Counted from the stretch's first letter, positions 1 through 64,000 are shown. The stretch: DNA of 64,000 nt from a virus (IMGVR_UViG_3300025096_000010:1-64000), one strand, 5' to 3'. Numbers and translations: made by a program. The notes: generated from the sequence alone by a model not told the origin.

Positions 1-1
1 G

Positions 2-2425
2 GATTATAATACGACCGGAAATCCCATGACTGGCTCCATCCAGAGAGCACGGGTATGGAACTCAGCGGTAGCCAACCAAGCGACCCCAACAGAAACCCCA
101 GTGCTGGATGCAAACTTCACACTGGCGAACAAAGGATGGACGAGCTTCACCGCTACCAGTGGTCAAGTGGTCACCATCAATACCTCTGGCGACAATCCCG
201 CCGCGATTCGTTCGGCCACTGACGGGGTTCTGGTCAATGGCCCGACATTCGTGGTGGATAATCCGCCGAACTATTCCAACTACAGTGTCGAATTTGATGG
301 CACTGATGATTACGTCGATTGCGGCACCAGTCCCCTTGATGCGGGTAGCGTTGACGATTTTTCCGTTTCCGCATGGATCAAGGTTGCGGATGTCTCCTCA
401 GACATGAACGGTGCGCTTGGGCAGATAGTAGTCGATGCTGCGGGTAGCGATCCAACATCTGGTGGCTTTTGGTTAGGGTATAGTGACAGAGATGCACCCC
501 ATGACCCCGTGGAGGGAATCGCTTGGAACATTAAAACCAGTGCGGGGTCTCAACGCGGGAAATCTAATGCCAACGTGATTTCGTCAGGCGCGTGGCATCA
601 TGTTGTTCTGACGCTTGATGGGCAAGCCACCCTGTATGTGGACGGAATCGATGTGACCAACAGGACAACGGACAACAGTGGGACGTTCACCTCTACCAGC
701 AACGACCTGTATATCGGGGATGACGATGGGAACAATTACCCGTTCGATGGCAACATCGACGAGGTAGCAATCTGGGATTCTGCCCTCACCAGCGCCCAGA
801 TTAACGACATCTACAACGGTGGAGTGCCTGCTGCCCTTGCAGACAGCCCTGTCGGCTGGTGGAAATTCCATGAGGACGACGTTGCTTTGGGGGGTGACAT
901 TACCGACTACGGCTCTGGCGAAAACGATGGCGCGTTGGAAAACGGTGCCGCCCTCTCCCGCAGCGTTCCTGCGGAAGACGCAACGTGGAACAACCGGAGC
1001 CTTTCGTTTACCGCTAGTAGCAGCGAGTATATGACCACCACCGCCAACGATACATTGGCTTCTAAGTCATTTTCCTTCTGGGCCAAGAGTAGTGACACAG
1101 GAGGAAATACCGTCTTTTCCCACGGTGGGGATTTGTTGTGGGGGCAAGGAGGCGCGTTTGCCTTCAATGTTTCTTCAGGCAGGCCCATCCTCTACATGGC
1201 GGATGGTAACTTCAGATACTGGGACGACAATTCTGCTCAAGACGATGATGCGTGGCACCATCACGTTGTCTACATTGAGAAAGACGCCCTTGCTAATTGC
1301 AAGTGGTATGTCGATGGGGCTGTTCAGCCAGTGTATAGCACCACAACTAGCGAGGCCATGCTTGCCTACACTACGGGAACACGCATAGGCAGGGGTGGCG
1401 CTTACTATTTCGACGGCTCCCTTGACGAATTCGCAATCTTCGACGGCGAGCTGACCCCCGCCCAAATCCTCCAGATATACAACGGCGGCTCACCAGCCGA
1501 CCTGAAGGAGTTCAGCCCAGAGAGCTGGTGGCGCATGGGCGACGACGATGACGCTGGCGGAACCACGATTCGAGATCTTGGGGTTGTGTCCACTACTGAG
1601 TTGATTACGGGATTTACGAACGGGTCTACCTACCCATTGGACACTCTCACGACAAGCGGACGGGATATTTCCTCTGCAATCAAGGGTGCTGGCTGGGCGG
1701 GATGTGCGTCAAACGCATTTGCGGTTACCGCAGGGGAGGTTTACGAGGTGTCGTTTGACCTTACTTACAACAGCGGCCCTGCGAACCTCAAGGTCGTCAT
1801 CTCCTCTGAAGCGTCTGGGTCTGCCTCCATGCTGAGTAATTATGAGTTTTTTACGACTAATGGTCGGAAGACAATCAATCTAACTGTAAGCACGACTGAT
1901 GCATCTGCTCACCTTGAGTTTTCCGGCTCCAGTGACACAGCAATCAATTTCTCTGCTACCAACGTCTCCGTGAAGCAGGACGACTTGGTTCTCAACGGGG
2001 GCTTTAGTGATGGAGAAACAGGTTGGACTAAAGGTTTTGCTGCCTCTGCGACACAGACGGTAACAGATGGTGCTCTTGTGATGTACTCAGGGAGTGTTGC
2101 TGATAATAACAATTCCATGTCTAAAAACGAGACTGGTCAGGGTTATGAAGGCGCAACTTACGCACTGGAAATAACTGCGAGCAACCTGAGCAGTTCAGCA
2201 GGATTTGTAAGATTGGATGGCGTTTACGACGCAAGCAACATCATATCTTTTGTAGCGGGGACTCAAACAGTCTACTTTTCTGCTTATAGAGACTTTACGT
2301 ACATAAGGTTTTTCGGGGGCAGTTATGATGAATATATTACAATAGACAACGTCTCCCTGAAACAAATCAACGGCAACCCCGGCACCCTTGTAAATACACC
2401 CACATTCTCAACCGATATCCCATAA
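2..2425 (+). CDS. LamG-repeat tail/adhesion protein, 5' end outside window
   Basis: A secreted-type beta-sandwich protein, probably a tail fibre or receptor-binding component. The frame is open from the left edge, and the residues before and after the Met at 26 match the C-terminal strand of a LamG (concanavalin-like) domain, an ARVWNSA motif like DEVAIWDSA found later in the same protein. That Met is therefore internal and the gene starts outside the window. Counting from it, two complete LamG domains follow at about residues 75-270 and 315-500, each ending in a motif like ALTSAQINDIYNGG. Two carbohydrate-binding-like modules follow at about 525-655 and 655-790. LamG domains bind glycans or proteins, so surface recognition is inferred. 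Its last 30 residues are duplicated in the next small gene. Confidence 0.85.
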   Translation, partial: DYNTTGNPMTGSIQRARVWNSAVANQATPTETPVLDANFTLANKGWTSFTATSGQVVTINTSGDNPAAIRSATDGVLVNGPTFVVDNPPNYSNYSVEFDGTDDYVDCGTSPLDAGSVDDFSVSAWIKVADVSSDMNGALGQIVVDAAGSDPTSGGFWLGYSDRDAPHDPVEGIAWNIKTSAGSQRGKSNANVISSGAWHHVVLTLDGQATLYVDGIDVTNRTTDNSGTFTSTSNDLYIGDDDGNNYPFDGNIDEVAIWDSALTSAQINDIYNGGVPAALADSPVGWWKFHEDDVALGGDITDYGSGENDGALENGAALSRSVPAEDATWNNRSLSFTASSSEYMTTTANDTLASKSFSFWAKSSDTGGNTVFSHGGDLLWGQGGAFAFNVSSGRPILYMADGNFRYWDDNSAQDDDAWHHHVVYIEKDALANCKWYVDGAVQPVYSTTTSEAMLAYTTGTRIGRGGAYYFDGSLDEFAIFDGELTPAQILQIYNGGSPADLKEFSPESWWRMGDDDDAGGTTIRDLGVVSTTELITGFTNGSTYPLDTLTTSGRDISSAIKGAGWAGCASNAFAVTAGEVYEVSFDLTYNSGPANLKVVISSEASGSASMLSNYEFFTTNGRKTINLTVSTTDASAHLEFSGSSDTAINFSATNVSVKQDDLVLNGGFSDGETGWTKGFAASATQTVTDGALVMYSGSVADNNNSMSKNETGQGYEGATYALEITASNLSSSAGFVRLDGVYDASNIISFVAGTQTVYFSAYRDFTYIRFFGGSYDEYITIDNVSLKQINGNPGTLVNTPTFSTDIP

Positions 2426-2431
2426 AGAATC

Positions 2432-2680
2432 ATGGACAGAAAATACGTAATCCTCGACGACTCAGATGTCGTCAATATCGACTTCAACGAAGTCCTCGAA
2501 ACATCCGGAACGGGCCTCGTTGCCTATCTGCGGTGGGCGGGTGCAACGGGAACGCAAAACTTTTATCTCTACACAGGCGCAGACAGTGACGGAACCGTTG
2601 ACAATATCTCTGTGAGACAGGTTGACGGCAACCCCGGCACCCTTGTCAACTCCCCAACATTCTCAACCGATACCCCATAA
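2432..2680 (+). CDS. 82-residue chimeric protein formed by tandem duplication
   Basis: This gene joins two sequences found on either side of it. Residues 1-25 (MDRKYVILDDSDVV and onward) match the start of the next gene, and the last 25 or so (DNISVRQ, then GNPGTLVN) match the end of the LamG protein upstream. The middle resembles the final strands of that protein's last module. It most simply arose by tandem duplication of a segment spanning a gene end and the next gene start, leaving a new in-frame ORF. It has no Shine-Dalgarno site and lies 6 bp after the upstream stop. Whether it is functional is unknown. Confidence 0.6.
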   Translation: MDRKYVILDDSDVVNIDFNEVLETSGTGLVAYLRWAGATGTQNFYLYTGADSDGTVDNISVRQVDGNPGTLVNSPTFSTDTP

Positions 2681-2683
2681 ATC

Positions 2684-2917
2684 ATGGAACGAAAATACGT
2701 AATCCTCGACGACTCAGATGTTGTCAATATCGACTTCAGGGATGTCCTCGAATCCTCCGAGAGCACCCTGCGCTGGTCAGTGGACGGCTCCCAGACGTTC
2801 GTGAAATTCGTTGGTGCCACGCCGTCTTTCTTGGACGGCAAAGACCAATTGAATCACGAGCAGATTATGGAGGTGCTCTCTGGAGAAGCGTGGACCGCCC
2901 CCAATGATCCCGAATAG
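2684..2917 (+). CDS. small tail-region protein, 77 aa
   Basis: Unrecognised small acidic protein. Its first 18 residues are nearly identical to those of the preceding 82-residue protein, which makes this the parental copy of the duplicated start. The C-terminal half contains a stretch, LNHEQIMEVLSGEAW, likely to be helical. It follows the previous stop by 3 bp and precedes the next gene by 2 bp, so it is translated as part of the tail operon. A tail-fibre accessory or chaperone role is possible from position only. Confidence 0.65.
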   Translation: MERKYVILDDSDVVNIDFRDVLESSESTLRWSVDGSQTFVKFVGATPSFLDGKDQLNHEQIMEVLSGEAWTAPNDPE

Positions 2918-2919
2918 AT

Positions 2920-3291
2920 ATGGCTAATACGCTCTCAGAGACTCACCGATTCTTCCGCGTGGACCCCGCAGCCTACACGGCGCTGACGGACTATGTGGAC
3001 AGTTCGCGTGGATACCCGAACGAGACTACTGAGCGCGGCCTGCCGCTATTTGAATGGCTGGTCAAGGAAGAGGACGGCTGGGGACTGATCCCGATTGATA
3101 AGTGGAGGTTTACCGATGACGACGAAGTTGTAGTCGCAGACGCCATTGATGCTGGAACGGTTGAGGAGATCGGCGTGGATACCTACGTGGCCAAACGTGA
3201 GGCCATCCTGAACCCGCCCCCACCGGAACCGGAACCGGAGCCAGAAGATGTGGTTCTCGATTTTCTTGATTTCATAATTGAGCCTGATTGA
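2920..3291 (+). CDS. hypothetical tail-region protein with Pro-Glu tail
   Basis: A 123-residue acidic protein without a recognised domain. Residues 1-95 look like a compact mixed alpha/beta fold. They are followed by a PPPPEPEPEPEPE linker and a hydrophobic C-terminus, a layout typical of a folded head plus flexible tail. Its TGA stop overlaps the ATG of the next gene (TGATG at 3289-3293), so the two are probably translationally coupled. Position suggests a tail component or assembly factor. Confidence 0.7.
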   Translation: MANTLSETHRFFRVDPAAYTALTDYVDSSRGYPNETTERGLPLFEWLVKEEDGWGLIPIDKWRFTDDDEVVVADAIDAGTVEEIGVDTYVAKREAILNPPPPEPEPEPEDVVLDFLDFIIEPD

Positions 3292-4226
3292 TGTTCGCCT
3301 GTGAGATACTACCCACCGCCGAGAAGGTAACCGACTGGTGCGACTACATTGAGAGAGCACAGGATCGGTTGGGTAAGTCGGGCTCTGGTCAGCGCAGTGG
3401 GACCATTGTCCTTACGGATCGCTACCCGCTGAAGCGGGAGCTTGTCCTCGACAGCCACGTTACTATTGAGGGGAGCGTCCGCGCAAAGCACCACTCTGGG
3501 TCGAGCCACGGGTTCTACGTGACCGACGACTTTGAAGGAGACACCGTGCTCTCATGGCGGAAGCCCAAAAAGAATTCCAATTATTCCAACTTCGGCGCAG
3601 GGATCTACCAGATCCACGTAGAATCAAAAGACGGCGTCAATGGGGTTTCGTTCAGGGGCGCACAGCAAAGCTGCCGTGTGGACAATCTGGTTGTGCGTAA
3701 TTTCGGGGCCGCGACGGGCCTCACCCTGCACGGTGACACCTACACGGTGCGCGATTGTTTCGTTGATGCCGTCAAAGGCGGCGGTAGGTCGGCCACAGTG
3801 GACGGGGCAACCGCGTTCAAGCTCCCCGAACGAGCCTACAGCCTCGCGTTGAACAATATTACCAGTCATAATTGTGAAGTCGGACTTGAGGCTGCTGATC
3901 TGCACCAAGTCGCGATCACCAATTTTGAAACCGAAACCACCCGCCAACCGCTCCTTTTCACGTATAATGTAATTGGAGTTAACATTTCCAATTGCACCTT
4001 CCGCCACACAGACGAGATCCTGAATATCACCAAGGCGCGGTTCCCGAAAGACTACCTGATCAAGCTCGATGGGATGTCAGCCGACGGCAGTGGTTCGGCA
4101 ATCCGATACCCAGACGACCTAGTGTGGACGAGCCCCAACAAAGTCTTTGATCTCGTTATTGAAGGCAACAGCGACGGCTTATTTATAATCGACCTAAAGA
4201 AACAAAGAAGACAGTTGATCCCTTAA
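3291..4226 (+). CDS. right-handed beta-helix (pectate-lyase-like) tail protein
   Basis: A 311-residue protein with the irregular, roughly 20-25 residue rungs of a parallel beta-helix: repeated short hydrophobic-polar strands rich in Asn, Val, Gly and Thr, for example VDNLVVRNFG, LTLHGDTYTVRDCFV, ALNNITSHNC and GVNISNCTF. This architecture is common in phage tailspikes that bind or depolymerise polysaccharide. No catalytic residues can be assigned, so binding is as likely as hydrolysis. I chose the ATG at 3291, which overlaps the upstream stop, over a TTG three bases earlier. Confidence 0.75.
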   Translation: MFACEILPTAEKVTDWCDYIERAQDRLGKSGSGQRSGTIVLTDRYPLKRELVLDSHVTIEGSVRAKHHSGSSHGFYVTDDFEGDTVLSWRKPKKNSNYSNFGAGIYQIHVESKDGVNGVSFRGAQQSCRVDNLVVRNFGAATGLTLHGDTYTVRDCFVDAVKGGGRSATVDGATAFKLPERAYSLALNNITSHNCEVGLEAADLHQVAITNFETETTRQPLLFTYNVIGVNISNCTFRHTDEILNITKARFPKDYLIKLDGMSADGSGSAIRYPDDLVWTSPNKVFDLVIEGNSDGLFIIDLKKQRRQLIP

Positions 4227-4238
4227 CTACTGTGCCCC

Positions 4239-7200
4239 ATGCCCATCAGACGCGCATCAACGGTCTCTGGCCAACCTTCGCCAGACCGCCAGAGTGTCCT
4301 CTCGTTCGTTTCACCGAACGTCGCGGACCTGTTGTTCTACGAAACGGTTGATGCCAAGACCGTTGGGGCTGGGTCGGGGAAGACTATAACTGGTGCTACG
4401 TGGGCGTCTACTTCCATCAGTGTCGTGGCTGGTATCCACGAAGCGGGTTACACTGTTACTGTCACATCCGTAGCGCATGGGTTTGTTACGGGCGACGTTG
4501 TTACCATAGAAGGTCTTGGCGACCGCGAAGACGACTCCGCGTATTCTAGACCAACCGGCACCCATAAGATAGCATATGTAGACGCGGACACGTTTACATA
4601 TTTCGTCAGCGCACAGCCTGATACCGCATCCCCTCTGGATGTCACCAACAATCCCTATTGTTACAAGGCGCATCCAAGTTACGGGACGGCCCATCCCGAC
4701 ACTGAGAATTTTCCCAAGCACAAGCTGTGTCACGTTAAGCAGGCCGATACCGAGGGTTTATTCTTTGAATACTACTATGCCGCGGAACGCCACCACCAAG
4801 ATAACTACAACTTTGAGTTCAGCCAAGCCGACCTAGGGGGCAATCAATACGATACCGTCGTTCGGACGTATGTTAACCTGCGATCTGATTTTTCTGATAC
4901 TGATGGTGAGTATCAAGCGGGGGATGCCATGCCAGCTATTCCGGCTTATGTTTTTGGGGACACCTACATCCTGATGACGCGCCAGCAGAAGCGCATTGGG
5001 GACGCCGAACTCGATAGTCTTTTTGTTATCGAGCAACGTGTTTACTTTAAAGACGAAGACAAGATTTCGTTTACCACCCACCCTGAGTTCAAGGACGAAC
5101 TTTCAACAACTGAAACCCTTGCTCATGTGGGAAAGACGGGCATTGTTACCAATGCCGGAACTGTCACATGGTCTACCGCCGCCGCAGTTGCCATAGCGAA
5201 TTGGGGTGTTGCAGAAGATGGTTCGTATGATTATGCGGTTGAGAAGTTGTCGAATGACTGGTGGAAAGTTGTCAAGCAACAGCTTGTAGGACAGAACAGA
5301 CTCGCCGCCCCCACAGGTAATCTGCTCGCCCGTAGGCCCTACGCGATGGCGAAGGAGGAAATTCACACCCATGTGACTCCTGTCGTTGGCGATGTCCTTT
5401 TTTATGTAACCAAGGATAGACCCGCTGACGATGGCGATGGCAAACCGGATCATCCTGTTTATGGATCAATCTATGACATTGAGCCATTTGAATCCCACAA
5501 GCTATGCTACATAAAACAGGCTGACCCAGAGGGGCAGTATTTCCAATACTACTACGCAGCCGACCGCGCCGATCAGGACACTTACAATTTCGAGTTCAGC
5601 CAAGCCGACTTAGGGGGGAACCAATACGATACGGTCGTCAGGACATACGTTATCCTGCGATCTGCTTTTGACGACACCGATTCCTCGCTTGAAGCAGGTG
5701 ACGCTATGCCAGATGCGACTGGTCTGTTCAACGATGACTACATTTTAATGACTCGCCAGCAGAAGCGTATTGGCGAGCAGGAACTGGACAGTCTGTATGT
5801 CGTCGAGCAACGTGTATACTTTAAGGATGAGGATACGGTTTCGTTTACCACCCACCCTGAGTTCAAGGAGGAACTCAAGACGACTGAAATTCTAGCCCAT
5901 GTAGGTAAAACGGACGTTCCCGTAAAGAATGGAACCGTTACATGGGGTGCGGACCAAGCTGTTGCCGCCACAAACTGGGGTATTAACATTACCAATACGT
6001 ATGAGTATGCGGTCCAGCAGTTATCCAACGACTGGTGGAAAATTGTTAAGCAGCAGATTGTAGGTTCTAATAGACTGCCATCCGCCGGGGCGGCGTCCAA
6101 AATGCTGGACCGAAGGCCCTATGCCATAGCTAAAGAGGAGGAGCATTCTCATGTGACTCCTGTTGTTGGGGACGTTCTTTTTTATGTAACGGTTGATCGA
6201 CCCCCGAATGCCTCGGGCGGAACTCCCGACCACCCTGCTTATGGCACCGCTTATGGCACTGCGCCGTTTGCCGACCATAAACTATGTTTCGTAAAACAAG
6301 TCGATCCAGAGGGGCAGTTCTTCCAATACTATTATGCTGCCGACCGCCTCAATCAGGATGACTACAATTTTGAATTCAGTCAGGCCGACTTAGGTGGGAA
6401 CCAATATGATACGGTAATACGCACGTACGTTAATCTACGAGCTGATTTTACGGATACCGATGGTGACCATGTAGCGGGGGACATTATGGATGACCCAACG
6501 AGTCAGTTCGACGACATCTATATTTTAATGACCCGCCAGCAGAAGCGCATTGGGGACTCTGAACTTGATAGTCTTTTTGTTATCGAGCAACGTGTATACT
6601 TTAAGGATGAGGACAAGATTTCATTTAACACGGACTCTGAGTTTAACGATGAGTTGAAGACTACTGAGATTTTGGCTCATATTGGTAAGACAAACGTCCC
6701 GACTAAGTCAGGGGATGTTACTTGGAGCGCAGCAGAGGTTATCGACCGCACTAACTGGGGCATAAAGGTAGTCGCAGATACGGCTGCTGATGATGGTGCC
6801 TACAACTATGAGGTGCAGCGTCTGTCCAACGACTGGTGGCAAATCATAGAGCAGCAGATCGTAGGCGAGAACCTCATAGATGGGATTAGTTATAATACCA
6901 ACCGTGCTTATTCGTATCCCGCCGAATTGATAGGGTTCCGGTTCACCCTTATCTCCAGACGCGATGGCACTCAAGAGAACTCCGTGACCGCGTTGGAGAA
7001 AGATGCTTTTTCGGGGCCAATTCTGATGACAGTGAATCGGCAGTGGTATCCACTTGCCTCGGATGCAAACCCAATTGTTAGTGCTTTCAAGATAGATACG
7101 TACAAACCCCGCAGCGGTAGCTACTCAGGGGCACTGTACAGTCTTAGTTATTCCAATGTGCTGACCAGACCTTTCACGTTGATCGACACGGTGGGAACAG

Positions 7201-7364
7201 GGCACCCCACTTATCTGATGGGGGCTTACGCCAGTGACTTCTTTGAACAAGGCAGCACACCAGTGGCACAACCCGCATCCGGCTCTATTGTCAATGTAGC
7301 CGCTACGTCCCAGCAGTTCAGGGGCGGGTATCTGGTGGAAACCGTTACGGGGGTAATCCCCTGA
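4239..7364 (+). CDS. tail protein with three long tandem repeats
   Basis: A 1041-residue protein built around three copies of a unit of about 260 residues. The anchor motif FEFSQADLGGNQYDTV recurs at about residues 191, 450 and 710, and each copy also carries ILMTRQQKRIG, VVEQRVYFKDED and LSNDWWK(I/V)(V/I). The first copy contains an extra insert at about residues 45-135. The final 120 residues are unique. Repeats are close in protein and DNA sequence, which suggests recent duplication or continuing homogenisation. It sits between tailspike-like and paralogous small tail genes, so it is probably a trimeric fibre or tail-lattice protein. No domain family was recognised. Confidence 0.8.
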   Translation: MPIRRASTVSGQPSPDRQSVLSFVSPNVADLLFYETVDAKTVGAGSGKTITGATWASTSISVVAGIHEAGYTVTVTSVAHGFVTGDVVTIEGLGDREDDSAYSRPTGTHKIAYVDADTFTYFVSAQPDTASPLDVTNNPYCYKAHPSYGTAHPDTENFPKHKLCHVKQADTEGLFFEYYYAAERHHQDNYNFEFSQADLGGNQYDTVVRTYVNLRSDFSDTDGEYQAGDAMPAIPAYVFGDTYILMTRQQKRIGDAELDSLFVIEQRVYFKDEDKISFTTHPEFKDELSTTETLAHVGKTGIVTNAGTVTWSTAAAVAIANWGVAEDGSYDYAVEKLSNDWWKVVKQQLVGQNRLAAPTGNLLARRPYAMAKEEIHTHVTPVVGDVLFYVTKDRPADDGDGKPDHPVYGSIYDIEPFESHKLCYIKQADPEGQYFQYYYAADRADQDTYNFEFSQADLGGNQYDTVVRTYVILRSAFDDTDSSLEAGDAMPDATGLFNDDYILMTRQQKRIGEQELDSLYVVEQRVYFKDEDTVSFTTHPEFKEELKTTEILAHVGKTDVPVKNGTVTWGADQAVAATNWGINITNTYEYAVQQLSNDWWKIVKQQIVGSNRLPSAGAASKMLDRRPYAIAKEEEHSHVTPVVGDVLFYVTVDRPPNASGGTPDHPAYGTAYGTAPFADHKLCFVKQVDPEGQFFQYYYAADRLNQDDYNFEFSQADLGGNQYDTVIRTYVNLRADFTDTDGDHVAGDIMDDPTSQFDDIYILMTRQQKRIGDSELDSLFVIEQRVYFKDEDKISFNTDSEFNDELKTTEILAHIGKTNVPTKSGDVTWSAAEVIDRTNWGIKVVADTAADDGAYNYEVQRLSNDWWQIIEQQIVGENLIDGISYNTNRAYSYPAELIGFRFTLISRRDGTQENSVTALEKDAFSGPILMTVNRQWYPLASDANPIVSAFKIDTYKPRSGSYSGALYSLSYSNVLTRPFTLIDTVGTGHPTYLMGAYASDFFEQGSTPVAQPASGSIVNVAATSQQFRGGYLVETVTGVIP

Positions 7365-7373
7365 TCCTAGCTA

Positions 7374-8018
7374 ATGCCCGTTGAAATAACACCCGCTGGT
7401 CCCGAGAACATACCCGATACCGGATTTCCTGAGGGCCATGTAAGTGCCGCTAATAACCCCGCGGAACCCCCTTTACAGCACCGCCCGCACGCCTTCGCGC
7501 TGATGCATGGTGATGGTGGGGCCAAGGTCGCCTACGGGCAGTTAGCGTGGCGTATTGATGTTCTTCAACTTAGTTTTGCTACCGCCTCTGGACCAGTTGA
7601 CGAAGCAGGCCAACTCGCCATAGCCGCGTTTAATATAAAAATCCCGACTATTGACAGCAGCACTGGAGAACCGATGGACCGGACGGCCCCCAATACTTAC
7701 AACCAGTTGGATGGGTACGGGGATGTATACCTTTATTGGGAGACAAGTCTTAGTGAAGAGGAACTAGAGGATCGTGTGGACGCTTGTTGGGTGCAAGTAG
7801 GGGGCTCCTCCCCCGCTGAAGACGAATTAGATGCTGTAACTACCGCGGCGGGTGCGTTCGGCAGATTTTATCCAACTACGGGGTCTCCTTCAACGGCGCA
7901 ATTAGAGGGAACCTACCGTGTTAAATTGGGGACCGTTAATGAGGACGAGTTAGTCAAACAAGACCACGCATCCGATGTATATTGGTCTACGGTCCTTTTA
8001 GAAAGGTATGGCGGTTGA
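7374..8018 (+). CDS. tail-associated protein, paralogue A
   Basis: A 214-residue protein of unknown function, clearly paralogous to the next gene. Both open with an ENIP...TGFPEGHV-type motif, contain EPPLQHRPH, a KVAYGQ/KIAYGQ segment and LDGYGDVYL, and end with a DVYWS/DVHWS strand. The composition is beta-rich without signal peptide or membrane segments. The pair lies directly after the repeat protein, so both are probably small fibre or baseplate-like components. The ATG follows the upstream stop by 9 bp and has no Shine-Dalgarno site. Confidence 0.75.
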   Translation: MPVEITPAGPENIPDTGFPEGHVSAANNPAEPPLQHRPHAFALMHGDGGAKVAYGQLAWRIDVLQLSFATASGPVDEAGQLAIAAFNIKIPTIDSSTGEPMDRTAPNTYNQLDGYGDVYLYWETSLSEEELEDRVDACWVQVGGSSPAEDELDAVTTAAGAFGRFYPTTGSPSTAQLEGTYRVKLGTVNEDELVKQDHASDVYWSTVLLERYGG

Positions 8019-8020
8019 TA

Positions 8021-8674
8021 ATGAAGAGTGACGAATTAGCACCGCCCCACTTCCCCGAGAATATACCCGGCACCCGATTTCCTGAGGGGCACGTGTACGG
8101 GGCCAATAAGACCGCGGAACCCCCTTTACAGCACCGCCCCCACCCATTCGCTTTGAGTTATGGCGAAAATGGGGCCAAGATCGCATACGGTCAATTTACA
8201 TGGCACGTGAGTGTATTTGATTTACTGTTTAATAACAGCGACGACGGCCTTGACGACACTCCCTTGGAGAGAGCGGGGCAAGACGCTATTGATGGGGTAA
8301 ATGTGGTTGTCCCTAGATTAGACGATTATACTGGAGATCTGATGGACCGGGATATCCCTAATGTCTACCATGAACTAGATGGGTATGGGGATGTTTATCT
8401 TGTCTGGCGTTTGGAATTTGCTGAAGCGCCCGATATTGTTACTCAATGCTATGTTGAAGTTGGGACGGGCACCACCATTGCTGAGGCCGCTGGTGTAACT
8501 GTCGATGCGACTACTTATAACAGGTTCGATGGGTCGGGGACGTCCTCAGCGGAAGAGGAGGGCACGTATCGGATAAAATTAGGTAATGTGACTGAAGACG
8601 CTTTGGTTACACAAGATATTTCTAGTGATGTGCATTGGTCTTTCTTTTTAATGGAAAGAGAACTAACTGCATAA
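8021..8674 (+). CDS. tail-associated protein, paralogue B
   Basis: A 217-residue paralogue of the preceding gene, with conserved N-terminal ENIPGTRFPEGHV, central EPPLQHRPH and LDGYGDVYL, and a DVHWSFFLMER C-terminus. The middle third has diverged most, as expected if this part is surface-exposed or faces a partner. I start it at the ATG at 8021, two bases after the upstream stop, because the sequence before it is not conserved between the copies. Function is unknown; a structural tail role is inferred from position. Confidence 0.75.
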   Translation: MKSDELAPPHFPENIPGTRFPEGHVYGANKTAEPPLQHRPHPFALSYGENGAKIAYGQFTWHVSVFDLLFNNSDDGLDDTPLERAGQDAIDGVNVVVPRLDDYTGDLMDRDIPNVYHELDGYGDVYLVWRLEFAEAPDIVTQCYVEVGTGTTIAEAAGVTVDATTYNRFDGSGTSSAEEEGTYRIKLGNVTEDALVTQDISSDVHWSFFLMERELTA

Positions 8675-8676
8675 AA

Positions 8677-9141
8677 ATGAATGGTCGTTTTGAATGTTCT
8701 TGTGCGGCCTTCACAAGAGACTCTTTCGCGGCTTATTGTACAGAACCCGCCTATGTAGGTGTATTCCCACTGCCTATAGATACCTTCATTCGTTTGGCTT
8801 CTTCTTTAGAAGAAGAGACTAAGCCTACGGCGCGGTCGTTGTACGACAGAGGCGTGAGATTTTTTAGGCTCCCCTTTTTCAGGTTGCGGGAGATTTCTTC
8901 AGGGGTTTTCAGGGTGTGTAAACATGACGGGAGGCACAGAGCCCATGTCTTACGAGACGAGGGGTACGAAACCATGCCCGTTATATTATTCCGTTCTAGC
9001 AACGAGTCCGAGAACCAGACTTGGCCTGAGGTCATACAGGCACAGGAGGATGCAGAGGACCCTGAATTCAGGGTCTCCCTGCCCCACGCCTTGATCCCGC
9101 CCAGTGGCCTGATCCTTGACCCCGGACCCCCCATCTGGTAG
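8677..9141 (+). CDS. ParB-like (sulfiredoxin-fold) N-terminal-domain protein
   Basis: A 154-residue protein whose centre (about residues 80-105) carries KHDGRHRAHVLRDEGY followed by PVILF. This matches the DGRHRA-x-A...G...PV pattern of the ParB/sulfiredoxin nucleotide-binding fold. Phages use such domains in partition-like, nuclease or modification proteins. Without the rest of a ParB protein (no helix-turn-helix region is visible) the job is unclear. The start at 8677 follows the previous stop by 2 bp. It is unusual to find this fold between tail genes. Confidence 0.6.
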   Translation: MNGRFECSCAAFTRDSFAAYCTEPAYVGVFPLPIDTFIRLASSLEEETKPTARSLYDRGVRFFRLPFFRLREISSGVFRVCKHDGRHRAHVLRDEGYETMPVILFRSSNESENQTWPEVIQAQEDAEDPEFRVSLPHALIPPSGLILDPGPPIW

Positions 9142-9149
9142 CTTTAAGC

Positions 9150-10175
9150 ATGGCCACACTGACCGTTCAAGGCGTGGAAGATGCCCTACTGGATGTATGT
9201 GGTTCCAGAGGTGCCAATAGCGCCCAATTTAGAAAAGAACTTAATCTGGCCCTCCCCCGCCTCTATAATATGGGGATGTGGCGTGACCTCGTTTTTGAGG
9301 AGGTCATCACTACGGATGCCAGCACGTTCACCATCCCCGATAATGCCGAGTCAATTATTTCGGCTCTCGTGGACGCTGACGGGAGCAGCACTGATTATTC
9401 CTACCCCCGCTCAGTCCGCAGCCAACACCACGACTACCGACTGGCTGGTCGGGACGACTCGGCGGGAGATCACACCTTGTCCGTGTTCGGGATCGTGGAC
9501 GACGGCTACTCAGCGACGGTCGAGGAGCCTGTGAATGGGAAGACCTACAGCTTGCGGCTGAAGCCGATCAACCCATCCACAAACCTCCCCGCTTCTGGGG
9601 TTATCTATGTAACTTTTTCAGACGGAACAAATACATCCAAGATTGGAACAGATGAGAGTTCCGAAGACGGAGGCAAGTTTACTTGCGACGGGACAACAGG
9701 TTTGAACACAGTTCTTGTAACCGACGACATAACCAGTATTAGTGAAATAAGGGTAGATACCACCGAATTGGCTGCTCCAGTTCAACTGTTGTGGGTCGAG
9801 ACAAGCTCATCCCCCGAAGTGACTCGCGTAGCCGCCAACAACCTCCGACAGGCCAACCAAGTCACCCGCTACCGCCGCTACCGTATCGACAACAGGGATT
9901 CCAAGACCATGTCGCTGCGGCTGCTCCTCAAGCGGAAGTTCAAAACGCTGATCGACAGCACGGACGTTGTCTATCTTTCCAGTTTGAATGCAATCAAACA
10001 CGCGCTGCTCGGCAACATTGCCGACGAGAACGCAGACTTGGAGCGGTCCACTTACCACTGGGATGCGTGTCGTGCCGTGCTCGATGAGCAACTCGACGCA
10101 CACCGCGGAGCCGCTAGGCCCTCTATTAAATTTGATCCTTCTGGTGTAGGTGCCTACACCCCCAATTTGATGTAA
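9150..10175 (+). CDS. neck/tail-tube-like structural protein
   Basis: A 341-residue protein. The first 60 residues are helical (VEDALLDVCG, FRKELNLALPRLY) and the next 150 are beta-rich. A C-terminal helical part contains RYRRYRI, LKRKFK and NALKHALL-like motifs and a final ARPSIKFDP stretch. This arrangement is common in podovirus neck, adaptor or tail-tube-A-like proteins, though no diagnostic motif proves it. It is the last structural gene before the lysis cassette. Confidence 0.55.
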   Translation: MATLTVQGVEDALLDVCGSRGANSAQFRKELNLALPRLYNMGMWRDLVFEEVITTDASTFTIPDNAESIISALVDADGSSTDYSYPRSVRSQHHDYRLAGRDDSAGDHTLSVFGIVDDGYSATVEEPVNGKTYSLRLKPINPSTNLPASGVIYVTFSDGTNTSKIGTDESSEDGGKFTCDGTTGLNTVLVTDDITSISEIRVDTTELAAPVQLLWVETSSSPEVTRVAANNLRQANQVTRYRRYRIDNRDSKTMSLRLLLKRKFKTLIDSTDVVYLSSLNAIKHALLGNIADENADLERSTYHWDACRAVLDEQLDAHRGAARPSIKFDPSGVGAYTPNLM

Positions 10176-10189
10176 TACCCCCTACTAAA

Positions 10190-10369
10190 ATGATCCAATA
10201 CCTTAACGAAAACTCAGAACAGATTCTGCAAATCGCGGCCAGCGTAATCGCTGTGGCTTCACTCATTGCGACCATGACCCCGAATGAATCGGATAACATT
10301 TGGGTGAATCGCATAAATCGCGTGGTGTCGTGGCTAGCCCTGAATGTGGGCCGTGCGAAATCTAAGTGA
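10190..10369 (+). CDS. small single-TM protein, holin candidate 1
   Basis: A 59-residue ORF with a hydrophobic segment at about residues 13-29 (ILQIAASVIAVASLIATM). A TPNESDN turn and a short helix (RINRVVSWLALNVG) follow. Many phages carry this pattern, one membrane helix then T-P-x-x-D-D and a hydrophobic C-terminal helix, beside endolysin and spanin genes, and it is often annotated as holin. The stop overlaps the GTG of the next gene. Inner-membrane lesion formation is inferred from topology and context. Confidence 0.6.
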   Translation: MIQYLNENSEQILQIAASVIAVASLIATMTPNESDNIWVNRINRVVSWLALNVGRAKSK

Positions 10370-10581
10370 AGCTCTTTTTCCAACTGCTGACTGCTGCGCT
10401 CCATGCCTACATCGAACACATCAGGCTCCAAAGAGACAGGCACCTCGACGCTCTTGAAGATCGTCTTGATGCTCTGGCCGCTGGCGGTTCTCCCGCTGAC
10501 AAGCTGCTCATGGAACGAGTTGCCCAACGCATCAAGCGCGAACGCGAGCGCCTTATACGATCCCCCGACGATCACGCTTAA
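10366..10581 (+). CDS. probable i-spanin (Rz-like)
   Basis: A 71-residue protein with a short hydrophobic N-terminus (LFFQLLTAALHAYI) and a highly charged predicted coiled coil (residues about 20-65), the layout of inner-membrane spanins. The decisive feature is the next gene, a lipoprotein starting inside this one in the +1 frame, which reproduces the nested Rz/Rz1 arrangement. The start is GTG at 10366, overlapping the stop of the upstream holin candidate. The membrane segment is short for a classical signal anchor, so the assignment rests on context. Confidence 0.55.
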   Translation: MKLFFQLLTAALHAYIEHIRLQRDRHLDALEDRLDALAAGGSPADKLLMERVAQRIKRERERLIRSPDDHA

Positions 10582-10690
10582 AGAGGGTAAGGTCTACGAG
10601 TTTAAGGAAGGAGCACTGGTTGGTCGTAAAGGTCACCGCTTCCATTCGGATTACAGTTACCGGAGGGCCGTTATCATCGGGGAGAAGTGA
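10403..10690 (+). CDS. probable o-spanin lipoprotein (Rz1-like), nested in the i-spanin gene
   Basis: A 95-residue lipoprotein precursor: hydrophobic stretch at about residues 17-34 and a lipobox LTSC with the lipidated Cys at 35. The mature part contains ITLKEGKVYEFKEG and HSDYSYRRAVIIG, seen in many phage Rz1-like lipoproteins. It begins 37 bp inside the i-spanin gene in the +1 frame and extends past its end, a classic overlapping spanin pair. It should sit in the outer membrane and join the i-spanin across the periplasm to disrupt it at lysis. It implies a Gram-negative host. Confidence 0.75.
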   Translation: MPTSNTSGSKETGTSTLLKIVLMLWPLAVLPLTSCSWNELPNASSANASALYDPPTITLKEGKVYEFKEGALVGRKGHRFHSDYSYRRAVIIGEK

Positions 10691-11106
10691 TGCCTGATTC
10701 TTTTACAGAAGCGGTTGAGCGCATCATCAAAGGTAGGGGGGCTGAATTTGACCCTGAAGGAACTGGTTACGATGAGCTTACTGCGGAAGAGTTAAGGCAG
10801 TTAGCCCCGTTGCCCGCTATGTCAAAACCCACATGGCGCGGCGATGTTGGCGATGAGGTTGTTTACACTGACCCCAAAACAGGTGAAACATCTTTTGAAG
10901 CGTGGGTTTGGCACCCGAAAACAGAGAGGGAAGAAGAGGGGTGGTATGTACACGGTTCCAGCAGAGACCCTAGAACGGGTCAGTTGCTTAAGGGCCGTAA
11001 GCATCGAACTTGGAAGCAGCTAGAAGAGCGTGAAGCAGAACTGGGCAACATCATCTACAAAGATCCGGGGTCGGGGAGATATTATTCTAGTAAATCCGAA
11101 AAATGA
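10690..11106 (+). CDS. hypothetical protein in the lysis cassette
   Basis: A 138-residue soluble, charged protein without recognised domain. Residues 45-110 look beta-rich (GDEVVYTDPKTGE, EAWVWHP, GWYVHGSS) and might form a small barrel. The ATG overlaps the o-spanin stop (TGATG) and is one of the few starts here with a good ribosome-binding site (GGGGAGA, 10679-10685). Its stop in turn overlaps the next ATG. Tight coupling on both sides implies that it acts with lysis or late proteins, but its function is unknown. Confidence 0.75.
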   Translation: MPDSFTEAVERIIKGRGAEFDPEGTGYDELTAEELRQLAPLPAMSKPTWRGDVGDEVVYTDPKTGETSFEAWVWHPKTEREEEGWYVHGSSRDPRTGQLLKGRKHRTWKQLEEREAELGNIIYKDPGSGRYYSSKSEK

Positions 11107-11267
11107 TGAACCCCCGCGTCATAGATTCTTTGGTTGGAATGGCAGCACCCACAATGGGTCTGATAACCAGTATGCAGGAACAGTTTGAATATTGGCTTCG
11201 CGTCGGTTCACTGCTTGTGGGCATCACTGTGGGACTTGTGTCCCTGTATCGTGTTATAAAGAAATGA
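11106..11267 (+). CDS. 53-residue membrane protein, holin candidate 2
   Basis: Short ORF coupled by ATGA overlaps at both ends: its ATG overlaps the upstream stop and its stop overlaps the amidase ATG at 11264. It has one strong membrane helix (about residues 31-49, LRVGSLLVGITVGLVSLYRV) and ends in Ile-Lys-Lys. Its amphipathic N-terminus carries several Met residues, so alternative starts (a dual-start holin/antiholin) are conceivable. Being immediately upstream of the endolysin, it is the better-placed holin. Confidence 0.65.
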   Translation: MNPRVIDSLVGMAAPTMGLITSMQEQFEYWLRVGSLLVGITVGLVSLYRVIKK

Positions 11268-11839
11268 AGATTGGATTATGTGTGGGCCACAGCCGCTTGG
11301 GGGACCAAGGGGCCTACACGCATGGGGAATATGTTGTCAGCGAGTGGGACTTTAACCGCGATCTTGTGCGCCGTATTGGGCATGTACTAAGCAACCAGCA
11401 CGGGTGGGCCATCGGTGAGGACTATGCCATATATGACCATTACCCCGCCCGCAGTTACAGCGGGGCAATAAGCTACATATCCCGAAAGCTGTGGGAAGAT
11501 GGCGTTACTGCCGCAATCGAACTTCACTTTAATTCCGCCACCCCCACTGCGAGGGGCCACGAGTGGTTGTATTGGCCCACAAGCAGAGGAGGCATACAGT
11601 TGGCCACGGCGTTACGCGATTCGATGGAGAGGTCTTACCCCGACATGAAGTCACGGGGCATCAAGGCACGCGGCCCCCGCCAACGCGGTTCTGCTTTTTT
11701 GCGGAGGACGCACTGTTATTCCGTAATCGCAGAGCCTTTCTTCGGTTCCAACGAAAAGGAGTGGCATATGATTAACGATTCCCGCGACAAACTCGCGGCG
11801 GTTTACGCACACGCCCTGATCAATTTTATCCCCCGATGA
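11264..11839 (+). CDS. N-acetylmuramoyl-L-alanine amidase (Amidase_3-like endolysin)
   Basis: A 191-residue zinc amidase that cleaves the bond between muramic acid and the peptide stem. It shows the family order: VGHS with zinc ligand His9, then Glu27 in VVSEWDFN, then His88 in IELHFNS, and a late catalytic Glu in AEPFFGSN. There is no signal peptide, so it needs a holin, and one precedes it directly with an ATGA overlap. I start it at 11264 because the residues before this Met belong to the holin frame. It is one of two wall-degrading enzymes in the cassette. Confidence 0.88.
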   Translation: MKIGLCVGHSRLGDQGAYTHGEYVVSEWDFNRDLVRRIGHVLSNQHGWAIGEDYAIYDHYPARSYSGAISYISRKLWEDGVTAAIELHFNSATPTARGHEWLYWPTSRGGIQLATALRDSMERSYPDMKSRGIKARGPRQRGSAFLRRTHCYSVIAEPFFGSNEKEWHMINDSRDKLAAVYAHALINFIPR

Positions 11840-12132
11840 ACATCCCGAAGAGCATCACTATGGCGGGGGTCCGCGTGAGGATCAACTTCAGGGATCTTAG
11901 TGAGGATGATTGCTATGGGATGTATTCCCATAAACGAAAACTTATCACGATTGACAAAACCATTACCGGAAAAGACCTGCACGCCACGATCCGTCACGAG
12001 ATGCTCCACGCGGCTTTAGGTATTTCAGGGCTTTCGTTTTGTGAGACCTACGAAGAGGAAGCTATTGTCCGGTGTATGGATGAAATATTTTTTCCTTCTT
12101 GGGATCGCTTCGTTCAACGAACCAAACCTTAA
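11836..12132 (+). CDS. small HExxH zincin-like protein
   Basis: A 98-residue protein with a zinc-protease motif at residues 54-58 (HEMLH) and a likely third ligand in the following helix (Glu72-Glu75, YEEEAIVR). Such minimal zincins, related to SprT/ImmA-type proteins, are frequent in phage genomes. Suggested roles include protease activity against host regulators or virion processing. The ATG overlaps the amidase stop by 4 bp. No DNA-binding extension is present, so substrate and role are unknown. Confidence 0.7.
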   Translation: MNIPKSITMAGVRVRINFRDLSEDDCYGMYSHKRKLITIDKTITGKDLHATIRHEMLHAALGISGLSFCETYEEEAIVRCMDEIFFPSWDRFVQRTKP

Positions 12133-12135
12133 GAT

Positions 12136-12699
12136 ATGCCCTCCCCAAAGATCGCTTTAACAAGTCCCCATAAGAGGCCCGTTGATATCAATGCGGCGTT
12201 CGATGTCTTGTTCGCTTATGAGGGATTTCGTTCAAAACCGTACAAAGACTCCAAGGGTAAGTGGACTATTGGTGTGGGCCATTTGATTGGGGATGGGTCT
12301 GACAAGGCTTATAAAAAGTCCCCCTTCTATAACAAGACGCTTAGTAAAGACGCGGCGATAAAACTCGCTAAAACGGAACTGTCTGACCGCCTACCGAAGA
12401 TCGTGTCCCTGATTGGGAATAGGTTTTTTGATATGCAGCCCAACACCCAGAACCAGCTTATAGCGTCTTTTTACAGGGGTGGTATAACGGGGTCACCCAA
12501 GACCCTTAAGTTGATTCGTGAGGGCAAATTCCAAGAGGCCGGGGATGAGTTCCTCAATCACGATGAATACCGGGATGCTGTTAAATCCGGCAGTGGGGTA
12601 GCCGGTCGAATGGACAATGTTTCGGTTGCCCTTAAATCTGAAGAGAAATCGAAAGATATAACCTTTGAAGAGTCCGTTGAACAACGCCTGATCCAATGA
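12136..12699 (+). CDS. GH24 (T4-type) lysozyme endolysin
   Basis: A 187-residue muramidase that hydrolyses the glycan strands of peptidoglycan. The catalytic triad has exactly the spacing of T4 lysozyme: Glu29 (FAYEGF), Asp38 (YKDSKG) and Thr44 (WTIGVGH). The rest of the fold follows (QNQLIASFYRGG, GVAGRM). No signal or anchor sequence is seen, so export depends on a holin. Having both a glycan-cutting lysozyme and an amidase in one cassette is uncommon but known. It starts 3 bp after the zincin stop. Confidence 0.9.
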   Translation: MPSPKIALTSPHKRPVDINAAFDVLFAYEGFRSKPYKDSKGKWTIGVGHLIGDGSDKAYKKSPFYNKTLSKDAAIKLAKTELSDRLPKIVSLIGNRFFDMQPNTQNQLIASFYRGGITGSPKTLKLIREGKFQEAGDEFLNHDEYRDAVKSGSGVAGRMDNVSVALKSEEKSKDITFEESVEQRLIQ

Positions 12700-12743
12700 A
12701 CGAAGAAGATGTCAGCCCCCATGTATTAAACCCACGGCAATGA

Positions 12744-13277
12744 ATGAGGAAGCTGCCCCGACAGTTCTCGAAAAAGAAGGGGAGCAAGTTCATTGTTTTC
12801 ACACCCTCTTCTGAGAATGTGAAACAGGCTTTCGAGCGCAGCCAGAAATTGGGTATAACCCCCAACTCGTTTACACGGGGGCTGGGTCGAATGACGGGGT
12901 TTTTGGGAGAGATAGCTTTTGGTCTCTTATACCCCGATGCTAAGTATGTGGGTGGGCGGTGCTACACCCATGATTATTCCCTCAAGGGCAAGAAGATAGA
13001 TATTAAGTCAAAGAGCTGCAGTGGTACACCCTTGCCCCACTATACGGCTTCGGTGAATTGCCCGCCTGATAAGGACCCCGAAGCAGGGTATTACTATTTT
13101 GTCCGAGTACGCAAAGACCTGAGCAAGGCTTGGTTGCTTGGGTGGCTACCGACACCTAGACTCTTAAAGAGCGGGGACTATAAGAAACGGGGGGAGAAGG
13201 GGGACGATGGGTTTATTTACAGGGTAAGTGGTTACCATGTACCTATCAAATGTCTTCGTCTGCCCTTATCCCTTTGA
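12744..13277 (+). CDS. putative PD-(D/E)XK nuclease
   Basis: A 177-residue basic protein with the core of a restriction-endonuclease-like nuclease: Glu56 in FLGEIAFG, a strand with Asp77, then Asp86 and Lys88 in KKIDIKSK, the D-x-K catalytic pair. A beta-rich C-terminal part follows. It may degrade host DNA, act in recombination or cut at packaging. A 15-codon micro-ORF (12696-12743) bridges the lysozyme stop and this start with ATGA-type overlaps, suggesting reinitiation. The 3' end overlaps the convergent minus-strand gene by 32 bp. Confidence 0.65.
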   Translation: MRKLPRQFSKKKGSKFIVFTPSSENVKQAFERSQKLGITPNSFTRGLGRMTGFLGEIAFGLLYPDAKYVGGRCYTHDYSLKGKKIDIKSKSCSGTPLPHYTASVNCPPDKDPEAGYYYFVRVRKDLSKAWLLGWLPTPRLLKSGDYKKRGEKGDDGFIYRVSGYHVPIKCLRLPLSL

Positions 13278-13452
13278 TGCGTGCGGCCACTCCCTTGAGT
13301 TTACGTAGCTCCCCCTCCAGTCGACTACGCTCCCGCAGGTGGTAATCAATCCGGTTTGTGAGCATCCGGTAATCCTCTCGCAGGAACTGAATGTGGGTCT
13401 CCACCCGTTCAAGGTCTTCAAGCTCGCGCACGTGTTCATGGGGGTCTGCCAT
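13246..13452 (-). CDS. 68-residue coiled-coil protein
   Basis: Small highly charged protein predicted to be a single continuous coiled coil (about residues 10-60, rich in Glu, Arg and Leu). It is the last gene of the minus-strand replication operon, starting 8 bp after the primase-helicase stop. It could be a replication accessory or oligomerisation factor; sequence alone gives no function. The 3' end overlaps the convergent nuclease gene. Confidence 0.65.
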   Translation of the reverse strand: MADPHEHVRELEDLERVETHIQFLREDYRMLTNRIDYHLRERSRLEGELRKLKGVAARIKGIRADEDI

Positions 13453-13460
13453 AGGCTTCG

Positions 13461-15611
13461 TTATACCGAGGCTTCGGATATGTCAAAAGTTTTCGCTAGG
13501 TCGATTGTCCACATTTTTCCCCCACCCTTGCCTTGGGAGTGGACTGGGCGAACATGGGTGTTGTTCTTCCTCGCCTCCTCTAGGGAGGCCATACCCCTTC
13601 TAACGAACTCCAGATTGTGGCTCATGCCCACACTCCGACCGTTATTAAATTCGTGGAGCAGGACTTGGAATTCTGTGAGGGTACCCTGCCATTTAGGTAT
13701 GGTATCATTTTGTTCCCGGCAGCGTTTGCAGAAGAACTCGACCAGTTCGGCAATAGACGACCTACTGGAATTGTCGTATGCAGCGGATGCCACAGACTCG
13801 TCAATGAAACTGACTACCCCGAAACGCCCCCCGATTATGACTTCTTGTGGTGGGGTCCAGTCTAGAAGCCACTTACCAAAGTGGGGGAGTTCCTGATGTA
13901 TCGTGGTCTCGACAGTGCTATTTGATGGGAAGGAGCTTCGGGCTTCGTCCCTCACTCGGAGAGCCATTAGTTTATCGCGGTTGCTGCTATCCAGTGCCGG
14001 GATGACGGACAGGCTGTTGGCGTCCATGTTGAGTGACAGGATAACCCGGCCTGCCCACGGAACTGATAGAGAGTCTGCGTACTTCGCTTGGTATTCGACT
14101 CGGGGGTTGGCGACGGCCCGTTTGATAAGTTCCGTGGCTTTCCTCTGGTCTTGGAAGCTCGCGGCTGAAGTCGTGTCATCGATCACCCATGCCGCGACCC
14201 TACCGAGATCCTTGTTGAATTTGGTTTGCCCAGAGAGGTAGTCGCTGGCGTCGGCGTAGCCGCCTACTAGACCTGAGATAACCCGGTTCGACAGTAGACT
14301 CTTACCTTTACTGGTCGCGCCTACGAGGATGAGCGCCTGTCCTTGCGACATCTTCCGGCTGATGACGGCTTCGTAAAAGCGTTTCATCCATGCGTAGAAA
14401 TAGTTTAGTGTGTTTATAGGGGTGGAGTTCTTGAAGAGCTGCTCCAACCAATCATGGATGAAGGGCCAGTTGGCTGGGTCCCCGTCCTCAGCTGGTTCCA
14501 CGGGTATGAGGTTCGCGTTATTGAGTATCCGTTGACTGTTGTATGACACTACACGGTTACTGGAGAAGATTACGGGTGCAATCTCGTCTATGCGGTTGTG
14601 GTTACTTATCGTAAGGATGGCGGCTTCTACTTCTGTAAGAGCCTGTCCTTTCTTTGGTTTCATGGAAAATCCCGTCTGCCTGAGTTCCAATATCAGCTGT
14701 TCCTTGGGGATAGTCACCGCAGAGTTATACAGGAGTTTGAAGAAAGCGCGGCCATTGAACCAATACTCGTCTAGCAGGTTCCCCATCTTCGTCTCCTCGT
14801 AGTCTGAGACGAACTTGGCTCCGAATATTTCCCGCCAGCTGACGAATCCCTTACCCGCTCGGTCTGAGTAGCAGACCATCCCGTCGTCGCCTACCTGACA
14901 GCCTTCTCGGTGGATGCCGTCGTCTATCCAGAACAGGGGGCCTCGGGTACCGACCTCAAAATCTCCGATCCATCTGTTGGGGAATTGCTTGTCGATTTCG
15001 GCGGCTACTACCTCGATGGGGATAGCCGTGTCGCTGGTGGTGGGTGGCTTGGAAGCCGCGGCCTTTGTCAGCGCGGTCTGGATTGTGGCGCTGGACACAA
15101 GTCCCCCCATGTTTACCCAGTTTATTCCCAGCTCGAAATACTGGGACGCCCGTAAAGAGGAGGAGTCAAATCCGGCAAGAATCCTGTCTGGTTTTATAAT
15201 GTTCTTAAGGCACTTGATAAACGTGTCGAACATTTCGGGAGCAATAGGCATCCCTTTTTCAAACTCCCACACTAGCCGGATGTAGCCCGATTGCGTTTCT
15301 GACCGCCATGTCGGCGGGTGGTTAGGACACTTAGCTGCGATGACCGCGCCCACCTCTGCCCAGTTTACGGGGGCGTCGTAGTCGGCTATCACCCCGTAAA
15401 TTTTGTTAGGGGGGTTGTCGGTTGAAATCCGTTTGGATGGAGCACTACCTTCTACCAGACTATAAAATACGTGGTCTGTCTTGGAGTTGGCGCACCATGC
15501 CCTGAAATCTGCTTTGCTGCTGAATTTAGGTTTCGATTTGTTAAGGGCCGCGGGGTCAGATGTTTTGAAGCATTTGGTATCTCTTAGGTTCTTTATGTAT
15601 CGGTAACTCAT
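13461..15611 (-). CDS. primase-SF3 helicase fusion
   Basis: A 716-residue replication protein. The N-terminus looks like an archaeo-eukaryotic primase/polymerase domain: paired acids Asp77 and Asp79 in VIADYDAP, a beta strand SGYIRLVWEF near 108-117 and the LRASQYFELG segment. The C-terminus is an SF3/D5-type helicase: Walker A GATSKGKS at 431-438 and Walker B WVIDD at 475-479, followed by a winged-helix-like tail. Such fusions make primers and unwind the fork. The ATG overlaps the DNA polymerase stop by 4 bp, so the two are translationally coupled. Confidence 0.8.
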   Translation of the reverse strand: MSYRYIKNLRDTKCFKTSDPAALNKSKPKFSSKADFRAWCANSKTDHVFYSLVEGSAPSKRISTDNPPNKIYGVIADYDAPVNWAEVGAVIAAKCPNHPPTWRSETQSGYIRLVWEFEKGMPIAPEMFDTFIKCLKNIIKPDRILAGFDSSSLRASQYFELGINWVNMGGLVSSATIQTALTKAAASKPPTTSDTAIPIEVVAAEIDKQFPNRWIGDFEVGTRGPLFWIDDGIHREGCQVGDDGMVCYSDRAGKGFVSWREIFGAKFVSDYEETKMGNLLDEYWFNGRAFFKLLYNSAVTIPKEQLILELRQTGFSMKPKKGQALTEVEAAILTISNHNRIDEIAPVIFSSNRVVSYNSQRILNNANLIPVEPAEDGDPANWPFIHDWLEQLFKNSTPINTLNYFYAWMKRFYEAVISRKMSQGQALILVGATSKGKSLLSNRVISGLVGGYADASDYLSGQTKFNKDLGRVAAWVIDDTTSAASFQDQRKATELIKRAVANPRVEYQAKYADSLSVPWAGRVILSLNMDANSLSVIPALDSSNRDKLMALRVRDEARSSFPSNSTVETTIHQELPHFGKWLLDWTPPQEVIIGGRFGVVSFIDESVASAAYDNSSRSSIAELVEFFCKRCREQNDTIPKWQGTLTEFQVLLHEFNNGRSVGMSHNLEFVRRGMASLEEARKNNTHVRPVHSQGKGGGKMWTIDLAKTFDISEASV

Positions 15612-17380
15612 TTTGTGTAACGTGATAAGATTGATCCTTCAGCGGCGAGCGGAATATCAGATATCCATTCGGGCGATTCAGACATTATTTTCAGGATGTG
15701 CTGCAAGGATTCCTCAGCTTGGTCGGCGTCAGCCTCGATGACTACTTCATCATGCACATGAAGCACGATCTTGTAGCCCGCTTCGTCAATCCTTACAAGC
15801 ATATCACTGAAAATGTCGCGGGCTAGGGCTTGGGAGGCGTTCTCCGCTACGAACCCGCCCCACAATTTTACGGCTACCCTCTTCCCGTGCCGCATTAACT
15901 TGGCGGTAAAATGCCGGTCCTTTTCTTTCCCATCCGTGCGAATAACCCCGTAGTCAAGAACGCGGCCACTCGGTAAGTCCACTGTGAAGGGGGTAAGATA
16001 GCCTTGTACGGATAAATCATAAGCGCCTGCTATGCCCGAGTTGAAATATCGCCATAGTTTGGTCACGGAGTTCATAGACTCGCGGTAAAGATCCACGGCG
16101 GCATTAGCATCTTTCTGATCCATGCCCGACATTTGGGCAAACCTAGCTTTACCCGCCCCATAACCACACCCAAGGACCATCGCCTTAATTTTGTGGCGTA
16201 GTTTCGGGTCTTGTTTAAGGGAGCCTTTCTCTTTGTCCCACTGCCCGAACCGGATGGCAAAAGCTTCATAAATGTCATCAGACTCCGCGATCTCCCCCAA
16301 CATTTTTTTATCCTCGGCCAGCCAGCAGAGTGTCCGCACCTCAATCTGACTTAGGTCTACTACGACAAGTCTCTTGTCCGGTTTAGTTGAGATGAGATTC
16401 CTAAGATTGACCCCGAACATCTCTTCCCGTGGGAGGTTTTGCAGGTTGAGGTTACCCCCGCCCCCACTGAAACGTCCTGTGTGCGCCCCGAAGTACATGA
16501 TCCCGCCGTAGTAACGCCCATCAGGCATGGTGGCGAAGTCGAAGCTCTCTATCTTTTTCTTGAGTGCGTTGATCCTGCGCCAACTACGAACTGCGTCAAT
16601 CCATGCGTGTTTCTTACCGTGGTAGTCTATCCACTTCTGTGCGTCTTCGTCTGTAGCGGCAAGGCTACCCGGAGGTTCAATACCCACGGCTCGACATTGG
16701 TCATCGAAAGCCTTTCGGCTCAACAGAGGTGCGTTCCCCATCCACGGGATAGCTTCCTCGGCTTCAAATAGCTTACTGTTTATTACCTCAAGTTGAGATT
16801 TAAGCAGCTCCGCGTCGATGGGGAGTCCCCGCTGGGTGATCCGCCGGTTAAGCACACTGATTGCTTTTTCATGCTCGGGCCAGTTTTGATGGTGCGTATC
16901 CCATAAGTCCAAGCATAGTTGTGCATCCTGCAAGGCGTAGTCACTGACTTCCTTACGGAACTCGTCAGTCATTTCCTCCCACCGTTTCCCGCTCATATTG
17001 TCGCGGGTGCTTTTGTCTACGGTCAGTCCAAAAGCCTCGCCAGCCGCTCCCTTAAGCGCCCGAGGAAGCCGCACATACACCGCCATATCTGCGGTACAAT
17101 GCCACGCGGCGGGGGAGATTTTCGGCCACCAGCCGCGGGCCGTTCCATATAGATATAGGGTTTCATCAAATGATGCGTTGTGACTTAGGACGACGCTCCC
17201 GTTGAGGAGGCTCCAGTTAAAATCTTTAGGGCTCCCCACAAAAGATGTCCCGTCTGTTCCGACCACGGACACCATGTAAGCATCGAAGTCGGGGTGGGAG
17301 AAGTATCCAAGGGGGCCGAGGGTCCGAATACTACAACTCTTGTCGTAGTAGGTTTCGTAATCGAGAGCATAGGTATACAT
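15608..17380 (-). CDS. polA: family A DNA polymerase with 3'-5' exonuclease
   Basis: A 590-residue replicative polymerase. The exonuclease residues are present: Asp7 and Glu9 (DYET), Asp72 (HNASFDE) and Asp152 (YALQDA). Polymerase motifs are TGRFSGGGGNLNLQN at 301-315, motif A VDLSQIEVR at 341-349, motif B from Lys399 to Tyr407-Gly408 and motif C HVHDEV at 541-546. No 5'-3' exonuclease domain is present, as in T7-like enzymes. The position equivalent to E. coli Phe762 is Leu403, a substitution discussed as a marker of phage replication style. It lies downstream of a strongly structured leader. Confidence 0.95.
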   Translation of the reverse strand: MYTYALDYETYYDKSCSIRTLGPLGYFSHPDFDAYMVSVVGTDGTSFVGSPKDFNWSLLNGSVVLSHNASFDETLYLYGTARGWWPKISPAAWHCTADMAVYVRLPRALKGAAGEAFGLTVDKSTRDNMSGKRWEEMTDEFRKEVSDYALQDAQLCLDLWDTHHQNWPEHEKAISVLNRRITQRGLPIDAELLKSQLEVINSKLFEAEEAIPWMGNAPLLSRKAFDDQCRAVGIEPPGSLAATDEDAQKWIDYHGKKHAWIDAVRSWRRINALKKKIESFDFATMPDGRYYGGIMYFGAHTGRFSGGGGNLNLQNLPREEMFGVNLRNLISTKPDKRLVVVDLSQIEVRTLCWLAEDKKMLGEIAESDDIYEAFAIRFGQWDKEKGSLKQDPKLRHKIKAMVLGCGYGAGKARFAQMSGMDQKDANAAVDLYRESMNSVTKLWRYFNSGIAGAYDLSVQGYLTPFTVDLPSGRVLDYGVIRTDGKEKDRHFTAKLMRHGKRVAVKLWGGFVAENASQALARDIFSDMLVRIDEAGYKIVLHVHDEVVIEADADQAEESLQHILKIMSESPEWISDIPLAAEGSILSRYTK

Positions 17381-17393
17381 TTTGATAAAGGAA

Positions 17394-17537
17394 AGCCCCC
17401 ACCAGCGATAAGAAAACCACAGACTAATCGCCAGTGGGGGTTAAGCAAAGAGGGCATCCAGTTTTATGCGGTTACTGGACAGGACACATTACTAACCAGA
17501 GCTGCAACACCCCGCCGCAATTCCATATGCCCTCTTT
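17394..17537 (-). promoter_or_regulatory. two-stem structured leader/attenuator before the DNA polymerase
   Basis: In transcription order, an 11-bp perfect stem (17527-17537 with 17447-17457, AAAGAGGGCAT) encloses about 70 nt. A second long stem then forms, CCCCCAC with GTGGGGG, extended by GCGAT/ATCGC to 14 bp with two mismatches (17404-17417 with 17427-17440). That stem is followed by CTTTCCTTTA just before the polymerase ATG, so it could act as an intrinsic terminator or attenuator inside the operon. A 20-codon ORF starts inside the first loop and could be a leader peptide. No known riboswitch class was recognised. Confidence 0.55.
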
Positions 17538-17543
17538 ATTCTC

Positions 17544-17840
17544 CTAGGGAGAGACTTTTTCTGCGTCGGGAGTATCCACGTAGTAATGAATGGCTTCTTC
17601 CAAGCCATCGTCCGTTTTACTATCCGGTTCGTCTTCCGCCACGGGCATGGGGAGTGGAAGCTCCAGTTGCTCAACGTCAATGCCAAGGGTCGATACCAAG
17701 GCGTCTCTCACTGTGACCAGTTTGAGGCGGTTGATTGCGACTTCCGCAAGCTGTTCGTCCAGCTTGGTAATCATATCTGTGAGCATCTTAGCCTCGCCAG
17801 TGAGGATAGGAATCGTAGGATCTGTAGGTTCTCCAGACAT
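17544..17840 (-). CDS. small acidic hypothetical protein
   Basis: A 98-residue acidic protein: a helical N-terminal half (about 10-55, AKMLTDMITKLDEQLAEVAI) and an acidic, Pro-rich C-terminal tail. I start it at the Met at 17840, 2 bp after the upstream stop, not at an upstream Met inside the previous gene. Acidic tails are common in phage ssDNA-binding proteins and their partners, and the gene next to it is a candidate for such a role. No firm assignment. Confidence 0.6.
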   Translation of the reverse strand: MSGEPTDPTIPILTGEAKMLTDMITKLDEQLAEVAINRLKLVTVRDALVSTLGIDVEQLELPLPMPVAEDEPDSKTDDGLEEAIHYYVDTPDAEKVSP

Positions 17841-17842
17841 GA

Positions 17843-18493
17843 CTAGCGTGCGTTGAAGTCTGCGATCCACTCAGCCACGGCCTTGTCGGGCGCGTTCTGA
17901 GACACGGTGAGCATGGGTGCGAACCAGCTATACTTACCCCTAGTGATGGGGCAGGACTCAAAGTTCCACAGAACTTCCCCGAGGTTTTTGTCTCGGTTGA
18001 AGGCTGCATAAGTAGCCAGACGCTTGAAGGTCTGCCGGTAGGCGTCCTTTGCCACGTTGATTTTCCCGAGGGCGTATCGGTGCTCCCCGATGGTGAACGG
18101 GTAAGCCCCGTCATTTTTATCGTCCTTAGGCTGCTTGAACAACAGAGTGATCTCTGCGAATTCAAGCAGGTTATACTCCGAGGATTCCGCGAGCTTCGCC
18201 CGCACCTCCTCGGTGTATGCGATTTGGGGCATCGCGTCCTCTTCAAAGGGTACATCTTCACGCCAGCCCTTTGTTGCGGCGAGCACGGATACTTCCGTAG
18301 GCTCTTCCGGGGGCAGCAGAATATGCTTCTTATCGAGGACGGCACTCCCGAAGGGCGCGTCAATGTCACTCGTCTTTTGGACGATGTTCAAGCGGGGGAT
18401 ATCAATATCCGAGGCGTCGATGACGAAGCCAGCTTCGTTAGGGATCATCCCTCCTTTAGGTGCGGCTGCGAGAGCCGTAGTTTCGTTACTCAT
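17843..18493 (-). CDS. replication-associated protein, possibly ssDNA-binding
   Basis: A 216-residue protein between the Cas4-like exonuclease and the polymerase. After a flexible N-terminus it has DIDIPRLNIVQKTSD and a beta-rich core with many aromatic residues, a layout seen in phage proteins annotated as single-strand binding. I found no diagnostic OB-fold motif, so this remains a guess from position and composition. Its start is preceded by an A/C-rich leader containing two AACCAA-type motifs and no Shine-Dalgarno site. Confidence 0.45.
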   Translation of the reverse strand: MSNETTALAAAPKGGMIPNEAGFVIDASDIDIPRLNIVQKTSDIDAPFGSAVLDKKHILLPPEEPTEVSVLAATKGWREDVPFEEDAMPQIAYTEEVRAKLAESSEYNLLEFAEITLLFKQPKDDKNDGAYPFTIGEHRYALGKINVAKDAYRQTFKRLATYAAFNRDKNLGEVLWNFESCPITRGKYSWFAPMLTVSQNAPDKAVAEWIADFNAR

Positions 18494-18521
18494 GGTTACG
18501 TTTTTGGTTCTTGGTTACAAC

Positions 18522-19637
18522 CTACGATAAAGTATACCGCGGGTCTGAGGTTTCGATAATGCCTGCGTCTTCGCAGGCGTCAACGAAATTGTCAGATAAT
18601 TTTCTCTTCCCTCCTTTTTCAGCCGTATCGCCCACGGCCTTAGCGAGTTTCGCTAGAGGAATATTTGCGTGTTTCAGCACATCTTCAGCACTCACTCCAA
18701 ATTCAGACGCTACTTCCAAGAGGCTTTCGTTGTCCATGATGCGTCGTGATGCTCCCATACTCTTCAGTTTAAGAGAGGGGAACTCGGTGCCATCCTTGGC
18801 TAGGGCTACCGCCTTCTTTTTGAAGCGGTCTGCCCAGTTGGAGACGATTTTAGCAATGGCCCACAGTTGTTCTACAATCTCAGGATCTTCCGTGCCTTCG
18901 ATATCTACGTCCGGTAGCTGGGGGTTGATCTTCTTGGCAACCTCGATAACCAGCCCACCGAGGGCGGGGCAGGAATCTTCATAGCGGCAGAAGCGACAGT
19001 TCACGTTGGGGGTCAGGTCACCCAGACTAGGGGTTCCCGAATCCCACTTGGGGCGGGTCTTCTCGGCTTTTTTAATAACGTCACTTAGCTCGGCTACAAT
19101 ACCGTCGACGTCCGTTCGGTTAAATGTGTGGTGAAGACTTGCGTTGTGCTTGGGTACATAGAACACGAATACTATTTTCTCTATGTCGGGGAACTTCTGG
19201 AAAGCTCCGACCGCATAAGCTTTCGCTTGCCAGTTCTTGTCGGGTGGGTCGATGATACTTATCCCTGTTTTGTAGTCTGCCATTACGGCTTCACCTGACT
19301 CAAGGATGAGGAACCTGTCGCAGGTTCCCCATGTTCCTGTCCCATCCAGTTCAACGTCGACTTGGATCTCGTTGTGCTCTTCGATAACAGGTGGAAAATT
19401 CCCCATGAATGCACCCTCCATCTCAACGATCTGCTCATAAATGGATAGTTCTTCTTCGTTATGCAGAGCCGAAGGATCGTGTACTTCCAAGGCTTCGTGG
19501 ATGCGGGTACCCATTTCAGCGGCGGCGTTTGTGCCGTCCCTGCCGTGGTAGCCCCCACAACCTGCCAAGTACTTGAGGCTGGAGGGGCTGAATTCAGCGT
19601 GGCCGCGCGAGCTGTGGTCTGGGCTATTTTTGTTCAT
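18522..19637 (-). CDS. Cas4/RecB-like exonuclease with Fe-S cysteines
   Basis: A 371-residue PD-(D/E)XK nuclease of the Cas4/AddB-like group. An early helix holds GTRIHEA (residues 43-49), Asp107 sits in TCDRF and Asp121-Lys123 in MADYKTG. Four cysteines suited to a 4Fe-4S cluster lie far apart, Cys27 and then Cys214, Cys217 and Cys223 (NCRFCRYEDSC), as in this family. The C-terminal 130 residues are helical. It probably resects DNA ends during phage recombination or replication. An AACCAA leader precedes the start. Confidence 0.8.
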   Translation of the reverse strand: MNKNSPDHSSRGHAEFSPSSLKYLAGCGGYHGRDGTNAAAEMGTRIHEALEVHDPSALHNEEELSIYEQIVEMEGAFMGNFPPVIEEHNEIQVDVELDGTGTWGTCDRFLILESGEAVMADYKTGISIIDPPDKNWQAKAYAVGAFQKFPDIEKIVFVFYVPKHNASLHHTFNRTDVDGIVAELSDVIKKAEKTRPKWDSGTPSLGDLTPNVNCRFCRYEDSCPALGGLVIEVAKKINPQLPDVDIEGTEDPEIVEQLWAIAKIVSNWADRFKKKAVALAKDGTEFPSLKLKSMGASRRIMDNESLLEVASEFGVSAEDVLKHANIPLAKLAKAVGDTAEKGGKRKLSDNFVDACEDAGIIETSDPRYTLS

Positions 19638-19667
19638 TTGTTGGTTGTATGTGTTGTTAATTCTTTT

Positions 19668-19883
19668 TCACTTGCCACTCTTCCGCGCATGGAACCCCAA
19701 GCGTTGGGGGGTGGAGGAGGGCAGGATATTGCAAGCCGCCCCGAACTGGGCAAGCTGGTTGTCATGCATCTCCTCGTCATTTGATAATCTCTCTCGGGCC
19801 TTCGCCGGAAAGGAGGCTGGTGTGTCACGCCTCTCACAATAGCTTACATGTGCCCTCAAGGATTCAAGGTATTCACTGTTCAT
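19668..19883 (-). CDS. small hypothetical protein, 71 aa
   Basis: Unrecognised small charged protein in the replication operon. The N-terminal 20 residues look helical and the rest irregular. The ATG at 19883 and stop at 19668 fit the spacing of the operon, 30 bp before the exonuclease start. A second frame across this stretch is also open but less protein-like, so the call is tentative. Confidence 0.45.
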   Translation of the reverse strand: MNSEYLESLRAHVSYCERRDTPASFPAKARERLSNDEEMHDNQLAQFGAACNILPSSTPQRLGFHARKSGK

Positions 19884-19909
19884 GGCAGTTTAGGAGTGGA
19901 GAATGGACA

Positions 19910-20158
19910 TTAGAAAAATAAATCGTTTGGTTTCTTGGGATCAAAGGTTTCTTTTGTGCGGTCTCCTTCAGGATTGTCTGCCCAAAGTCCATCATCCATA
20001 AGGAACATAAGTTTATCTATATTTTCTCTGGTTGATTTTAGTAGGCGGCACTGTTGGACCCTTGTGGTCGGCAGTTTACTTTTGTTTGCAATATCGAGTA
20101 GGCGTTTTTTCATCGGCCTCAAGATTTTTGCTGCTTTCGCGTATTGGTCGTATTTCAT
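19910..20158 (-). CDS. small helical hypothetical protein, 82 aa
   Basis: A basic, helix-rich protein (KYDQYAKAAKILRPMKKRLLDI near the start) with an acidic, Pro-rich end. The Met at 20158 is preceded by AACCAAAAACCAAACC, the same A/C leader found before many genes here, which favours it over an upstream Met overlapping the helicase stop. It may bind nucleic acid, given its position between the helicase and the nuclease, but nothing proves this. Confidence 0.6.
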   Translation of the reverse strand: MKYDQYAKAAKILRPMKKRLLDIANKSKLPTTRVQQCRLLKSTRENIDKLMFLMDDGLWADNPEGDRTKETFDPKKPNDLFF

Positions 20159-20187
20159 GGTTTGGTTTTTGGTTAGTATGAAGTTGT

Positions 20188-21483
20188 TCAAACTCCGTGT
20201 AGTTCCGCTATGTTTAGAGCTTTCCGTTGTACGGAAGCCATGACGGCTTCCTCGACGGTCCCCGCCGCGACTAGAATCTTTTGAATGGCGTCACTCTTAG
20301 CCCCGTTCCGGTGGATTCGGCCTAAGGTTTGCAGGTAGCTTTTAGCATCGAAAGTAGGGCTGATCAGTGAAATTCGTGGTCTGTTACCGTGGGTGTCGTG
20401 GAGAGAGATACCCAACCCTCCTGCGGCTATATTAGCTACGATACAATGCGTTTTATCCGCTTGGAAATCGTCGATAACTTTTTGCCGTTCTTGGGCTGAC
20501 TGCCCGCCTTCTATCCTACCGCATTGAAGCAGCCCACACAGGGCGTCTACGGTGTCTTTGTAGTTCACAAAAATAACAAGGCTGTTTCCTTCGTGAATCA
20601 GGTAGTCGGCTGTGTCCGCCATTTCTGGGACTTTGAAGGACTCCGCGAGTTGGCGAGCCCTGCCTAGGTTTACAATCAGGTGTTCGCTGTTGGCTACGGT
20701 GCCATGTTCAATATAGTCTGTGATGATATCTGGAGTTATTCCCAACTCGTCGTAAGCATCGAAGATCTTATTTGAGTCCTTGAAGTCAATGGGCTCCACG
20801 AAAACCATGTTGCCACGGAACGAGTCGGGGAAGTCTTTAACAGTTAGTCTGCGCGCACATTGTCCATACATCTCTGCGTGTAGTTCCTTGAGGGCGCTCC
20901 GTCTCAATAGCTTCCAGTTGTTCCATTGGTCTTTGAAGCATCCCTTTTTACGCATCCACTTAAACCAGTTCTGGAGGGGGAACACATCTTTGTTGAGAGA
21001 GTGGAGCCCGAGGCAGAAGCCCAGTGCCCTCATCTCTACAGGAGTCTCACTGGCGGTGGCGGACATCCCGTGGACCCTGAATTTCTGCAGGACTAGGGAA
21101 ATCAATAGTTGGGCGTTAAGCGTGAAGGGGCCTTTAGCTTTGTGGATCTCGTCCATTAGTACGAAAGTGTTCCGCGGTAAGTGCCACTTGAAAATTTTCT
21201 TTCCCTTCCGGCTCATGAATTTTGTGTTGCCGGTGCGTATTTTTTCGTAGTTGAGGACAAATACGGGGTCAATACCGAACTCCTCAAGCTCACGTTCCCA
21301 GCTGGTAATGACTGCCTTGGGGCAGATCACTGCGACGGGGAACCCCAGCATCTTCGCGATGTAACAGGCGACCACGGTTTTACCGCATCCCGTGCTGGAA
21401 CCGTCCAAGGTGTTTATACGTCTGGCTAGCAGGTTGATAAAGAAGTCTGCAGCTCCTTGTTGCGGTGTGTAGAGTGTTTTCAC
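20188..21483 (-). CDS. SNF2-like SF2 helicase/translocase
   Basis: A 431-residue helicase with the superfamily 2 motifs: Walker A GSSTGCGKT (28-36), Ia-like AVICPKAVITSW, Walker B DEIH (111-114), motif III MSATA (140-144) and motif VI QTLGRIHRNG (about 385-394) with two arginines. It has two RecA-like domains with a short insertion and no extra domain, typical of small phage SNF2/UvsW-like enzymes used in branch migration or strand displacement. The start is GTG at 21483. It lies beside a Holliday-junction resolvase, consistent with a recombination role. Confidence 0.85.
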   Translation of the reverse strand: MKTLYTPQQGAADFFINLLARRINTLDGSSTGCGKTVVACYIAKMLGFPVAVICPKAVITSWERELEEFGIDPVFVLNYEKIRTGNTKFMSRKGKKIFKWHLPRNTFVLMDEIHKAKGPFTLNAQLLISLVLQKFRVHGMSATASETPVEMRALGFCLGLHSLNKDVFPLQNWFKWMRKKGCFKDQWNNWKLLRRSALKELHAEMYGQCARRLTVKDFPDSFRGNMVFVEPIDFKDSNKIFDAYDELGITPDIITDYIEHGTVANSEHLIVNLGRARQLAESFKVPEMADTADYLIHEGNSLVIFVNYKDTVDALCGLLQCGRIEGGQSAQERQKVIDDFQADKTHCIVANIAAGGLGISLHDTHGNRPRISLISPTFDAKSYLQTLGRIHRNGAKSDAIQKILVAAGTVEEAVMASVQRKALNIAELHGV

Positions 21484-21510
21484 ACGGGCTATTTACCAGA
21501 TCTTTCAGCC

Positions 21511-22008
21511 TCAACAAGAAAATTCTTTAATTTCTTTTCCACGGATGTAGAGGGCAATCAGGTAGGCGTCGATCATCCCGTCGTGGGGGGTGCGGCATCG
21601 CTTGTTCTTGAGCCAGTTTTCTTGAGGGGCCTTCTCTTCAGCCACGAAAAGCGCGGCCTCCTTTGTCTTACCTTTGATGGTGTTCCCCAGTATGTGCTTC
21701 TGCCATTTATGGACGCTGACCCGCTTGACGGCATAGTCATGGGACTCAGCCATTCCCAACAGCTTCCCGAAGCTAATCGCCATTGAGCGTACAGCTTGTG
21801 AGCTTTTGGCATGGGCTAGGGGCTCTTCGATGGCCAGTTCAAATGGGGTGCACAATTCGGTCAACCAGTTGTTGATCTTGCGGATGTCTATCTCCCGCTT
21901 CTTGGAGCGTTGGAGACAGGGCATTGGGATCTTGTCTATTATAGAGCCGCTGTGTTTTGAGATGGCACAAAGGCCCCCATCCAAACCGTTATCTACCCCT
22001 ACGATCAT
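21511..22008 (-). CDS. RuvC-like Holliday junction resolvase
   Basis: A 165-residue RNase H-fold nuclease with the RuvC pattern of acidic residues: Asp6 in VGVDNGLDGG, Glu61/Glu62 in LAIEEPLA, and the C-terminal pair Asp143 and Asp147 in HDGMIDAYLIA. The length suits this family. It would cut four-way or branched DNA to resolve recombination intermediates and clear concatemers before packaging. It sits next to the SF2 helicase and the small-terminase candidate. Confidence 0.85.
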   Translation of the reverse strand: MIVGVDNGLDGGLCAISKHSGSIIDKIPMPCLQRSKKREIDIRKINNWLTELCTPFELAIEEPLAHAKSSQAVRSMAISFGKLLGMAESHDYAVKRVSVHKWQKHILGNTIKGKTKEAALFVAEEKAPQENWLKNKRCRTPHDGMIDAYLIALYIRGKEIKEFSC

Positions 22009-22011
22009 TCG

Positions 22012-22260
22012 TTATCTAAACTGGTCTATCAGTCTAGCCGAGACAAGCAAACCATTACCAGTCTCAGGAACGAAAAACTCCAGATCTTTCTGTGAGCACC
22101 TTAGGAAAGCCACTTCTTTCCCCGTCTTTGGTATCACGCGATAAAAGTGACCTACAAGGGGCACCCGTTTGAACGTGAAGTCATCAATATCGGGGAGCTG
22201 TACCCGCACCATTGCGACGGGCTGCTCCTCTTTGACTTTATTCTGGAACAGTTTACTCAT
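22012..22260 (-). CDS. hypothetical protein, 82 aa
   Basis: A compact, beta-rich basic protein (VAMVRVQLPDIDDFTFKRV, EVAFLRCS) with no recognised domain. Its ATG at 22260 overlaps the stop of the upstream gene, and the next gene begins 3 bp downstream, so it is tightly embedded in the replication/packaging operon. It also has a G-rich ribosome-binding-like stretch (GGGGGATGAG). Function unknown. Confidence 0.65.
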   Translation of the reverse strand: MSKLFQNKVKEEQPVAMVRVQLPDIDDFTFKRVPLVGHFYRVIPKTGKEVAFLRCSQKDLEFFVPETGNGLLVSARLIDQFR

Positions 22261-22589
22261 CCCCCAAGGATACTAGTATCCAGAAAGCAGGGCGTCGAAG
22301 GGCCTAAGTACGTTTTGATCAGTTCGCTCATAGCTTCTAGTGCTAGCTTTTCTGACAAGTTGTGTTTTTCACGCAGAATGGTTTTGACCATGTCTATGCT
22401 GTAGCAGGCCCGCGGGTGTGTATCCGCCCCTTCTATAATCCCTATCAGGGCGTCGTGTAACTCGGGTAGAAGGATGAATGGGATATCCGGGGATTTGATT
22501 TTCTTAGACGGGGGGCCTAGGAATGCGCGCCTATCAAAAGATAGGTCACCCATTCGCCCCCCGTCGAAGTCATCAAAGTTGTTAATCAT
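22257..22589 (-). CDS. hypothetical protein, 110 aa
   Basis: A helical, soluble protein; the central part (FILLPELHDALIGIIEGA and onward) and the C-terminal part resemble a small helical bundle. It overlaps both neighbours by a few bases, suggesting translational coupling from the small-terminase candidate. No motif was recognised. It may be a packaging or replication accessory factor by position. Confidence 0.65.
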   Translation of the reverse strand: MINNFDDFDGGRMGDLSFDRRAFLGPPSKKIKSPDIPFILLPELHDALIGIIEGADTHPRACYSIDMVKTILREKHNLSEKLALEAMSELIKTYLGPSTPCFLDTSILGG

Positions 22590-23175
22590 TGTCTGGGTTA
22601 ATATCTATGACTTTCTTGGGCCTTATGGCCCCTCGCCCGCGGTCTGCTTTGGCATTGTTAAGGATAGAGATGTCGATTTGCATGGTGCTGGCCCCGCCCC
22701 CCTTTGCGTTGAGTCCAAGGTTTCGCCGGATTAGCTGATCCAGTTCCGAGAGTTCTCGTACGGTTTTAGGTCCCCGTAGGTGAGTTACACTGTCCCGCAG
22801 GAGTTTGATCCCCGCAGCAGCTATGTAATGCTGGTATTTATCTGCGGGGGAGGATTGCCGCTCGGCTATTTCCATCATGGTTTTATCCTCATCTTTTCTA
22901 GCGTCATGTTGAGCACAGAGGATGGCATCGTCTGTCATGTTGTGAAGTTCCCCGTCAAGGTCGGCAGCAAGTTGATCTGTGGGGGGCTCATTTTCGACAG
23001 CCGGTTCGTGGGGGACATTGCCACCCTTCCTAGGTGGGAGCCCCGCCGCCTTGAACCATCTCCGCACTGTACCTGCGTGGACTCCGAGTTCCCGCGCTAT
23101 GACATTCATCCTGTAGTTCTTATTGTGCATCTCTAAAGCTCTGCGCTTTAGTTCGTCTTTGGGGTTGTCACTCAC
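22582..23175 (-). CDS. terS: helix-turn-helix protein, probable small terminase subunit
   Basis: A 197-residue protein. Residues about 8-45 form a clear helix-turn-helix (ELKRRALEMHNKNY then IARELGVHAGTVRRWF), followed by a Pro-rich linker and a helical region with a short C-terminal tail. This layout and its position next to the large terminase suggest the DNA-recognition subunit of the packaging motor. Unusually, it is divergent from the large subunit, with only 29 bp between the starts. A transcription regulator is the alternative. Confidence 0.6.
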   Translation of the reverse strand: MSDNPKDELKRRALEMHNKNYRMNVIARELGVHAGTVRRWFKAAGLPPRKGGNVPHEPAVENEPPTDQLAADLDGELHNMTDDAILCAQHDARKDEDKTMMEIAERQSSPADKYQHYIAAAGIKLLRDSVTHLRGPKTVRELSELDQLIRRNLGLNAKGGGASTMQIDISILNNAKADRGRGAIRPKKVIDINPDND

Positions 23176-23204
23176 AGGCGCGGTCCTTACTTTACGTTTT
23201 GATT

Positions 23205-24989
23205 ATGGCTTCAAAGAAGAAGACCTACAAGCAGATACTCGATCCCGTCATCGACCCCAAGACTAAGCAGATGGACGTCGGTGGGCTACTAATCCCCCCA
23301 ACCAGTTTAATAACGGCTTTACTTTATGGCTTTGCACACCACACCCATGCCAAGGCAAAAGAATATTATTTTTGGAAGGTGTGCGATGAGCTGTGGAATC
23401 ATGTAGATCTACCGGAACAGTTGATGGTGCGGCATCCGTGGGCGGAAGAGATGATACGGTGTGCGATTGAGAATAAATATTTGGCGATTGGTGGGTCCGC
23501 TTCGTCGGGTAAATCGCATACTATGGCCGCGTGGGGTATAGTAAACTGGTTGTCTCAACCCAAGGATACACTGGTTTTGATGACCTCGACGACGTTACGT
23601 GAGGCACGTAAACGTATCTGGGGGTCGGTGATGTCTTTGTTAACTGTCATTGAAGGGGCTCCGGTTAAAATCAGGGACTCCATTGGGAACGCCGCATATG
23701 TCGATGAGAAGGGGACGCTTATTGAACGGGCGGGCCTAAGCCTTATTTCTGCGGAGAAATCTAAGACACGTGAGGCCGTGGGAAAATTTATCGGGATCAA
23801 GCAGAAGCGTGTAATTTTGGTCGGGGATGAGCTGTCCGAACTTTCAGAGGCGATTCTTCAGGCGGGTTTGACGAACTTGTCGAAGAACCCTGAGTTCCAA
23901 CTCATCGGGATGTCAAACCCGAATAGCCGGTTTGACGCTTTTGGTATCTGGTCTCAGCCCAAAGGGGGGTGGGATTCGGTGGATACTAATACATACGATA
24001 ACTGGGAGACAAAGTGGGGCGGGCATTACCTACGGTTGGACGGGGAGCGGTCCCCTAATATTATGGCGGGGGAGACCCTGTATCCATGGCTACCGACACA
24101 GGAAAAACTCGACGAGGATAAGGCTCTATTGGGGGTCGAATCGCGGGGTTATATGCGGATGGTACGCGCGGTGTTCTTTGATTCGGATGAAACCACCGGA
24201 ATCTACAGTGAATCTGAGTTGGCTACCTGCGGGGCCATGAATAAGGTGGACTGGGCCAGCGCCCCAGTAAACGTCGCGGGGTGTGACCCCGCGTTTACCA
24301 ATGGTGGGGACCGTACGATTCTCTATACCGCGTCGGTCGGGTATGATAAATCCGGCCAATACGTGATAGAGTTTGGGGAGGCGATTCATTTGAATGATGA
24401 TGCGACCAACAAGGCCGTTCCACGGACTTATCAAATCGTTAGGCAGATTAAGGAACATTGCGAGAAACGGAAAATTCTCCCTGAGAATTTAGCGGTCGAT
24501 GCCACCGGAGCGGGAGCCCCTTTTTGTGATGTGCTGGCGGGGGAGTGGGCTGGGACTTTTATGCGGGTGAGTTTTGGGGGTAAGCCTAGTGATAAGCGGG
24601 TCAGCATGAGTAGTAAGCTCACGGGGGTCGAGATGTACACAAATCGTGTATCCGAGATGTGGTTCGTGGGAAAAGAATTGATGCGGACAAAGCAGATGTT
24701 CGGGGTGGGGCCAGACTTGGCTCAAGAGATCACGGGGCGAAATTACGATTTAGTTAAAACAGGGTCGCTCAAGGTGAAGATCGAGCCTAAGCCTGAGTTT
24801 AAGGGGCGATTCGGCAGGAGCCCCGACTTGGCGGACGCTGCATTTCTGGCCCTCGACTGTGCTCGCCAGCGTCTTGGTCTCGTAGCGATTGACCCCCCAC
24901 AAGCGGATTCTGGAACGGTCCGCCCACCTGTAACTATCAAGCAGTTGGATAGCGCGCTAAGCAACCCTGAGGCGGCATTGCTGGATTGA
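23205..24989 (+). CDS. terL: terminase large subunit
   Basis: A 594-residue packaging motor and nuclease. Walker A is GGSASSGKS at 96-104, Walker B VILVGDE at 203-209, and a coupling SNPNSR segment lies at about 237-242. The RNase H-like nuclease has Asp361 (GCDPAF), Asp431 (VDATGAG) and Asp540/Asp543 (SPDLADAAF). It cuts concatemeric DNA and drives it into the prohead. I use the ATG at 23205; a TTG six bases earlier is in frame. It starts a plus-strand operon leading into the giant gene, about 30 kb from the portal. Confidence 0.92.
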   Translation: MASKKKTYKQILDPVIDPKTKQMDVGGLLIPPTSLITALLYGFAHHTHAKAKEYYFWKVCDELWNHVDLPEQLMVRHPWAEEMIRCAIENKYLAIGGSASSGKSHTMAAWGIVNWLSQPKDTLVLMTSTTLREARKRIWGSVMSLLTVIEGAPVKIRDSIGNAAYVDEKGTLIERAGLSLISAEKSKTREAVGKFIGIKQKRVILVGDELSELSEAILQAGLTNLSKNPEFQLIGMSNPNSRFDAFGIWSQPKGGWDSVDTNTYDNWETKWGGHYLRLDGERSPNIMAGETLYPWLPTQEKLDEDKALLGVESRGYMRMVRAVFFDSDETTGIYSESELATCGAMNKVDWASAPVNVAGCDPAFTNGGDRTILYTASVGYDKSGQYVIEFGEAIHLNDDATNKAVPRTYQIVRQIKEHCEKRKILPENLAVDATGAGAPFCDVLAGEWAGTFMRVSFGGKPSDKRVSMSSKLTGVEMYTNRVSEMWFVGKELMRTKQMFGVGPDLAQEITGRNYDLVKTGSLKVKIEPKPEFKGRFGRSPDLADAAFLALDCARQRLGLVAIDPPQADSGTVRPPVTIKQLDSALSNPEAALLD

Positions 24990-25013
24990 CTTATAATCCC
25001 TGAAATATAGTAT
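24986..25013 (+). promoter_or_regulatory. sigma70-like promoter candidate, possibly giving a leaderless transcript
   Basis: TTGACT (24986-24991) and TAGTAT (25008-25013) are separated by 16 bp, close to the sigma70 consensus. The next ATG begins at 25019, so a transcript from this promoter would have almost no leader. It overlaps the end of the terminase gene. Other starts in the window also have a TA-rich box just before the ATG, so this may instead be a general AT-rich initiation region. Confidence 0.35.
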
Positions 25014-25018
25014 ACGGC

Positions 25019-25795
25019 ATGGCTGAAGTGGATGCAGTTACTAAATCGCGTCAGGATTTTGCAGAGGTTCTTCGTAAACACCGCATAAAAGGAATGGGCC
25101 GTGCGGATATGCTGGATAGGTGGGAACAATTAGGTCCCTCTGGGTTTGGGGCGACCCTTGGGGCTTCTCCCGAGATCGACCCGGAACTTGACGATATTGA
25201 CTCGAAAAAATACCTCGATCCCGACAAGTTTAAGACCTTTGTTGACAAGATGTACTCGGGGAAGATGGACACTGCGAGGGACAGACAGCAAAGAAGGCAA
25301 ATCGAACGCAGCGATTTTGCACGGCAACAGAAGTCGCGTAAGCTGGACCGGGAAGCTGCATTTACGGATAAGATGGACCGGCAGCGTAAGGAGAGTGCCG
25401 CGAAGTTTGGTGTAAAACACGAGGTGGAAACTCCCGGTTTGGATAGGATCGCCGCGATGCAGGACGCACCTTTTGGTACAAGCACCGCTCATGCGGGGGA
25501 AATTGCCAAGGGGGTTGGGCAACAGTCTAGGCGGACGGTAACTCCTAGGTCGGCAGCTTTTGGAGCTGAGGCGCGCGCCCACGAAAGGGCCGGAAATAAA
25601 GCGGAGGCGGCAAAAGCCCGTGCTGCACAGTTTGCGGAACGTCGCGGGGAACCCAACATCAGGGGGCAGGTAGAGAAACAGCGAGAGAGGGAGCGCGAAC
25701 GAGACGCTAGAGAGAAACATCTAAAAGATAAGGCAGCTAGGGAGGCTGATGCAGCTGCAGCCAAAGCGAGAGCCGAAGCTGAGAAAAACAGATAG
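25019..25795 (+). CDS. charged coiled-coil protein downstream of terminase
   Basis: A 258-residue protein, extremely rich in Arg, Lys, Glu and Ala. Residues about 65-130 and 175-258 should form long coiled coils (KQRERERERDAREKHLKDK). A hydrophobic fold is absent apart from residues 20-50. Between the terminase and the two large proteins that follow, it is likely to be a virion-internal or assembly protein. It has no Shine-Dalgarno site. Confidence 0.7.
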   Translation: MAEVDAVTKSRQDFAEVLRKHRIKGMGRADMLDRWEQLGPSGFGATLGASPEIDPELDDIDSKKYLDPDKFKTFVDKMYSGKMDTARDRQQRRQIERSDFARQQKSRKLDREAAFTDKMDRQRKESAAKFGVKHEVETPGLDRIAAMQDAPFGTSTAHAGEIAKGVGQQSRRTVTPRSAAFGAEARAHERAGNKAEAAKARAAQFAERRGEPNIRGQVEKQRERERERDAREKHLKDKAAREADAAAAKARAEAEKNR

Positions 25796-25797
25796 CG

Positions 25798-27027
25798 ATG
25801 GCCGAACCAGACCTTAAGCAGGGCGTAGACGCCCTTAAGAATAGATTTGATCTGGAGGCTCCTGTTACTCGCGAGGAACGGGATGCCGAAAGAATTCACT
25901 ATGAGCGGTACATTGCCCCGCGTCTGGAGAGCATTACGGAATCTTATGACCGTATAACCAAGCGGAGACAGGATGCCGAGATGCACAAACTCAAGACGGC
26001 AGAGGTGGCCGCTAGTATTGCCAAACTAAAGGAAAAAAAGGATACAGACGAACAGGATCAAGCGGGGTTGGCCGCGATCCACAAGAGCTGGAGCGATATT
26101 AGCGAGATAATTGATAACATAGGCGTTGTCCCCAACCCCGACGATCTTGAGGGGGTTTTCCCCCGCACATACGTTCCAGCATCGATTCCCCAGATGCGGG
26201 ACGCCCTTCAGCAGGCACGAAATATGTATAACAATTTTGGTTTAAGAACCCGCATCCTAAATAGTACTGACAAAGTAGGGTTTGAAAAAATGTTCGCGGA
26301 CAAAATCTCTCAAGGAGAGAAATTCATAGCGACCACCGAAACGCGACGGAAAGAGTCGTCGACATTGATGGCGGACTACGAGGACCTGCTGAATTATGAC
26401 AGCTCAGATATCATAGACGACAAGGGTAAGGTTACTGGTAATACTGCTGACCAGTACAAAGCCGCGCGCGGTAGATTTGAATCTACTCACAACATGAATG
26501 AGTTCAGATCTGTTATTAGCCGGGGCAAGAAAAGACTTAACCAGAATCGCGACCGCATGGAGGTTCGTATTAAAAGAGTGGACGAGCTGTACGACAAAGT
26601 AGCTAATAAACGCAAGTTCGTAGCTACGACCGAGGTGCTGCGGGAAGGTCAACAAATTGAGGACCAAGTTATACGCCGGGTACCAAATGACCCCATATTT
26701 GTTCGGAGCATATATAAAGAGTATCTCTCTTTGCTGGGGGACCGCGCAAAAGATCCAGCGGATTTTGAGCGGTTGGTTGGGAAATCTAGGACTGCGGCAG
26801 AAGCCCAGCTGAACAAAGGCCACGGCGATCAAACTTTAGAATCCGAAACGCCCTTCGATGAATTTTCTAATACGCTGTATAAGAGGATTATTGATTATAT
26901 GGCCGAAGAGAAAAATACTCTAGAGGAGGACGCGAGGGCCATAGGCGTATCTGTCCCCCGCGGAGCAGACACACAAGTGTCCCCCTCGGCTGAAAGAATC
27001 GTAGAGGATAAGTTAAATTCCCCATAA
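25798..27027 (+). CDS. helical coiled-coil protein, probable virion-internal
   Basis: A 409-residue mostly helical protein with several coiled-coil stretches (about 25-100, 185-280) and no membrane segment or enzyme motif. It follows the preceding coiled-coil gene by 2 bp and precedes the giant gene by 21 bp. In many podoviruses the genes beside the giant internal protein encode its partners in the ejected complex; that role is inferred here from position and composition. Confidence 0.65.
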   Translation: MAEPDLKQGVDALKNRFDLEAPVTREERDAERIHYERYIAPRLESITESYDRITKRRQDAEMHKLKTAEVAASIAKLKEKKDTDEQDQAGLAAIHKSWSDISEIIDNIGVVPNPDDLEGVFPRTYVPASIPQMRDALQQARNMYNNFGLRTRILNSTDKVGFEKMFADKISQGEKFIATTETRRKESSTLMADYEDLLNYDSSDIIDDKGKVTGNTADQYKAARGRFESTHNMNEFRSVISRGKKRLNQNRDRMEVRIKRVDELYDKVANKRKFVATTEVLREGQQIEDQVIRRVPNDPIFVRSIYKEYLSLLGDRAKDPADFERLVGKSRTAAEAQLNKGHGDQTLESETPFDEFSNTLYKRIIDYMAEEKNTLEEDARAIGVSVPRGADTQVSPSAERIVEDKLNSP

Positions 27028-27048
27028 CCATTAACCACATAATTAAGC

Positions 27049-40395
<13,347 letters not shown>

Positions 40396-40406
40396 GTTAG
40401 TATTAT

Positions 40407-40619
40407 TCAGCGGTCCATCTGCCGAACCACGGTCAGGCGGCTGGCTATCTTCTTGCCGAGATCATCGGGGTCCATGTGACCGAAGAACGGATACCCGAGG
40501 ACGTCCCCCTCTATCGGGAAGATCCGTATGGAATCAGGGATCACTTCACCCCCCGCTACCACACCGTCGATCATGATCGGCAACCCGCTGGGGTAGAACT
40601 CACGTATCATTTCAATCAT
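40407..40619 (-). CDS. hypothetical protein, 70 aa
   Basis: Last gene of the minus-strand accessory operon, ending 12 bp from the convergent end of the giant gene. It is beta-rich with many Gly, Ile and Pro (PIMIDGVVAGGEVIPDSI). No domain was recognised. The ATG overlaps the stop of the upstream gene by 4 bp, implying coupled translation. No terminator is visible in the 11 bp between the converging genes. Confidence 0.65.
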   Translation of the reverse strand: MIEMIREFYPSGLPIMIDGVVAGGEVIPDSIRIFPIEGDVLGYPFFGHMDPDDLGKKIASRLTVVRQMDR

Positions 40620-40918
40620 AGTTCCGGTATCTCAGTTGGAGTTAGTTGCTTGATGGCCAGTTGGAGCTTATCCAAGTCCGCTTCTGCTATGGGGTGTTCC
40701 AGTTCCCACGGTCCATAGCCACAGGCGATTGCGATTGCGTGGGCATAGCTGTCTCGTTTTTCTGAACTGTATGTTGTCTTTGATCGAAGGGACATGACGG
40801 GGGTATAGGTAATCACCGCCCATCCATTGACCGCTTCGTTGTCTGGTTTAGACTGCATCTTAACGGGGACTCCGTTAATATCAATCACCTGCATATTTAT
40901 CTTTGGGGGTATACTCAT
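40616..40918 (-). CDS. hypothetical protein, 100 aa
   Basis: A 100-residue soluble protein with a beta-rich first half (INMQVIDINGVPVKM, GWAVITYTPVM) and a helical second half. Overlaps the neighbouring genes by 4 bp on both sides, typical of this operon. No catalytic motif is visible. Function unknown. Confidence 0.7.
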   Translation of the reverse strand: MSIPPKINMQVIDINGVPVKMQSKPDNEAVNGWAVITYTPVMSLRSKTTYSSEKRDSYAHAIAIACGYGPWELEHPIAEADLDKLQLAIKQLTPTEIPEL

Positions 40919-41220
40919 GGTCTCTTGAAGGTCATTCCATCCGAGAATGGGATGGGGTTGCGGTCAGGCCCGATAGATACCCACCACTTAAAGTCTTCCT
41001 GACTCACCCAGAAGTCTAATCCGTAGGCACTGGCAGTGTCGTTCATTCTTCTTTTGGTGGTGGCTGTTCTCCAACCACCAGAGTTCAACGTAATGGTGCC
41101 CTGTGTGAACTCCACTACGTTCGTATCGTGGTAGCGAACGGCGGTCTTCAGACCCATCTTGTCAGACAGGTCGAGTACCTTCGTCGCGGCCTTTCCCTTG
41201 AAGGGATTACTCATGCTCAT
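40915..41220 (-). CDS. hypothetical protein, 101 aa
   Basis: A basic protein with a small alpha/beta layout: helix (VLDLSDKMGLKTAV), strand (NVVEFTQGTITLNSG), then an Arg/Thr-rich segment and a Trp-rich end (DFKWWVSIG). A nucleic-acid contact is possible from charge but unproven. Two Met codons (41220 and 41214) are possible starts; both follow an AACCAA...AACAAACAA leader. Confidence 0.65.
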   Translation of the reverse strand: MSMSNPFKGKAATKVLDLSDKMGLKTAVRYHDTNVVEFTQGTITLNSGGWRTATTKRRMNDTASAYGLDFWVSQEDFKWWVSIGPDRNPIPFSDGMTFKRP

Positions 41221-41389
41221 TTGTTTGTTCTTTGTACTTGGTTAATGCTTCCTCCATACGGGCAGCGAGGTCCGCTAGCCAAGGTCCAGTGGACACGGCA
41301 TTGATAGTCAGACTTGTGCTGATGTCCTTGATCTCATCAAGGAGTTCGGCAGTTGCTTCCCGTTCCCTGCATAGTGTTGAGTTGCTCAT
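41207..41389 (-). CDS. small helical protein, 60 aa
   Basis: A small acidic protein that should form two helices (EREATAELLDEIKDI and LADLAARMEEALTKY). Its 3' end overlaps the next gene by 14 bp, and its ATG overlaps the stop of the upstream membrane micropeptide (ATGA). No recognised family. Confidence 0.6.
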   Translation of the reverse strand: MSNSTLCREREATAELLDEIKDISTSLTINAVSTGPWLADLAARMEEALTKYKEQTNEHE

Positions 41390-41472
41390 GGCTTGGGGTC
41401 GTCTGTCCGCTTCCGTCGCAGGACAAGAAGCAGGGTTAAGGGTACAAGAATCAGGAATAATAATTCATTCAT
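41386..41472 (-). CDS. 28-residue single-TM micropeptide
   Basis: A very short ORF tied to both neighbours by overlaps: its stop overlaps the next ATG (ATGA) and its start overlaps the end of the upstream gene by 8 bp. Residues 3-18 are a strong membrane helix (ELLFLILVPLTLLLVL), followed by RRKR and an acidic tail, so the C-terminus should stay in the cytoplasm. Phage micropeptides of this form can modulate host membrane proteins; its target is unknown. Confidence 0.55.
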   Translation of the reverse strand: MNELLFLILVPLTLLLVLRRKRTDDPKP

Positions 41473-41731
41473 GGTCTTCAGATACCGGTGGTTTGTTCGC
41501 GGTTACACGAATCGTGGTACAGGATGGGGATGCATCGGAATCGATGCCTCGGGCGGCTACCTGATTGAGGAGATGCACGATGCTTACACGGGTGTTATCA
41601 ATGTCCCATGTTACGACCTGTGTTTCCTCATCAGGGAACTCACGCTTAACTTCCTTCAATGCCCGTTGGGCGGTGGCTTTTTTGTCAAACCATTCGCGGC
41701 CTTCGGAGCATCCTACTTCATATATCTTCAT
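41465..41731 (-). CDS. hypothetical protein, 88 aa
   Basis: A soluble alpha/beta protein (KIYEVGCSEGREWF, ATAQRALKEVKREF, TQVVTWDIDN). The pattern strand-helix-strand resembles that of the 101-residue protein at 43079-43384, which also has a DKKATAQ/DKGTAQ-type helix start, so the two may be distant paralogues. I start it at the Met at 41731, which follows an A/C-rich leader. Confidence 0.6.
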   Translation of the reverse strand: MKIYEVGCSEGREWFDKKATAQRALKEVKREFPDEETQVVTWDIDNTRVSIVHLLNQVAARGIDSDASPSCTTIRVTANKPPVSEDHE

Positions 41732-41750
41732 GTGTTTATTGTGGTTTAGT

Positions 41751-43076
41751 TTATCCAAGGAGAGTCATGGTTGATTCAGCTTCTGCTTCTGCTTCTGATT
41801 CGATAGTCGCAGCAGGGTCGGCCATCTCGGTAGCTGCAGCAGTCCGAAGAACCGCAAGGGATTCCTCGTTCTCATCAGTCAGGCTGAACCCGAAGGGCTT
41901 AGGCTCGGCAAAGCCCAGCCGCTCAAACAAGTCTACAAGCATAGACCAGTTGGCCCGTAGCTTGGTAAAGCTTGGTATATCCAGACCCATGAAGCACTCG
42001 TTGGATTGATACAGGGTGTCATCACTACACATCTGGTCCCAACGATCCTGTTCCTTGCGACAAGCCTCTGGGTAATCATGCCGGTACTGGTCACTATCAC
42101 GGATGCAACGGGTCTTCCAGTTTTTGTCCACTACCTTATACAGATCCCTGTCACCGCGATAAGAACTGGGCATAATAAACGGGAACTCCTCCTCTACCAT
42201 GTGAGACAGGACATAATCTAAGCCCTCCCCGACTGTATCTGTGTTAACCTTTTCATTACTATAAGCCTCCCGTAAGGATGTTGAGAACGCCGCCCACCTG
42301 TCCACATATTCAAGAGGCTCCTCGGTAAGGACCGCTTTCTTGATTGCCTCAAGCGCGGTCTCAAGTTTCTTCAACTCTGGTGAGTTAAGATACTGGGTCG
42401 CATATGCCCCGAATGAATTGCGGGCGTTGACCCTTACCGCACAGTTGTTGGTGAGGTAGTGCGCCCAGCCCAGTTGCCAGTTGCGTTCGGCCTTGTCTTT
42501 GCCGCAGACATCCACAAAGATTTTCTGAAATACTCGGAGGAGTATGTCCATAGGATCTACAGTGCGAGTCCTTGCGGGGATGCGTACCCCATGCATGGCT
42601 ACTACCGGAAGGCGCAGGATACAGGAACCATACAGCTTGTCGTATGCCCACTTGGCATCACGGCGAGCGAACAAGGTATTGCTACTGAACAGTGACGACC
42701 AGCTACCGGGCGCAGCTGCACCAACAAATAGCCAGTCCGCCTCATCATCTACCCTCTTGGTTACGGAATCGGGGAGGGCCACAATCATGGGCACCCAGTC
42801 CTTTCTTGTTAAGTCATCGTCAGCAAAGAAATCGTCGGGGTTCTGATAGGCCCGCCCAAGATGGTGGACTGCATCATCCCTGAGACTTGCCTCCTTTGCT
42901 TCCTTGCCCGTCACAGCGTATTTACGATCTTCCTCCCCGTCATCGTGGAAGATGTTGGCACCACTGACACCCTGCTTGGCCATCAACACCCCGTTACGGG
43001 CGCGGACTAATGTAGTTTGTGCATCGCACTGGAATGGTTCGCGGTGGAACCACTCGATTACTTCTTCAGTTTTCAT
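41751..43076 (-). CDS. hypothetical 441-residue protein of the AAA+/vWA cluster
   Basis: A large soluble protein with no family that I recognise. It is rich in Trp, Asp and Arg, lacks membrane segments and ends in an acidic Glu/Ala/Ser tail (TIESEAEAEAESTM). The middle (about 180-230) contains WQLGWAHYLTNN and RNSFGAYATQYLNS, possibly a helical core. It lies two genes downstream of the metallopeptidase-vWA gene with no gaps, so it may be a substrate or partner of the AAA+/vWA machine. An ACCAACCAAG leader precedes its ATG. Confidence 0.65.
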   Translation of the reverse strand: MKTEEVIEWFHREPFQCDAQTTLVRARNGVLMAKQGVSGANIFHDDGEEDRKYAVTGKEAKEASLRDDAVHHLGRAYQNPDDFFADDDLTRKDWVPMIVALPDSVTKRVDDEADWLFVGAAAPGSWSSLFSSNTLFARRDAKWAYDKLYGSCILRLPVVAMHGVRIPARTRTVDPMDILLRVFQKIFVDVCGKDKAERNWQLGWAHYLTNNCAVRVNARNSFGAYATQYLNSPELKKLETALEAIKKAVLTEEPLEYVDRWAAFSTSLREAYSNEKVNTDTVGEGLDYVLSHMVEEEFPFIMPSSYRGDRDLYKVVDKNWKTRCIRDSDQYRHDYPEACRKEQDRWDQMCSDDTLYQSNECFMGLDIPSFTKLRANWSMLVDLFERLGFAEPKPFGFSLTDENEESLAVLRTAAATEMADPAATIESEAEAEAESTMTLLG

Positions 43077-43078
43077 AT

Positions 43079-43384
43079 TTACTTATCTTGGTTGGTGTTG
43101 TTTGGATTGACGGACAACAGATGAACCGTCTTTGCATTTATATGCGCTTCTAATACTTTATCACCCAGTTGAACTGGGATGGTTGAAAAGGCATAGCGAT
43201 TGTTCAGCCATGTGGCTAACGCTATGCGATTATTAACAGGGACGGGAACCGTACTGAGATTCAGGCCGGTGACGGCACCGCGCAGATCATCGTGAAATGT
43301 CTGCGCGGTACCTTTATCAGCGAACCATACCTCAGTAACGTCCCCACCCTTGTGCGGGCGGAAAGCTACCAAATGTATTCTCAT
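43079..43384 (-). CDS. hypothetical protein, 101 aa
   Basis: A small alpha/beta protein starting RIHLVAFRPHKGGDVTEVWF, followed by a helix (KGTAQTFHDDLRGAV). The ATG abuts the stop of the metallopeptidase-vWA gene, so the two are co-translated, and the next gene follows by 2 bp. A role as an adaptor in that system is possible by position only. Confidence 0.65.
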   Translation of the reverse strand: MRIHLVAFRPHKGGDVTEVWFADKGTAQTFHDDLRGAVTGLNLSTVPVPVNNRIALATWLNNRYAFSTIPVQLGDKVLEAHINAKTVHLLSVNPNNTNQDK

Positions 43385-44751
43385 CAGGTGGTAGCTTGGT
43401 CGATCTGTTCAAGATCAATGACATCCCCGAACGGATACTCGGCAGCACCTTTGCCCCAAGTAAGCCAGAGAACTGGCATATTGGGAGGGGACTCGGGGAA
43501 TGTTCCCCAACCATCGGTCATGTAGACGAGTACCCGTGGGTCCACTCGGTTATCCTCGACCCAGTCGAAGGCGGGACGGAAGTCCGTACCACCACGACCG
43601 TGGATCTCGATGTCCACTGGCTGATAGGGAGCGTACTCCCGCACCTTGGCAACCCGACTGTCTACATCCATATGGATGAGCCTGTCGGCGTTAAGAGTAT
43701 TGACTGCATTCTGGATAACAGAGCAGCATACTTCTGCCACACGGGCGGGCATGGACCCACTGGTGTCATTGACGAACACCAATGAACCGATACGCTCATC
43801 CTCCATACCCGCCACGCATAGATCGTGGTTGGCAAGGAACCTCTTGTCGGGCTTGGTCGAGCCTTCATCCATACAGAACTCGTCTGCATACTTCTGCAGA
43901 ATATCCTTCATGTTCAAAGGAGACTTCTGCAACTGCTGAAGTTTCTCCAAGAACCCACCCGGAGCATCGCCGCGCAGCTTGGAGGCATGGATGGAGGTAG
44001 ATAAAATCTCCCGCCACTTGTCCTCCTGCTCGGCAATCTCCTCAGGCGTACCCTTGGGGATCTCAAACTCACCGGGTGACACAGGCTCGGGTAAGGGTTG
44101 GCCACCAGATCCACCTTCCGGTTTGTCTGGCTTAGTGCCGGAACCATCCTTGGATTCACCATCCTTGGAGTCGTCTGGCTTGGTGCCTTCACCTTCCTCA
44201 CCGCCTTTACCATCACCATCACCCTCGCCATCACCCTCACCTTCTTCGTCTCCCTCGGGAGGCTTAGGTGGCGGCGGTGGTGGGGGCGGCAACTCTTCTT
44301 CTTGGAGGCTCTTATAGATAGCCTCCGCGGCCTTCGTCTTGAACCGCTCAAGATCTACACACCCATCCTTAGGTAGGACGATTGGTCTGCTGGCTGTGTT
44401 GCTATACTCAGTCAGCAGGTTGTTGATCTCGTAATCGGTAGCGATGTTGGCGAGGCGCCCGTTACCCATCGCAACTGCTGAAGCGAAACGAACAAGGTGC
44501 CCAAACAAGGGGTGGCACACCTCATGAATGAGGAGGCCGACCAGTTCATAGTCGTTCAGTGTTGCTGTGAAATCAGGATTGAACCTGATAACACGACCAT
44601 CCGTACAAGCCGTGGGGATTGTACGATCCAATACTAGCGGCATACCCGCCATTGCTGGTGCGAAGAACGGGTGGTCCTTCATCACCGTGTTGGTCGCGGA
44701 CTTTAACCGCGTTAGTTGCAGCTCATCTAGAGCTGTGTTGTCTGCACTCAT
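43384..44751 (-). CDS. metallopeptidase-like/vWA protein (DUF2201 or CobT-like)
   Basis: A 455-residue protein with two parts. The N-terminal part has a zinc motif HEVCH (76-80) followed by PLFGH and a further acidic pair in ATDYEIN (Asp106, Glu108), as in DUF2201-type metallopeptidases. After a long Pro/Gly/Glu/Asp linker (about 152-225), the C-terminal part is a von Willebrand A domain with an intact metal site: Asp329-Thr-Ser331-Gly-Ser333, Thr389 and Asp413. Such vWA proteins work with MoxR-type AAA+ ATPases, one of which lies just upstream. Its target is unknown. Confidence 0.85.
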   Translation of the reverse strand: MSADNTALDELQLTRLKSATNTVMKDHPFFAPAMAGMPLVLDRTIPTACTDGRVIRFNPDFTATLNDYELVGLLIHEVCHPLFGHLVRFASAVAMGNGRLANIATDYEINNLLTEYSNTASRPIVLPKDGCVDLERFKTKAAEAIYKSLQEEELPPPPPPPPKPPEGDEEGEGDGEGDGDGKGGEEGEGTKPDDSKDGESKDGSGTKPDKPEGGSGGQPLPEPVSPGEFEIPKGTPEEIAEQEDKWREILSTSIHASKLRGDAPGGFLEKLQQLQKSPLNMKDILQKYADEFCMDEGSTKPDKRFLANHDLCVAGMEDERIGSLVFVNDTSGSMPARVAEVCCSVIQNAVNTLNADRLIHMDVDSRVAKVREYAPYQPVDIEIHGRGGTDFRPAFDWVEDNRVDPRVLVYMTDGWGTFPESPPNMPVLWLTWGKGAAEYPFGDVIDLEQIDQATT

Positions 44752-45034
44752 AAGATATAAGTTCTTTATGCAATAATGCTATAGCCTCAAAGTCATCCCT
44801 GTGTTTCGCCCACAGTTCGTAAACATGGGGCGATGCATACACACCCCGTGAGGTGCGCTCCATGTGCTGCCCTGCTTCATTGGCCTTGAGCCATTTGTTG
44901 AACCAGAACATTACAAGACCATCCCACTCCGCTTCACCCAACTTGTGATCCACGGAGGTGGGAGGATTATGCAGGATGTGATCTATGAGATCGTTACTTG
45001 AGAAGTTCACCTTTGTGTTTGAGTTGCCATTCAA
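44723..45034 (-). CDS. small hypothetical protein between AAA+ and vWA genes
   Basis: A 103-residue protein, overlapping the end of the ATPase gene by 41 bp and the start of the vWA gene by 29 bp. A GTG at 45010 would shorten the first overlap. It is rich in Trp, His and Asp, with a helical pattern (GLVMFWFNKWLKANEAG), and has no known motif. Its position inside the ATPase-vWA pair suggests an adaptor; the long overlaps lower confidence in the start. Confidence 0.55.
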   Translation of the reverse strand: MNGNSNTKVNFSSNDLIDHILHNPPTSVDHKLGEAEWDGLVMFWFNKWLKANEAGQHMERTSRGVYASPHVYELWAKHRDDFEAIALLHKELISYECRQHSSR

Positions 45035-46145
45035 TCAAGGCACGCTCAGTACTCAAGTCTTTTCTCTTGCGACGGAGGCGATTGCCAACCATAGACTCCA
45101 TAGACTCCAGATCCTCTGGACTATTGAGGTTGGGGTCGGTCAACCTGTGACTCAAGAGAAGTACATCTGACAGATTGTCCTTCTCAGCAAGGGTCACCAG
45201 CTTACTGGCAACGATGTACTTGAGGTCGGGACGTTCCACGATCCGTCTCAGGTCACAGTTACGGGCATCGGCCAGCAACTCACCGACATCACCACAGGTA
45301 GCATAGAGCTGCACGAAGGTGACGAACTCCTGCCCAGCCTTGGCACCTATACACCCACAAACATCTGCCTTGAACAGGCGGGTGTTGTCGGTAGCTACCA
45401 TCTCAGCAGGCTCGGAGTACGTAGTAAGTAACTGATCCAGCTTGGTGTACGAACGGGAAGTAGACTGAGCCTGCTCCCCATCCCACTTGTCCATGTTGTC
45501 ACAGTAGAGGGACTCGTTGTGAGCCTGAAGGAACCCGTAGACATACTCAGTCTGCGCGTTATCCATCAACCAATCGAGGGTACCCTTGATCGAGGGTTCC
45601 AACTGATAGACAACGAACCTGTCTATGACTGAAGCAGGCGCACGGCTAGACTGACAGTGATGCTTCTGCCCATTGGCAGCAGCCACCATCATGGTGTTGC
45701 GGGGGAACTTGTACTCCCCGATCATACGCTCCAGCACAGCCTGCTGGGCTACCTTGATAACCGAAGCGTTGGCATTGAACAGCTCATCCCAGAAGATGAG
45801 ATACTTCTTGTCGCAATCGGAATCAGGAAACACTGCGTCCCGATACCAGATCATTCGTTCAAAGGTATCTGAATTGGGATCACGATCAGGGACACCGAAG
45901 CCCTTGATGTCGTTGAAGGTATTGTAGGACAGGTACACAGGGATGTATATCATCCCATTGTCGTGTGCAAACTGTTCTACCTGCGCGCTCTTACTGACGC
46001 CGGGAGGGCCAATAAGAAGTACGGGTTTGTACTTACCGGCTTGTTCACCGGTAGGATTGTCGGCCCGCCATGCCCGCCTAAGGATAAGCGGGATCATCTC
46101 GGGGGTACTGGTTGGTAGCGGGACCACCGCATCATTTTCACTCAT
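44994..46145 (-). CDS. MoxR-type AAA+ ATPase (CobS-like)
   Basis: A 383-residue ATPase. Walker A is GPPGVSKS (46-53), Walker B LIFWDEL (116-122), sensor 1 lies in MMVAAANG (152-159) and an arginine-finger-like Arg176 sits in VIDRF. The insert and helical lid match the MoxR/CobS group, which remodel protein complexes with vWA partners, here probably the protein at 43384-44751. CobS/CobT-like pairs occur in many phages, where they are not thought to insert cobalt. The start follows AACCAGTATATACAT with no Shine-Dalgarno site. Confidence 0.87.
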   Translation of the reverse strand: MSENDAVVPLPTSTPEMIPLILRRAWRADNPTGEQAGKYKPVLLIGPPGVSKSAQVEQFAHDNGMIYIPVYLSYNTFNDIKGFGVPDRDPNSDTFERMIWYRDAVFPDSDCDKKYLIFWDELFNANASVIKVAQQAVLERMIGEYKFPRNTMMVAAANGQKHHCQSSRAPASVIDRFVVYQLEPSIKGTLDWLMDNAQTEYVYGFLQAHNESLYCDNMDKWDGEQAQSTSRSYTKLDQLLTTYSEPAEMVATDNTRLFKADVCGCIGAKAGQEFVTFVQLYATCGDVGELLADARNCDLRRIVERPDLKYIVASKLVTLAEKDNLSDVLLLSHRLTDPNLNSPEDLESMESMVGNRLRRKRKDLSTERALIEWQLKHKGELLK

Positions 46146-46158
46146 ATGTATATACTGG

Positions 46159-47082
46159 TTACAGTTGGATCAGGTCTTTCATTCGGTTAGTTCCAGCAAT
46201 GACCTTGTTGCGGGAGTGTTCATTGGCTTTCAAAATGTCAGCATCGAGATCCTCAAGGAGGCCCTTGCCGATAAGGATAGCTTCGTCCAGATCAGCACTG
46301 GGTCGGGGAGACTTACGGTCTGCCATCTCCAGATTCTCTACGAGTCGCTCGACTACAGACCCCGTGATGGGGCTACTGCTGGACTTGTTCTTAGCCTCGC
46401 ACTGCTTGCCCACATGGGCGGCGGACTTAATCACTTCCTTCGTGACGTCGAGGGTTACAGCCTGAAGTCCATACTCCACCTGTTCCTTCTTGCGCTCGTC
46501 GAGTTTCTCTATCTCAACACGGAGCCGCTCGTCGAATACATCCGGCATGAAGCTGGTGACAATCGGGTCCTCAAACGTAGTGAAGGAGACTCGCTCCCCA
46601 ACTGCATCTTGTGTGGGGAACCGGTGCCTGAACCTTATGAAGTCGTGACCAAGCCCTCGGCTAGTCGCGGCCTTGAGGAGGAGGTCGGGGTACCGTCGGA
46701 GGAAGTCCTGCTTGGCCACCTCAAACCGCTGCCTGTACTTGGACATTGTGTCAAGATACTCAGACAGGTATTCAGTAGACAGGAAGTACCAGCATCCCTT
46801 GGTGGATAGGTTGACCTTCTCGTTGGGGTCGGGCTTGTAGTCAAGCCACGGTGCGGATACCAACCGTTGGAACGCGGCGCGTCCTTCGGACTCGACAACC
46901 TTGAGTGTCTTGATGTCATCACCATCTACCAAGTGTACCTGATGGCTATGCTGTCTTGCATTGGCATCCTTCTTCTTGGCTTGCTCTGCTGCCGCTTGCT
47001 TGTCATTCACCAGTGGGTTGAAGTGACATACGGTCAGCCTTACTTTGATCCCCTCACTGGAGGGGGTAGGTGTACTACTCAT
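46159..47082 (-). CDS. DUF3150-like helical protein
   Basis: A 307-residue, mostly helical charged protein. Its layout (a PLVNDK...AAAEQAKKKDANARQ start, a central EYLDTMSKYRQRFEVAKQDFLRRYPDLL helix region and a long helical end) and its place directly upstream of a CobS-like ATPase fit DUF3150 proteins, which commonly accompany MoxR and vWA genes in phages and bacteria. The assignment is from memory of this context and is not proven by a motif. It would be the third member of the AAA+/vWA complex. Confidence 0.55.
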   Translation of the reverse strand: MSSTPTPSSEGIKVRLTVCHFNPLVNDKQAAAEQAKKKDANARQHSHQVHLVDGDDIKTLKVVESEGRAAFQRLVSAPWLDYKPDPNEKVNLSTKGCWYFLSTEYLSEYLDTMSKYRQRFEVAKQDFLRRYPDLLLKAATSRGLGHDFIRFRHRFPTQDAVGERVSFTTFEDPIVTSFMPDVFDERLRVEIEKLDERKKEQVEYGLQAVTLDVTKEVIKSAAHVGKQCEAKNKSSSSPITGSVVERLVENLEMADRKSPRPSADLDEAILIGKGLLEDLDADILKANEHSRNKVIAGTNRMKDLIQL

Positions 47083-47124
47083 TTGTTTATACTTTGATTC
47101 CTTATGTGTGGTTAACCCTACAAC

Positions 47125-47183
47125 CTGCAGGAATCAGGATACAGGATGCAGGGTTGGGTTGCATTGTGACGTCAGCTGACGTC
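47125..47183. repeat. 16-bp perfect palindrome next to a dispersed GGAATCAGGA-type repeat
   Basis: GACGTCAGCTGACGTC (47168-47183) is its own reverse complement and spans the stop codon of the gene at 47172-47420. Just beside it, 47125-47155 is a purine-rich run made of GGAATCAGGATACAGGATGCAGG-like words split by single bases. This is the only real gap in this part of the operon, before the DUF3150-like gene, so a protein-binding operator is plausible. No T-tract follows, so it is unlikely to be a terminator. Confidence 0.5.
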
Positions 47184-47420
47184 GGGAGGAGTGTTGAAGG
47201 AGTTCTCGGTGTTCACCCCATGCTCATCATATGGGTCGGGGTTAACTAAGATCTTGTCCCCGTCAATAGTGGCATAGCCCACCGCACTGGAGGCAGTTAC
47301 CATCTTCATTGGTATTAGTCGTGGGATAAACGAGGGATGATTCCGAATCATACGTAGTATGGTGTGAGACATCGGAGCATTGAGGGCGCTCCACCTGTTG
47401 TAGATGTGATGTTGTATCAT
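47172..47420 (-). CDS. hypothetical protein, 82 aa
   Basis: A soluble protein with a basic, His/Met-rich helical first half and a beta-rich second half (VGYATIDGDKILVNPDPYDE). The Met at 47420 lies 4 bp after the phosphoesterase stop, so I prefer it to an upstream Met overlapping that gene. No family recognised. Its stop lies inside a 16-bp palindrome. Confidence 0.6.
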   Translation of the reverse strand: MIQHHIYNRWSALNAPMSHTILRMIRNHPSFIPRLIPMKMVTASSAVGYATIDGDKILVNPDPYDEHGVNTENSFNTPPDVS

Positions 47421-47424
47421 GGTT

Positions 47425-48114
47425 CTAACTCTTGGGGATGGGTTCAAAGAATACCTCATCAGGTTTGTGCACATACTTCATGGCATCCCGCTTGAGAACA
47501 CGGGGTACCTTGCCGTTGATAATACTATCCAGCTTGGCGGGCAGGTAGCCCGCTGCCTCAAGTGAGAACAGGAACCACCGTTCATCCTCTTCATCCTGCC
47601 ATGCCGACTCTTCGTCACGGTGGTTGCGGAGGTGGAGGTGGCCGTGGATGTTGAGGTCGATACCCTCTGGCAGACTGTGATCTTCAGGGTCGAGGACATA
47701 CGCGCCCCGTCTTTGGTCCCACTCGGGTTCTTCATAACGGTTATACACTTCTGTCATCACAGGGTGGTGACTGAACAGGATGGTCTTACCCCCATACTTG
47801 AGGGTAAAGGTTTCCACCACAGCAGAGAACCCTGCGCGCAGATACCAGTGGGTCGAGTGACCGTCGTGGTTACCGAGGCACAGGATCTTGGTCCGTGCTG
47901 GACACTGAGCCAAGTAGTCGGGGAGCTGCCCCTCATCCTTGTCGATCACATCCCCGAGATGGATGAGGATGTCATGTGGGAAGAGTCGTTTCAACCCTTC
48001 CCCTGATAGGGCCGTGTGGTTAGGGGGCCTGACCCCACGCCTTACTATGCTGGAGAGATTCTCTGGCGTATCTATGTGGGTGTCACTGACTACCCATATG
48101 GTTGGTGTTCTCAT
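47425..48114 (-). CDS. calcineurin-like metallophosphoesterase
   Basis: A 229-residue hydrolase with all motifs of the family in order: SDTHID (Asp11, His13), LGDVID (Asp55), GNHD (82-84), FSHHP (His116/117) and HGHLH (157-161), which bind two metal ions. Phage members can act on nucleotides, nucleic acid ends or phosphoproteins; the substrate is not visible from sequence. The ATG overlaps the stop of the upstream gene by 4 bp, so it belongs to the accessory operon. Confidence 0.9.
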   Translation of the reverse strand: MRTPTIWVVSDTHIDTPENLSSIVRRGVRPPNHTALSGEGLKRLFPHDILIHLGDVIDKDEGQLPDYLAQCPARTKILCLGNHDGHSTHWYLRAGFSAVVETFTLKYGGKTILFSHHPVMTEVYNRYEEPEWDQRRGAYVLDPEDHSLPEGIDLNIHGHLHLRNHRDEESAWQDEEDERWFLFSLEAAGYLPAKLDSIINGKVPRVLKRDAMKYVHKPDEVFFEPIPKS

Positions 48115-48506
48115 ACTTCAATGTCGATGAATGCTTGGATGGTTGCTTCCTCTTCCTCAGTCAATGGATCTGAGGGGCGGATGGTGTGGTGCTTGTGCCC
48201 TCCTATCTTCTGGAATGCCTCCGACAACCCATCAATATCTGCCTGCTTAATGTTAAGGCAGCTACCGTCTGACAGTTTGTTCGACTGGACTACCATGTCC
48301 ACCATATGGATGGCGTCTGTCCAGTCACCCTCGTTCCCGTCTTCCGTATGCTGAGGGCACGAGAAGGTGCAGGATAGGTTGTGGTCATCAAACGTGACTG
48401 ACTCTACTGCAGCACAGATGTCGGCGGTTAACGCATCTGCTAACTCTTCTGTCGGGATCTCACGGAAGATGGTGAGAGCGACGTCTACTGTTTCTGTATC
48501 TTTCAT
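48111..48506 (-). CDS. acidic hypothetical protein, 131 aa
   Basis: A strongly acidic soluble protein: helical N-terminus (ELADALTADICAAVES), a Cys-containing middle (LSCTFSCPQH) and a helical acidic C-terminus. Its size and charge fit a DNA-mimic or inhibitor, but nothing specific supports this. The Met at 48506 lies 5 bp after the upstream stop. Confidence 0.6.
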   Translation of the reverse strand: MKDTETVDVALTIFREIPTEELADALTADICAAVESVTFDDHNLSCTFSCPQHTEDGNEGDWTDAIHMVDMVVQSNKLSDGSCLNIKQADIDGLSEAFQKIGGHKHHTIRPSDPLTEEEEATIQAFIDIEV

Positions 48507-48511
48507 AACGC

Positions 48512-48973
48512 TTATCTTATTGCTGACACTAGGGCATAGACGATGATACCAAAGGCAAGCCACGGGATGACCACACCAATGGCGTGGGCTACCCTACTTC
48601 TCTTCCGCCGATTGACTTGACGGAACCTACGTTTGCCCAGATCAACCTTGCGGTCACGGGGGGACTCCCACCAGAACTCCTCGGCCCTTGGTGTCATGCG
48701 GGGGTCACGCTTCCTGAAAGCCCTCCGCTCTTGCTGTTCCTGCCGACTGTGCGGGGGCGCGCTTTTCTCAAGGGTCCTATCTCCCATTGGTTCAACATCC
48801 CAGAGGATCTCAGTTTCGAGCGGTAGCGCGGTCACATCATCCGGCATATTTATACCCGCCCACTCATCGGTGTTGATGATTTCACCAGTGAGGTTGATGT
48901 GCTCGACACACCCCACATCCTTGGAGGTGGAGGCATCGAAGTATGTAATGCGGAAGGATCTATTTGTTCTCAT
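48512..48973 (-). CDS. C-terminally anchored membrane protein
   Basis: A 153-residue protein. Residues 1-65 are soluble and beta-rich, residues 70-125 are very basic (RKRDPRMTPRAEEFW, RRFRQVNRRKRSR), and residues about 130-150 form one membrane helix (AIGVVIPWLAFGIIVYALV). It should sit in the inner membrane with its bulk in the cytoplasm. The basic stretch could touch nucleic acid or lipid head groups. Function unknown. Confidence 0.65.
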   Translation of the reverse strand: MRTNRSFRITYFDASTSKDVGCVEHINLTGEIINTDEWAGINMPDDVTALPLETEILWDVEPMGDRTLEKSAPPHSRQEQQERRAFRKRDPRMTPRAEEFWWESPRDRKVDLGKRRFRQVNRRKRSRVAHAIGVVIPWLAFGIIVYALVSAIR

Positions 48974-49227
48974 ATCTTGATGACAAGGGTTGTCCGCGCT
49001 TGGTTGTTGATTTCGGCAACCTGCTTCTCGGTGATTTTATTGCCGACCACCTTCACGATCTGCTCGTTGTTACCAATGGAACCAATGTGTTCATTGTCCT
49101 GCTGGATACGGTTATGCATGGCAGGCCACACGGTGACGTTCTCCGTGTTACGGAGTTGCTTGATCGTGTAGTAGCGGTGCTCACCTTGATCACTGGTGAG
49201 CTTAACTGTTACGGTTATGTCTTTCAT
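48970..49227 (-). CDS. hypothetical protein, 85 aa
   Basis: A small beta-rich protein (DITVTVKLTSDQGEHRYYTI, EQIVKVVGNKITEKQV, TTLVIKI) with Asn/Gln-rich middle. Overlaps both neighbours by 4 bp. No recognised domain; the strand pattern could form a small barrel or sandwich. Confidence 0.65.
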   Translation of the reverse strand: MKDITVTVKLTSDQGEHRYYTIKQLRNTENVTVWPAMHNRIQQDNEHIGSIGNNEQIVKVVGNKITEKQVAEINNQARTTLVIKI

Positions 49228-49442
49228 CGGTCTTGAGTCTGCGTAAACGCATGGGTTAGTGAGTTAATCCCTACTTGAGGGGGTCGGACACCACGTTTGG
49301 TTATGCCAGCCTCCCCTAACGGGTGGCTGCAATCATCTGTAGTATTGAGCAAGTCTGTGACCTTGCGAAGGTGGAGTGGGGGCTTGGCTCGATCATTGAG
49401 ATCGGCCTCTACCAAGGCCCGCGTTTCAGGTGACATACTCAT
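49224..49442 (-). CDS. hypothetical protein, 72 aa
   Basis: A small soluble protein with a helical start (PETRALVEADLNDRAK) and a Gly/Pro-rich end. It lies 3 bp after the stop of the basic 56-residue protein and overlaps the next gene by 4 bp. No family recognised. Confidence 0.6.
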   Translation of the reverse strand: MSMSPETRALVEADLNDRAKPPLHLRKVTDLLNTTDDCSHPLGEAGITKRGVRPPQVGINSLTHAFTQTQDR

Positions 49443-49445
49443 GCT

Positions 49446-49616
49446 CTACCTGTTGGCTATACGTTTGGTGAGACGGGCGCGCTCTTTCTTAGCGCCCCTG
49501 TTCTTACCGTTAATCTTATCCAGCATCTTGAGCTGGGCTCCATCGGTCCGCTTGGCACGGGCCGCTTGTCTCTGTGTCGCACGCTCTTGGCGTGCTATCT
49601 TCATTTGCTTTCTCAT
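49446..49616 (-). CDS. very basic 56-residue protein
   Basis: A short, extremely Arg/Lys-rich helical protein (RKQMKIARQERATQRQAARA, then GKNRGAKKERARLTKR), probably a nucleic-acid binder. A protein-like reading frame ending PFPFL overlaps its ATG (ATGA at 49613-49616), pointing to coupling with an upstream gene whose start cannot be placed. It is the most upstream clearly intact gene of the operon before the disrupted stretch. Confidence 0.6.
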   Translation of the reverse strand: MRKQMKIARQERATQRQAARAKRTDGAQLKMLDKINGKNRGAKKERARLTKRIANR

Positions 49617-49699
49617 AAGAATGGAAAGGGGTTGGTTCCGGCAGGGTTAGTAGCCACATCAAAGATGTTTGACCACTTGAATGCGTGCTGAAAGTAGGG

Positions 49700-49864
49700 T
49701 TACCGCCCCGCCATGTGTATCCAGAGCGTCCTCTGTTGAGTGGTGTTGGTAACTTCACCGGCATCGGTGGGTGTCTTAGGTTTACCCTCGACCCAGCAGT
49801 TCCGGTTCCTGATTACTACGCCACGGTGTCGATACACACGGCGGGATAAGCCATATGTTTCCAT
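49700..49864 (-). CDS. possible small basic protein, 54 aa
   Basis: Protein-like frame starting METYGLSRRVYRHRG and ending HMAGR at a TAA. After that stop the same frame stays open for 28 more codons and ends in PAGTNPFPFL, overlapping the next gene's ATG. The downstream part has no start codon of its own, so either the gene is interrupted by the stop or a frame change joins the part after the stop to the overlapping frame. I keep only the 54-codon form as a candidate. Confidence 0.4.
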   Translation of the reverse strand: METYGLSRRVYRHRGVVIRNRNCWVEGKPKTPTDAGEVTNTTQQRTLWIHMAGR

Positions 49865-49975
49865 TCGTCCGATACCTACAGGTCGGGTGGAATGACTCAC
49901 GGCAGTGCATGGTGGGGACCCGAAGGCATCTGCCGCCTTTGCGGGGCGGACTGCCCACCTCTTGCTTACCTATCC

Positions 49976-50415
49976 TCACAGGGTGAAGGCACACTCCACC
50001 ATGAGGGCTGTTGCAAAGTAATGTGCTCCCCCTTTGATGCGGGTTAGTTTTACGTGGCCTATATTGACTGCACGGCGGAGGCGGGGAGCCTTCCTCAAAG
50101 CATCGTTGTTTCGTCTGGCCTGAGCTTCATCAGCCAGTGTTGGTATTATCCCCCAACTGGGTTCCCCATCCAGTAACGTGCCATAACAGGGGTACCCCAG
50201 ACCTCAGACCCACCTACGAGGGCGGGTAACGTAGAGGTCTGGATCTTTCGGCGTTCGCAGGCAGCAAGCTCAAACATGGCAAGCCGCCAGAAAGTGCAGG
50301 GCCTTTTAACCTCATGCCCTAGGAGGGTGACGGTATTTGTAACTGCCCCTTGCCCACCGCTACCAATGTAGCTTGAGTGGATCGGACAAGCAACGCACAC
50401 CTTATGGTGCACCAC
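49976..50415 (-). pseudogene. 146-codon protein needing a -1 shift at a G5 tract
   Basis: Two protein-like frames overlap here. The first starts at GTG 50415 (VCVACPIHSSYIGSGG...) and stops at TAA 50146. The second runs from a stop near 50210 to TGA 49976 and contains GIIPTLADEAQARRN, DALRKAPRLRRAV and GGAHYFATAL, but has no start codon. A -1 shift at the G5 tract (50150-50154) joins them into one 146-residue protein. An 8-bp stem-loop (CTGGC...GCCAG) lies 12 nt past the tract. It may be a broken gene, a homopolymer error or programmed frameshifting. Confidence 0.45.
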
Positions 50416-50751
50416 GGTGCCGCCGCCGTGTTACCCCGCCGTCGTTCGGGGTAAAGGGTAGCCCTCTCTCCAGTTTCATTACCGTCAGGCAGTTAGCAAG
50501 TGATCAAGCCAGAGCTTTTACCTACATGGCTCGATGGCCAGCGGTTGACCTACATCTCTTGCAGTCGGGATCTCTATGAGAGCCGACCATGAAACGTGCA
50601 GAGGAGATGCCGGTGGAACGGTATGGAGAGAGGGCAAAGGGTAAAGCTTTTGGTGGCCAAAAGTGGTAAAAAAACGAAGATTTGGCCACTAATAAATTCT
50701 AGGAATCAGGAATCAATAGTGTGTGTCCCACCACTTGGAGAACACTATGGA

Positions 50752-51036
50752 TCAGGCACGGAGGTAGTTATACAGGAAGTCCTGCACATCAGCGCGTTCG
50801 GGGTAGGTCAGTGGGCTCCTGTGCATAAGCCACAGGTATACCCCCGCTCTGCGGGGCTTCTTCTCTTCGTAGAACAACTCAAGAGCCTCATCACAAAGAG
50901 CACGGGTCTCGATGTAGCGGGTACGTATAGCTACCCAATGATGTGAGTGTGCGTGGGGCACATCTTCACTGGGTGAAGCGTCAAGTTGACGGAGCATCTC
51001 GCGCTCGGTGTCGTTAACTATATCAATCAGTTTCAT
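50752..51036 (-). CDS. hypothetical protein, 94 aa
   Basis: A helical acidic protein (LIDIVNDTEREMLRQLDA, YIETRALCDEALELFYEEKK) with a His-rich turn (PHAHSHHW). The last part, DVQDFLYNYL, is also helical. It is the first intact gene upstream of the disrupted stretch. No family recognised. The start lies 5 bp after the upstream stop. Confidence 0.65.
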   Translation of the reverse strand: MKLIDIVNDTEREMLRQLDASPSEDVPHAHSHHWVAIRTRYIETRALCDEALELFYEEKKPRRAGVYLWLMHRSPLTYPERADVQDFLYNYLRA

Positions 51037-51041
51037 TCAGT

Positions 51042-51308
51042 TCATTCAGTTTCATTCAGTTTCTCGGCAAACGAGCGCACCTCTCGGGCCGCTCCTCTAC
51101 CTATGAGTTCCCGTCGTAAGGCATAGGTATTACCCTGTGCCCCTATGATAATGGGCTCATCCGGCCAGTTGGATGGCACGGTGAGGGAGGTGATCTCCAC
51201 TGTCCCTGTTGCCCTGATGTGGGTATCAAACAGGGAGGCGGCGAGCTGCGCCGCAAGCCCACCCCTTTGCAGGATGAGGCTACGGGCTGCGGTTATGTCT
51301 AGGTTCAT
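51042..51308 (-). CDS. hypothetical protein, 88 aa
   Basis: A soluble alpha/beta protein (NLDITAARSLILQRGGLAAQ, GTVEITSLTVPSNWPDE, IIIGAQGNTYALRREL). Starts at the ATG at 51308, which overlaps the TGA of the upstream gene (ATGA). Direct CATTCAGTTT repeats (51035-51060) lie at its 3' end. No family recognised. Confidence 0.6.
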   Translation of the reverse strand: MNLDITAARSLILQRGGLAAQLAASLFDTHIRATGTVEITSLTVPSNWPDEPIIIGAQGNTYALRRELIGRGAAREVRSFAEKLNETE

Positions 51309-51601
51309 GGGTTCAGGGGATACCAGCTCCGCTTGTATCGGGCTACCCGCCCGATTCCCGTGCCGCACATGACCATCCGCCGCCAACAGTGGCGGCGATA
51401 GCGCCCACAGAGTGGGTCCTCTGAGGGTTGGGACGGTGCCTTTGCGGGGGCAAAGGCTTCAGGGTGCCTGCTCAACCATTCCACCATCACATCATCAACG
51501 ATAATGCGTGTATAGGTGGTATTGTCCCCGTTGTCGCAGATGACACGGGGGGTCGGGCGCTTGAGGGCGGAAGCCGCGCGCAGCTTGGTTATAGTTCTCA
51601 T
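51305..51601 (-). CDS. small basic hypothetical protein, 98 aa, ending YPLNP
   Basis: Residues 1-45 look folded (TPRVICDNGDNTTYTRIIVDD) and the rest is basic with several Cys and Arg (GRYRRHCWRRMVMCGTG). It ends in SWYPLNP and its TGA overlaps the next ATG. The upstream gene ends in NYPLNP with the same overlap, so a short gene-junction sequence has been duplicated. The part around 51380-51420 is also open in a second frame. Confidence 0.5.
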   Translation of the reverse strand: MRTITKLRAASALKRPTPRVICDNGDNTTYTRIIVDDVMVEWLSRHPEAFAPAKAPSQPSEDPLCGRYRRHCWRRMVMCGTGIGRVARYKRSWYPLNP

Positions 51602-51819
51602 GGGTTCAGTGGATAATTGCGTTTGAGGTGGTATCGGTCCTCCGCTCTGGCCTGTAGTATAGAGCAGGCTACTGAGGTGACAATACCTGACAGGGCAACC
51701 GAAGCTGGCAACAGCTCGACCCCCTTGGCGTAGTAGTCTACGCCGATTTTGATTACACCTGCAAAGAACAGGGCAATCCCAAGGCCCGTGAGGGCTCGGT
51801 ATATTAGTATATGTCTCAT
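51598..51819 (-). CDS. small membrane protein with two TM segments, 73 aa
   Basis: Two hydrophobic helices (about residues 9-27, RALTGLGIALFFAGVIKIG, and 36-54, LLPASVALSGIVTSVACSI) joined by a short loop, then a basic tail ending YHLKRNYPLNP. It should sit in the inner membrane. Its stop overlaps the next ATG. No family recognised; holin-like or superinfection-exclusion roles are possible for such hairpin proteins. Confidence 0.6.
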   Translation of the reverse strand: MRHILIYRALTGLGIALFFAGVIKIGVDYYAKGVELLPASVALSGIVTSVACSILQARAEDRYHLKRNYPLNP

Positions 51820-51930
51820 GATAGATAGGAAAGGGGGGTGTGAGAGTGAGTACGGGCTTGCATCCGGTTTTACTTCGGGTGCGGGCGGGCCTTTGCGGGG
51901 CTAGCGGCACACGATTCTACTCATTCACTA

Positions 51931-52078
51931 CTAAGGGAGATCAATCCCGTTTCGCTCCCGTCTTACGGTCCACGCCTTTCGGTTAGCGGATACCGGCTTA
52001 CGGCTCTCGAAAGTCTGGGCTTACTTCCCGTGGTTGCCCACCCACGCTTTCTTTATAGAGGGACAGTGCTACTGCCAT
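51931..52078 (-). pseudogene. 48-codon protein needing a +1 shift
   Basis: The ATG at 52078 follows a good ribosome-binding site (GGGAGAGG) and begins MAVALSLYKESVGGQPREV, but the frame stops after 26 codons. In the +1 frame the reading continues as SRKPVSANRKAW...RRERNGIDLP to TAG at 51931. Skipping one base at the TTT at 52010-52012 joins both parts into 48 residues. No protein-like frame was recognised between 51820 and 51930. Confidence 0.4.
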
Positions 52079-52089
52079 CCTCTCCCACC

Positions 52090-52356
52090 TTACTCGGTGA
52101 GGTGTGGGTTGGCCCTGTATAGGGCTTCCCACACAGATTGATCCACCGCGTGTTCCACGGGGTCACGGTTCAGGATACGGGATGCAGATGCACCCGCAAG
52201 GTGGTCACTAAAGTCCACCTTAGGTGGACTAAACGCGGGTTGGTTACCGCGTGCTTGCCATTGGCGACCGAGACGTCTGCGCTCTTGGCGCATTATCCGG
52301 TCGGGTTTGCAGATTCTCTTGGCGCTCTGCACTGACGCCCTATGGTTCTTACTCAT
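52090..52356 (-). CDS. very basic hypothetical protein, 88 aa
   Basis: The first 45 residues are highly basic (RIMRQERRRLGRQWQARG) and the rest is mixed (SDHLAGASASRILNRD, SVWEALYRANPHL). It is probably a nucleic-acid-binding protein. A strong nested hairpin lies immediately upstream of its ATG (52359-52404), so translation or transcription may be controlled there. Confidence 0.6.
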   Translation of the reverse strand: MSKNHRASVQSAKRICKPDRIMRQERRRLGRQWQARGNQPAFSPPKVDFSDHLAGASASRILNRDPVEHAVDQSVWEALYRANPHLTE

Positions 52357-52358
52357 AA

Positions 52359-52404
52359 CTTGTGACCCATACCCTCAGGCGAACCGGAGGGCAGGGGTCA
52401 CAAG
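52359..52404 (-). promoter_or_regulatory. nested stem-loop upstream of the 88-aa basic gene
   Basis: A perfect 10-bp outer stem, CTTGTGACCC (52359-52368) with GGGTCACAAG (52395-52404), encloses a second stem CCCTC (52372-52376) with GAGGG (52387-52391). On the minus strand the outer stem ends two bases before the ATG, so it would hide the initiation site. A further short stem follows at 52405-52423. The double-stem shape recurs at 52955-53016 and 54906-54969. Confidence 0.55.
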
Positions 52405-52444
52405 CGGGGTGGTTACCCATCCCGCAAGGACACACTTGTTGAGG

Positions 52445-52864
52445 TTACTTGGTTTCCGTGCGATCAATCGCAGTTCCCCACGTCGCAATCTGTCCGCCGA
52501 GGGAGAACGCGAAGGTCTTCACGTTTACACCCGCGGCCTTGAACCGATCCCGAAGGCCGAGGAACAGTCCAACCTCTTCCGAGGTTGGTCCATTGGGGCC
52601 GAACGACTTGGGGTCGAACTTGTTCATGTCCACGGACATGTATTGATCTTCTCCGAGCTTCCACTCGGTCTTGACCAAGCCCAAGAGCTTGGCCGTTTCC
52701 ATGAGGAGGGCATTACCAGCGGACTGGAACTTCTTCCTGACGGCTTGACGCTTCTTCTTAGCCTCGCCCCGTCCGGGTTTCACCTCATCGGCGGCATCGA
52801 GAACCTCATTGAGGGACTCAATCTTATCTTTTGGCTCCACAAGGGGAGCATTCTTATTAGCCAT
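52445..52864 (-). CDS. hypothetical protein, 139 aa
   Basis: A soluble protein: Lys-rich helical N-terminal half (KDKIESLNEVLDAADEV, GEAKKKRQAVRKKFQSAGNA) and a second half with GEDQYMSVDMNKFDPKSFG and an alpha/beta end (FGLRDRFKAAGVNVKTFAF-like). The ATG at 52864 follows an AACCAAGCAT leader, the usual start context of this genome. No family recognised. Confidence 0.7.
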   Translation of the reverse strand: MANKNAPLVEPKDKIESLNEVLDAADEVKPGRGEAKKKRQAVRKKFQSAGNALLMETAKLLGLVKTEWKLGEDQYMSVDMNKFDPKSFGPNGPTSEEVGLFLGLRDRFKAAGVNVKTFAFSLGGQIATWGTAIDRTETK

Positions 52865-52954
52865 ATGCTTGGTTGAGCGAAGGGTTATGTCCTTGCACTC
52901 ACTCGCACCTCTCCATGCTCGGATACAGGGTTCCGGTTCAGGGAGGGGGCGAGT

Positions 52955-53016
52955 GAGTGCAGGGACTGCTAGGGCTTGGCGGTTTTGCCAAGGTTGCACC
53001 TAGCAGCCCTGCACTC
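52955..53016. repeat. 18-bp nested inverted repeat
   Basis: GAGTGCAGGG and CTGCTAGG (52955-52973, one bulged A at 52965) pair with CCTAGCAGCCCTGCACTC (52999-53016). Inside is a 6-bp hairpin, CTTGGC (52975-52980) with GCCAAG (52987-52992). There is no T-tract on either side, so it is not a standard terminator. It lies about 90 bp upstream of the gene starting at 52864 and could be an RNA control element, an origin or a nuclease site. Confidence 0.6.
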
Positions 53017-53114
53017 AACAAGTGTTAAAGTCTGATTCTAGAGTCTCCATCCGCGCGCTCCGCTAGAGGTGAGTGGCGTTCCCACTTTGCGAGGATCGGG
53101 TTGTCATGCCGAGC

Positions 53115-53336
53115 CTAACGGATTATCAGCTTACTCTCTAAGGTGACTTTAGACTTCGCGCCTGTAGCGGCTCCGCGTCCTCCCATTACTGGTTGCGTCC
53201 CTTGTTTCATTCTACCCCGGGTCCGAAGATTGCCGTGGAATGATCGTGCACTCCGCTGTTTCCGCCGGGTTTTGGCAATGACTCTGGTTTCCCGATTGGA
53301 CTCGCTTGTTGCGCCCGTTATGTCGCACTCCAGCAT
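53115..53336 (-). CDS. possible small basic protein, 73 aa
   Basis: A protein-like frame, very basic and Gly/Thr-rich (RVIAKTRRKQRSARSFHGNL, MGGRGAATGAKSKVTLESK), starting at ATG 53336 and ending in KLIIR. It may bind nucleic acid. A competing frame is also open here, and no ribosome-binding site is visible, so I rate it as uncertain. Confidence 0.4.
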   Translation of the reverse strand: MLECDITGATSESNRETRVIAKTRRKQRSARSFHGNLRTRGRMKQGTQPVMGGRGAATGAKSKVTLESKLIIR

Positions 53337-53429
53337 GGCCCACTATGGTCATTCGCCCCCCATTGTGTAGCACTTCTTGACTCCCTCACACTCCACCGTG
53401 GTTCTTCACGGGTTCATCATGCTTGTTCG

Positions 53430-53519
53430 TCACACTGCATACGGATGGTTAAGTGATATGTTGTCAAGAACCGTCACTTGCAACGTCCCGCTTGCCGGGG
53501 AAGGGTCTCTCACCTTCAT
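53430..53519 (-). CDS. possible 29-residue micropeptide
   Basis: Short ORF beginning MKVRDPSPASG and containing LQVTVLDNISLNH, with natural residue composition. No ribosome-binding site or coupling with neighbours is visible, so it may be chance. It is the most upstream candidate of the minus-strand accessory block. Confidence 0.25.
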   Translation of the reverse strand: MKVRDPSPASGTLQVTVLDNISLNHPYAV

Positions 53520-53761
53520 GGAATGATCCGTTTCCGGTGCCGGGAACTGGCCTCCTGAGGAGAACCGCCCGGGGCGGGCTGAATCGCTTCAACCCCCTAT
53601 GGGTCCAGAGAGGGGCCGTATGGACCGGCCCCATGAATCATGCGTCGTGAACCATGAACCACGCCACCCGTCCCCCCTCGCTTTTTGTGGCGCGCTACGT
53701 GTTGTGTGTGTATGTTGTGTGAAAAAATTTGACACCAGCTAAATGCACGCTAAAAAGCGTG

Positions 53762-54064
53762 ATGCGCGACGAGAAGAAGCACGATTACTACATAAAGAAC
53801 AGAAAAGCACGCAGGGACTACCAGCGCGATTACTATGCTGTGAATAAGCGTAAGATACTCAAGCAGAGGGCTTTAGATATGCTAGCCGACCCCGAATTGG
53901 CCGACAAAAAGCGTGCATATAACCGCGCATATTATCTAAAAAACCGTGCACGATTAAAAGCACGGCGGCTTGCCAAAGCTGAGGCCGCGAAAGCGGGAGC
54001 GCTGGGACAGCCCCCGTCAAACAAAAGTTCAAATCCGACCCCCCACCCTAAAACTTTCTTCTAG
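53762..54064 (+). CDS. small basic protein with YY/NR repeats, 100 aa
   Basis: A very basic protein with a repeated pattern: DYYIKNRKARRDYQ, DYYAVNKRKILKQR and RAYYLKNRARLKARR. Each unit is an aromatic pair followed by N-(R/K) and a basic helix. Such repeats occur in phage proteins thought to bind DNA, some beside HNH nucleases. I start it at the ATG at 53762; a TTG 33 bases upstream is in frame. The C-terminal tail is Pro/Ser-rich. It is followed by an inverted repeat. Confidence 0.6.
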   Translation: MRDEKKHDYYIKNRKARRDYQRDYYAVNKRKILKQRALDMLADPELADKKRAYNRAYYLKNRARLKARRLAKAEAAKAGALGQPPSNKSSNPTPHPKTFF

Positions 54065-54121
54065 AGAAGCTCAAACAAAAGTTCTAGAAATTAAGTTTGA
54101 CTAACTCTAGAAGAAAGTTTT
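54017..54121. repeat. 17-bp inverted repeat with direct repeats and TCTAGA motifs
   Basis: AAAACTTTCTTCTAGAG (54050-54066) is perfectly repeated in inverse at 54105-54121, with a 38-nt loop. TCAAACAAAAGTTC occurs twice directly (54017-54030 and 54071-54084), the second copy running into the palindrome TTCTAGAA. Downstream of the right arm is TTATATAG. The mix of direct and inverted copies suggests an operator or origin between the two plus-strand genes; the right arm's T-run would also allow termination on the plus strand. Confidence 0.55.
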
Positions 54122-54150
54122 TATATAGGGGGTAACGAAAACGCTTGAAA

Positions 54151-54609
54151 ATGACGACGCTCCCACAGACCAGATCGATCCCCAACGCCCGCGATTATAC
54201 CCTGTTATCTTCGGGGTATGTCTTCAACACCAAGACCTGCAAGCGCCTTCGCCGTCAGTGGAACGGCAACCAGTGGAAGACGCTGCTTACCAATAATGAC
54301 GGCAAGCGCGTCCATTTCGCCCACGATTCGTTGGATTCGCCCCCTCCCGAGCTGTCGCTCAAACACATCCTCGATTTCGAGGGCGCGCGTCCCATCCCTG
54401 AGTTCCCCCGCTTTGTAGTCACAGCATATGGATGTATATACTGTGTAAAACCTGAATCCCGTGGCCGGAAGTCTGGGCGTGTCTACGCTGTAGCCGAGTT
54501 CATGCGCCGCAATACGCGGTACGTATCCATGAAACACGAATCAGGAATCAGGAAGCAGGTTCCCGTGGACAAGCTCACCAAGAGTGTGTGGGGAGAAGAT
54601 TGTGCATAG
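54151..54609 (+). CDS. hypothetical protein with two NUMOD-like halves
   Basis: A 152-residue basic protein made of two similar halves: YTLLSSGYVFNTKTCKRLRR and later FVVTAYGCIYCVKPESRGRK, each followed by a strand and a KTLLTNNDGKRV or RYVSMKHESGI segment. The strand-turn pattern with aromatic and basic residues is like the NUMOD-type DNA-recognition modules found in homing endonucleases, but no HNH or GIY-YIG nuclease is attached. I start it at ATG 54151. It could be a nuclease-less DNA-binding protein. Confidence 0.5.
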   Translation: MTTLPQTRSIPNARDYTLLSSGYVFNTKTCKRLRRQWNGNQWKTLLTNNDGKRVHFAHDSLDSPPPELSLKHILDFEGARPIPEFPRFVVTAYGCIYCVKPESRGRKSGRVYAVAEFMRRNTRYVSMKHESGIRKQVPVDKLTKSVWGEDCA

Positions 54610-54715
54610 CCTTCTTAACGTGCGGTAGTAAGCCGGTAGACAGCCAATAATTAGTCACTTATCTGGTTTATATAAACCGGAAAAGTCGATTTCCGCGGCC
54701 TATTTTAGGGGGAGT

Positions 54716-54791
54716 TGGCAGGACAGGCGAGACTCGAACTCACAACCCTCGGTTTTGGAGACCGATGCTCTACCAATTGAGCTACTGTCCA
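54716..54791 (-). tRNA. tRNA-Trp (anticodon CCA)
   Basis: Cloverleaf on the minus strand: D-stem GCTC/GAGC, anticodon stem TCGGT/ACCGA with loop CTCCAAA (CCA anticodon), T-stem GTGAG/CTCGC around TTCGAGT, acceptor GGACAG/CTGTCC and an encoded CCA end at 54716-54718. The first pair (1-72) is U-U instead of a normal pair. It is the only tRNA found in the window. GCGGTAGTAA (54622-54631) and its near inverse TTACTACTACCGC (54794-54806) flank it, and a 14-bp palindrome lies at 54665-54678. Confidence 0.9.
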
Positions 54792-54905
54792 AGTTACTAC
54801 TACCGCTTACCGTAAAGGTTCCCCCAACCCACCCCCGTGAAAACCTTGATTGGCACGACGCGTTACACGGATGTGTCCATAAACGTCACTAAAATAGACA
54901 TGAAA

Positions 54906-54969
54906 AGCGCGGGAGCCCCGATTGGTTCTGCCAGAACAATCGGAAGGAGTAGGGCCAGACTCCCGCGCT
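54906..54969 (-). terminator. nested-stem intrinsic terminator
   Basis: On the minus strand, a perfect 10-bp stem (AGCGCGGGAG, 54906-54915 with 54960-54969) is followed by TTTTC. Inside is a second strong hairpin, CCGATTG plus TTCT pairing with AGAA plus CAATCGG (54918-54943) with a 3-nt loop. It lies 7 bp after the lipoprotein stop, so it should end that transcript and insulate the tRNA downstream. Confidence 0.75.
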
Positions 54970-54975
54970 GAGACC

Positions 54976-55194
54976 CTACTCTGCTGTCTCGCCCGTATCA
55001 GATTCTTCCTCAGTAGGCACGAGGTCGACCCCAATACAGAATCTCGGAGGCATGGGCCTGAGGTTAAGGTCCAGTTGAGCCGAAGTAGAGGGCTCAGTGA
55101 ACGGCAACGGAACAGAGCCGCCTAAGTCCATCGTGGAGCAGGAAGATACTAGAAAAGAACAACCTGCACCGATTACGAATAGTTTGGCTTTCAT
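54976..55194 (-). CDS. small lipoprotein, 72 aa
   Basis: A lipoprotein precursor with a basic start, hydrophobic segment and lipobox VSSC (lipidated Cys19). The mature part is short, acidic and Pro-rich (GGSVPLPFTEPSTS, VPTEEESDTGE). It should be held in the inner or outer membrane and face the periplasm. With the adjacent one-helix micropeptide it forms a small envelope module read against the structural genes. A superinfection-exclusion or second spanin-like role is possible but unproven. Confidence 0.7.
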   Translation of the reverse strand: MKAKLFVIGAGCSFLVSSCSTMDLGGSVPLPFTEPSTSAQLDLNLRPMPPRFCIGVDLVPTEEESDTGETAE

Positions 55195-55221
55195 GTCCCG
55201 TGCGTTTTAGAGGATCTGGGA

Positions 55222-55308
55222 TTATATGTCCAGAATTTTCATCGTGATCCACACTAAAGTTAGAGCAACCACAAAATACACATACACTGTTGTTTGATCG
55301 TCTATCAT
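55222..55308 (-). CDS. 28-residue single-TM micropeptide
   Basis: A tiny ORF directly upstream of the lipoprotein gene. Polar start (MIDDQTT), membrane helix at residues 8-23 (VYVYFVVALTLVWITM), then KILDI. The composition is not random for a GC-balanced sequence. It has the same size and build as the micropeptide at 41386-41472. Membrane location is firm; function is unknown. Confidence 0.45.
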   Translation of the reverse strand: MIDDQTTVYVYFVVALTLVWITMKILDI

Positions 55309-55344
55309 GTTAGTGACACCTACTTATTTACAGAATTGACTATT

Positions 55345-55361
55345 ATAGCCTAAAAGGCTAT
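55345..55361 (+). promoter_or_regulatory. hairpin 10 nt upstream of the portal start
   Basis: ATAGCCT-AAA-AGGCTAT forms a perfect 7-bp stem with a 3-nt loop, ending 10 nt before the portal ATG. The only AGG-like ribosome-binding element lies inside the stem, so the hairpin could control portal translation or mark an RNA-processing site. TTGACT at 55336-55341 precedes it without a well-spaced -10 box. Confidence 0.45.
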
Positions 55362-55371
55362 CACATAAACG

Positions 55372-57588
55372 ATGAGCGACCGACCGCTTGATAGCATCGA
55401 CAGTCTGAACCTCGGTTCCTTGGACGAAAAGGGGAAACCCGTAGAGACCCGCCTGAAGGATGTGCAGAGTGCCATAGCTATTTTCGCGACCCTCCTCTCC
55501 GCCGACGAGAAGTCTGCAATAAATCGCGCCCGTGTCGATTCCATGTTTGATGGCGGGGCACCATATAACTCCCAGAGTCTGGCAGTAAGCGGGCAAGGGC
55601 TAAAAACAAACCTGAATTTTGGAGATGCCCAACGACTTTTGGATATTTCTCTTAGTGCTTACGTTGACCTTTACTCTTCACTGGAAAGACTTGTTGAGGT
55701 TAAGGGAACGCAGGGCGAAGCGAGCGAAGTTAAACCGGCGGAAGAAATCGTCGCGGAAGAACTGACCCACCTCATTCGTGCGTGGCCTGAGTTCCACAAC
55801 GCCTACCTGAGGCTCTGCACAACCTTCATCAAGCACGGCGTTGCCGTCGCTTACTTTGATTCGCCTGACGACTGGCGGTTTCGGGTCGGCGGATTTACCG
55901 ATATTCTTATCCCGCGGCAAACCCCCGCCAACGAGGAGTGTATCGATGTTGCTATCGGACGCCGTAGCTACCTGTTGCACGAACTCTACGCCTATATTAA
56001 GAACCCCGAAGTGGCCACCAAGGTGGGGTGGAATGTGGATGAGGTAAGGCGGGTCATTGCCAAGAACGCCTCGACCTCAGGCAGGCCAGAGAGTTACGAG
56101 TCTTGGCAGGCCGAGATGAAGAACAATGACCTGCACACCGGACTCCAGAACCCATCTGTAAAGGTGCTGCATTTCTGGATCAAGGAGATGGACGGCAGCG
56201 TCAGCCACTATATTTCGGCAGAAAACTCCCCGAAGGATTTCCTCTATAAGAAAGTTTCCAGATATGAAAAGGCCGAGCAGGCATACGTGATGTTCACCTA
56301 TGGCGTCGGCAGCAACGGCACATACCATTCGATTCGTGGCCTAGGCCAACGCATCTTCGCCCATGTACAGACCAGTAACAGACTGCGTTGCCAGCAGATC
56401 GACGGAGCCATGCTCGCGTCTGCGGTGATGATCCAACCCGAAAACCAAAGGTCTCTGGACGAATTGCAATTCACCTTCTACGGCGCGTATGCCGTTTTGA
56501 GCCCCAACGTGAGCATCGTTGAGAAGGCGATCCCTAATTTGGGGACTGCCGTCCAACCCGCCTTGGAGGACCTAACCCGACAGCTGCAGCTCAATACCGA
56601 TACTGTCAGCACGTATGGCCCCGATCAGAGTTCACCATACAGGAATCAGATGCAGGTTACAGCTGACATGGATGTCACCACCCGCTTGTCGGGGGCCAGC
56701 CTGAACCTGTTCTATGCCAGCTGGAACCGGCTTCTCCGAGAAGTCGTTCGGCGTATTGTTACGACGAAAAAACCGGATGGCGCGATCAGGGACTTCTATG
56801 CGCGCTGCGAAGCGCGGGGCATTCCCCCCGAGTTTATCAAGACTTTGGATGTGGACCGCACGAAAGCCGTAAGGTCTATCGGCAATGGTAGCCACGCCAA
56901 TAGGATGGTAGCCCTTCGGGAGCTTCAGGGCATCAGCGGCCAGTTCGACGACGTCGGTCGCCGCAACCTGACCCGCGATATTGTCTCGACCAGAGTGGGC
57001 CACGACCTCGCGGACAGGTACGCCCCGTCGAATGCAGAGAAGCGCCCAACCGTAGACCTTAAGATTGCCTTCTTTGAAAACCAGCAGCTCATGGAGGGCC
57101 AGCCCGTTCCGGTTGTCGGAAACGAGTTGCATGGCACACATCTGGAGATTCACCTAGCCCCCCTCGCACAACTGATTGAACAACTCAACGTGGGGGAGGC
57201 CGATCCAATGCAGGCCCTACCTACGTTGCAGGCATTTTATGAGCATATTAGCCAGACCGTCCAACTTGCCGCAGGCGACCCCGCCCTTGAGGGGTTGGTC
57301 GGGCAGGCCCAACAGGTCCTTCAGTTCGCTGAAGAAGCCATCAATAATACCGCCAAAGCCGCTCAGAAGATCCAACGAGATCAAGCGCAGCAGGCCGAGG
57401 TCCCGGCTGAGGGAGAAGAGGCCCCACCTCAACAAGACCCCAAGTTGATGGAACATCAGGTAAAAATGCAGATCGCCCAAGAAAAGGCAGAACTAGATAT
57501 GGCGATTAAGCAGAAGAAACATGAGCAAGAAATGGCTTTGCGAGATGCGAAGGCCGCGCTAGAGTTCCGCGAAAGTAGTGAACTCTAA
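55372..57588 (+). CDS. portal protein (large podovirus type)
   Basis: A 738-residue portal, the dodecameric ring through which DNA enters and leaves the capsid. Typical features: helical N-terminus, a wing domain with beta strands (AYVMFTYGVGSNGTYHSIRGLGQRIF), a long central helix region with ASWNRLLREVVRRI and a C-terminal Gln/Lys/Glu-rich coiled coil (about 640-738). The size and this tail match portals of podoviruses with large heads. It opens the head operon, followed by scaffold and capsid genes. The next gene starts 11 bp inside its 3' end. Confidence 0.82.
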   Translation: MSDRPLDSIDSLNLGSLDEKGKPVETRLKDVQSAIAIFATLLSADEKSAINRARVDSMFDGGAPYNSQSLAVSGQGLKTNLNFGDAQRLLDISLSAYVDLYSSLERLVEVKGTQGEASEVKPAEEIVAEELTHLIRAWPEFHNAYLRLCTTFIKHGVAVAYFDSPDDWRFRVGGFTDILIPRQTPANEECIDVAIGRRSYLLHELYAYIKNPEVATKVGWNVDEVRRVIAKNASTSGRPESYESWQAEMKNNDLHTGLQNPSVKVLHFWIKEMDGSVSHYISAENSPKDFLYKKVSRYEKAEQAYVMFTYGVGSNGTYHSIRGLGQRIFAHVQTSNRLRCQQIDGAMLASAVMIQPENQRSLDELQFTFYGAYAVLSPNVSIVEKAIPNLGTAVQPALEDLTRQLQLNTDTVSTYGPDQSSPYRNQMQVTADMDVTTRLSGASLNLFYASWNRLLREVVRRIVTTKKPDGAIRDFYARCEARGIPPEFIKTLDVDRTKAVRSIGNGSHANRMVALRELQGISGQFDDVGRRNLTRDIVSTRVGHDLADRYAPSNAEKRPTVDLKIAFFENQQLMEGQPVPVVGNELHGTHLEIHLAPLAQLIEQLNVGEADPMQALPTLQAFYEHISQTVQLAAGDPALEGLVGQAQQVLQFAEEAINNTAKAAQKIQRDQAQQAEVPAEGEEAPPQQDPKLMEHQVKMQIAQEKAELDMAIKQKKHEQEMALRDAKAALEFRESSEL

Positions 57589-57904
57589 GGAACTTCTCAC
57601 ACTACATGATGAGACTTGCAGGGAGTGCAAGGATATCATGCGGACTAAAAACTCCGATTATACGGGGGGCAAGGATGCCGTGGACCCGTTTGCTAATTTC
57701 AAAAGTAGCACAGTGGTCGGTATCCACCCCGTGCACGGCCTCCTGATGCGGGTACTGGACAAGATCCAGAGAATACGTTCATTTGTGAACGATAAAGAGT
57801 TACAGGTCCCCAATGAGAGTGTAGAAGACGCCTGCCACGATATTGTGAATTATGCGATTCTGGCGAAAGCCATGCTCAAGGAGGAGCGCGAACAACTTCA
57901 ATAG
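57578..57904 (+). CDS. DUF1599 (nucleotide-modification-associated domain 1) protein
   Basis: A 108-residue all-helical protein of the MazG-like fold. It has the DUF1599 pattern: HDETCRECKDIM, NSDYTGG, DPFANFKSS, GLLMRVLDKIQRI and ESVEDACHDIVNYAILAK, with acidic metal-binding residues (Glu-Asp-x-x-x-Asp). Members are linked to modified nucleotides or nucleotide-pool cleaning in phages. The start is GTG at 57578. It lies between portal and scaffold genes, an odd place for a nucleotide enzyme. Confidence 0.75.
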   Translation: MNSKELLTLHDETCRECKDIMRTKNSDYTGGKDAVDPFANFKSSTVVGIHPVHGLLMRVLDKIQRIRSFVNDKELQVPNESVEDACHDIVNYAILAKAMLKEEREQLQ

Positions 57905-58201
57905 ATGCCCAAGTCTGTTACACCCCCGGTTCCCGTAGATCGTTGGTTCAGGGATACGGTCGCCGTTAAAGAGCTGCACGATATCTTGGAAACCCCCACT
58001 TTCCAGAAAGCCGTTGCCGTCCTCAAAGAAATAGCTGGCCCCTCGTTCAATACTTTGCAAGACTGCGAGCGGAATAATACCCGACTTGCATGGTACGCAG
58101 GCTACCGGGATGCCTTTAATGACCTCCATAAATTAACAAAGATTCGCAATCCTAAAACTACGTCCGCTCATCCTGATGAGTGGACCCATATTGACTCATG
58201 A
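57905..58201 (+). CDS. hypothetical protein, 98 aa
   Basis: A soluble protein with helical parts (AVKELHDILETPTFQKAVAVL and TRLAWYAGYRDAFNDLHKL). Similar small helical proteins often sit beside portal or scaffold genes in podoviruses. Starts directly after the DUF1599 stop and ends with a 4-bp ATGA overlap with the scaffold gene. Function unknown, perhaps head assembly. Confidence 0.65.
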   Translation: MPKSVTPPVPVDRWFRDTVAVKELHDILETPTFQKAVAVLKEIAGPSFNTLQDCERNNTRLAWYAGYRDAFNDLHKLTKIRNPKTTSAHPDEWTHIDS

Positions 58202-59412
58202 GTGAAGAAGCCGCCGTTGAAACTGCGCCAGAAGCCGCGCCAGAAGTTGCCGTAGAAGCCACCCCCGATACCGTAGTTGAGTCCCTGCCCGACGCGGGTA
58301 ATGAACCTGCTAGTTTTTCTGATGCCTTAGAGCAGGCGCTTGAAAAAATGGGCGCGGAGGCCCCTGAACCAGAACCAGAAGTAGCCCCCGAACCGGAACC
58401 GGAACCGGAGGCCGAAACCGCCCCCGAGCCAGAGGCAGCAGAAAAAACGACCGAGGAAGCGGAAGTCGCCCCGTTGGATCAGCTTAGTGAGGATGTGGGG
58501 GACGACTGGACCCCCAAAGCCGCAAGCAGATTTAAGCAGCTTAAGGCAGAGCTGAAGAATAGTTCCTCTGAGTTGGAGACCCTGCGGCAGAAAAGCGTCG
58601 AACATGAAGCTAGGATCAAGGAGCTGTCAGCTATAAATGAAGCGGATGATCCAAAAGCATTACAGGAAAAGCTCGCTCAGTATGAACAGGAAAAAATGTT
58701 CACCAATCTGGAAGAGACCGAGGCTTATAAGCAAAGGGTCACCAAACCGTTACGAGAATTACTAGACAGTACCGAAGCGGTAGCTGAAAAATATGGTATC
58801 GATGCGGAGGCTCTTGTTGACGCCGTAGCCCTGACTGATGAGGCTGAGCAAGATAAAGCTCTGGAGGGGTTGCTTGAATTGGCTACTGATCGCGACAAGT
58901 CACGCATTTACCGGGTCATTGAAAACATCGAGCCCCTCATGGCTGTTAGGAAGGCCATGCACGACAATGTGGAACAGGCCGTTGCTGAGGCCAAGGAAGC
59001 CGACGAGCAAAAGCAGAAGCAAAAATTAGCTACCCAGTATAAAGTGCGTGAGCAAGTTGCTACCGAGGTTGGGGACCGAGTTTCTGAAAAGCTGCCCTTC
59101 CTGAAGGCCGTAGAGGGGTTTGATATGTCCGCGGCTAAAGAAGCCGCAGTCAACTCAGACCCCACCACGATTCATCCGGTAGACCACGCCTACAATACCA
59201 TAGCTTCCCAGATTTTACCCACGGTCGTCAGGGAATACGCCTCCATGCGTAAAGAAATTGAAGTTCTGACGGACCGCCTCGCTGAATTTGAGGGGGCCGA
59301 GCCCACTGCGGGGCATATCCCCAGCTCAGCCGCGGGTTTACAGCAGTCCTCGGACAATTTATCGTTTGAGGAGTCTATCAGCGCGGCCTTTTCCTCACTG
59401 CCCGCGCAGTAG
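58198..59412 (+). CDS. scaffolding protein
   Basis: A 404-residue, very acidic protein placed between portal and major capsid genes, the usual scaffold position. The first 100 residues are a disordered Pro-Glu-Ala-rich acidic region with PEPEPEPE runs, followed by long coiled coils (about 115-300, ELKNSSSELETLRQKSVEHEARI) and a helical C-terminus that would contact the capsid. It directs prohead assembly and is then removed. A role as an internal head protein is the alternative. Confidence 0.75.
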   Translation: MSEEAAVETAPEAAPEVAVEATPDTVVESLPDAGNEPASFSDALEQALEKMGAEAPEPEPEVAPEPEPEPEAETAPEPEAAEKTTEEAEVAPLDQLSEDVGDDWTPKAASRFKQLKAELKNSSSELETLRQKSVEHEARIKELSAINEADDPKALQEKLAQYEQEKMFTNLEETEAYKQRVTKPLRELLDSTEAVAEKYGIDAEALVDAVALTDEAEQDKALEGLLELATDRDKSRIYRVIENIEPLMAVRKAMHDNVEQAVAEAKEADEQKQKQKLATQYKVREQVATEVGDRVSEKLPFLKAVEGFDMSAAKEAAVNSDPTTIHPVDHAYNTIASQILPTVVREYASMRKEIEVLTDRLAEFEGAEPTAGHIPSSAAGLQQSSDNLSFEESISAAFSSLPAQ

Positions 59413-59495
59413 CCTATAGGAGGGGGTGACAGCCCAATAACTATGCTGTTGACACATTGGTGTGTTTAGTATTATATAGCTCAAATGACGCAGTT

Positions 59496-59597
59496 GGTTG
59501 CTCTAGCCATCAAATAGTTCTACAAGCTGCCGAATACATCGAGCGTTGACTCACCCACATAGACAGGCCGGTTGCTCTAGCCATTAAATAGTTCTAC
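59496..59597. repeat. 28-bp direct repeat, 74-bp period, upstream of the capsid gene
   Basis: GGTTGCTCTAGCCAT followed by YAAATAGTTCTAC occurs at 59496-59523 and 59570-59597, differing by one base. On the minus strand each copy reads like a tRNA D-arm (TTTAATGGCTAGAGC), and the period equals a tRNA length, but no T-arm or closing acceptor stem can be built. It lies in the 279-bp gap between scaffold and capsid genes, so a phage promoter or processing signal for capsid expression is the other option. Confidence 0.6.
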
Positions 59598-59691
59598 CCA
59601 CGGTCCGTCCCTAACCTTTTATTTTAGTCAGGCCGCTTAAGCCCCAGACAGGGGAGTGGTCTATTTCCCTCAACTTTACTCCTATAATACA

Positions 59692-61071
59692 ATGGCCTTC
59701 GGACCTCCCGGAACTCTTACGCTAGGCGCAGGTGGTGTAGACCCCACTGGTGCTTCGCAAGACATCAACACGATCCTGACCCAAGAAGCTGGTCGGATTG
59801 GCAATGACATTCATAAAGCCACTCTGCACACCAGCCCTTGGCTTGATCTCATTAAGCAAACCACATTCCCTGAAGGAATGGGTTATCAACTCAGCACACT
59901 GGTTTATGACCGTTCGCTGCCTATCACTCCTATGACACATGACCTTGGCGATGGTTCAGGGCAGTCTGTAGGTACCAACTGGGCTGCTATGGGTAATAAC
60001 GATCAGACTGCTTCTCGCGGTTTCACCGCTTTGCAGACCGACACGACCGCCTCACTCCCAACTGAGGATGCAAATGTTAATACCATTGACTTCTCCAAGC
60101 AGCTCAAGGTCTACAGCCTGAGTCGTGCAGTAATCGAATCCCCACGTATCAACGTCGAGGAACTTCGCTACGCCGCACACCGGACTGAGCAACTTCGGGC
60201 TATCATGGATCTCCTCAAGGAGTCCACTCGTCAGTCTTGGGAAGAGCGTTATCGTCAGCAGTATGACAAGCAGTGCGACAACGTCGTTTACTGCAAGGCG
60301 TCGGGCACCGTCTTTGCTACTGGTGCAGAAGGTAGCCCGACTACCACCAACGACGCCAGCGAAACTGCTCTCGACGTTGACGCTGCAATCACCGTTGGTG
60401 GTGACGGCGGCGATTCCGACGATGTAGTTGATACTACTGCCAACATCTCCAACGCAATTCTGGATAAGATTTACTTCCAGCTCGTGCGTAAAGGTGCAGG
60501 CACCAATGCCTACGGTCGCGAGAATGGTCGCCCCGTGTTCACCCTCGTGTGTTCTTCGGAGGCGTCCTATCAGCTCCAGACCGAAGCAGGTTTCCGCGAC
60601 GATGTGCGTTACAACAATTCCAAGGTCAGCGATCTCATCGCTCCTTTGGGTGTTGAGAAGTCCTTCAGAGGGTTTTACCACCTGATCGACGACATGGCCC
60701 CTCGTTTCAACCTCGCACTTTCCACCGACAATCTGGTTGAAGTGCCTGTTTACAACGTCAACGTGACCACCAATAACGTCGAGATGAACACAGACTACGA
60801 CAGCGCCGCTGTTGAGGCTGCTTACATCCTCCACCAAGATGTGATGGAATCCCTGATTCCTTCGCCCATTGGTAATGTGGGTGCACTCAAGTTTGACCCC
60901 GTGTCATACAAAGGAGACTTCCGCTGGACGAACATCCCAGATGTTATTCGCAATCCTGACGGCCAAATTGGTTTCTTCAGAGGCATCATGGCCAGCGCAT
61001 CGAAGCCGATTAAGACGGACTTCGGTTACGTCATCCTCTTCAAGCGCACCAGCACCACGCCTGCTGCGTAA
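59692..61071 (+). CDS. major capsid protein
   Basis: A 459-residue protein in the correct order after portal and scaffold, of the size of podovirus capsid proteins and with the expected mixed alpha/beta composition. It begins MAFGPPGTLTLGAGG and contains helical DINTILTQEAGRIGNDIHK and LRAIMDLLKESTRQSWEERY (a candidate spine helix), followed by beta-rich parts. The start at 59692 sits just after CCTATAATACA and has no Shine-Dalgarno site. The HK97 fold is assumed. A GC-rich hairpin follows the gene. Confidence 0.85.
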   Translation: MAFGPPGTLTLGAGGVDPTGASQDINTILTQEAGRIGNDIHKATLHTSPWLDLIKQTTFPEGMGYQLSTLVYDRSLPITPMTHDLGDGSGQSVGTNWAAMGNNDQTASRGFTALQTDTTASLPTEDANVNTIDFSKQLKVYSLSRAVIESPRINVEELRYAAHRTEQLRAIMDLLKESTRQSWEERYRQQYDKQCDNVVYCKASGTVFATGAEGSPTTTNDASETALDVDAAITVGGDGGDSDDVVDTTANISNAILDKIYFQLVRKGAGTNAYGRENGRPVFTLVCSSEASYQLQTEAGFRDDVRYNNSKVSDLIAPLGVEKSFRGFYHLIDDMAPRFNLALSTDNLVEVPVYNVNVTTNNVEMNTDYDSAAVEAAYILHQDVMESLIPSPIGNVGALKFDPVSYKGDFRWTNIPDVIRNPDGQIGFFRGIMASASKPIKTDFGYVILFKRTSTTPAA

Positions 61072-61083
61072 GGTTTAACTTGT

Positions 61084-61113
61084 GCGGGGTAGCGGCTAAA
61101 CCCGTTACCCCGC
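61084..61113 (+). terminator. hairpin after the capsid gene
   Basis: GCGGGGTA plus CGG (61084-61095) pairs with CCG plus TACCCCGC (61102-61113): 11 bp with one mismatch and a 6-nt loop. No U-tract follows, so it may be a partial terminator or an RNA-stabilising structure that raises capsid mRNA levels over downstream genes. Confidence 0.55.
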
Positions 61114-61132
61114 GCATAACCCAAATACGATT

Positions 61133-61705
61133 ATGCCAACTTTAGATGATTTACCAACCTTGGCGAAGAACGCTGCGGTTGCTGCAAGCGATTCCATTGC
61201 CATTTCAAACAAAGATTTGGGTGGCGGGACCAAAATTCAACAAGTCCCCGCAGCCCTCGTCGGGCTAGGTTATACCCATGCTTGGGTTCTTAACTGGGAT
61301 ACTGCTGAGTTAGCCGCTGAAACGGTTGATGATACTGATGAAGAGATCACGTTGATTGCGATTCCCGCTAATTCCTTTATTACTAAGGCAATGTTCGTAG
61401 TTACAGAAGCGTTTGCGGGGCTTACAGCCTGTAATGCTTTTTTAGGAAGAACCGCCGATAAAAATGGCTACATTGAATCAACATCTCTATTAGCTAAATT
61501 AGCGAAAGTTAACATAGCTGGAGATGAGATTGATGCCTTCGGTGAGCTTGATGTTGTTACCGCATCTGACCAAGACTTGATAATTACATTTGATCCAGCA
61601 GGTAACACTGAGGCTTTAGGAACAGACTTAACTGCTGGACAGCTTGTAGTTCTTGTTGCTCTTACTGAAATTGCTGACTTCAAAGACCTTGTTCCTGCAA
61701 CCTAA
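61133..61705 (+). CDS. structural protein, possible capsid decoration protein
   Basis: A 190-residue acidic protein with a beta-sandwich-like pattern (EEITLIAIPANSFITKAMFVV, QDLIITFDPAG, GQLVVLVALTEI). The 25-residue start is flexible. The C-terminal 140 residues look like the small beta proteins encoded after capsid genes in marine phages, which are often head decoration or fibre proteins. This role is inferred. An intrinsic terminator follows it. Confidence 0.6.
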   Translation: MPTLDDLPTLAKNAAVAASDSIAISNKDLGGGTKIQQVPAALVGLGYTHAWVLNWDTAELAAETVDDTDEEITLIAIPANSFITKAMFVVTEAFAGLTACNAFLGRTADKNGYIESTSLLAKLAKVNIAGDEIDAFGELDVVTASDQDLIITFDPAGNTEALGTDLTAGQLVVLVALTEIADFKDLVPAT

Positions 61706-61730
61706 TTCCCACCCGCAACCCAACCCACAG

Positions 61731-61775
61731 ATCCCGAGCCCTGAACAACCCTTCGGGGTTCGGGATTTTACTTTA
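61731..61775 (+). terminator. intrinsic terminator
   Basis: Inner hairpin AACCC-TTCG-GGGTT (61747-61760) with a stable UUCG loop, inside an outer stem ATCCCGA/TCGGGAT (61731-61737 with 61760-61766), followed by TTTTACTTTA. It lies 26 bp after the decoration-like gene and just before the next start, so it ends the capsid transcript. Confidence 0.8.
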
Positions 61776-61780
61776 CGATC

Positions 61781-63241
61781 ATGGCTACTAAGAAGAAACC
61801 GCGCCGGATTACCCAAGAAGAACTCGCGGGGATGCACTACGATCCCGTGGAGAAGGTATATTATGACACCTCGGAGCTTGAGGAGCGTGGCATGGAGGTG
61901 CCCGAGTGGGCTAGAGGAGGTGGCGACAAGACGTCTAAAGACTTTAGCCCTACCCATGAACTGTCCGAATCGGGCAGAATCGTCCCCATCGGCGGCGAAC
62001 CTGACTCGTATGACCCCGCCGTCGCCCGAGGGGGTGGTGAATTTTATGCCCCTCCCGAAGGCGAGCCAGTCTGGCAAGAAAAAGATGCTGACGGTAACGT
62101 AACGTACACGGAGTATGCTCCGGGGTCCGAGGCGCGGAAGGTCCGCTTTGAAAGTAGAGCCGAGCTTAAACAAGAGCTGGAACGACGTAGGGTACAGGGG
62201 GAGTTTCCCCGCGGAAGAGGGGGGCTGTATGGTCTCATCCCTTATGCCGATTACGAAAAACAGCGGGAAGAAGAACTAGCTAGAGAACGAGCCGACCGGC
62301 TTGAAGCAAAGGTCGAGAAACTAGGTCCTGTTGCTGCGCGGGAGGATGTTGAAACCCCTACAGATAAAGCACCATCGACGCCGGTACCTGATAAACCCGT
62401 TAAGGATGACGGTGCAAGTGCCGCCGCCGACGACGAGGGCATTACTGAGCAGGAGCGCGCCGAGAGAAGTGGATTTCCAAAGGGACACCCCAGCGGTAAA
62501 GAACCCAAAACCGAGTATAAGCCCGAGCCCGAATCCCCGACGACTAAAAAGGCCAAATCTCGACCACCGGAAGATAAACCGGAGTCGACGCAGCTGGCTG
62601 TTGGAGACGTCGTTGAAGAGCGCGATTTCGACCCGCTTGATAAAGAACTGACCGCTGAAGAGCGAGAGAAGATCGAGGCCGGGTTGGCCGAATTGGACGA
62701 TAAGGTTGGTCCGTTGGAGGATGCTATGCAAGCCGTTGAGGAAGAGCCCGACACAATTACTGTTGGCGAAAAGGGAGAAAGCCGCGAAGGAGAAAGCCGC
62801 GAAAGGGGGGATGAGATTACCCTAACCGAACTCAACCCATCACAGGAAATACCAGAATCCCCCGATGACCCAGAGCTTACGGATGTGGAGTTGGCAGTGG
62901 AGCCCCCCGAACCCCCGATGGAGGCCGCGGCTGAAGACACCCCCGCAGCCGGTGAGATCCCACCACTTCCTGAAGCGGAGGAAGATGGATTAACAGCTGA
63001 GGAGATAGCGGTGCTTGCTGCAAAAGAATTCCCCGACAACGGGATGGAGTACCTTGAGCCTATTTTTGAGGCTTCCGTATTCAAGCATAAGTATAACGCC
63101 AACGACCCGAGGGACCGAGCACAGATGGAATTCCTGATAAACTTCTTCATTAGGGAGGGGCTTCCCCTCACGCCCACAATAGAGGGCGATCTAGCTGAAA
63201 AGGCTGTTAATGAATTTTATGGAGCAGAAGAAGCCAAGTAA
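61781..63241 (+). CDS. acidic, largely disordered protein, 486 aa
   Basis: A basic start (ATKKKPRRITQEEL), a compact Tyr-rich segment (about 18-45), then about 350 residues of low-complexity Glu/Pro/Asp/Ser sequence, including a direct repeat GESRE. The last 75 residues form a helical domain (IAVLAAKEFPDNGMEYLEPIF, AQMEFLINFFIREG). No family recognised. In this position it may be a head-completion, internal or second scaffold-like protein. Long antisense ORFs here are composition effects. Confidence 0.7.
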   Translation: MATKKKPRRITQEELAGMHYDPVEKVYYDTSELEERGMEVPEWARGGGDKTSKDFSPTHELSESGRIVPIGGEPDSYDPAVARGGGEFYAPPEGEPVWQEKDADGNVTYTEYAPGSEARKVRFESRAELKQELERRRVQGEFPRGRGGLYGLIPYADYEKQREEELARERADRLEAKVEKLGPVAAREDVETPTDKAPSTPVPDKPVKDDGASAAADDEGITEQERAERSGFPKGHPSGKEPKTEYKPEPESPTTKKAKSRPPEDKPESTQLAVGDVVEERDFDPLDKELTAEEREKIEAGLAELDDKVGPLEDAMQAVEEEPDTITVGEKGESREGESRERGDEITLTELNPSQEIPESPDDPELTDVELAVEPPEPPMEAAAEDTPAAGEIPPLPEAEEDGLTAEEIAVLAAKEFPDNGMEYLEPIFEASVFKHKYNANDPRDRAQMEFLINFFIREGLPLTPTIEGDLAEKAVNEFYGAEEAK

Positions 63242-63281
63242 ATCACTCTTGAAACCCAACCCCCACCCTGTATCCTGAGTC

Positions 63282-63689
63282 ATGGCCGCTAAATCAGTAA
63301 CACATTCAGTTTCCCTCGCTGTGGGGAATATCGCACTAGCCCTCAGTGATTCCCAGACCGCTGCTTCAGACCCCACTAACTTTGTATTGGGGGACCAACG
63401 AGTAGGTGCTGTTACTCCCCTTTATATAGGGGGATCATCGAGCAAACCGTCAACTATTGGTGATGTAGAAGTCTCTGGCCATAAAGTTTTGTTGCTACTG
63501 CGAAATGAAACCGCAGCAGGTGGGGGGGACTTAAAAGTATCCCTTTATGACGGTTCTCCTGATTATGAGCTAGAAATAAAACCCCAACAAATAAACCTGC
63601 TAACGGTCAAGGATTTGGATGAGGTGGTAGTTCTTTCTTCTTCGGGAAACTGCGACTTTAACTACATGGCCATTCAGATAGACGAATAA
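63282..63689 (+). CDS. small structural protein, 135 aa
   Basis: A beta-rich protein (VSLAVGNIALALSD, HKVLLLLRNETA, GDLKVSLYDG, DEVVVLSSSGNCDFNYMAIQ) of the type seen among virion proteins downstream of capsid genes. No catalytic motif or signal. It is likely to be a head or head-tail surface protein. The 40-bp gap upstream has no terminator. Confidence 0.65.
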   Translation: MAAKSVTHSVSLAVGNIALALSDSQTAASDPTNFVLGDQRVGAVTPLYIGGSSSKPSTIGDVEVSGHKVLLLLRNETAAGGGDLKVSLYDGSPDYELEIKPQQINLLTVKDLDEVVVLSSSGNCDFNYMAIQIDE

Positions 63690-63706
63690 TTCAGCAACCA
63701 ACAATC

Positions 63707-64000
63707 ATGGCAACCAACAATGTCGAAAAACAATCCTTCGGGGAAGCAGGAGGCGCTTATGTTACAGGAACAACAGCCGTTACGGGGCAGTTCTGCGCGA
63801 TTACATCTCTGGATGATGCAACTTTTTTCAGTGCACTCACATGGCCCGAGATAAACAAGCATAGAGATGGGTCAGCTAATTCCACTGGAACGGATGATCT
63901 ATTAACCGCCTCAGAAACTATTCCCAAAGGAATAACTATTTACGGCCAGATAACAGGCTTCCAGCTTGGTGCTGGCAGGGTAATAGCTTATAACGCAGCC
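63707..64000 (+). CDS. structural protein, 3' end outside window
   Basis: The frame is open from the ATG at 63707 to the window edge (98 codons). It begins MATNNVEKQSFGEAGG and continues as beta-rich sequence (TTAVTGQFCAITSLDDATFF, TIPKGITIYGQITGF), the pattern of small virion proteins often encoded next to capsid genes. The start follows CAACCAACAATC, the A/C leader common in this genome. Function unknown. Confidence 0.65.
   Translation, partial: MATNNVEKQSFGEAGGAYVTGTTAVTGQFCAITSLDDATFFSALTWPEINKHRDGSANSTGTDDLLTASETIPKGITIYGQITGFQLGAGRVIAYNAA

Follow-up and report, generated by a model that had tools for sequence, protein, structure and literature searches.

The window analysed here (a stretch of 64,000 nucleotides) is part of an IMG/VR virus record of 66,822 bp, and carries genes for a terminase (PHROG 2), a family-A DNA polymerase, an exonuclease and a helicase. 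A block of minus-strand genes at 41465-47082 is transcribed in the order DUF3150-like, ATPase, 103 aa, 455 aa, 101 aa, 441 aa and 97 aa (Table 1). The first-pass annotation had described a DUF3150-like protein, a MoxR-type ATPase and a peptidase-von Willebrand A (vWA) protein encoded together with small genes and almost no gaps. This packing was confirmed, as all of the open reading frames are on the minus strand, no gap in the cassette exceeds 13 bp and several neighbors overlap slightly.

Table 1. Genes of the minus-strand cassette and flanking features in the window.
Feature	Position	Strand	Basis
DUF3150-like helical protein, 307 aa	46159..47082	minus	Pfam DUF3150 E 0.006, below cut-off; relatives; profile comparison
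MoxR-type AAA+ ATPase, 383 aa, N4 gp24 family	44994..46145	minus	AAA_5; PHROG 1297
103-aa protein, overlaps both ATPase and vWA genes	44723..45034	minus	Same place in relatives; dN/dS 0.15-0.25
Zincin-like metallopeptidase fused to vWA/MIDAS, 455 aa, N4 gp25 family	43384..44751	minus	DUF2201_N, DUF2201, PHROG 1314
101-aa protein, 1-base overlap with vWA stop	43079..43384	minus	Same place in relatives; dN/dS 0.19-0.41 (computable cases)
441-aa clade-specific protein	41751..43076	minus	10 IMG/VR loci
97-aa protein, last of contiguous cassette, overlaps 441-aa gene	41465..41758	minus	Related ORFs in most clade loci
4448-aa ORF with HEVGH motif and proline-glutamate repeat stretch	27049..40395	plus	Pfam low-complexity match only; no PHROG match
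Homolog of cyanophage (Kyanoviridae) Gp96	40915..41220		PF23790, 2.2e-10
Calcineurin-like phosphoesterase gene, upstream of cassette	47425..48114

The 455-aa protein matched DUF2201_N, a putative metallopeptidase family (E = 1.8e-28; 100.3 bits against a cut-off of 23.2), and the VWA-like family DUF2201 (E = 2.6e-18; 66.8 bits against 26.4). Across 18 divergent phage homologs, the most distant 23% identical to the window protein, the motif HExxHxxxxH (H76, E77, H80 and H85) was invariant, as were N102, D106 and N110 after it (N-x-A-x-D...N) and the MIDAS residues D329, S331, S333, T389 and D413 (DxSxS..T..D). The earlier observation that one protein combines HEVCH with a complete vWA metal site was therefore upheld. 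HExxH was also counted in 90 of 90 viral loci, a biased figure because the locus scan itself used that motif; isolates found by tblastn, together with plasmids, gave the fair test, and the motif was invariant in isolates recovered without its use. A profile search of the PDB showed weak likeness of the peptidase and vWA domains to MJ1213 structures, M48 peptidases and integrin-type domains. The label of PHROG 1314 is 'HNH endonuclease', which is found in many phage records, but nothing in the Pfam domains of the vWA protein backs this name.

The ATPase was narrowly over the cut-off for AAA_5 (22.2 bits against 22) and just under that for bpMoxR (26.7 against 27), and matched PHROG 1297 with an E-value of 1.6e-50. 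Its best solved relative was midasin (1.3e-36 in the PDB profile search). Residues G49, K52, E121, N158, R176 and R231, belonging to the Walker, sensor and arginine motifs, were invariant across 17 ATPases, in agreement with the initial assignment to a MoxR-type ATPase with intact Walker and sensor motifs. In 113 of the 116 loci with both genes at full length, the ATPase and vWA genes were within 3 kb of each other.

Such ATPase/vWA pairs have been called CobS/CobT by others (PMC8651126; PMC11705849), and a schitovirus ATPase has been named as a CobS auxiliary metabolic gene (PMC11705849), which would make the pair an auxiliary cobaltochelatase raising vitamin B12 synthesis. CobS/CobT does share the pairing of an AAA+ protein with a vWA protein. 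However, the window protein has a peptidase domain with an invariant zinc motif, and all 18 homologs matched both DUF2201_N and DUF2201 whilst none matched CobT. The CobT model TIGR01651 gave zero matches in 17 phage and plasmid records, and the CobS model TIGR01650 (PD_CobS) gave a single sub-cut-off match of 11 bits; both models found Caulobacter, over the cut-off or as a control. We therefore consider a role in cobaltochelation to be extremely improbable.

Assignment of the third core protein to DUF3150 is weak, and draws on relatives and profile comparison. Against PF11348 it scored 16.3 bits (gathering cut-off 24.9), and six records from the clade matched the same segment of this profile, none over the cut-off. 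The name given at first pass thus missed the Pfam cut-off, but comparison with genuine DUF3150 proteins favored it: the DUF3150-like family aligned with plasmid DUF3150 proteins at 95.5% in hhalign (E = 1.4e-8, 144 columns), against 4.5% for a reversed control and at most 0.3% for shuffled controls. These plasmid proteins (from pCAR1, IncC and a third conjugative plasmid) themselves matched PF11348 with E-values of 1e-62 to 1e-93. A literature search found nothing on DUF3150.

The order DUF3150-like, ATPase, 103, vWA, 101, 441 was retained in related marine IMG/VR contigs, virus records that may be fragments. Protein identity was about 95% at the high end and fell to 35% in the genes that change fastest. 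For six cassette genes dN/dS against relatives was 0.13-0.41 in the computable, unsaturated comparisons, which suggests that all six, even the small ones, code for proteins and are under purifying selection. The 103-aa and 101-aa proteins had no match in Pfam, PHROG and other family searches, and the 441-aa protein had none in Pfam, PHROG, NCBIfam, PADLOC or PDB, which bears out their earlier description as unrecognized. In direct searches, this clade was the only source of the 441-aa protein and of close relatives of the DUF3150-like protein. AlphaFold2 gave a mean pLDDT of 33 (unusable) for the 441-aa protein and 48 for the DUF3150-like protein, probably due to shallow alignments. The 441-aa protein was also considered as an AcrVA2, but its hhalign probability was 0.2% against the AcrVA2-annotated protein of Planktothrix phage Pag-Yong1; the gene for the latter lies two genes after that phage's peptidase-vWA gene (L003 7584-8624). 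A 221-aa gene found between ATPase and vWA genes in many marine virus loci belongs to a different family.

To survey gene neighborhoods we used loci from an alignment scan for conserved motifs (80 viral and 63 bacterial-genome loci), and iterated the clade DUF3150-like profile to convergence over the ORFs neighboring module loci. Of 153 loci, 49 had a DUF3150-like gene, each time on the same strand as the vWA gene, and reversed decoys gave none. All 41 complete three-gene loci had the genes on the same strand, in the orders D-A-V, A-D-V or A-V-D (D, DUF3150-like; A, ATPase; V, vWA). Alignment A6 placed a DUF3150-like gene exactly between the ATPase and vWA genes in six plasmids that had not been used for the profile, and further genomes also had it at the module. 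None was detected in N4, G7C, phiFa, RHph_TM27A, CRP-7, G, PA5oct, S-TIM5 or naam. As many phages are without a detectable copy, the gene is either not always needed or has diverged past detection.

Linkage was also assessed in 239 genomes from two families, that of Burkholderia latens (120) and that of Chitinophaga (119). Every DUF3150-like gene found was beside a DUF2201_N gene (10/10), and 10 of the 12 DUF2201_N genes had a DUF3150-like neighbor. Six of the nine positive genomes were new to the profile, whilst the family had been found partly through G013, G017 and G019. Conserved linkage, on which the first-pass annotation had made its proposal depend, therefore held in related contigs, in the 49 loci of the survey and in the 10/10 result from these genomes.

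The three genes might nevertheless have separate functions and merely travel together in a gene-dense region, since the accessory regions of phages are densely packed and reshuffled. In two loci, L015 and L016, the DUF3150-like gene is 88-89% identical to that of the window and the ATPase and vWA genes about 60%, indicating that the DUF3150-like gene recombines separately. Linkage across phages, plasmids and bacterial genomes, in three orders but always on one strand, and the invariable adjacency in the two-family test argue against this explanation, and we regard it as very unlikely. Comparing L015 7639-9716 with window 44994-47082, the fall from 89% identity in the DUF3150-like gene to 59% in the adjoining ATPase gene marks a likely recombination breakpoint between the two genes.

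What is new in this analysis is the DUF3150-like third partner; the ATPase/peptidase-vWA pair was already known. N4 gp24/gp25 (Schitoviridae; PHROG 1297/1314) are a homologous ATPase and peptidase-vWA protein, adjacent and in the same order, and genes in G7C are annotated as similar to them; unlike in the window, no DUF3150-like gene was detected anywhere in either phage. Data on whether gp24 or gp25 is singly essential in N4 did not turn up in a literature search. A similar arrangement in jumbo phages, with a MoxR ATPase beside a vWA protein bearing an N-terminal metallopeptidase, was reported by Iyer et al. (2021), who proposed a role in virion assembly (PMC7824862). Compared with that pair, the window adds the DUF3150-like gene and three clade-specific genes, and its module could be traced to conjugative elements. 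The triad presented earlier as a phage module is real as a linkage, but its combination of ATPase and vWA protein is that of N4 gp24/gp25 and of the jumbo phages (PMC7824862).

If the pair served virion assembly or maturation, the AAA+/vWA chaperone would fold or assemble structural proteins and the peptidase would trim them. There is a precedent in the tail-assembly MoxR-vWA pair of the archaeal virus ATV (PMC7824862), N4-like roseophages encode virion proteins near their gp24/gp25 homologs (PMC4193335), and a PA5oct ATPase record carries a mass-spectrometry note that could point to the virion. On the other side, N4 gp24/gp25 are middle genes (PMC4193335), and the cassette of the window is in a minus-strand block, opposite to the plus-strand terminase gene and giant 4448-aa ORF.

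By tblastn the vWA protein was found in 215 phage records and the ATPase in 498, and in many phages the pair is near PolA. Beyond phages, the module in Chitinophagaceae is among TraJ, TraM, DUF4138 and ParB genes. On Burkholderiales plasmids the ATPase, DUF3150-like and vWA genes are followed by those for a VirB11-type ATPase, VirB2, VirB3, VirB4, a TraI-domain protein and TraD. Annotated DUF3150 and VWA genes also occur on pCAR1, IncC and the third conjugative plasmid, with an AAA ATPase gene adjoining or a few genes off, and with RecT/Bet and lambda exonuclease genes adjacent or within about 20 kb. The vWA proteins of these three all keep HExxH, an E-D-x-R-I-E motif and MIDAS, and profile comparison of the plasmid peptidase domains with alignment A1 gave 95.6%.

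IncC, IncP-7 pCAR1 (ORF101-103; PMC2642839) and related plasmids thus carry the same three gene types on the same strand, but differ from the window in that their DUF3150 and vWA proteins are longer, the similarity is remote and the genes are near ssb/bet/exo; in IncC, recombination genes separate the ATPase gene from the DUF3150 and vWA genes. The pCAR1 vWA query returned 2,283 plasmid records, 1,923 of them typed as conjugative; part of the 2,283 match in the vWA domain only. Some of the genes studied by deletion in SXT (s067, s068 and s070) are presumably genes of this module. Deletions of bet, exo, s067, s068 and s070 reduced SXT transfer at most 10-fold (PMC2791158), and a 2009 study of pCAR1 had pointed out that MoxR and VWA genes are conserved in R478, Rts1, SXT and R391 (PMC2642839). 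In a vWA tree of 90 rows, viral, plasmid and cellular copies were mixed, with 14 label changes. The well-supported branches force at least five label changes for virus, whilst support for the deep forks is weak and several long branches come together, and we claim no single history.

Burkholderiales plasmids have a PRTRC cassette (ParB, ThiF and proteins A-F) about 4-5 kb upstream of the module (L181 1-4930, L188 2196-8058), whose ParB resembles the one adjoining the module in Chitinophagaceae. PRTRC was rejected as a general partner, with ThiF over the cut-off in only 4 of 31 genomes. The Synechocystis plasmid pSYSA (L182 5961-8239) has a MoxR gene and a peptidase-vWA gene near toxin-antitoxin-like genes, and no DUF3150-like gene was detected there.

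The presence of the same module, including its DUF3150-like gene, on conjugative plasmids and beside conjugative-transposon genes, elements that have no virion, weakens a virion-only role, which we now consider unlikely. On plasmids the module may assemble a different large apparatus, a type IV secretion system. Overall, the module probably serves mobile DNA in general, being neither a B12 gene nor only a virion-building part. The initial suggestion of a proteolysis or remodelling machine is in keeping with these data, whereas they speak against a target confined to the virion.

RavA-ViaA and other MoxR-vWA chaperones work by the logic of an AAA+ ring with a MIDAS co-chaperone, as is proposed here, and to our knowledge they are without a fused HExxH domain and a DUF3150-like partner. 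By this logic the MoxR-type ring would bind the zincin-carrying co-factor through the MIDAS site, and repeated ATP hydrolysis would exert a pull on the protein complex that is its target, delivering this to the peptidase or opening the peptidase. The DUF3150-like protein would join as a third subunit, its likeliest role being that of an adaptor choosing the target. Such a machine would dismantle or process a protein complex, probably on or near DNA, a link to DNA processing that is suggested by the neighboring genes. We judge it as likely as not that the three core genes encode a single extract-and-cut machine, driven by AAA+ and MIDAS and active during establishment or replication of the element. 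Weighing against it are the many phages without a detectable DUF3150-like gene, the limited effect of the SXT deletions, presumably of module genes, and the mass-spectrometry note for PA5oct. The domains, the invariant catalytic and MIDAS residues, the three-gene linkage and the occurrence in phages and conjugative elements are read directly from the sequences; from these we infer the physical complex, proteolysis, the adaptor role and the timing.

Since phages and conjugative elements both carry the module, its target would be met at entry, establishment or replication, and would not be a virion protein alone. More specifically, and more tentatively, DUF3150, MoxR and HExxH-vWA proteins could form a conserved three-subunit extract-and-cut machine common to phages and to large conjugative plasmids and elements, with a target, bound to DNA or met at entry, that it would act on as the element establishes itself; we lean somewhat against this fuller version.

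The machine could instead serve counter-defence, extracting and cleaving a host immune protein or complex on entry into a new cell. Phages and conjugative elements share the module and both meet host defences on entry, its distribution is patchy and mobile (9 of the 239 genomes sampled in two families), and in the window it is among uncharacterized accessory genes. However, narrow counter-defence genes are less typically retained, as this module is, by N4-type phages (N4 and G7C) and plasmid backbones, and a PADLOC search gave no match, leaving this a doubtful reading, comparable in our view to the virion proposal.

The ATPase/peptidase-vWA pair is common in phages, and is labelled 'HNH endonuclease' in PHROGs and 'CobS/CobT' in some virus papers. 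Our findings argue against two published readings. If an extract-and-cut machine of mobile elements is correct, N4 gp24/gp25 and unexplained backbone genes of IncC and pCAR1 would be given a single function, and with the third gene and the sharing with conjugative plasmids, the question becomes testable in N4 and pCAR1.

Among the genes flanking the cassette, the end of the 4448-aa ORF converges on the minus-strand block, and homologs of it are found at that place in relatives. The Gp96 homolog is kept near the cassette within the clade. In two further loci (L017 and L018), a homolog of the calcineurin-like phosphoesterase lies directly after the 441-aa gene.
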